Below the pieces are notes generated by a model, which did not search any database, was not told where the DNA came from, and saw only the letters and a list, made by a program, of their open reading frames with translations. A DNA stretch of 32,043 nt. It comes from an uncultured Elusimicrobia bacterium (lineage in GTDB: Bacteria; RUG730). The number at the start of each line of letters is the position of its first letter. The stretch's first letter is position 1. Below, piece by piece: positions 1 to 32,043 of this stretch. The translations under genes were made by a program, and so were the position numbers. Location of the stretch: NCBI GenBank assembly GCA_900321865.1, contig ONXP01000031.1, forward strand, positions 1 to 32,043, given 5' to 3'.

Positions 1-1
1 T

Positions 2-1738
2 AAAGCGGTTTTGGCAATAGAGAATGTAGATTTAAAAGACAAAACTATTTCTGGGGAAATAGAAAAAATAGAAGCTGTTCCAGAAAATGCTCCAAGTTTT
101 GTAAAAAATTTAACTGCAAAACTTTTAAAAAAAGAAGGAACTAATGTAAAAACTTCAGAAATGCCGGTTGATGGAACTTGGCCTAGTGGCACCACTAAAT
201 ATGAAAAAAGAAATATTGCATCAAACATTCCTTCTTGGAATCCCGAGGACTGTATTCAATGCGGAAGATGTTCTTTGGTTTGTTCACATGGAGCTATCAG
301 AATGAAAATCTATGATGAAAAAGAGCTTTCCAATGCTCCAAAAGATTTTAAATCAAAAAATGCCATAGGGAAAAATATGGAAGGTAAAAAATGCACTATC
401 CAGGTGTTTCCAGAAGATTGCACAGAATGCGGTTTATGCATGTCAGCATGTCCATTGATAAAACCAAAAGAAGCTCTAAAATGGGTAAAACAAGAAGAAG
501 TAAGAGAAAAAGAAATTAAAAATTTAGATTTCTTTTTAAGTTTGCCAGAAACAGACAAAAATATTGCTGACAGAAATTCTGTAAAAGGCTCACAGCTTAT
601 TACTCCATTATTTGAATTTTCTGGGGCATGTGCGGGTTGTGGAGAAACAGCATATATTAAGCTTTTGACTCAACTTTTTGGTGATAGATTAACCATAGCA
701 AATGCTACTGGATGCTCTTCTATTTATGGTGGAAATTTACCTACTACTCCATATACTAAAAATGAAAAAGGCTTTGGTCCAGCCTGGTCGAATTCTTTAT
801 TTGAAGATAATGCAGAATTTGCTCTTGGGATGAGAGTTGCATATGATAAATACAGAAATTTTGCCTTAGAATTAATTGATAAAATTTTAAATAGAGAATC
901 TATTATTTCTGACGATGAACACAAAATTATATCAGACAATAAAAATTTATTTGAACAAATAAAAAATCTTAAACAAAATAGCCAAGATGATGTTGATAAT
1001 GCTAGGGACATTGTATCAAAAATAAAAAATGTTATTAAAGATCTTAAATCTTTTGATATCAAACAATTATATTCACTTTTAGATTATTTGGTAAAAAAAT
1101 CTGTTTGGGCTATAGGTGGCGATGGCTGGGCTTATGATATAGGGTACGGCGGACTAGATCATGTATTAGCGAGCGGTGAAAATGTAAAAATTTTAGTCCT
1201 AGACACAGAAGTTTATTCTAATACTGGAGGTCAGGCTAGCAAATCCACACCTATGGGAGCCGTTGCAAAATTTGCTGCATCCGGTAAAAAAATGAGAAAA
1301 AAAGACTTGGCTATGATAGCTATGTCATATGGATATATTTATACGGCAAAAGTATCAATAGGAGCCGATCCTAATCAACTTATAAAAGCTATGAATGAAG
1401 CAGAAAATTATAATGGTCCAGCTTTAATTATCGCATATGCACATTGTGTGGCTCATGGAATAAATATGTCAAATGGACTTGAAGAACAAAAAAAGGCTGT
1501 TTTATCCGGGCATTGGCAACTATTTAGATATAATCCAGCTTTAGCAAATGATGGGAAAAATCCTTTGCAGCTAGACAGCAAAGCTCCAACTATAGACATA
1601 AAAGATTATGTATACGGCGAAAATAGATATAAAATTCTTCAAAAAATGAATCCAAAAGAATCAGAAAAATTGATAGAAAAGGCAGGAAAATTAGCTAAAG
1701 AAAAATACGATTATTTAAAAAAATTAACCGAAATTTAA
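2..1738 (+). CDS. nifJ: Pyruvate:ferredoxin (flavodoxin) oxidoreductase, C-terminal part (5' end outside window)
   Basis: The enzyme oxidatively decarboxylates pyruvate to acetyl-CoA and CO2 and passes electrons to ferredoxin, in the cytoplasm of anaerobes. The frame is open to the window edge, so the N-terminal domains are missing. Two 4Fe-4S motifs of the C-x2-C-x2-C-x3-C type are visible (CIQCGRCSLVC near 251-283 and CTECGLCMSAC near 419-451). The thiamine-diphosphate region follows: GACAGCGET near 625, then GGDGWAYDIG near 1117 and NTGGQASKSTPMGA near 1219. The end (GHWQLFRYNP) also fits the single-chain enzyme. Typical full length is about 1,170-1,200 residues, so roughly half is here. 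In the first cluster the last Cys is followed by Ser rather than the usual Pro. A strong hairpin lies just downstream. The call is secure; the symbol follows common usage for this homodimeric type. Confidence 0.96.
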   Translation, partial: KAVLAIENVDLKDKTISGEIEKIEAVPENAPSFVKNLTAKLLKKEGTNVKTSEMPVDGTWPSGTTKYEKRNIASNIPSWNPEDCIQCGRCSLVCSHGAIRMKIYDEKELSNAPKDFKSKNAIGKNMEGKKCTIQVFPEDCTECGLCMSACPLIKPKEALKWVKQEEVREKEIKNLDFFLSLPETDKNIADRNSVKGSQLITPLFEFSGACAGCGETAYIKLLTQLFGDRLTIANATGCSSIYGGNLPTTPYTKNEKGFGPAWSNSLFEDNAEFALGMRVAYDKYRNFALELIDKILNRESIISDDEHKIISDNKNLFEQIKNLKQNSQDDVDNARDIVSKIKNVIKDLKSFDIKQLYSLLDYLVKKSVWAIGGDGWAYDIGYGGLDHVLASGENVKILVLDTEVYSNTGGQASKSTPMGAVAKFAASGKKMRKKDLAMIAMSYGYIYTAKVSIGADPNQLIKAMNEAENYNGPALIIAYAHCVAHGINMSNGLEEQKKAVLSGHWQLFRYNPALANDGKNPLQLDSKAPTIDIKDYVYGENRYKILQKMNPKESEKLIEKAGKLAKEKYDYLKKLTEI

Positions 1739-1750
1739 AATAATTTAATT

Positions 1751-1793
1751 AAATTTCAAAGCCTTTCTTATTCTTGGGAAGGCTTTGAAATTT
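1751..1793. terminator. Hairpin terminator after the oxidoreductase gene
   Basis: Two perfect 15-base arms, 1751-1765 (AAATTTCAAAGCCTT) and 1779-1793, are separated by a 13-base loop that can partly pair (C1767-G1777). The hairpin starts 12 bases after the stop codon at 1738. The outer stem carries A-runs on one side and T-runs on the other, so it can act as an intrinsic terminator in both directions. It would serve the plus-strand oxidoreductase and the minus-strand genes that converge on it. Confidence 0.85.
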
Positions 1794-1847
1794 ATCCGTA
1801 TGCTTTAGGGAAAAAATCCACTAATTTAAAAAATTTGAATATTTATT

Positions 1848-1988
1848 TCAAAAAATAAAATAATCCACACAATAAAATAATAGAAAAGCAATAATAAAAA
1901 ACAGAAATGATTTAACAAAAAATCCTATTAATCCCCTAAAAAAATCAGGATATAAAATAACTAAACAAATAATTATAACCGCGAACAT
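1848..1988 (-). CDS. Possible 46-residue membrane peptide, unknown function
   Basis: An ATG at 1988-1986 opens a 46-codon frame ending in TGA at 1850-1848. The peptide is almost entirely hydrophobic: one segment near residues 2-12 and another near 20-40, separated by the short polar stretch YPDFFRG. It lies in the 342-base stretch between the oxidoreductase and the secreted hydrolase, 92 bases downstream of the hydrolase stop on the same strand, so it could be the last gene of that run. G and C are denser inside the frame than in the flanks, which favours coding. Against it, no good ribosome-binding site precedes the ATG, and T-rich strands readily produce Phe/Ile-rich chance frames. The rest of the 342-base stretch holds only the hairpin at 1751-1793 and plain AT-rich sequence. 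Confidence 0.4.
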   Translation of the reverse strand: MFAVIIICLVILYPDFFRGLIGFFVKSFLFFIIAFLLFYCVDYFIF

Positions 1989-2080
1989 CTTAATATTAAA
2001 TTTTTCTAAACTTTAAAAAAGTTATAAATTAAATATAAAAAATAATTTTAATATTTTTAAAAATAATTATATTAAACTTC

Positions 2081-3124
2081 TCATCTATTCATATATTTTT
2101 TTATAAATTTTTCTATTTTATCAAAAGGGATTTTTTTCATATTATCATACAAATCTACATGACTGGCATCTTTTACTATAAAAAGTTCTTTATTTTCACC
2201 TCTCAATTTCCCAAAAACATATTCAGAAAAATATCTTGAGTGAGCTTTTTCTCCGTGTACTAAAAGTACTGCATTTTTAATATCTCTTGCATTATTAAAA
2301 AGACTAGCACTCATAACATTTATAGGATTTGCCTTAGTCCAACCACCATTAGAATTTATGGATCGCTTATGATAACCCCGTTTTAATTTATAATACATAT
2401 AATAATCTTTTACGAACTCTGGTTCATCTCCTCTCAAAAATCCAGGTAATCCCGGCTCCGTTTCATAGTCATCGTTTAAGAAATCTTTGGTTCTTTGTTT
2501 GCTTAATTCTTCTTTCTTTTTATATCTAGCTTCTTCTGTCATAATATCATCATATCCATTAGCCAAAACTCTAGGCATATCATACATAGTAGAAGCGATT
2601 GTTACTTTTATTCTAGGATCTGATATACTAGCATAAATAGCATATCCTCCAAATCCACAGATTCCGATAACTGCTATTTTTTCTGAATCTACATTTTTAT
2701 AATTTGATAAAAAATCGACGGAGGCCATAAAATCTTCCGCATTTATATCTGGAGATGAAACTGCTCTAGGCTCTCCATCACTTTCACCAGTAAAAGATGG
2801 ATCAAAAGCTAAGGCTATAAACCCCCTAGAAGCAAACTCCTGGGCATATAACCCTGATGCTTGTTCTTTTACTGCTCCATATGGTCCTGAAATAGCTATC
2901 CCAATATATTTTTTATCTTCTTTAAAATTTTTAGGAAAATATAAATCTCCAATTAATTTTATTCCAAATCTATTTTTAAATGAAACTTTTTTAACTAAAG
3001 TATTTTGATTTTTAGGAAAAGTTTTATCCCAAGAATCTTGAACTTGTTGCATAAACTGTTCTTGAGAAAATAAAAAAGTAAACATTAATAAAAAACTTAT
3101 AAATTCTAAAACAATTTTTTTCAT
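2081..3124 (-). CDS. Secreted alpha/beta hydrolase of the dienelactone-hydrolase type, with Cys at the nucleophile position
   Basis: This 347-residue protein begins with a signal peptide (Lys-Lys then about 16 hydrophobic residues, with a likely cut after SQ near residue 21), so it probably works in the periplasm or is lipid-free secreted. The fold is suggested by the ISGPYG oxyanion-type stretch (residues 79-83), the nucleophile elbow GICGFGG (154-160) and the catalytic-His region DASHVDLYD (319-327). The elbow has Cys156 instead of Ser. From memory, a subgroup of bacterial relatives has exactly this GICG[WF]GG signature and the STMYDM and HGEKAHSRYFSE blocks also seen here. The substrate is unknown. 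It follows homoserine dehydrogenase by 24 bases and looks like the distal gene of that operon, although its function is unrelated. An accessory or transferred gene is plausible but unproven. Confidence 0.82.
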   Translation of the reverse strand: MKKIVLEFISFLLMFTFLFSQEQFMQQVQDSWDKTFPKNQNTLVKKVSFKNRFGIKLIGDLYFPKNFKEDKKYIGIAISGPYGAVKEQASGLYAQEFASRGFIALAFDPSFTGESDGEPRAVSSPDINAEDFMASVDFLSNYKNVDSEKIAVIGICGFGGYAIYASISDPRIKVTIASTMYDMPRVLANGYDDIMTEEARYKKKEELSKQRTKDFLNDDYETEPGLPGFLRGDEPEFVKDYYMYYKLKRGYHKRSINSNGGWTKANPINVMSASLFNNARDIKNAVLLVHGEKAHSRYFSEYVFGKLRGENKELFIVKDASHVDLYDNMKKIPFDKIEKFIKKYMNR

Positions 3125-3148
3125 ATTTTCTCCTAAATATTTTTATTG

Positions 3149-4474
3149 TTATAAATTTTCTTCTATCCTTATTACAATTATTTTATTTAAGACAAATTTT
3201 AAATCTTTAATTTCTTTTATTGCATTTTTTACATCTTTTTCCTTTGAAATATGAGTAGTAATTATAACTGGAATAGATTCTTTAGAATTAGAATTATAAT
3301 TATGTTGATAAAAAGAAGCAATAGAAATATTATACTTTCCCATAACACTGGTTATACTGGACAATGCTCCAACAGAATCTAAAACTTCTAGCCTAATATA
3401 ATATCTCGTTTCTATTTCGTTTATATTTAAAATATTTATTTTTGTTTCATTTAGACTAACAAAATTAGTTTTATTTGCTATGCCATTATTAATATTTTTT
3501 GCAACATATAAAATATCGCTAACCACACCACTTGCAGCTGGCAATTCTCCGGCCCCCTTGCCATAAAACATTACATCTCCTGCCGCATCTCCAATGATAA
3601 AAGCTGCATTATATTCGTTATTTACCGAGGCTAAAAGATGATTTTCTGAAATAAATACTGGAGAAACCCTTAATTCCAGCGAGTCCTCTTTTTTCTTTGC
3701 CACAGCTAATAACTTTAAAACTAGCCCTAAATTTTCTTTTGCAAATTTTATATCAAAAAGATCAATATCCTTTATCCCTTCTATATAAACATCTTTTAAA
3801 TCAATACTTTTTTGATAAGCAAGTGAAGCCAAAATTAACAATTTATGTGCTGCATCTATTCCATCAATATCAAATGTTGGATCTGCTTCTGCAAAACCTT
3901 TTTCCTGAGCCAAAGATAAAGCATCTTGAAATGAATATTTTTCCAAAAGCATTTTTGTCAAAATATAATTAGTAGTTCCGTTTAAAATTCCATAAATTTT
4001 TTCTATTTTATTGCTGGAAAGTCCTTCATTTAAACCCTGGATCACAGGAATTCCTGCCAGAACACTTGCCTCAAAATAAATTAGACAATTATTAACTCTA
4101 GAGGCATTATTTATTTCGTTCCAATATTTAGCAAGAGCTGCTTTATTTGCTGTCACAACATGCTTTTTTCCCTCTAAAGCCTTTATAATATAATCTTTAG
4201 CAGGATTATACCCTCCTATCAGCTCCACCACTATATCTATTTCATCATCTAAAAGTATATCGTCAATATTATTTGAAATAATAGACGAATCGAATTTAAA
4301 AGGGAAAAAACTCTGCCAAGGCTTGGAAATATTTCTTGTAACTATTTTTTTTACTTCTATTTTTCCACCAGTTTTCAATTTTATTATGTCTTCAATATTA
4401 TTTAAAATTTTTATAACACCTTTTCCAACTGTCCCAAGGCCTATTATGCCTATTTTCACCACTTTATCGCTCAT
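3149..4474 (-). CDS. hom: Homoserine dehydrogenase
   Basis: The enzyme reduces aspartate semialdehyde to homoserine with NAD(P)H, the branch point to threonine and methionine. The 441-residue protein has the N-terminal nucleotide-binding loop GLGTVGKGV (residues 13-21), the catalytic-domain blocks VTANKAALA, FEASVLAGIPVI and LNGTTNYIL, and PTFDIDGIDAAHKL further on. The C-terminal ~90 residues are an ACT domain (the stretch beginning YYIRLEVLDSVGALSSI), normally the site of threonine feedback. Length matches the monofunctional ACT-bearing family. AGGAAA lies a few bases before the ATG. The M16-like gene ends 10 bases upstream, so they are probably co-transcribed. Homoserine made here could feed the metY product encoded at 21025-22302. 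Confidence 0.96.
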   Translation of the reverse strand: MSDKVVKIGIIGLGTVGKGVIKILNNIEDIIKLKTGGKIEVKKIVTRNISKPWQSFFPFKFDSSIISNNIDDILLDDEIDIVVELIGGYNPAKDYIIKALEGKKHVVTANKAALAKYWNEINNASRVNNCLIYFEASVLAGIPVIQGLNEGLSSNKIEKIYGILNGTTNYILTKMLLEKYSFQDALSLAQEKGFAEADPTFDIDGIDAAHKLLILASLAYQKSIDLKDVYIEGIKDIDLFDIKFAKENLGLVLKLLAVAKKKEDSLELRVSPVFISENHLLASVNNEYNAAFIIGDAAGDVMFYGKGAGELPAASGVVSDILYVAKNINNGIANKTNFVSLNETKINILNINEIETRYYIRLEVLDSVGALSSITSVMGKYNISIASFYQHNYNSNSKESIPVIITTHISKEKDVKNAIKEIKDLKFVLNKIIVIRIEENL

Positions 4475-4484
4475 AAAATTTCCT

Positions 4485-5732
4485 TTATTTAAATTTTAAA
4501 ACCAAAAATTTTTGATCAAATATTTCAGGAATATTTCTATTAATTTCAGATAACGAAATATCATTTAAAAAATCATTGTACCAGTCATTATCTAAATTTA
4601 AAATTTCATTAAAACCCAAACTAAAACATCGATTTTGTTTTTGTTCTTTTTTAAAAATTTCATAAACAAAAGCTCTTTCTTTCAAAATATCAAAAGTTCT
4701 TTTATCAATTCCTTTTTTACAAAAATTTTTTATAACTTTTTTTATTTCTTCTGTAGCAAAATCTATATTTTTTTTATCTAAGCCTAAACTAATAGCCCAA
4801 TAATTTTTTTCTTTATAATTGGAATAAAAAGAATGTATTTCATAACAAAGTCCTAAGTCTTCTCTAATTTTATCAAACAAAAGAGAACTCATTCCAGAGC
4901 CCACATAATTATTTAAAAATTTAATTTTTTTATAATTTTCGTCAAAAATATCATATGTAATAAATCCCATCTGGATAAAACCTTGAGTAAATTTGGTTTC
5001 TTTTTCTATTACAAAATTATTTATATTAAACAAATTATCATTTTTGTCATCATAATCAATATTCTCTAGATTTTCTGTAAATTTTTTATAAATAATATTT
5101 AATTTTTCGTCAATATTATCAAGATTTCCGATTATACTAATTGTTAAAGGATTTTTTGTAAAATATTTGTCATTAATGAAATATTTTTTGTGAAAATTTT
5201 GTATAATATTGAAATCTATTTTATTTAAACTATCTTCTGTCCCAAGAATATTAAAACTTTTAGAATTTTGCTCTCCATAAAGATTTTTTAAAAAGTCCTT
5301 ATTGGCAATTATATGAATGTCTTCATCTTCTTGTAATAAATCATTTTTCATTTCTAGTTTTACTTTTTCTATTTCTTTTTCATCAAATTTGGGAGAATTC
5401 ATCATAGAAAAAAATATTTCCATAGCTTTATAAAATTTATCTTTCAAAAAACACATCGAAATATTTATAAATTCATTTTTTCTAGACATTTCCAAAAATA
5501 TTGCATTTTCTTCCAAAAAAATTGATATTTTGTTAGCATCACAAAAGTTTTCTTTTTTTGATCCTTTCTGAATAAGCCTCAAAATAAACTCTCCTATTCC
5601 CAAGGTTTCTTTTTCTAAAACAACAGGTATTTTATAGAAAAAAATAATATTACATATATCAGATTCTATTTCATTTTTATAAAGAATTTTTATTTTTTGA
5701 TCACCAGAAGGATTATAAATTTTAAAATCCAT
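4485..5732 (-). CDS. M16-family peptidase homologue lacking the HxxEH zinc motif, probably non-catalytic
   Basis: The 415-residue protein has the two-lobed layout of the M16B (pitrilysin/processing-peptidase-like) family. Where active members read GLAHFLEHxxxKGT, this one reads GIGEFILRLIQKGS (residues 45-58). The three ligand/catalytic positions H, E and H are therefore E48, L51 and R52. The second half keeps the substrate-side signature SGMSSLLFDKIREDLGLCYEI, with the Arg and Tyr of the R/Y pair. This is the usual pattern of the inactive partner in a two-subunit M16 pair, but no active partner is encoded in the window. No signal peptide is visible, so it is probably cytoplasmic. GGAGA precedes the ATG by about 7 bases, and the permease gene ends 4 bases upstream. 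Confidence 0.85.
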   Translation of the reverse strand: MDFKIYNPSGDQKIKILYKNEIESDICNIIFFYKIPVVLEKETLGIGEFILRLIQKGSKKENFCDANKISIFLEENAIFLEMSRKNEFINISMCFLKDKFYKAMEIFFSMMNSPKFDEKEIEKVKLEMKNDLLQEDEDIHIIANKDFLKNLYGEQNSKSFNILGTEDSLNKIDFNIIQNFHKKYFINDKYFTKNPLTISIIGNLDNIDEKLNIIYKKFTENLENIDYDDKNDNLFNINNFVIEKETKFTQGFIQMGFITYDIFDENYKKIKFLNNYVGSGMSSLLFDKIREDLGLCYEIHSFYSNYKEKNYWAISLGLDKKNIDFATEEIKKVIKNFCKKGIDKRTFDILKERAFVYEIFKKEQKQNRCFSLGFNEILNLDNDWYNDFLNDISLSEINRNIPEIFDQKFLVLKFK

Positions 5733-5736
5733 ACAA

Positions 5737-6828
5737 TTATCTCCTATTTACCCTAAAAAATAAAAATATTCCAAATATTCCCATACAAATATTAGGTAAA
5801 TTTACAGCTAAATATATTGGAAAAACTTGCTTTTCTGCAAGATTTATTCCAATAGTCAAAAATACATAATACACCATTAAAACTATTAAGCTCATCCCAA
5901 ATGCAATAGATTTAGTGTGTTTAGTTCTAGAAATCGTTAAACTTCCACCCAAAAGTGCAAAAATAAAACAAGCAATCCCAAGGCATACTCTTTCATAATA
6001 TTGAATTAATAAAAAAATTACACTAATTCCTCTTTCTTTAAGATTTTTTACTTGTTCTTTTATTTCATAACCTTTTAAACTAGCACTATTTCTAGAATAA
6101 TTTTTACTTTTCATTTCATTCATATTAAAGGTTATTAAATATTCTTTAAAATCTAAAATGCTAAATTTTGATAAATTTTGGTCATCTTTTTGCTGAATTT
6201 TGCCATTAAAAAGTTTAAGATTTATTATATTGTTTTTTACAAAAATTTCTCCACTTTTTGCAGTTATTGTAATAGGATAAATAGAAGTTTTTTCCATTCT
6301 ATAAATCAATATATTTTCCATTTTATTCGTTTTTTTATCTATTTTTTCTATAAAAAATTTATGATCCTTTATAGAAAAAAAAGTCTTTTCTTTAAAATCA
6401 AAAGTAGGTGTTTTATTTGCCATATTATAAAAAATTTCTGTAATTTTTGTTTGACAATGTGGAACAATATTTTGATTAAAATATATCATAAAAATTGACA
6501 ATAATATAGATAAAATAATCAAAGGGCTTATTATTTTACTCTGAGAAATTCCACCAGCCTTCATTGCCAGAATTTCATTATTATCTTGAAATTGACCCAA
6601 AGTCAAAAGTGTGCCAATCAAAAATGCCATAGGGAAAGTAAAACTAAAAAGAGACGGAAATATATAAATAAAAATTTTCACCACATCTAAAAATGAAGAT
6701 TTGTTATTTATCAAAATTTCCATTAAATCAAAAATTTTTTCCATCAACAAAATAAAACTAAAAACTAAAAAACCTAAAAAAAATTGAGGAATAAATTCTT
6801 TGATTATATATTTATTGATAATTTTCAT
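5737..6828 (-). CDS. LptF/LptG (YjgP/YjgQ) family lipopolysaccharide-export permease
   Basis: In known systems LptF and LptG form the inner-membrane channel of the LptB2FG ABC transporter, which extracts lipopolysaccharide and feeds it to the periplasmic bridge. The 363-residue protein has the expected layout: about three membrane segments in the first 120 residues (starting IIKEFIPQFFLGFLVFSF), a periplasmic beta-jellyroll middle (about 125-255) and three C-terminal membrane segments. The block NEILAMKAGGIS (residues 84-95) is the coupling region typical of the family. Whether it is the F or the G member cannot be decided, and no second copy is in the window. Its start overlaps the end of rdgB by 17 bases. 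Its presence argues for an outer membrane with lipopolysaccharide. Confidence 0.92.
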   Translation of the reverse strand: MKIINKYIIKEFIPQFFLGFLVFSFILLMEKIFDLMEILINNKSSFLDVVKIFIYIFPSLFSFTFPMAFLIGTLLTLGQFQDNNEILAMKAGGISQSKIISPLIILSILLSIFMIYFNQNIVPHCQTKITEIFYNMANKTPTFDFKEKTFFSIKDHKFFIEKIDKKTNKMENILIYRMEKTSIYPITITAKSGEIFVKNNIINLKLFNGKIQQKDDQNLSKFSILDFKEYLITFNMNEMKSKNYSRNSASLKGYEIKEQVKNLKERGISVIFLLIQYYERVCLGIACFIFALLGGSLTISRTKHTKSIAFGMSLIVLMVYYVFLTIGINLAEKQVFPIYLAVNLPNICMGIFGIFLFFRVNRR

Positions 6829-7417
6829 AAAACTTTATAATTTTCTTTTTCATATCAAAAAGTGCTTTTCCTCTATGGCTTATAGAATTTTTTTCTTCTA
6901 AAGTCATTTCAGAAAAAGTTTTTTTTATTTCTGGAACAAAAAATATTGGATCATAGCCAAATCCTAAACTTCCAGACATAATTTCTAAAATAATTCCGTC
7001 ACATTCACCTACGGATTTTATAATATTTTTGCCATCATAAAATATCAAAACTGTAATAAATTTTGCTTTTCTATTTTTTTCCCCTTTCATATTAAATAAA
7101 AGTTTGTTTATATTATCTAAGTAAGTTGCATTTTCTCCAGAATATCTGGCAGAATATACTCCTGGCTCTCCATTTAATGCCTCAACAAAAAGCCCTGTAT
7201 CATCAGCTAAAGACGGAATTTTAGAATAAAGTTGAAACTCTTTAGCTTTTTTCAAAGCATTTTCTTCAATAGTTTTTCCATCTTCTATCACATTTATACC
7301 TGGAAAATCTTTTTGACTAAAAAGAGAAATTTTATATTTCGTAAGAAAATCATTAAAATAATTTTTTATTTCCAATAATTTATCATTATTACCAGTCGCT
7401 ATTAACAATTTTTTCAT
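6812..7417 (-). CDS. rdgB: dITP/XTP pyrophosphatase (Ham1/RdgB family)
   Basis: This cytoplasmic house-cleaning enzyme hydrolyses the damaged purine nucleotides dITP, ITP and XTP to monophosphates, keeping them out of DNA and RNA. The 201-residue length is normal for the family. Visible signatures are the N-terminal ATGNNDKLLEI (substrate loop), SLADDTGLFVEALNGEPGVYSARYSG (catalytic Asp and metal region), GFGYDPIF and the C-terminal ISHRGKAL. GGAGAATTAAA precedes the ATG at 7417-7415. It is separated from the ROK kinase gene by one base and overlaps the permease gene by 17 bases, so translation is probably coupled. Confidence 0.97.
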   Translation of the reverse strand: MKKLLIATGNNDKLLEIKNYFNDFLTKYKISLFSQKDFPGINVIEDGKTIEENALKKAKEFQLYSKIPSLADDTGLFVEALNGEPGVYSARYSGENATYLDNINKLLFNMKGEKNRKAKFITVLIFYDGKNIIKSVGECDGIILEIMSGSLGFGYDPIFFVPEIKKTFSEMTLEEKNSISHRGKALFDMKKKIIKFYENYQ

Positions 7418-7418
7418 T

Positions 7419-8405
7419 TTAATTCTCCATCAATAAAAGTCCAGCTCCTATTACTCCCATATCCTGACGTTCTTCTGAAAAAATTATTTTTGCAGTTTCT
7501 CTAGGAACAGAAAAGGCTCTTTTTTCTACTTCTTTTTTTAAACTTTCAATAAATAATTTTTCCGCATGACTAATCCCACCTGTTATATGAATAGCATCCG
7601 GATTAAAAATATTTATCATAGAAGCAATCAAAATACCCAATATTTTTCCAAATTCTTCCCAAATAAATAATGCTAATTTATCACCTTTAAATCCTGCCTC
7701 TTGGATAAATTTTGGCATTAAAATTTTTTCTTTTTTTTGAATATCAAAAAGCATAGAATCTGAAAATTTTTCATAACTAGGATTTTCTTTGTTTTTAATT
7801 TTTACAAGCATTTCCTCGGCAAATTCTATAATACCTTTCGTTCCTATATATCTTTCTATACATCCATTATTTCCACAAGAACATTTTTTCCCATTATGAA
7901 TATATGTTATATGTCCTATTTCCCCAGCCGTTCCGCTAGACCCACGGTATAATTTTTTGTTTAAAATAATTCCGCCACCTACCCCAGTTCCCAAGGTTAT
8001 ACAAATCACATTTCTAAAAGTTTCTCTATAATTTAAAAAGAACTCTCCCCAAGCAGCAGCATTAGCATCATTGTCTAAAATAACTTTTAATCCTAATGCC
8101 ATTTCTAGATTTTTAACAATCTCAAAATTTTCCCACCCAATATTAGGCGAAAATTTTATATTTCCTTTTTCATACAATACAATTCCACAAGCTCCTATCC
8201 CTATACCTAAAATATTTTTACTAGAAAAATTATTTTTTATTTTTTTACAAGTATTAATTATATTTTCTGAGGCTATATTTTTATCTAAATTTTCTCTTGT
8301 TTGTAAATTTTCTTTATAAATTATCTCCCCTTTTTCACCAATCAAAGCAATCGTTATTTTCGTTCCTCCAATATCTATCCCTATGAAATATTTATTATTT
8401 TCCAA
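7419..8405 (-). CDS. ROK-family sugar kinase, probably glucokinase
   Basis: ROK kinases phosphorylate hexoses or amino sugars with ATP. The 328-residue protein opens with the phosphate-binding loop GIDIGGTKI, has the catalytic DNDANAAAWGE block and the GTGVGGGI motif, and carries the zinc-binding cysteine cluster KCSCGNNGCIE plus GEIGH upstream of it. There is no N-terminal helix-turn-helix, so it is an enzyme rather than a NagC/XylR-type repressor. Glucose is the likeliest substrate from the length and glucokinase-like blocks, but amino sugars cannot be excluded. The start is TTG at 8405-8403, with AGGAG at 8417-8413 (7-base spacing); an ATG five bases upstream is out of frame. As first gene of the run down to 2081 it needs a promoter in 8406-8468, where a TATACT/TATAAT-rich stretch is visible but no convincing -35. 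Confidence 0.9.
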   Translation of the reverse strand: MENNKYFIGIDIGGTKITIALIGEKGEIIYKENLQTRENLDKNIASENIINTCKKIKNNFSSKNILGIGIGACGIVLYEKGNIKFSPNIGWENFEIVKNLEMALGLKVILDNDANAAAWGEFFLNYRETFRNVICITLGTGVGGGIILNKKLYRGSSGTAGEIGHITYIHNGKKCSCGNNGCIERYIGTKGIIEFAEEMLVKIKNKENPSYEKFSDSMLFDIQKKEKILMPKFIQEAGFKGDKLALFIWEEFGKILGILIASMINIFNPDAIHITGGISHAEKLFIESLKKEVEKRAFSVPRETAKIIFSEERQDMGVIGAGLLLMEN

Positions 8406-8468
8406 AACATCTCTCCTAAAATGATATAAAGTATAAAATTATATAAAAAATTTGTTTAATAAAAAAGA

Positions 8469-8502
8469 AAAAGCTCCCCTATTTTTCAATAAAGGAGCTT
8501 TT
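8469..8502 (-). terminator. Intrinsic terminator after dnaK
   Basis: A nine-base perfect stem is formed by 8469-8477 (AAAAGCTCC) and 8494-8502. Read on the minus strand, it lies 45 bases after the dnaK stop and is followed by a T-rich tract (TTTTTCTTTTTT). This is the standard form of a factor-independent terminator, and it separates dnaK from the ROK-kinase operon. Confidence 0.85.
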
Positions 8503-8521
8503 GAAAATTGAAAATTGAAAA
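8501..8521. repeat. Three tandem copies of TTGAAAA
   Basis: The heptamer TTGAAAA occurs three times head to tail between the dnaK stop codon and its terminator. In such AT-rich sequence this may be simple slippage-derived microsatellite DNA. No function is suggested. Confidence 0.8.
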
Positions 8522-8546
8522 TAAAAAAATTCTTAGCTTAAAAAAA

Positions 8547-10412
8547 TTATTTAGTCTCTTTAAAATCTGCATCCACCACATTATCATCATTTTTCTTTTT
8601 AGCATCATCTGAAGTAGCTTGATTACCGGACTCTTGATTATTTTGTGAAGAAGCTGCTTTACTTTGAGCCTCCTTATAAATAGCTTCTGCTAATTTATAA
8701 CTAGCCTTCTGAAGTGCATCGGTTTTTGCTTTTATATCATCATTATTATCGCCTTTTAAAGATTCTTTTAAATCATTTAAAGCTTTTTCAATATTGGATT
8801 TTTCATCTGGGGTCACTTTATCTCCATTTTCAGATAAAGATTTTTCCGTCTGATAAACCAAAGAGTCGGCCATATTTCTAACTTCTATTCCTTCCTTTTT
8901 CTTTTTATCTTCTTCTGCAAATTTTTCAGCATTTTTCACCATTTTATCAATCTCTTCTTCGCTAAGTTTAGTAGATGCTGTAATTTTAATGCTTTGCTCT
9001 TTCCCTGTCCCTAAATCTTTTGCTGAAACATGAATTATACCATTAGCATCTATATCAAATGTAACCTCAATCTGTGGCACTCCACGAGGTGCTGGTGGAA
9101 TTCCTATCAAATCAAATCGACCTAATTCTGTATTATCATTTGCCATAGCTCTTTCACCTTGTAAAACCCTTATGCTTACAGCATTCTGGTTGTCTGCAGC
9201 CGTAGAAAATACTTGGCTTTTCTTAGTAGGAACCGTTGTATTTCTTTCAATTAACTTAGTAAATACTCCGCCCAAAGTCTCTAAACCTAGTGATAAAGGT
9301 GTAACATCTAAAAGTAAAACATCCTTCACCTCTCCAGTCAAAACTCCAGCCTGTATAGATGCACCCATAGCCACACATTCCATAGGATCAACTCCTCTTT
9401 CTATAGGCCTTCCAACAAATTCTTCTACTTTTTTTTGAACTATAGGCATTCTAGTAGGTCCACCTACCATAATAATATTATCAATTTCACTAGGTCTTAA
9501 CTTTGCATCTTCCAAAGCCTGCATAATAGGAGCCTTACACCTCATTATAATAGGAGTAACAAGCTCATCCAATTTTGCTCTACGAAATTTCATATTAAGA
9601 TGCTTTGGTCCAGTCTGATCTGCAGATATAAAAGGTAAATTTATATCAGTTTCCAAAGTAGTAGAAAGTTCTATTTTTGCCTTTTCTGCAGCTTCTCTTA
9701 ATCTTTGCATCGCCATAGAATCATTTCTCAAATCTATCCCAGATTCTTTTTTAAATTCTTCAGCAATGTAATCAATTATAACCTTATCCATATCAGTGCC
9801 ACCTAGCTTCGTATCACCACTAGTTGACTTTACCTCAAAAACTCCACTCGCCATTTCCATAATAGTGACATCCAATGTTCCACCACCTAAATCAAAAACC
9901 AAGATCCTTTTTTCTTTATCTGATTTATCCAATCCATAAGCTAATGCTGCAGCTGTAGGCTCATTTATTATTCTAACGATATCCAGCCCTGCAATTTTCC
10001 CGGCATCTTTTGTAGCTTGCCTTTGATTATCATTAAAATATGCTGGAACCGTTACAACTGCTTTTTCCACTTTATCACCTAAAAAAGCTTCCGCATCTTT
10101 TTTAATTTTCTGTAATATAAAAGCAGATATCTGCTGAGGTGTATATTCCTTTCCATAAACTTTAAACTTAAAATCTTCACCCATTTTTCTTTTTGCTGCA
10201 ATAATCGTACCTTCTGGGTTAACTACCGCCTGTCTTCTAGCAGGTTCACCAACTAAAAGCTCTCCCTCTTTTGTAAATGCAACATAAGAAGGAAACGATT
10301 TTCCCCCAATACTAGTCCCTTCTGCACTAGGAATAATAGTAGGCTTTCCTCCTTCTAAAACAAATGCAGCAGAATTAGAAGTCCCTAAATCTATACCAAT
10401 AATCTTAGCCAT
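8547..10412 (-). CDS. dnaK: Hsp70 chaperone DnaK
   Basis: DnaK is an ATP-dependent chaperone that binds exposed hydrophobic peptides with its J-protein and GrpE partners. The 621-residue protein has an actin-like ATPase domain (about residues 1-360; [10 protein letters not shown] at 5-14, [25 protein letters not shown]), the linker [15 protein letters not shown], a beta substrate domain, a helical lid and the C-terminal tail VVDADFKE. The ATPase domain lacks the roughly 20-25-residue insert near residue 80 found in proteobacterial DnaK, and SNSAAF replaces the usual TNS signature. This is the form I recall from archaea and Elusimicrobiota. It stands alone: no grpE, dnaJ or hrcA is nearby. GAGGAGG precedes the ATG. 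Expression is likely heat-inducible through the operator at 10466-10494. Confidence 0.98.
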
Positions 10413-10465
10413 TTTACTTTCCTCCTCTCTTATAATTATATTTTTTATAGTTTTATTTTTTTAAT

Positions 10466-10494
10466 TTTAGCAATCAAGATAAACGATTGCTAAA
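10466..10494. promoter_or_regulatory. CIRCE-like operator (HrcA site) upstream of dnaK
   Basis: The inverted repeat TTAGCAATC - 9 bases - GATTGCTAA occupies 10467-10493, and a T/A pair extends each arm to ten. The consensus CIRCE element is TTAGCACTC - 9 - GAGTGCTAA, so this matches 8 of 9 bases per arm with a compensated C-to-A change at the same position in both arms and the exact 9-base spacer. It lies just downstream of the predicted transcription start and 54 bases before the dnaK ATG, the classical position for HrcA repression. hrcA itself is not in the window. Confidence 0.9.
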
Positions 10495-10508
10495 TAATCT
10501 TGAAAAAG

Positions 10509-10536
10509 ATTTTATTTAAAAAAAACAATTTGTCAA
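10509..10536 (-). promoter_or_regulatory. Sigma-70-type promoter of dnaK
   Basis: On the minus strand TTGACA (10536-10531) is a perfect -35 box. It is followed after 16 bases by TAAAAT (10514-10509), one base off the -10 consensus. The predicted start falls near 10502, a few bases before the CIRCE-like element, so a repressor bound there would block initiation or early elongation. Confidence 0.75.
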
Positions 10537-10573
10537 ATATTTTGTAAAATTTATTTAAAAATGTTTAATATTT

Positions 10574-11842
10574 TTATTCTTTTACTCTAAAAATTTTAGC
10601 ATTGATTTTGGTCATTTTTTTTTCTATTGCTTCATAACCTCTATCTAAGTGATAAATTCTAGAAATTTCTGTCTTACCACTCGCCACCAGTCCTGCCAAA
10701 ACCAAAGCTGCCGATGCTCTAAGGTCTGTCGCCATAACATTTGCACCTTTTAGCTCAGTTTTTCCATTGACTAAAACAGTATTATTTTTTATTTCTAAAT
10801 TTGCACCCAGCCTCATCATTTCAGCAACATGCATAAAACGATTTTCAAAAATATTTTCTTTTATGATACTTTTGCCCTCAGCCTGGGTCATAAAAACCAT
10901 CCACTGAGCCTGCATATCAGTCGGAAATCCAGGATAAGGGCTAGTTTCTATGCTGACAGGTTTTATATTTTTATTCCCATAAACTTTTAGAATATTTTTA
11001 GACAATTTTTCAATTTTCGTTTCAGTTGCTTCAACTTTTTCTAAAAATTTTTCTATATGACCTGCCTCAAAATTTTTTATTACCAAACTTTCCGATGCTA
11101 ATGCTCCTAAAATAATAAAAGTTCCAGCTTCTATTCTATCTGGAATTATTGTATATTCTATAGATTTTAAATTTTCTTTTTTTACACCAAAAATTTCTAT
11201 TTTACTAGTTCCTATTCCTTTTATAATAGCACCCATTTTATTCAAAAAATTACATAAATCTATTATCTCAGGCTCTTTTGCAACATTTTCTATGACTGTT
11301 TTCCCTTCTATAAAAATAGAACTCATAATTAAATTCTCAGTAGCTCCAACACTAGGATATTTTAACTTTATAATTTTATTAGATAAAAAATTTTTACAAA
11401 AAACACTCACATACCCATTAACTAAATCTATATCAGCTCCCAACTCCTTTAATCCCTCTAAATGCAAATTTATAGGCCTAATCCCTATGGCACAACCTCC
11501 AGGAAGCGAAACCAAGGCTTTTTTATATCTAGCAAACATTGGACCAATAATCAAAACTGATGCTCTCATCTGCCTTACTAGATCATAAGGGGCATCATAT
11601 TTTATATTAGAAAGCTGTCTTATTAGAATTTTATTATTATTTAAATATTCTATTTTTTTCCCAATATACTCTAATAATTTTATGCTTAAAGTTACATCTC
11701 TTAGATTAGGAACATTATTTAGAATTATATCTTTATCCGTTAAAAGAGTAGCAAACAAAATAGGAAGCGATGCATTTTTTGATCCGCTAATCTCAACTTC
11801 TCCATTTAAAAGATTTTGCCCTTTTATAATCAGCTTATCCAA
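10574..11842 (-). CDS. murA: UDP-N-acetylglucosamine 1-carboxyvinyltransferase
   Basis: MurA transfers enolpyruvate from PEP to UDP-GlcNAc, the first committed step of peptidoglycan synthesis in the cytoplasm. I take the start at TTG 11842-11840, giving 422 residues that begin MDKLIIKG like family members. AAGGA lies nine bases upstream. A TTG 18 bases earlier lacks such a site. Visible motifs are ISGSKNASLP (residues 19-28, with the catalytic Lys) and the active-site loop LPGGCAIG with Cys117, the target of fosfomycin; the Cys is present, so intrinsic resistance by Cys-to-Asp change is not indicated. Its first 8 bases overlap the end of prmC, suggesting coupled translation. Confidence 0.96.
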   Translation of the reverse strand: MDKLIIKGQNLLNGEVEISGSKNASLPILFATLLTDKDIILNNVPNLRDVTLSIKLLEYIGKKIEYLNNNKILIRQLSNIKYDAPYDLVRQMRASVLIIGPMFARYKKALVSLPGGCAIGIRPINLHLEGLKELGADIDLVNGYVSVFCKNFLSNKIIKLKYPSVGATENLIMSSIFIEGKTVIENVAKEPEIIDLCNFLNKMGAIIKGIGTSKIEIFGVKKENLKSIEYTIIPDRIEAGTFIILGALASESLVIKNFEAGHIEKFLEKVEATETKIEKLSKNILKVYGNKNIKPVSIETSPYPGFPTDMQAQWMVFMTQAEGKSIIKENIFENRFMHVAEMMRLGANLEIKNNTVLVNGKTELKGANVMATDLRASAALVLAGLVASGKTEISRIYHLDRGYEAIEKKMTKINAKIFRVKE

Positions 11843-12737
11843 TATTTTTTTTCCTTGCAAAAACTACTCTTTCTAAAGAGTTATAATCTTTTTGTATTTT
11901 TATATCATAAAAATTATGTTTTTCTAAAAGTTCAAATATACTTTTAGCCAAAATATCATCTATTTCTAAAATTAAAAAACCATTATTTTTTAAGAAAACA
12001 CCTGATTCTTTTATGATTTTTCTGTAAAATTTTAAACCATCCTCTCCTCCATCCAAAGCCAAAATAGGCTCTTTTTTTACATCAGGAGATAAAAATTTTA
12101 TATCTTTAGTCCTAATATAAGGCGGATTAGAAATAATAATATCTAAAGCTCCTTCTAAAGGATAGGAATAAATAGGCCTAAAAAGATCCCCTAAAATAAA
12201 CCTAACATTTTCTGAAGTCTCGTTATAAAATGAATTTTCCTCGGCGATAGATAAAGCTTTTTCTGATATATCTACGGCATAAAAAAATATTTTTTCTTTA
12301 TATTTTTTCAAAGCTTTTGCCATACTAATAACAATATTTCCAGATCCAGTGCAAAGATCTAAAATATTTACTTTTTCATTATTTTTATAAAAATTATCAA
12401 AAATCTTTATAGCTTCTTCAACTAAAATTTCTGTTTCATATCTGGGAATCAAAACATCAGATGAAACTTTTATTGTGCAGTTCATAAACTCTTTTTTTTC
12501 AATTATATAAGCAACTGGAATGTGCTCTATTCTTTTTTTTATAAAATTTTTAAATCGTTCTATTTCATCGATTTTTAAGATATCATTATGCTTTAAATAT
12601 AAATCTAACCTTTTTATATTTAAGGCATAAGAAAGCAAAACTTCTGCATCAAATTTTGCTTCTGGAATATTTTTAGAAGAAAAAAAATCCGTCGTCCATT
12701 TCAAGATTTCTAAAATAGTCCAATCTTTTTTACTCAA
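11835..12737 (-). CDS. prmC: Release-factor glutamine N5-methyltransferase
   Basis: PrmC methylates the Gln of the GGQ motif in peptide-release factors 1 and 2 using S-adenosylmethionine. The 300-residue protein has a helical N-terminal substrate domain, the linker block IPRYETE (97-103), the SAM-binding loop DLCTGSGNI (127-135) and the catalytic NPPY (204-207). This set is diagnostic when combined with the PRYETE block. The start is TTG at 12737-12735, with AGTAGG about six bases upstream; no ATG or GTG is available in frame. The usual neighbour prfA is absent. A near-perfect promoter lies at 12777-12805, giving a leader of about 30 bases. Confidence 0.94.
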   Translation of the reverse strand: MSKKDWTILEILKWTTDFFSSKNIPEAKFDAEVLLSYALNIKRLDLYLKHNDILKIDEIERFKNFIKKRIEHIPVAYIIEKKEFMNCTIKVSSDVLIPRYETEILVEEAIKIFDNFYKNNEKVNILDLCTGSGNIVISMAKALKKYKEKIFFYAVDISEKALSIAEENSFYNETSENVRFILGDLFRPIYSYPLEGALDIIISNPPYIRTKDIKFLSPDVKKEPILALDGGEDGLKFYRKIIKESGVFLKNNGFLILEIDDILAKSIFELLEKHNFYDIKIQKDYNSLERVVFARKKNIG

Positions 12738-12776
12738 ATGAAACCTACTTAAAAATATTATTTTTTTTCGAGGGAA

Positions 12777-12805
12777 ATTGTAAATATAATCAAAATATTT
12801 GTCAA
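12777..12805 (-). promoter_or_regulatory. Sigma-70-type promoter of prmC-murA
   Basis: On the minus strand TTGACA (12805-12800) is separated by exactly 17 bases from TACAAT (12782-12777), one mismatch from the -10 consensus. The start would be near 12770, about 33 bases before the prmC TTG codon. It is the best-looking promoter in the window. Confidence 0.8.
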
Positions 12806-12828
12806 TAAAATATCTTGATTTTTATCAT
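12799..12828 (+). promoter_or_regulatory. Possible divergent promoter for the lipoprotein-glgC cluster
   Basis: TTGTCA (12799-12804) and TATCAT (12823-12828), 18 bases apart, could form a plus-strand promoter. Its -35 box would overlap that of the opposing prmC promoter. The match is moderate, and AT-rich sequence yields such pairs by chance. Confidence 0.4.
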
Positions 12829-12890
12829 AAAAAAAATAATCTATTATTTTTAAGTAAAATAATACAAATCTATTTTTTAAGGATTTTTAT

Positions 12891-13103
12891 ATGAAAAAAT
12901 TTATAAGTTTTTTAATATTTTTTACATTGTCTCTTACAATTTTATTTTTTGGTTGTAAAAATAGTTCTAAGGAAAATTCGTCAAATAATGAAATTGCTAT
13001 CGAAAACGAAGAATATTCTGAAACTCCAATTGAAAAAGAGGAATATCCTGATACTACAGAAAATATTGATATAGAAGAATTGGCAAAAGACGAGTTAATG
13101 TAA
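12891..13103 (+). CDS. Small acidic lipoprotein, unknown function
   Basis: The 70-residue protein starts with a Lys-Lys signal, a hydrophobic core and LFFGC at residues 18-22, a relaxed lipobox, so Cys22 would be lipidated. The mature part (about 49 residues) is polar and strongly acidic, with the motif EEY-x-x-T followed or preceded by IE repeated (IENEEYSET and IEKEEYPDT), and ends in a Glu/Asp-rich stretch. No domain is recognisable. AAGGA precedes the ATG by 9 bases, which supports real translation. It is the first gene of the plus-strand cluster, 35 bases before glgC. Alternatives are a plain secreted peptide or a signal anchor. A frame on the opposite strand is judged a shadow. Confidence 0.72.
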   Translation: MKKFISFLIFFTLSLTILFFGCKNSSKENSSNNEIAIENEEYSETPIEKEEYPDTTENIDIEELAKDELM

Positions 13104-13138
13104 AATATTATTTTCACCTTATTTAAAGAAGGTACTTT

Positions 13139-14431
13139 ATGAAAAAAGTTGTATCTATGTTGCTTGCTGGGGGGCAAGGATCTAGGTTAAACATATTAGC
13201 TACTCATAGAGCTAAACCTGCTATTCCTTTTGCTGGAAATTATAGAGTAATAGATATAACTTTGAGTAATATAATGAATTCTTCGATTGATAATGTTGGA
13301 ATCCTAACTCAATATAAACCATCATCTTTAATTGACCATTTACAAGATGGAGAAAGTTGGGGCTTTTCTGGCAAAAATAAAAATATTTCTATTCTTCCCC
13401 CTTATACCGGGAATAATTTCTCGTCGTGGTATAAAGGCACTGCTGATGCCGTTTATCAAAACATAAATTATATAAATAAATTTGAAAACATAGAAAATGT
13501 TTTAATTCTTTCAGGCGATCATATTTACAAGATGGACTATTCAGATGTAGTTAAATTCCATCGAGACAATAATGCAGATATTACCATTGTTTCAAAGGAG
13601 ATTCCAATAGAAGAAGCTTCCAGGTTTGGCACTATATTAGCAGATGAAAAAAATAGAATTATTGGGTTTGAGGAAAAACCTATTAAACCTAAAAGCAATC
13701 TAGTGTCTCTTGGAATATATCTTTTCAATAAAGATATTTTAATAGATGCATTGAAAAAAGATGCAATAAATGAAAAATCCTCTCATGATTTTGGTAGGGA
13801 TATAATGCCTAACTTTTTAGATAAAAGAATTTTTGCATATAAATTTTCTGGATATTGGCGAGATATTGGTACTATTGATTCTTATTTTCAAACAAATATG
13901 GATATAATTTTCAATAAAAACGAATTAGATTTTGATAATTGGAAAATAACAACTAATTTTAAATCTTTTGGAAAATCAGATAAGAATCCTTTTTATGTAA
14001 TGAATAAAGCAAACATAAAAAATTCTCTAATTTCCGAAGGAACTAAAATTGATGGATATGTAGAAAATAGTATTTTATCTCCTGGAGTAATAGTAGAAGA
14101 AGGTGCAAAAGTTATAGATTCTATAATTTTTAACAATACTATAGTAAAATCAAAAGCTTCTTTAAACAGAGTTATAATTGACAAAAATGTTTTTATAGGT
14201 GAAAACGATTTTATAGGTTTTGGAGAACTTCCTGGAGAAAAAAATTCTTTATATGGTTCTCATCTTTTCAGTGGAATAACCATAGTAGGTAAAAATGTAA
14301 AATTTCCAAAAAATATAAAAATCGGAAGGAATTCCATAATAGACACCGATATAGATCTGTCAGATTCAAAAGATTTTTTTTATAAAGACGGTTCTTTTAT
14401 AACAAAAAATGATAAAAATTCTATTAATTAG
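13139..14431 (+). CDS. glgC: Glucose-1-phosphate adenylyltransferase (ADP-glucose pyrophosphorylase)
   Basis: GlgC makes ADP-glucose from glucose-1-phosphate and ATP, the committed step of bacterial glycogen synthesis. The 430-residue protein has the nucleotidyltransferase loop LLAGGQGSRL (residues 8-17), PFAGNYRVIDITLSN, the WYKGTADAVYQN block, LSGDHIYKMDY and GYWRDIGTIDSYF, then a left-handed beta-helix C-terminal third. Length is normal. The allosteric state cannot be read from sequence alone. AAGAAGG precedes the ATG. Its last 23 bases overlap the following glycosyltransferase-like gene. No glgA, glgB or glgP is in the window, so the rest of the pathway must lie elsewhere. Confidence 0.96.
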   Translation: MKKVVSMLLAGGQGSRLNILATHRAKPAIPFAGNYRVIDITLSNIMNSSIDNVGILTQYKPSSLIDHLQDGESWGFSGKNKNISILPPYTGNNFSSWYKGTADAVYQNINYINKFENIENVLILSGDHIYKMDYSDVVKFHRDNNADITIVSKEIPIEEASRFGTILADEKNRIIGFEEKPIKPKSNLVSLGIYLFNKDILIDALKKDAINEKSSHDFGRDIMPNFLDKRIFAYKFSGYWRDIGTIDSYFQTNMDIIFNKNELDFDNWKITTNFKSFGKSDKNPFYVMNKANIKNSLISEGTKIDGYVENSILSPGVIVEEGAKVIDSIIFNNTIVKSKASLNRVIIDKNVFIGENDFIGFGELPGEKNSLYGSHLFSGITIVGKNVKFPKNIKIGRNSIIDTDIDLSDSKDFFYKDGSFITKNDKNSIN

Positions 14432-15458
14432 ATCAACTAAAGCCTATCTTCCAGAAATAGACATTTATAAGGAATATTTAAAAGATTCATTTAGGGTGTT
14501 TATTGTGAATTCTGATGACAAAATAAATTTTTCAGATTTTGATATAATTTGGAAATTTATGGGTTTTGATTTTTTTGATAATTTTAAATTAAACACTTTT
14601 TTAAAAAATTTCATTAATTCTAGAATATTAACACATTTTTATAAGACTAAAAATTTATTAATTAAAACCTCTAATAAAAATAACAATATTTCGCCTTTTA
14701 TAATTCATGAGTATGCATCGCTTAGCTCTGGAAAGTTTAAAAAATTCAAAAATTTTCTCAAAAAAAATCTTAATTCTAGACCAAATTTACGAATTTTTTT
14801 AAATGAAAAAGTCAAAAAAGAAATGAATTTTTCTGACAATATTCCTTTTCTATATAGAGATATGGGAATAGATAAACATTTTTTTTTAACAGAAAAAGTT
14901 AAAAAAATATATGATTTTATCTATATTGGTGAGATAAATTATGACAGGAAAATAGATAAACTTTTAAATATTTTTACAAGCAAACTTTTAAGTAAAACTA
15001 TTTTATTAATTGGAAAACCTACTAAAAAAATTTACAATAAATTTTCAAAATACAAAAATATAATTTTTAAAGGGTTTGTTCCTCATAATAAAATTCCTAG
15101 TATTGCAAGACATGCAAAGTTTGCTATAAACTGGGTTCCTAATATTTATCCGTATAATTTACAAACCTCTACAAAACTTTTAGAATATTCTGCTATGAAG
15201 TTAAAAATAATAAATTTATACAATGATTGGACAAATAATTTTGAAAAAAATAACAATTTAAAATTCTTTAACATAAAAAAAATTGAAGATTTTAATATTA
15301 ATGATATAGAAAAATATGAATTTATTTCTTATAATAATGGTTTAAATTGTTATGAATGGGAAAATTATCTAAACAATATAAAATTAAAAGAAAACATTTT
15401 ATCTTTTTACGAAAAATATTTAAATAATTATAAAATTTGTAGGAGACTTTATGAATAG
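14409..15458 (+). CDS. Glycosyltransferase-like protein (GT-B fold, CgeB/GT4-like C-terminal half)
   Basis: The 349-residue protein begins with a beta-strand and turn (MIKILLIRST) as GT-B enzymes do. The second half contains YDFIYIGEINYDRKID, ILLIGKP, the VPHNKIP block near residue 225 and TSTKLLEYSAMKL near 257, which correspond to the donor-binding domain of GT4/CgeB-like transferases, where ...TKLLEYMALGLPVI... is typical. The first half is Lys/Asn/Phe-rich and I cannot match it to anything. Substrate and product are unknown. The start overlaps glgC by 23 bases without a clear ribosome-binding site, and the end overlaps the MoxR gene by 8, so this is an operon-embedded gene. A role in a surface or storage polysaccharide is only an inference from glgC. 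Confidence 0.7.
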   Translation: MIKILLIRSTKAYLPEIDIYKEYLKDSFRVFIVNSDDKINFSDFDIIWKFMGFDFFDNFKLNTFLKNFINSRILTHFYKTKNLLIKTSNKNNNISPFIIHEYASLSSGKFKKFKNFLKKNLNSRPNLRIFLNEKVKKEMNFSDNIPFLYRDMGIDKHFFLTEKVKKIYDFIYIGEINYDRKIDKLLNIFTSKLLSKTILLIGKPTKKIYNKFSKYKNIIFKGFVPHNKIPSIARHAKFAINWVPNIYPYNLQTSTKLLEYSAMKLKIINLYNDWTNNFEKNNNLKFFNIKKIEDFNINDIEKYEFISYNNGLNCYEWENYLNNIKLKENILSFYEKYLNNYKICRRLYE

Positions 15459-16440
15459 TGATATAAAAGCTATTAACGAAAATGTACAAAAAGAAACACC
15501 CCTTATTCAATCCATTTTTGCAGAATTTAATAAAGTAATTGTAGGCCAAAGATATCTTTTAGAAAGAATTTTGGTAGGATTATTTGCAGACGGACATATT
15601 TTATTAGAAGGTGTGCCAGGTCTTGCGAAGACTTTGACAATAAAAACATTGGCTAATATTATAAAAGCAGATTTTAAAAGAATTCAATTTACACCTGATC
15701 TTTTGCCTTCAGATTTAATTGGAACAATGATTTATAATGTTAAAGAATCAGAATTTTTAGTAAAAAAAGGCCCTATCTTTTCAAACATAATTTTAGCGGA
15801 TGAAATAAATAGATCGCCTGCAAAGGTTCAAAGTGCACTTTTAGAAGCGATGCAAGAAAAACAGGTAACAATTGGCGAAGAAACTTTTAATTTAACAGAG
15901 CCTTTTTTAGTTTTAGCCACACAAAATCCAGTAGAACAAGAAGGAACTTATCCATTACCAGAAGCACAAGTAGACAGATTTATGTTAAAATTAAAAATTA
16001 CATATCCAACAAAACAAGAAGAATTAGAAATTCTAAGAAATAGAACTAAAAATGACGACATAAAAGTTAACTCTATTTTGACTCCAAAAGAAATCAAAAG
16101 ACTTCGTGAAATTGTAAATAATATTTATGTTGACGAAAAAATAGAGCAATATGTTCTAGATATCATATTTGCAACACGTGAACCTCAAAAATACAAATTA
16201 GAAAATTTATCTAATTTTATTAGATATGGGGCATCTCCTAGGGCAACGATTAGTATAATAAAAGCAGCCAAAGCATATGCCTTTATATGTGGAAGAGGTT
16301 TTGTAACCCCAGAAGATATAAAAGCTATTGGCCTAGATGTTTTAAGGCACAGAGTAATAACAACATATGAAGCAGAAGCAGAAAATTTAACCTCAGAAAA
16401 TATTATAAATAACATATTCAATGAAATTGAAATTCCGTGA
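15451..16440 (+). CDS. MoxR-family AAA+ ATPase
   Basis: MoxR ATPases are cytoplasmic chaperone-like AAA+ proteins, generally thought to help assemble or activate partner complexes, often with DUF58 and von Willebrand-A proteins. The 329-residue protein has the MoxR-type Walker A GVPGLAKT (54-61), Walker B ILADEINR (114-121), the sensor block LATQNP, PEAQVDRFMLK and the C-terminal lid with YGASPRATI. TAGGAG lies 7 bases before the ATG. It overlaps the glycosyltransferase-like gene by 8 bases and is followed after 3 bases by the YgjP-like gene. The usual DUF58/VWA partners are not adjacent, which is uncommon, so its client is unknown. Confidence 0.94.
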   Translation: MNSDIKAINENVQKETPLIQSIFAEFNKVIVGQRYLLERILVGLFADGHILLEGVPGLAKTLTIKTLANIIKADFKRIQFTPDLLPSDLIGTMIYNVKESEFLVKKGPIFSNIILADEINRSPAKVQSALLEAMQEKQVTIGEETFNLTEPFLVLATQNPVEQEGTYPLPEAQVDRFMLKLKITYPTKQEELEILRNRTKNDDIKVNSILTPKEIKRLREIVNNIYVDEKIEQYVLDIIFATREPQKYKLENLSNFIRYGASPRATISIIKAAKAYAFICGRGFVTPEDIKAIGLDVLRHRVITTYEAEAENLTSENIINNIFNEIEIP

Positions 16441-16443
16441 TAA

Positions 16444-17130
16444 ATGTATAATTTTTTATTAATTAGGAAAAAAGTTAAAAATATTTCTATAAAAATTAAA
16501 TCTGGCAAGTTAATAGTTGTCGCACCAAAAAATATCAGTTTAGAATATTTAAAAAATTTCGTTATTTCAAAAAGTAATTGGATAGAAAAAGCCAAATATT
16601 TTTACCAAGCTAGAGAAGAGTTTTTTAACAAAAATGTTGTTTTAAATTTTTTAGATGATGAATTTATATTTTTCCTTGGGGAAAATTATAAGATAAAAAT
16701 AATAGAATCAAATGAAAATTTGATAAAGATAAGAGATGAAAATCTAACTTTCTTTTTAAAAAAAGAAAACAATAATTTTGCTTATAAAAAAAAGTTCTTT
16801 GATAAATGGATAAAAAAAGAAGAAAAAATGATTTTTGAGAAACTTTTGATTGACATATATCAAAAATATTTTGCTAATGTTTTAAAAAAAATTCCACAAT
16901 TAAAAATTAGAAAAATGAAATCTACCTGGGGAATTTGTAATTATAAAAAAAATTTTATTACATTGAATTCTGAATTAATAAAATGCGAAAAAAAAATCAT
17001 TTCTTATATTTTAATTCACGAATTTACTCATTTTTTTTATCAAGATCATTCAAAAAATTTTTATGAATTTATAAAAAAAATTGTTCCTGAATACAAAACA
17101 TTTGAATCTAGACTAAAAAATTTTAATTAA
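16444..17130 (+). CDS. YgjP/DUF45-type zinc metalloprotein
   Basis: The 228-residue protein matches the YgjP (SprT-like/M48-related) family: an N-terminal region with the pattern IKIKSGKLIVVAPKNIS (16-32), WGIC at 162-165 and the zinc motif HEFTH (192-196) with a third ligand candidate in QDHSKNFYEFI (His202). All three His and the catalytic Glu are present, so it could be an active metallopeptidase; substrates for this family are not established to my knowledge. There is no signal peptide, so it is cytoplasmic. The start follows the MoxR stop by 3 bases without a good ribosome-binding site, pointing to coupled translation. It ends the cluster; the following 193 bases are AT-rich with no clear terminator or convincing promoter. 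Confidence 0.9.
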   Translation: MYNFLLIRKKVKNISIKIKSGKLIVVAPKNISLEYLKNFVISKSNWIEKAKYFYQAREEFFNKNVVLNFLDDEFIFFLGENYKIKIIESNENLIKIRDENLTFFLKKENNNFAYKKKFFDKWIKKEEKMIFEKLLIDIYQKYFANVLKKIPQLKIRKMKSTWGICNYKKNFITLNSELIKCEKKIISYILIHEFTHFFYQDHSKNFYEFIKKIVPEYKTFESRLKNFN

Positions 17131-17323
17131 TATTAAAAAATTTCTTGGTTTTGAAAAAATTTATTCATTTTTTAACTGTTTAAAACTCAAAAATATTCGC
17201 AAAATAATTAAAAATTCTAAAAATTTAACTAAAGTTTTGTATGTAAAATTTATAATAAAAATTTTATAAATTGAAAAATATATATATAATATTGGAAAAT
17301 ATAATATTTGGGGTTTGGTATAG

Positions 17324-18877
17324 ATGGATAAAAATACTGTTATAGCTGGAGTTTTGTCTTTTTTAATAATTTTTGCTTGGATGAATTATGCGAATAAAAA
17401 ACAAAATAAAATTTATAACTCTAACTCTGCCAATGAAATACAAAAAATAAACGAAGATGGATCTATAAAATTCGTGGAAAATTCTGAAAATAATAATAAA
17501 AGTGATGAGGAATATAATTTTACCTTAGAAAATGAAAATCAAAAATTAGTATTAGATAAAAATGGAAATTTTAAAAATATATTTTTAAAAGAAAAAAATG
17601 GAAATTTTATTGATTTAGCATATAAAAATTCTAATTATCTAAATATTTCTCCTAAAATTATTTATAATAAAACATATTTTTCGGACAAAAATTCTCTCAA
17701 CCTCACGGGAAAAATGGAAAATAATTTAGAAGTCAAAATGCTCATAAATTTTTCTGCTAAGCCTAATTATTTAAATAATAAATTAATTCTAAAAAACATT
17801 TCTGACAAAACTATAAAAATAGAAAATTTTTCAATAAATTTAGGAAATGGAATTAATACAGATGAAAATATTCCAGAAAAACAGAAAATTATGAATATGA
17901 ATTTATCATATTTGACAGATAATAAACTTTTTAATAAAAAGAAAAAAATGAAGTCAGGAATAAATTTTGTTCAAAATTCATGGATTTCTCTTTCAAACCA
18001 CTACTTTTTAATTTCAATGATTGATAAGAATAACTTTTTTAACAAAATAAATATTATAAATAAAAATATTCCCTCCATTTCATACATTAAAGATATTGTA
18101 ATTAACCCAAACGAAACTATAAATATTGATTTTGATACTATTTTTACTGACAAAAATTATAAACTTTTGAAATCTTTTGGCATACAATTAGAAAAAAATG
18201 TATCTCTTGGTTTTTTTAATTTTATAGGAAAAGCACTTTTGTTTACATTATTTTTTTTACAAAATATTACAGGAAATTATGGACTTGCTATAATTATTTT
18301 AACTTTAATAATTCAATTTATTCTTTCACCTCTTAATATAAAAAGCATTTCATCAATGTCTGCTTTAAAAACATTGCAACCAAAACTGAATCTTATAAAA
18401 GAAAAATATAAAGATGATCCTAACAAAATGAATTTAGAAACTATGATGTTATATAAAAAAGAAGGTGTTAACCCTTTTGGGGGATGTTTACCTATGCTTA
18501 TTCAAATTCCAATATTTTTTGCTCTATTTAATGTTATCAGAAATTCTGCAGAACTTAGGTATTCCCCTTTTATTTTTTGGATAAAAGATTTATCTAGGCC
18601 TGATACTATCACAAAAATCAATAATTTTTCAATAAACATTCTTCCAATATTTATGTGCATAACTATGTTTTTTAGTCAAAAATTAAATATGGCATCTAGT
18701 TCTAACTTATCTCCTGAAGAACAAAATATGAACAAAACATTATATTTTATGCCTGTAATGTTCCTTTTTATTTTTTGGAATTTTCCTTCTGGATTAGTTT
18801 TATATTGGATAGTTAGTAATATTTTTACAATATGTTTAAATTTATATATAAAAAAAAGATTAGGTTTTAACAAATAA
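17324..18877 (+). CDS. yidC: Membrane protein insertase YidC
   Basis: YidC inserts and folds inner-membrane proteins, alone or with SecYEG. The 517-residue protein has an N-terminal membrane anchor (residues 5-20), a large Asn/Lys-rich periplasmic domain (about 25-290) and the conserved insertase core (about 295-510) with GNYGLAIIILTL, NPFGGCLPMLIQIPIFFALF and FPSGLVLYWIVSN. This three-part architecture is the Gram-negative type. At the position of the groove arginine (Arg366 in E. coli) the sequence has Gln331. The gene stands alone rather than in an rpmH-rnpA-yidC cluster. Upstream, GGGG about 10 bases from the ATG is a weak ribosome-binding site; TATAAT occurs at 17285-17290 and 17300-17305, but no good -35 accompanies either. 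Confidence 0.96.
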   Translation: MDKNTVIAGVLSFLIIFAWMNYANKKQNKIYNSNSANEIQKINEDGSIKFVENSENNNKSDEEYNFTLENENQKLVLDKNGNFKNIFLKEKNGNFIDLAYKNSNYLNISPKIIYNKTYFSDKNSLNLTGKMENNLEVKMLINFSAKPNYLNNKLILKNISDKTIKIENFSINLGNGINTDENIPEKQKIMNMNLSYLTDNKLFNKKKKMKSGINFVQNSWISLSNHYFLISMIDKNNFFNKINIINKNIPSISYIKDIVINPNETINIDFDTIFTDKNYKLLKSFGIQLEKNVSLGFFNFIGKALLFTLFFLQNITGNYGLAIIILTLIIQFILSPLNIKSISSMSALKTLQPKLNLIKEKYKDDPNKMNLETMMLYKKEGVNPFGGCLPMLIQIPIFFALFNVIRNSAELRYSPFIFWIKDLSRPDTITKINNFSINILPIFMCITMFFSQKLNMASSSNLSPEEQNMNKTLYFMPVMFLFIFWNFPSGLVLYWIVSNIFTICLNLYIKKRLGFNK

Positions 18878-18911
18878 AATTTATAAAAATTTTTCAAAGT
18901 TAGATTATTAA

Positions 18912-18986
18912 TTTTTGATTCTGGAATTTTTATAATTTTTTGTAAATTTTATTTACGAATAATAAAAATTGTGAAAGAATCAAAAA
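18912..18986. terminator. Nested inverted repeat between convergent yidC and thiE
   Basis: Three nested arm pairs share one centre: 18912-18922 with 18976-18986 (TTTTTGATTCT and its complement), 18925-18933 with 18962-18970 (AATTTTTAT), and 18942-18946 with 18952-18956 (GTAAA/TTTAC). The whole can fold as an extended interrupted hairpin. It fills most of the 112-base space between two genes pointing at each other, so a two-way terminator is the natural reading, although it is AT-rich and partly chance pairing. It ends 4 bases before the last base of thiE. Confidence 0.5.
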
Positions 18987-18989
18987 ATA

Positions 18990-19619
18990 TTAAAAAAACT
19001 TTTCTTGATACTCTTTTATAGTTTTTGACATATCATCACTTTGGACAGTATCAGAAATAGCAGAAACCATATCTGCTCCGTTTAAAATGACTTCTTTTAC
19101 ATTATTAAGTTTAATTCCGCCTATTGCAACTATAGGAATTTTTAATTTATTCAGATTTATATAATTTTTTATATCTTTTAATAACTGTAAACCCAAAGGT
19201 TCCCCAGCATCTTTTTTAGTCAATGTTTTATAAACTGGGCCTACTCCCACATAATCTACATTATAAAAAATCGCTTCTTTTACTTCCTCTATTGAATGAA
19301 TAGAAATTCCTATAATTTTATTTTTTGGCAACAATTTTCTTACTATACTTATAGGTAAATCTTCCTGACCTATGTGAACCCCGTCAGCATCCACAGCCAA
19401 AGCAATGTCTACTCTATCATTTATCAAAAATTTTGTTTCTTTATTTATAGATTTAATGATTTCTTTTAACTCTAAAGCTTCCTGATACATTTTTTTAGAA
19501 TTGTTTTTTTTATTTCTGTATTGTATCACTTGACATCCTAAAGAAGTTGCAATTTCTACATCTTTTACATTTCCTCTTTTCGTAAGAATTTCATCCGTAA
19601 TAAAATAAAAGCCTTTCAT
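18990..19619 (-). CDS. thiE: Thiamine-phosphate synthase
   Basis: ThiE joins the pyrimidine pyrophosphate (HMP-PP) and thiazole phosphate to give thiamine phosphate. The 209-residue protein shows the family order: YFITDE, VIQYRNK, INDRVDIALAVDADGVHIGQEDLP, IIGISIHS, YVGVGPVYKTLTKKDAGEPLG and IPIVAIGGI followed by NGADMVSAISD. All are phosphate- or substrate-binding TIM-barrel loops of ThiE. The usual QxRxK substrate motif reads QYRNK here. The ATG at 19619 is preceded by AGGA at about 10 bases. It follows thiM by 24 bases, forming a two-gene salvage operon; thiD, needed to make HMP-PP, is not in the window. Confidence 0.96.
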   Translation of the reverse strand: MKGFYFITDEILTKRGNVKDVEIATSLGCQVIQYRNKKNNSKKMYQEALELKEIIKSINKETKFLINDRVDIALAVDADGVHIGQEDLPISIVRKLLPKNKIIGISIHSIEEVKEAIFYNVDYVGVGPVYKTLTKKDAGEPLGLQLLKDIKNYINLNKLKIPIVAIGGIKLNNVKEVILNGADMVSAISDTVQSDDMSKTIKEYQEKFF

Positions 19620-19643
19620 AACAAAAAATCCTATAATTTTAGT

Positions 19644-20459
19644 TTAAATTTTATCAATTTTTATTTTTGATAAAATTTTCTCTTCACTTAAATTAAACAT
19701 TTCATCAAAGATATTATTTTTCAAATTAGATATACTTTTATTTTTTTCAAAAGCCAATTCACTAGCTATTTCAAAAACTACTAAACCAGAAACTGCCTCT
19801 AATAATACTTTTCCCTTTAAACCTAAAAATGCTCCTATCAAACTACTAGTCATACATCCAGTTCCTACAATATACGACAATTCTTCTATCCCATTATCTA
19901 TTGATATTAAATCCTTTGAATTCCCAATAAAATCCTTTTTGCCTGTTGCAACAAAAACTGTATCATTAAATTTTTTTGATAAATTTAAAATAATATCTTT
20001 CATATCATATTGCACATTTGCTGAATCTACTCCTTTTGTCATGACATCATCCGTAAAAAGCTTTGTTATTTCACTGTAATTTCCTTTTATTACATCAATA
20101 TGATAATTATTAACAATTTTTTTAACAAAATTATTTCTGTATTCTGTCGCTCCATTTCCACATACATCAAAAATTATAGGGATATTTTTTTCATTAGCTT
20201 TTTTTAATGCTAATTCTACAGAAGAAGTTATATAGCTAGTCATTGTCCCCATATTTATTACTAAACTATCAGAAATGCTAGTCATATCTTCTGCTTCTTC
20301 TTTTTCAAATGTCATAACAGGGGAAGCTCCTATAACTTTTACTATATTAGCACAATCATATATTGTTACAAAATTCGTAATATTATGAACCAAGGGATTT
20401 AGTTTTTTTAATTTTTCTACATCTAAAAATATATTTTTTACAATGCTTTCTTTATCCAT
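19644..20459 (-). CDS. thiM: Hydroxyethylthiazole kinase
   Basis: ThiM phosphorylates recovered hydroxyethylthiazole with ATP so that ThiE can use it, a thiamine salvage step. The 271-residue length is normal. Motifs visible are NPLVHNITNFVTIYDCANIVKVIGASPVM (residues 21-49; thiazole site), IKGNYSEI and the ribokinase-like ATP/anion-hole block VGTGCMTSSLIGAFLG near 207-222. GAGG lies 6 bases before the ATG. Nineteen bases upstream ends a strong intrinsic terminator (20478-20507 plus T tract). The leader shows no TPP riboswitch, so how thiM is transcribed is unclear (see findings). Confidence 0.96.
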   Translation of the reverse strand: MDKESIVKNIFLDVEKLKKLNPLVHNITNFVTIYDCANIVKVIGASPVMTFEKEEAEDMTSISDSLVINMGTMTSYITSSVELALKKANEKNIPIIFDVCGNGATEYRNNFVKKIVNNYHIDVIKGNYSEITKLFTDDVMTKGVDSANVQYDMKDIILNLSKKFNDTVFVATGKKDFIGNSKDLISIDNGIEELSYIVGTGCMTSSLIGAFLGLKGKVLLEAVSGLVVFEIASELAFEKNKSISNLKNNIFDEMFNLSEEKILSKIKIDKI

Positions 20460-20467
20460 AGAAACCT

Positions 20468-20507
20468 CAAAAAAAAAGAGAAAATAATAATTATTTATTA
20501 TTCTCTC
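20468..20507 (-). terminator. Intrinsic terminator or attenuator directly upstream of thiM
   Basis: Arms 20478-20490 and 20495-20507 form a 13-base stem with one G-U pair and a 4-base loop. On the minus strand it is followed at once by ten bases of nearly pure T (20477-20468). It closes the long operon that ends with the Spy-like gene at 20540. Because the thiM ATG is only 8 bases beyond the T tract, it may instead act as an attenuator for thiM. Confidence 0.88.
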
Positions 20508-20525
20508 TTATAAAATATTTTATAA
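20508..20525. promoter_or_regulatory. 18-base perfect palindrome abutting the terminator
   Basis: TTATAAAATATTTTATAA is a perfect dyad directly next to the terminator stem, between the Spy-like gene and thiM. It contains only A and T, so chance is a real possibility. If thiM has its own promoter it would lie here, and the dyad could be an operator. Confidence 0.3.
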
Positions 20526-20539
20526 ATTATATAAACAAT

Positions 20540-21001
20540 TTATTTTTCATAAAAACATTCTTTATTTTTACAATAATGTTTACAATGCTTTTTCTTCTTA
20601 TTTCTTTTACAAAAATCTCTGTCACATTTGTTAAAATCTTCAAAACATTCTTGTCTTTTCACTTTTTCTAAAGTATTTAAGACTATAAATTGTATCTTTT
20701 GATCTGAGTTTAAAATTTCTTTTATTTTGTTATCTTTGTCATTTTTCAATTTTAACATTTCTTTTCCAAATTTATCTTTTTTAATATCTTTTTCAGTATC
20801 GAAATCTTTTAAAATTTTTTCAAGTTTTATTTTTTGATCGTCTGTTAAATTTAATATACAAGACATTTTTTCTATTTTACAAGATATTTTCATATCACAA
20901 CATTTGTCAAAATGAGAATTTTTTTTATCTGGTTTTCCAGCGAAAACAAAATTTCCAAAAAGTAAAAACAGACTAACTAAAAAAATTAAAAATTTTTTCA
21001 T
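20540..21001 (-). CDS. Cysteine-rich periplasmic protein with two LTxxQ-like motifs (Spy/CpxP-like)
   Basis: I take the start at the ATG 21001-20999, because GGAGG lies 5 bases upstream. An earlier ATG would put that site inside the gene. The 153-residue protein has a clear signal peptide (cut after FVFA, residue 21). The mature part is mostly helical and charged, with LTDDQ (52-56) and LNSDQ (97-101) about 45 residues apart, like the paired LTxxQ motifs of the periplasmic chaperones Spy and CpxP. Unusually it carries ten cysteines, four before and six after this core, the last in CDRDFCKRN...CKHYCKNKEC. Metal binding or disulfide cross-linking is possible. It closes the long ribosomal-mreBC-metY gene string and is followed by a terminator. 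Confidence 0.68.
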   Translation of the reverse strand: MKKFLIFLVSLFLLFGNFVFAGKPDKKNSHFDKCCDMKISCKIEKMSCILNLTDDQKIKLEKILKDFDTEKDIKKDKFGKEMLKLKNDKDNKIKEILNSDQKIQFIVLNTLEKVKRQECFEDFNKCDRDFCKRNKKKKHCKHYCKNKECFYEK

Positions 21002-21024
21002 ATTTTCCTCCATCAAAAAAATAT

Positions 21025-22302
21025 TTATAGATTATTCAAACTGTTTTCTATATCTTCTCTTAAATCTTCAAAATTTTCTAAGCCAATAGAAATTCTAACA
21101 AGTCCCGGATCTATTCCAGCATCCAAAAGCTCTTTATCTGTCATTTGTCTATGTGTAGTTACAGATGGGCAAAGGCAACAACTTTTTGCATCAGCAACAT
21201 GTGTTTCTATAGCTATAAGCTCTAAATTTTTCATAAATTCACTAGCTTTTTCTCGTCCACCATTTAAAATAATACTTATTACCCCGCTAGCTCCATTAGG
21301 ACAATATTTTTTTGCTAGGGCATAATATTTATTAGACTTTAATCCTGGATAAATTACTTCTTTTATTTTTTCATTTTTTTCTAAAATTTCTGCTATTTTT
21401 AGAGCACTACTAGAATGTCTTTCCATTCTAATTGCTAATGTTTCTAGTCCATTATTTATATAAAAAGCATTCTGCGGAGACTGTATAGAACCAAAATCTC
21501 TCATAAGTTGAGCCGTGCATTTTACTATAAAAGCATTTTCTTTTCCAAACTTTTCTGCATAAACAATTCCATGATAACTTTCGTCAGGTGTACACATTCC
21601 AGGAAATTTTTCTTTATTAGCCAGCCAATCAAAATTTCCAGCATCTACTATAGCACCACCTACTGATATTCCGTGTCCATCCATATACTTCGTTGTCGAA
21701 TGCAAAACTATATCCGCTCCCCACTCTATAGGCCTACAATTAATAGGAGTAGGAAATGTATTATCTACTATTAGAGGAACTCCATGTTTATGTGCAACTT
21801 TTGCAAATAATTCTAAATCTAAAACTGTCAAAGCCGGATTTGATATAGTCTCTCCAAAAATCAGTTTAGTATTTTTTTTAAAAGCTTTATCTAAATCTTC
21901 TTCTTTTGACATCGGAGAAACAAAAGTAGTCTCTATACCCATTTTTTTCATTGTTATAGCTATTAGATTATATGTTCCTCCATAAATACTAGAGGATACT
22001 ATGATATGATCTCCAGCATTCGCTATATTAAATATAGAAAAAAAACTAGCTGCCTGACCGCTAGAGGTGAGCATTGCACTTTTTCCACCTTCTAGATCAC
22101 ATATTTTTTTAGATACTAAATCATTAGTAGGATTTTGAAGCCTCGTATAAAAATATCCACTCGCTTCCAAATCAAATAATTTTGCCATTTCTTCACTAGT
22201 ATCATATTTAAATGTGGTTGATTGAATTATAGGAAGTTGCCTTGGTTCTCCATTTTTAGCTACATACCCAGCATGTAAACATCTCGTATCTATCTTTTGC
22301 AT
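21025..22302 (-). CDS. metY: O-acetylhomoserine sulfhydrylase (PLP-dependent, Cys/Met metabolism family)
   Basis: The enzyme replaces the acetyl group of O-acetylhomoserine with sulfide (or methanethiol) to make homocysteine (or methionine). At 425 residues it has the length of MetY rather than the shorter (~380-400) cystathionine synthases or lyases. Visible are YFYTRLQNPTND (phosphate/Tyr site), SSGQAA, SIYGGTYNL, VDNTFPTP and the PLP-lysine block HSTTKYMDGHG. The C-terminal region THVADAKSCCLCPS and TTHRQM also fits MetY. Methionine gamma-lyase is the main alternative. AAAAGGGG precedes the ATG. Homoserine could come from the hom product; a homoserine acetyltransferase is not in the window. 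Confidence 0.87.
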   Translation of the reverse strand: MQKIDTRCLHAGYVAKNGEPRQLPIIQSTTFKYDTSEEMAKLFDLEASGYFYTRLQNPTNDLVSKKICDLEGGKSAMLTSSGQAASFFSIFNIANAGDHIIVSSSIYGGTYNLIAITMKKMGIETTFVSPMSKEEDLDKAFKKNTKLIFGETISNPALTVLDLELFAKVAHKHGVPLIVDNTFPTPINCRPIEWGADIVLHSTTKYMDGHGISVGGAIVDAGNFDWLANKEKFPGMCTPDESYHGIVYAEKFGKENAFIVKCTAQLMRDFGSIQSPQNAFYINNGLETLAIRMERHSSSALKIAEILEKNEKIKEVIYPGLKSNKYYALAKKYCPNGASGVISIILNGGREKASEFMKNLELIAIETHVADAKSCCLCPSVTTHRQMTDKELLDAGIDPGLVRISIGLENFEDLREDIENSLNNL

Positions 22303-22337
22303 ATTTTTCCCCTTTTAACAACAAATGGTTTTTGATT

Positions 22338-22526
22338 TTATTCTTTAAATTTTAATTTTGTTTTATAAACTTGTTCTAATATCTCATTAAACATTTTTTC
22401 TATATCTTCTTCTGTATACTCATAAGTTGATCTATTCCCGCAATTGCCAAAAATTCTTAATTTTTCCAAAATTTCATCTTTTCTTTTATAAGCTAATCTT
22501 TTAAATCTTTCTACTTTTTCTTCCAT
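22338..22526 (-). CDS. Small conserved-looking protein, unknown function
   Basis: The 62-residue protein is highly charged and predicted helical: ERFKRLAYKRKDEILEKLRI, then GNCGNRSTYEYTEEDIEKMF and a basic tail. From memory, small proteins with the pattern R-F-x-R-[IL]-A-x-K-R ... L-G-N-C-[SG]-N-[RK]-S-x-Y-x-Y-[TS]-E-E occur in Firmicutes genomes and mobile elements, but no function is known to me. AGGAGGG lies directly upstream at good spacing, and the gene sits 8 bases after tatD, so it is very likely translated. It has no membrane segment or signal peptide. Its place between tatD and metY gives no functional clue. Confidence 0.82.
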   Translation of the reverse strand: MEEKVERFKRLAYKRKDEILEKLRIFGNCGNRSTYEYTEEDIEKMFNEILEQVYKTKLKFKE

Positions 22527-22534
22527 TTTCCCTC

Positions 22535-23296
22535 CTAAAAATTAAAGATCCTTAGGACATTTTTATTTGTAATTTCATCTACTTCAATTTTATTTATATC
22601 TTTTTGACGAGAAATTTCATCTCTAACATAAACAGAAAAAGAAGGTTCATTTCGTTTCCCTCTATATGGCACTGGCGAAAGATACGGACAATCCGTCTCT
22701 ATTACTAAATTTTTTAAATCTATTTGCTTTATCAATTCTCTAAGAGGAATATTGCTTTTATATGTTAAAACACCAGATAAACCTAAAACAAAACCTCTTT
22801 CTATAAAAAATTCCGCATCTTTTAAATTTCCAGAAAAAGAATGTATTGTTCCTGAAAGATTTTGATAATTTTTTAAAATATTTTTTAGATCTTCTTTTGA
22901 TTCTCTACAATGTATGATAACTGGCTTTTTTAATGAAACAGCTAAATCTAATTGCATAACAAAAACTTTTTTCTGAATTTCTTTCGGGACTAAATCTCTA
23001 TAATAATCTAATCCTATTTCGCCGATTGCAACTATTTTTTTATTATTTAATATGACACTTTCTAAACTTTTTATCATATCATCTGTCAACTCATAAGCAT
23101 TATTAGGATGTATTCCGACCGCTCCAAAAAATTCTTTTCGATTTCTAATAAAATCAGGCAAAACTTTTAAATACTTAAAATCATATCCAACTTCTAAAAA
23201 CTTAGATATTCCATTTTTTTTTGCATTTTCTATAACAATTTCTCTATCCTTTTCAAAATCATCACTTAATAAATGTGTATGAGTATCTATAAACAT
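22535..23296 (-). CDS. tatD: TatD-family metal-dependent deoxyribonuclease
   Basis: TatD proteins are two-metal TIM-barrel nucleases, implicated in DNA repair and quality control; the family is broad and exact substrates vary. The 253-residue protein has the expected ligands: DTHTHL (residues 3-8), GEIGLDYYRD (92-101), IIHCRES, GTIHSFSG and ETDCPYLSP, in the right order. Length is typical. AAAAGGA precedes the ATG. It lies 11 bases after mreC and 8 before the 62-residue gene, so it is part of the long minus-strand string. No tat secretion genes are nearby, as is usual for this family. Confidence 0.94.
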   Translation of the reverse strand: MFIDTHTHLLSDDFEKDREIVIENAKKNGISKFLEVGYDFKYLKVLPDFIRNRKEFFGAVGIHPNNAYELTDDMIKSLESVILNNKKIVAIGEIGLDYYRDLVPKEIQKKVFVMQLDLAVSLKKPVIIHCRESKEDLKNILKNYQNLSGTIHSFSGNLKDAEFFIERGFVLGLSGVLTYKSNIPLRELIKQIDLKNLVIETDCPYLSPVPYRGKRNEPSFSVYVRDEISRQKDINKIEVDEITNKNVLRIFNF

Positions 23297-23307
23297 AAAA
23301 AATCCTT

Positions 23308-24092
23308 TTAATTTTTTATTACAAAAACATATCTTAATTTCATAAACTCATCATACAAATCTACTAATACTTTTTCTATATTCCCATTATTATTTCTCTT
23401 TATTGAAGAAATTTCTCCAATATAAATTCCACTTTGAAAAACCCCGCCTAGTCCAGAAGTAAAAACTTTATCCCCTAATTCTAAATTATTATTTTTCTTA
23501 TACTCAATTAATTTCATATTAAGGATATATTTATTATTTCCAAACAAAACTCCATATATATTTTTACTAGGGACAAAACAAGAAACATTTGATTTAATAT
23601 CACTAACTAGTAAAACTTTTGAATAGTTTTGATAAACCTCTACAACTTGTCCTACAAGAAAACAGATATCATAATTAAAATAAACAACAATATCTTTTGT
23701 TTTAATGTTCTGATTTTCTCCTACATTGATTATAACAAAAGAACACCAATCATCTAATCCTCTTTCCATTATTTTAGACAAAACAATATTATTTTTTTCT
23801 AAAATTGGAGATTTTAATAAGTCTAAATATTCCAAACTTTTTTGTTTTAAATATTTTTTTTCTTCTAAAAATTTTTGAGAATTATGATAATTTTTCTGAA
23901 AATTCTGAATATTTAAACTAAAATCTTGAATTTCAAATATCTGAGAATTAAATAAAACAAAACTTCCTAACAAATCCTTTATATTACTAATAAAATATGT
24001 CTTATCAAAAAGCATAAAAACAAAACTTAAGAACAAAAAAAAATTGAAATTTTAAAAATTATCGCATCATGTATTTTTCTATTAATATACAA
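23308..24092 (-). CDS. mreC: Rod-shape protein MreC, reading frame interrupted in a T9 run near the 5' end
   Basis: MreC is a periplasmic, membrane-anchored scaffold linking MreB to the peptidoglycan elongation complex. The downstream frame, open from just after the stop at 24052-24054, encodes the coiled-coil and beta domains (VGQVVEVYQNYSKVLLVSD, GDKVFTSGLGGVFQSGIYIGEI). Its nominal TTG at 24036 has no ribosome-binding site. Upstream, TTG 24092-24090 has AAGGGG at 24105-24100 (7-base spacing) and encodes MYINRKIHDAIIFKISIFF, a short basic tail entering a membrane helix. It then meets nine T's (24043-24035) and stops after CS. One extra T would join the two into a 261-residue protein whose helix reads IFFLFLSFVFMLF. 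Transcript slippage, a sequencing or assembly error, or a recent mutation are all possible. Confidence 0.85.
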
Positions 24093-24112
24093 AATAAATC
24101 CCCTTAAACAAA

Positions 24113-25144
24113 TCAAGCATTAACCTGATTTTTTAAACGTTTATTTAATACTATTTGCTCTAAAAATTTCCCTGCACCAAGTGCAACACAATCTAAAGGA
24201 TTATCCGCAATTATAACTGGAAGATTTGTTTTGCTTTTTATCAATTCATCCAAACCTCTAAGCAACGCTCCACCACCAGACAAAACTATTCCTTTATCAA
24301 CTAAATCAGAAGCTAATTCAGCAGGAATTTTCTCCAAAGTAAATTTAATTCCATCTATAACACTTTTTACAGGATCACTTAAAGCTTCTCTTATCTCATC
24401 TGAATTAACTAAAACAGTTCTTGGAAGTCCCAGCATCAAATCACGACCTTTCACTTCCATAGTCATTTTTTCTTTTAAGTCAAAAACTGCTCCTATATTT
24501 ATTTTTACCTGTTCTGCTGTCCTATCCCCTATAAGAAGGCTATATTTTTTACGAAAATATTGAACTATTGCATCATCAAAATGATCTCCAGCTACTCTCA
24601 AAGAATTAGCTATTACCATTCCACCAAGAGAAATAACAGCGATTTCCGTGGTTCCTCCTCCAATATCAACTATCATATTTCCACTAGGCTCGTATATAGA
24701 AATATTAGCCCCTATCGCTGCTGCCATTGGCTCATCTATTAAGAAAACTTCTCTAGCCCCGGCCTGTTCTGCTGATTCTCTAACTGCTCTTCTTTCAACT
24801 TCTGTTATTCCAGAAGGAACTCCTATAACTATTCGTGGATTTATAAAAAACTTCCTATTATTAACCTTTCTAATAAAATATCTAATCATTTCTTCAGTTT
24901 TTACAAAGTCTGCTATAACTCCATTTTTTAAAGGACGATCTGCTACAATATTTACAGGAGTTTTCCCTATCATCTGCTTAGCTTCCTCTCCAACAGCTAA
25001 AACATCTTTCGTATTTTTATCAATCGCTACAACAGAAGGCTCCTTTAAAATTATTCCATCTCCTTTTAAGAAAATAAGAGTATTAGAAGTTCCTAAATCC
25101 ATTCCTAAATCAAAAGAAAAAATATTAGATATAAACGAAAACAA
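24113..25144 (-). CDS. mreB: Rod-shape-determining protein MreB (bacterial actin)
   Basis: MreB forms membrane-bound ATP-dependent filaments that guide the cell-wall elongation machinery, so a rod-shaped or elongated cell is expected. The 343-residue protein has the actin-fold signatures [12 protein letters not shown] (residues 14-25), the [13 protein letters not shown] block, [26 protein letters not shown] and [12 protein letters not shown]. The N-terminal [11 protein letters not shown] is a plausible amphipathic membrane-binding helix. The start is TTG at 25144-25142, with AGGAG about 7 bases upstream. It follows rplQ by 21 bases and precedes mreC by 20. mreD, rodA and a class-B penicillin-binding protein, the usual companions, are absent. 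Confidence 0.98.
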
Positions 25145-25165
25145 ATTTTTCTCCTAAATTTTTTA

Positions 25166-25519
25166 TTAAGAAATTAATTTAACACAACACATAGGAGCAT
25201 TATCAGACAAACGATTATTTAATTTTACTAATTTTACGACTCCACCTTCTCTATCTTTAAATCTCGGAACTAACTCTTTAAATATTTTTACAAAAACTTC
25301 TTTTTGATTTATGTCTTTTCTAATCATTCTCCTAGCAGACAAATCATCTTTTTTAGCTTTTGCAATTAATATATCTACAAATCTTTTTAATGTTTTTGCT
25401 TTTGCTTCCGTCGTTTTAATAGATTCATATTTTATAAGGCTACAAGCTAAGTTTCTACACAAAGCCACCCTGTGTCCTGTTTTTCTTCCTAACTTTCTTC
25501 CCAATCTTGTTCCAGACAT
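25166..25519 (-). CDS. rplQ: 50S ribosomal protein L17
   Basis: L17 binds 23S rRNA near the peptide exit tunnel. The 117-residue protein begins with MSGTRLGRKLGRKTGHRVALCRNLACSL-type sequence, a clear family signature, and contains TTEAKAKTLKRFVDILIAKAKK and a short C-terminal domain. GGAGAT precedes the ATG. It directly follows rpoA, as in most bacteria, and leads into mreB. Confidence 0.97.
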   Translation of the reverse strand: MSGTRLGRKLGRKTGHRVALCRNLACSLIKYESIKTTEAKAKTLKRFVDILIAKAKKDDLSARRMIRKDINQKEVFVKIFKELVPRFKDREGGVVKLVKLNNRLSDNAPMCCVKLIS

Positions 25520-25546
25520 TTTTTTATCTCCATAAATTTTATATAT

Positions 25547-26545
25547 TTATTCATTAGACAACTCTAATCCAATCTTATGTAACTTTTCTTTTATTTCATC
25601 TAAAGATTTTCTTCCAAAATTTTTATATGTCAAAAGTTCTGTTTCTTTTTTAGATATAAGCTCCCTAATAGTATTAATCTTTGCTGTCCTTAGACAATTA
25701 GCACTCCTTATAGATAATTCTATAACATCAACTGATTTATCTAACAATGCATCTTTAGAATTTTTTTCATTATCTTTTTTTAAAGGCTTTTCTTGTAAGT
25801 TGTCTTCTTTAACATATTTTGTTAAAAATTCTTTGTTTTCATTTCTTTCATCAACAAAAATATCAACAGAATCTTTTAAAATTTCAGCAGAATAAGATAA
25901 AGCATCAGAAGGAGAAATAGTTCCATCAGTCCATATTTCTAAAATTAATCTATCATAATCAGTCTTATTTCCTACTCTAAAATTTTCTACTTGATTGTTA
26001 ACTCTAACAACTGGAGAAAATATTGAATCTACTGCTATTCTTCCTATACTAAAATTAGTTTTATCTTGTTCATCAGCAGATATATAACCTCTTCCTCTAC
26101 CAACATAAATTTCCATATCAAGTTTCCCATTAACATCAAGGTTAGCAATAACCAAATCCTTATTGACAATATTTAATATAGAATTAGTCTCTATATCACC
26201 AGCAAAAACAGGTCCTTCTTGTTCCTTATGCAACCTTAAAACTTGTTCCTCATATGTTTCTACATTAGAAGAGAATCTAACAAGTTTTAAATTTAAAAGA
26301 ATGGACATTACATCTTCTTTAACCCCATCTATAACAGAATATTCATGAGGCAAACCATTAATTTTTACAGAAGTTATAGCATTACCTTCTAAAGAAGATA
26401 ACAATATTCTTCTTAAAGAATTTCCTAAAGTATTTCCATAACCACTTTCAAAAGGCTCAGCTATAAATTTTCCATAAGAATCAGATAAAGTATCCTTATC
26501 AACTTTTAAGATACTTGGTATTATTATTTTTTTTTGTTTAGACAT
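25547..26545 (-). CDS. rpoA: DNA-directed RNA polymerase alpha subunit
   Basis: The alpha dimer nucleates polymerase assembly, and its C-terminal domain contacts DNA and activators. I take the start at ATG 26545-26543 (332 residues, MSKQKKIII...) because AAGGTG lies 7 bases upstream; a GTG 18 bases earlier would place that site inside the gene. The N-terminal domain (about 1-230) shows FAEPFESGYGNTLGNSLRR-like sequence with GYGNTLGNSLRRILLSSLEG and IYVGRGRGYISAD. A linker rich in Lys and Glu follows, and then the C-terminal domain (about 268-330) with IELSIRSANCLRTAKINTI and FGRKSLDEI. Order rpsD-rpoA-rplQ is canonical. Confidence 0.98.
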   Translation of the reverse strand: MSKQKKIIIPSILKVDKDTLSDSYGKFIAEPFESGYGNTLGNSLRRILLSSLEGNAITSVKINGLPHEYSVIDGVKEDVMSILLNLKLVRFSSNVETYEEQVLRLHKEQEGPVFAGDIETNSILNIVNKDLVIANLDVNGKLDMEIYVGRGRGYISADEQDKTNFSIGRIAVDSIFSPVVRVNNQVENFRVGNKTDYDRLILEIWTDGTISPSDALSYSAEILKDSVDIFVDERNENKEFLTKYVKEDNLQEKPLKKDNEKNSKDALLDKSVDVIELSIRSANCLRTAKINTIRELISKKETELLTYKNFGRKSLDEIKEKLHKIGLELSNE

Positions 26546-26569
26546 AAAATCACACCTTTGCACTTATAA

Positions 26570-27205
26570 CTACTTTGAATATAACTCAACAATTAATTGC
26601 TCATTCACTTGAAAAGTTATATCTTCTCTAGTAGGCATTCTAACAATTTTTGACTCTAATTTTTTAATATCAGAAACAATCCAAGATGGAATTGATAAAT
26701 TTTGTGAATTAGTCTCTTCTTGTAAACTTTTTATTACAGGAGTATTTTTAATTGAATCTTTAATTTTAATAACATCATCAATCTTTACAAGATAAGAATG
26801 TATATCAACCTTTTTATTATTAACTAAAACATGTCCATGATTAATTATTTGTCTAGCCATTTGTCTAGATCTAAAAAATCCAGATTTTAACAAGACATTA
26901 TCAAGTCTTCTTTCAATTAAAATTAACAGATTTTCCCCAGTTCTACCAGGAAGTCTTTCTGCATTATTAAAATATCTTCTAAATTGATTTTCTAAAATAC
27001 CATAAAATCTTTTTGCCTTTTGTTTTTCTCTTAGCTGAACTCCATATTCAGATAATTTAAATCTTTTTGATATTCCATGCTGTCCTGGAGCAAATGCTCT
27101 CTTTTCCATTGCACATTTAAACGAATTACATCTATCAGACTTTAAAAATAATTTTACTCCTTCCCTTCTACACATCCTACAAACAGAACCTATATATCTA
27201 GCCAA
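26570..27205 (-). CDS. rpsD: 30S ribosomal protein S4, zinc-binding form
   Basis: S4 is a primary 16S rRNA binder and, in many bacteria, a translational regulator of its own operon. The 211-residue protein keeps the cysteine (C+) N-terminus: VCRMCRREG (residues 8-16) and CNSFKCAMEKR, four cysteines able to hold zinc. The S4 RNA-binding domain follows (ERRLDNVLLKSGF, SRQMARQIINHGHVLVNNKKV). The start is TTG at 27205-27203, with GGAGG about 8 bases upstream. It lies between rpsK and rpoA as usual. Confidence 0.98.
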   Translation of the reverse strand: MARYIGSVCRMCRREGVKLFLKSDRCNSFKCAMEKRAFAPGQHGISKRFKLSEYGVQLREKQKAKRFYGILENQFRRYFNNAERLPGRTGENLLILIERRLDNVLLKSGFFRSRQMARQIINHGHVLVNNKKVDIHSYLVKIDDVIKIKDSIKNTPVIKSLQEETNSQNLSIPSWIVSDIKKLESKIVRMPTREDITFQVNEQLIVELYSK

Positions 27206-27231
27206 AATTTATTCCTCCTTTATTTCTATAT

Positions 27232-27630
27232 CTATACTCTTCTTTGTTTTGGTGGTCTACAACCATTATGAGGAATTGGGGTAATATCTCTTATAGATAA
27301 AACATTCAATCCTACTAATTGCAAAGCTCTAATACTAGTTTCTCTCCCTGATCCAGGGCCCTTAACACTAACATCTACATTTCTAACTCCAAAATCAAAA
27401 GCTTTTTTTGCAACTGCTTCCGCTGCTTGCTGTGCTGCAAAAGGAGTTCCTTTTCTTGTTCCTTTAAATCCAACAGCACCAGAAGATGCCCAACACAAAG
27501 GCTCTCCATATTCATTAGATATTGTTATTATTGTATTATTAAAAGAAGACTTAATAGATACTCTTCCATTAACTGTTACTTTTGCTTTTAAAGCTTTTTT
27601 TGTTTTTTTATTATTAGTAACTACAGCCAC
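27232..27630 (-). CDS. rpsK: 30S ribosomal protein S11
   Basis: S11 lies on the 30S platform near the E site. I start it at GTG 27630-27628 (132 residues) because GGAGG at 27640-27636 sits 5 bases upstream; a TTG at 27642 overlaps that site and is not used. Family blocks are [39 protein letters not shown] and the C-terminal [20 protein letters not shown]. Length is close to the typical ~129. Confidence 0.98.
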
Positions 27631-27647
27631 AAATTCCTCCAAGAAAA

Positions 27648-28028
27648 TTATTTACCAACTGGTTTATTTAATTTGATTGCTATACTTCTTTTTCCTCTTC
27701 TCGTCCTAGCATTTGTTTTAGTTCTTTGCCCTCTACAAGGAAGATTATTTTTATGTCTAAGCCCTCTATATGATTTTATATCTTTCAATCTCCTTATATT
27801 TTGGGCGACCTCTCTTCTTAAATCACCTTCAACTTTATATTGCTTGGTTATAATATTAGTCAATCTTCCTACTTCATCCTCAGATAAATTCTGAACTCTA
27901 GTATCATTATTAATATTAGCCTTCAACAAAATTTCATTTGCTGTTTGTCTTCCTATTCCATAAATATAAGTAAGTCCTATTTCTATCCTTTTATTCTTTG
28001 GTAAATCAATACCAACTATTCTAGCCAT
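27648..28028 (-). CDS. rpsM: 30S ribosomal protein S13
   Basis: S13 sits in the 30S head and contacts the P-site tRNA and the 50S subunit. The 126-residue protein has [26 protein letters not shown]-type N-terminus, the [26 protein letters not shown] block and the basic tail [25 protein letters not shown] precedes the ATG. Spacing to rpmJ is 18 bases and to rpsK 17 bases from the corrected rpsK start. Confidence 0.98.
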
Positions 28029-28046
28029 TACTAAATTCCTCCAAAT

Positions 28047-28160
28047 TTAACCTTGTTTTTGTTTATGTCTAGGATTTTCACATATAACTCTCAAAACATT
28101 CTTCCTCTTAACTATTTTACATTTAGCACACATTTTCTTGATAGATGCCCTAATTCTCAT
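28047..28160 (-). CDS. rpmJ: 50S ribosomal protein L36, zinc-binding form
   Basis: This 37-residue protein is too short for most frame searches but unmistakable: [20 protein letters not shown] followed by a second half ending in [11 protein letters not shown]. Cys11, Cys14, Cys27 and His32 form the zinc site of the C+ type. GGAGA lies about 8 bases before the ATG at 28160-28158. Its place between infA and rpsM is canonical. Confidence 0.98.
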
Positions 28161-28206
28161 CTGAACTTTCTCCTATTTTTTAATATTATTATTAAAAATT
28201 TTATAT

Positions 28207-28422
28207 TTATTTAGATCTATAAATAATTCTACCACGAGATAAATCATATGGAGATAATTCCAATTTTACTTTATCTCCAGGTAAAATTTTAATAAAATTC
28301 ATTCTCATTTTACCAGAAATATGAGCTAAAACTTTATGACCATTATCCAAAACTACTTTAAACATAGCATTTGGCAAAGAATCTAAAATAATTCCTTCAA
28401 CCTCTATTTTATCTTTTCCCAT
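28207..28422 (-). CDS. infA: Translation initiation factor IF-1
   Basis: IF-1 is a 71-residue OB-fold protein that occupies the ribosomal A site during initiation. The sequence has the family blocks [34 protein letters not shown] and [20 protein letters not shown]. It follows map by 5 bases and precedes rpmJ by 46, standard spc-operon order for many bacteria. Confidence 0.98.
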
Positions 28423-28427
28423 TATTT

Positions 28428-29189
28428 TTAATCCTCACACATAAATGTCAAAATTTCTGATCCTTTATCTGTCGCCAAAACAGTATGTTCAAAATGTGCC
28501 GAATGCTTTCCATCTTTGGTTACAACAGTCCAATTATTACTCAAAGTTTTAGTTTGCCATGTTCCGATATTTACCATCGGTTCTATTGCAAAAACCATCC
28601 CTTCTTTAATAGTTAAGCCTGTATGTTTCTTCCCGTAATTCAAAACTTCGGGTGCTTCATGCATATTCCTTCCTATTCCATGCCCCGTATACTCCAAAAC
28701 TACAGAAAAACCTTTTTTAGTAACATAAGATTCTATAGCTTCTCCTATATCCCCTAATCTATTATTAGGTTTCATTTGAGATATTCCTAAAAACAGAGAT
28801 TCTCTTGTGGTTTCTATTAAATTTCTATCTTCCTCTGTAATATCACCAACCGGAACAGTCTCAGCCATATCAGCACAATAATGTTTATAAGACAAACCTA
28901 TATCAATAGAGAGAATGTCTCCATTTTGTAATTTTTTAGAAACACTAGGAATTCCATGAACAACCTCATCATTAACAGAAGTACATATACTGGCAGGAAA
29001 TCCATTATAACCAAGAAATAAAGGAACTGCCTCTTCTTCTTTTATTAAATCAAAAGCTAAATCATCTAAATACTTTGTAGAGATCCCTATTTTAATCTCT
29101 TTTTTTAACTTAAAAAGAACATTAGCTAATTTTCTTCCTGCTATTCTCATATAATTTATATCATCTTTAGTCTTAATATTTATCTTCAT
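28428..29189 (-). CDS. map: Methionine aminopeptidase, type I
   Basis: The enzyme removes initiator methionine from nascent proteins. The 253-residue protein has the pita-bread fold motifs: [26 protein letters not shown] with the two metal Asp residues, [16 protein letters not shown] with the ligand His, FAIEPM and SAHFEHTVL with the two Glu ligands. All five metal ligands are present. There is no N-terminal zinc-finger extension (type Ia). It overlaps adk by 17 bases, so the two are translationally coupled. Confidence 0.97.
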
Positions 29190-29841
29190 TTAAAATAACC
29201 GACAAATTAGTAGAAATATTTTGAAACACAACATCTATCGCATCCATTGCATTAATTCTAATTAATATATCCTTGTTTTTCTTCTTATAAAAATCAAGAA
29301 TTGGAAAGGTCTCTTCTAAATAAACTTGTATTCTATTCCTAATTGTAAATTCATTGTCATCACCTCTAACAAGCAAAGAAGGTTTATTACAGTTAGGACA
29401 AATATCATTTTTAATTTTATGAAGAGTTATGTTAAATTCCTTTTTACATATAGCACAAATCTTTCTATCCAAAATTCTTTTGATTACATAATTTATATCA
29501 ATTTCGAAATAAAAAACTTTCAGTAATTTTATGTTTTTAGATAAAAGAAAATTCTCTAAAAACATCGCCTGTTCTAAACTTCTTGGGAAACCATCGAAAA
29601 TATAATTTTGTTTTTCGTTAACATTAACCTTTAACAATTCCTCAACTAAATTATTGTTAACTAACTTTCCAGAATTTATCACAGACTTTATTTTTAATCC
29701 TAAAGAAGTTCCCATAGATACTTCTTTTCTTAATAAATCGCCAGTTGAAATTTGAATAAAATCAAATTTTTCTTGCAAAAGTTTTGCCTGTGTTCCTTTT
29801 CCGCTACCAGGTGCTCCCAAAAATATCAAAGCTTTACTCAT
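29173..29841 (-). CDS. adk: Adenylate kinase, zinc-containing LID form
   Basis: The enzyme interconverts ATP and AMP with two ADP. The 222-residue protein has the P-loop GAPGSGKGTQA (residues 9-19), IFDGFPRSLEQA, and a long LID with KICAICKKEFN and DICPNCNK, four cysteines of a structural zinc site as in Gram-positive-type enzymes. The ATG overlaps the secY stop (ATGA), typical of the secY-adk-map arrangement. Confidence 0.97.
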   Translation of the reverse strand: MSKALIFLGAPGSGKGTQAKLLQEKFDFIQISTGDLLRKEVSMGTSLGLKIKSVINSGKLVNNNLVEELLKVNVNEKQNYIFDGFPRSLEQAMFLENFLLSKNIKLLKVFYFEIDINYVIKRILDRKICAICKKEFNITLHKIKNDICPNCNKPSLLVRGDDNEFTIRNRIQVYLEETFPILDFYKKKNKDILIRINAMDAIDVVFQNISTNLSVILNEDKY

Positions 29842-31166
29842 TTTATATTAAAATATCTCCCTTTAATCTTTCCCTTTTCTAAAAATCCATCATAATATCT
29901 ATTTATCATATATGTATCTAACTGTCCTATAGTATCTAATGCTACTCCAACTATAATCAAAAGAGCTGTACCTCCAAAATAAAAAGGAACATTAAAATAA
30001 GTCCTTAAAACATCTGGCATAATAGCTAATAAAGCTATAAATATAGATCCAAAGAAAGTAATTCTTATAATTATATCTTCTATATAATTAGCAGTATCTT
30101 CTCCTGGTCTAATTCCAGGTATAAAACCTCCAGAATTTTTCATATTTTCAGCTATATCGAAAGGATTAAAAGTTATAGATGTATAAAAATAACAAAAAAA
30201 CACTATAAGCAAAGCATAAACTATGTGATACAAGACTCCAAGTCTTCCCCATAAACTAAAAATGCTCTTCGAAAATTCTGCATTTGGAAAAAATTGGGCA
30301 ATTGTAATTGGAAAAGATATAATAGATATTGCAAAAATAACTGCAACAACCCCTGACTGATCTACCTTTATAGGAAGGAAAGAAGTTTGTGCTCCAGAAA
30401 CTAAACTATTCTCTCTACTAGATCTCTTAGGATATTGAAGAGGAATTCTTCTTTGTCCCTGTTCAAGAGCAACAACTAAAGAAATTACAATCAGTATAAA
30501 AATCAATATAAATACTAATTTCAAAATAGAAATACCATCACTTTGTAATAACAAAAAAGTATTTTTTATTGCACTCGGAATTCTATCAATAATACCTGCA
30601 AAAATAATAATAGAAATTCCATTTCCTATTCCTTTTTCTGTTATCTGTTCACCCATCCACATTATAAAAACTGTCCCTGTAGTCAAAGTTAAAACAGAAA
30701 TAATTTGAAACCATATACCAGGAGACAACACAACAGGTAAACCAGCACTTGTTCTCATAGATTGTAAAACAAAAGTCAAACCCAAAGATTGGATAATACT
30801 TAGAATTAATGTACCATATCTAGAGATTTGAATTAATTTTTTTCTTCCCACATCTCCTTCTCTAGACAATTTTTCAAAATATGGAATTATAGTTTGAAGT
30901 AAAGACATAATAATAGAAGTATTTATATAAGGCATAACTCCCATAGTAAAAATAGAAAATTTACTAAAAGCTCCACCTGAAAACATATCTAAAAAACCAA
31001 ACAAAGTATTATTTTGATTAGCAAAGAAACTTTTTAAAGCCTCTCCATCTATACCAGGATTCGGAATAGCAATCCCTAACCTATAAATAAACAAAATAAA
31101 TAAAGTAAAAAAAATTTTTTTTCTCAATTCTGGTATTCTAAAAACTTCCGTTACATTTTTAACCAT
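29838..31166 (-). CDS. secY: Preprotein translocase channel SecY
   Basis: SecY is the central pore of the SecYEG translocon. The 442-residue protein has about ten membrane helices and the family blocks GIAIPNPGIDGEALKSFF, MGVMPYINTSIIMSLL, GIGNGISIIIFAGI, RRIPLQYPKR (cytoplasmic loop), GVVAVIFAISI and PGIRPGEDTANYI. Length is normal. It lies between rplO and adk, as expected. Confidence 0.98.
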   Translation of the reverse strand: MVKNVTEVFRIPELRKKIFFTLFILFIYRLGIAIPNPGIDGEALKSFFANQNNTLFGFLDMFSGGAFSKFSIFTMGVMPYINTSIIMSLLQTIIPYFEKLSREGDVGRKKLIQISRYGTLILSIIQSLGLTFVLQSMRTSAGLPVVLSPGIWFQIISVLTLTTGTVFIMWMGEQITEKGIGNGISIIIFAGIIDRIPSAIKNTFLLLQSDGISILKLVFILIFILIVISLVVALEQGQRRIPLQYPKRSSRENSLVSGAQTSFLPIKVDQSGVVAVIFAISIISFPITIAQFFPNAEFSKSIFSLWGRLGVLYHIVYALLIVFFCYFYTSITFNPFDIAENMKNSGGFIPGIRPGEDTANYIEDIIIRITFFGSIFIALLAIMPDVLRTYFNVPFYFGGTALLIIVGVALDTIGQLDTYMINRYYDGFLEKGKIKGRYFNIK

Positions 31167-31187
31167 AAAAAACCCTTCTTTATTTAT

Positions 31188-31634
31188 TTATCGTACTATA
31201 AATACTTTACCAGATTGTTCTTCTATCTTAATTTTAGCAACTGAAGAAAAAGCATTAGCCTCTATATTTTTTTTAGATGACAAGAAACCTGTACCCAATA
31301 CTTTAATCTTATCTTTTTTAGTAATAATATTTGCTTTAATAAAATCTGAAATAGAAACTTTATCAAAATCCTTAAATTTATTTTCTATATTATCTAAATT
31401 TACAACAACATATTCCTTCTTAAATTTAGCATTAGAAAAACCTTTTTTAGGAATTCTCCTCACTAATGGCATTTGTCCACCTTCAAACCCTAATCTAACT
31501 TTGCCTCCCGATCTAGAATTCTGCCCATTTGACCCTCTACCAGCTGTCTTTCCTAGTCCTGTTCCATTACCTCTTCCTACTCTTTTTTTATTTTTTTTAG
31601 ATCCTATAGCCGGTTTTAATTCATTTAAATTCAT
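31188..31634 (-). CDS. rplO: 50S ribosomal protein L15
   Basis: L15 is a late-assembly 50S protein. The 148-residue sequence has the Gly/Arg-rich start (NELKPAIGSKKNKKRVGRGNG and KTAGRGSNGQNSRSG) and the RLGFEGGQMPLVRRIPKKGF block. Only 10 bases separate it from rpsE, so rpmD (L30), which lies here in many bacteria, is missing. Confidence 0.98.
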   Translation of the reverse strand: MNLNELKPAIGSKKNKKRVGRGNGTGLGKTAGRGSNGQNSRSGGKVRLGFEGGQMPLVRRIPKKGFSNAKFKKEYVVVNLDNIENKFKDFDKVSISDFIKANIITKKDKIKVLGTGFLSSKKNIEANAFSSVAKIKIEEQSGKVFIVR

Positions 31635-31644
31635 AAAAAATCTC

Positions 31645-32043
31645 CTATTTTAAAACAGAATTATTGCATTTTAACTTTTTCATCAGAGCAAAAGTTTGTA
31701 AATTTTTCAAAGCTTTTAAAGTAGTATAAACCATATTAAAAGGATTATTACTCTTAATTGATTTACTTAAAATATCCTTATATCCGGCAACTTCTAAAAC
31801 TAATCTCACTGCTCCACCAGCAATAATTCCAGTACCAGAAGCTGCAGGCTTCAACAAAATTTTTCCTGCTCCAAATTCTGCAACAATTTCATGAGGAATA
31901 GTAGTTCCAACAATAGGCACTTTTATCATATTTTTTTTAGCTAATCTAGTAGCTTTTTTAACTGCTTCTTGAACTGCACTTGATTTTCCAACTCCACATC
32001 CTACACTTCCAGCACAATCTCCAACAACCACTAAAGCATTAAA
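31645..32043 (-). CDS. rpsE: 30S ribosomal protein S5, C-terminal part (5' end outside window)
   Basis: S5 acts in decoding accuracy near the mRNA entry. The frame is open to the window edge, where it reads FNALVVVGD, matching the middle of the protein, so about the first quarter is missing; the GTG codon at 32031 is internal. Later blocks are [52 protein letters not shown] and [15 protein letters not shown]. The loop usually written GDGxGHVGxGxGKA reads [14 protein letters not shown], with two Cys replacing Gly/Val-type residues. Confidence 0.96.

Follow-up and report, generated by a model that had tools for sequence, protein, structure and literature searches.

The mreC gene on the minus strand of contig ONXP01000031.1 is split in two by a one-base difference at a run of nine T residues (T9), and comparison with the MreC proteins of two relatives indicates that the two frames belong to a single gene. 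The most likely cause, to which we give about even odds, is that the run was miscounted or that it recently lost one base and this assembly captured the loss. We infer this cause of the base difference from two things that were observed directly, the fit of the joined frames and the intact genes of the relatives.

Two frames of one mreC gene

The window, by which we mean the whole stretch of DNA that was analyzed, is 32,043 nucleotides long. In the compared set, the phylum is represented by three genomes: the source genome (G000), one genome from the same family (G001), and one from the same order (G002), the latter two belonging to different genera from G000. The features of the locus are as follows.

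22535 to 23296, minus strand: tatD-like gene directly 3' of mreC (open reading frame [ORF]; gene order as in G001)
23308 to 24051, minus strand: downstream frame, predicted to encode the remainder of the membrane helix, the coiled coil, and the MreC barrel core, up to the mreC stop codon (PF04085 match and alignment)
24027 to 24092, minus strand: upstream frame, with the putative TTG start, the basic tail, and the first part of the membrane helix (sequence and alignment)
24035 to 24043, minus strand: T9 run, site of the frame change; read in register with the upstream TTG, it contains U UUU UUU (sequence)
24100 to 24105, minus strand: AAGGGG, Shine-Dalgarno-like site of mreC (sequence; the AAGGG...TTG arrangement is also found in G002)
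24113 to 25144, minus strand: mreB, intact and directly upstream of mreC, with its minus-strand end at 24113 (ORF; 67% identical to Endomicrobia MreB)

The upstream frame opens at TTG (24092-24090), encodes the 21-residue peptide (M)YINRKIHDAIIFKISIFFCS, enters T9, and terminates at a TAA stop codon (24029-24027). The downstream stop-to-stop frame (24051-23308) begins NFNFFLFLSFVFMLFDKTYF and contains the whole of the MreC barrel core (PF04085, E value of 2.3e-34, residues 89 to 241, profile positions 1 to 147 of 147). There is no second lesion in 242 codons, the conserved motifs are kept, and none of the other genes in the window is visibly broken. When the upstream peptide and the downstream frame are joined at the T run, they give a protein of 261 residues that aligns with MreC from both G001 and G002 with no gap at the junction, where the joined sequence is KISIFFLFLSFVFML and that of G001 is RVYILFLLISIIFML. 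The basic N terminus and single membrane helix of MreC are present only after both frames are joined. The helix of the joined protein has a 17-residue hydropathy of 2.53, and the values for G001 and G002 are 2.25 and 3.02.

The start site was assessed in the same way. AAGGGG-type motifs precede any ATG, GTG, or TTG at a background rate of 8.7%, and G002 mreC also has a TTG start behind AAGGG, at a spacing similar to that in G000. The G002 arrangement supports the upstream TTG, which we take to be the true start of mreC. Based on this match and on the gap-free alignment of the joined frames with intact relatives, we conclude that the two frames are a single mreC gene whose frame is displaced by one base within the membrane helix. 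A sequence-only reading of this DNA had placed the AAGGGG, TTG, T9, and TAA elements at positions that are confirmed to the base on the minus strand. Its claim that mreC is split at T9 agrees with the PF04085 core of the downstream frame and with the alignment of the joined protein, and its claim that a hidden upstream start supplies the membrane anchor is backed by the G001 and G002 alignment and by the G002 start.

The locus and its cell-shape partners in related genomes

The position of mreC after mreB is common to G000, G001, and G002. In both G001 and G002, mreC is a single continuous frame that starts upstream and has the membrane helix in frame. Judged from these two phylum relatives, the frame break does not appear to be conserved. 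In G002, the stretch that encodes this helix holds a T8 run without loss of frame, which indicates that the T-rich runs reflect the Phe codons of the membrane helix rather than a slippery site that has been retained. Of 30 MreC loci spread over many phyla, 27 had the helix in frame; for the remaining three (L011, L015, and L031), our script chose the wrong ORF. A sequence search of genome contigs returned no close MreC relatives, while the MreB search returned named neighbors, of which the nearest were Endomicrobia at 67%. An exact-pattern search for the flank found no second copy of the locus in viral contigs.

Genes of the SEDS type (RodA/FtsW family) are present and open in the source genome, as are two that encode a PBP dimerization domain (PBP2 family). 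Because mreC is otherwise undecayed and these partner families are present and open, a working MreC is to be expected, and it is likely but not certain that G000 needs one. MreD (PF04093) was not found by profile search of the G000 or G001 genomes, though mreB, mreC, and rodA-type genes are present in both, and in G002, it was found next to mreC. Two Endomicrobium genomes among the MreB neighbors (L033 and L034) have no mreC beside mreB. The space after mreB in L033 (~4100 to 4800) contains repeats whose opening resembles that of the single tRNA-Ala gene called there (ARAGORN, 4696 to 4769), as might result from the fragmentation and copying of a tRNA.

A/T runs in the source genome

A/T runs were surveyed in 641 kb of G000, in stretches that make up 58% of the assembly (24 to 25% GC, 1.09 Mb at 82% completeness). 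There are 724 runs of eight, 131 of nine, four of ten, and one of twelve. The number drops sharply past nine, and runs of at least ten seem to be avoided or lost. Runs of at least nine number 136 in these 641 kb at 24% GC, or ~1 per 4.7 kb, so T9 by itself is ordinary, and the out-of-frame gene there is the unusual part. Most of these runs (103 of 136) lie uninterrupted within ORFs of at least 100 codons, at a depth of 60 bases or more, and those that we inspected by eye close to gene starts were in frame, among them a T10 in L142 and an A10 in L144. Only 5 of the 136 reach ten or more, and four of these are in frame within genes. Counts of nine in this assembly are thus mostly trustworthy, and runs of ten are rare. 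Systemic slippage as a habit of this genome was considered and rejected, since runs of at least nine in the sampled stretches are nearly all in frame.

Only two genes in the 641 kb look broken at such a run (~2% of runs), mreC and one gene on contig C16. In the latter (L178, positions 2396 to 2404, minus strand), a 476-codon ORF (2390 to 3817) enters an A9 run and stops just after it, and the sequence stays open in a different frame through a 159-codon ORF (1972 to 2448) that has no clear start. Neither half was assigned to a family by profile search or had a match in G001 or G002, and we regard this as a possible second split gene. The nines of mreC and possibly of the C16 gene look one base short of ten, although the numbers are small. 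When the 641 kb were searched for genes split in this way near the N terminus, two hits came up: mreC and a false positive in which a short ribosomal-protein-like ORF lies ahead of an unrelated, separate gene.

Explanations for the break and comparison with known systems

If the run was miscounted or has recently contracted, the population's working mreC would be continuous, and T9 would be either a read or assembly error, which the sequence-only reading had already named as an alternative, or a contraction that entered the consensus. There is a single mreC with a normal upstream TTG, its frame interrupted in this one assembly within the codons of the N-terminal helix. On this explanation, MreC works as it usually does, its membrane anchor, coiled coil, and barrel linking MreB to the wall-synthesis proteins. 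We favor this explanation because the junction is free of gaps against two intact relatives and because long runs are where counts or the DNA itself fail; in this genome, such failure is suggested by the scarcity of runs of ten or more and by the one-base shortfall of mreC and possibly of the C16 gene. A real T9 nevertheless has to be weighed, since homopolymer counts in the assembly are generally good and no other gene in the window is broken.

A less likely, though possible, explanation is that T9 is real and fixed and that full-length MreC comes from transcripts to which RNA polymerase has added a base, as an incidental rescue, perhaps with a contribution from ribosomes that slip by -1 on U UUU UUU. 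Slippage at T9 is physically plausible by analogy with other bacteria: Escherichia coli RNA polymerase gives ~5% rescue at T7 and ~10% at T8 by insertion, with a preference for poly(T) and a yield that grows with run length (PMC6260861), and in both E. coli and Buchnera, insertion into A/T runs grows exponentially as the runs lengthen (PMC5574713). The genome is small and AT rich, a run of nine sits exactly at the frame break, and the rest of mreC is intact, all of which is consistent with rescue. However, the break is absent from both relatives, just one further candidate gene was found in 58% of the genome, and full expression could be recovered by one frequent back-mutation. Mismatch repair is apparently present (a MutS family search and, by eye, a MutL-like start), and runs are therefore not expected to be unusually unstable. 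In addition, no restored reading frame was observed in the Buchnera transcriptome (PMC5574713).

It is improbable, in our view, that T9 is real and that mreC is either freshly inactivated or in a low-frequency off state, the organism perhaps losing MreC. The two Endomicrobium relatives without mreC after mreB have apparently lost it there, and the failure to detect MreD in G000 and G001, when it is present in G002, may mean that the shape machinery of the family is reduced. The absence of MreD is weak evidence, however, since this is a fast-evolving protein and the genome is incomplete, and the lack of any other lesion, the conserved motifs, and the retention of the RodA and PBP2 families all argue against inactivation.

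The sequence-only reading went further and proposed that MreC may be made only from slipped transcripts, which would set its level relative to MreB. This part of its interpretation finds no support, because the relatives are unbroken, recoding signals are lacking, and other runs are in frame; the split and the upstream start are the parts that stand. We consider it very unlikely that T9 is fixed and that an essential shape protein comes solely from slipped transcripts, with MreC at a small fraction of MreB output. We found nothing relevant in the literature on mreC frameshifts or on phase variation at homopolymers.

There is even less to recommend the possibility that the downstream frame is translated alone, as a shorter or unanchored MreC, either as the sole form or beside the full-length one. 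This frame is open from 24051, and two codons are candidates for a start of its own, the TTG at 24036 and an ATG among the first 15 residues. However, a scan of its first 50 codons found no start with a Shine-Dalgarno-like motif, which agrees with the sequence-only reading that it lacks a ribosome-binding site. Its hydrophobic stretch is also weak, with a best 17-residue hydropathy of 1.36 from the TTG and 1.06 from the ATG, compared with the much higher values of the joined protein and the relatives, and the relatives start upstream.

The least credible explanation is a selected switch that would adjust the level of MreC to that of MreB through slippage or programmed -1 frameshifting at the T run: U UUU UUU does lie in the zero frame shortly before a stop codon, in the usual -1 slippery form, but any T9 run contains it, the break is not conserved, and the downstream hairpin starts too close to the run and is no better than shuffled sequence (z of -1.39 over 71 nucleotides and -0.01 over 101 nucleotides). 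Programmed -1 frameshifting was taken to call for a stable structure 5 to 9 nucleotides downstream or a Shine-Dalgarno sequence 10 to 15 nucleotides upstream in addition to the heptamer; the heptamer is there, and neither stimulator was found, the interval just before the T run having no Shine-Dalgarno motif. The conditions for programmed ribosomal frameshifting are thus lacking at this site. The mreC case resembles dnaX-type -1 programmed frameshifting in having a slippery heptamer in the right frame, but it differs from it in this lack of a stimulator and in that shifting would yield the usual MreC rather than an alternative protein.

A close likeness is to the frameshifted genes of Blochmannia (dnaX, dnaG, and others), each genome of which has four to eight genes frameshifted at homopolymers, with eight in B. 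vafer (PMC3017870). As in those genes, a single break falls exactly in a long A/T run of an AT-rich reduced genome and hits a gene that shows no other damage and that the cell is expected to need. In contrast, some Blochmannia breaks recur in more than one species, whereas mreC is unbroken in G001 and G002, and slippage has been reported in that group for other genes, whereas the mreC break is read from DNA. Homopolymer rescue in Blochmannia and Buchnera is a known kind of case that mreC might possibly join. In tssM1 of Citrobacter rodentium, a proven case of slippage (PMC4256274), a stop likewise follows soon after a long single-base run and the remainder of the protein lies in another frame. 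However, the tssM1 run is A11, slippage was shown by experiment, both products are required, and there is a second case in Yersinia, whereas mreC is a candidate. If the base count is right, a gene for cell shape from a phylum that has been little sampled would join the slippage-tolerated frameshifts of insect symbionts. In its barrel core (PF04085), its position after mreB, and, once the frames are joined, its N-terminal anchor, this MreC is like any ordinary MreC, except that in this assembly it is not one continuous open frame but is broken at T9. If the base count is wrong, it is a reminder that one base in a long run can cost a protein its annotated membrane anchor.
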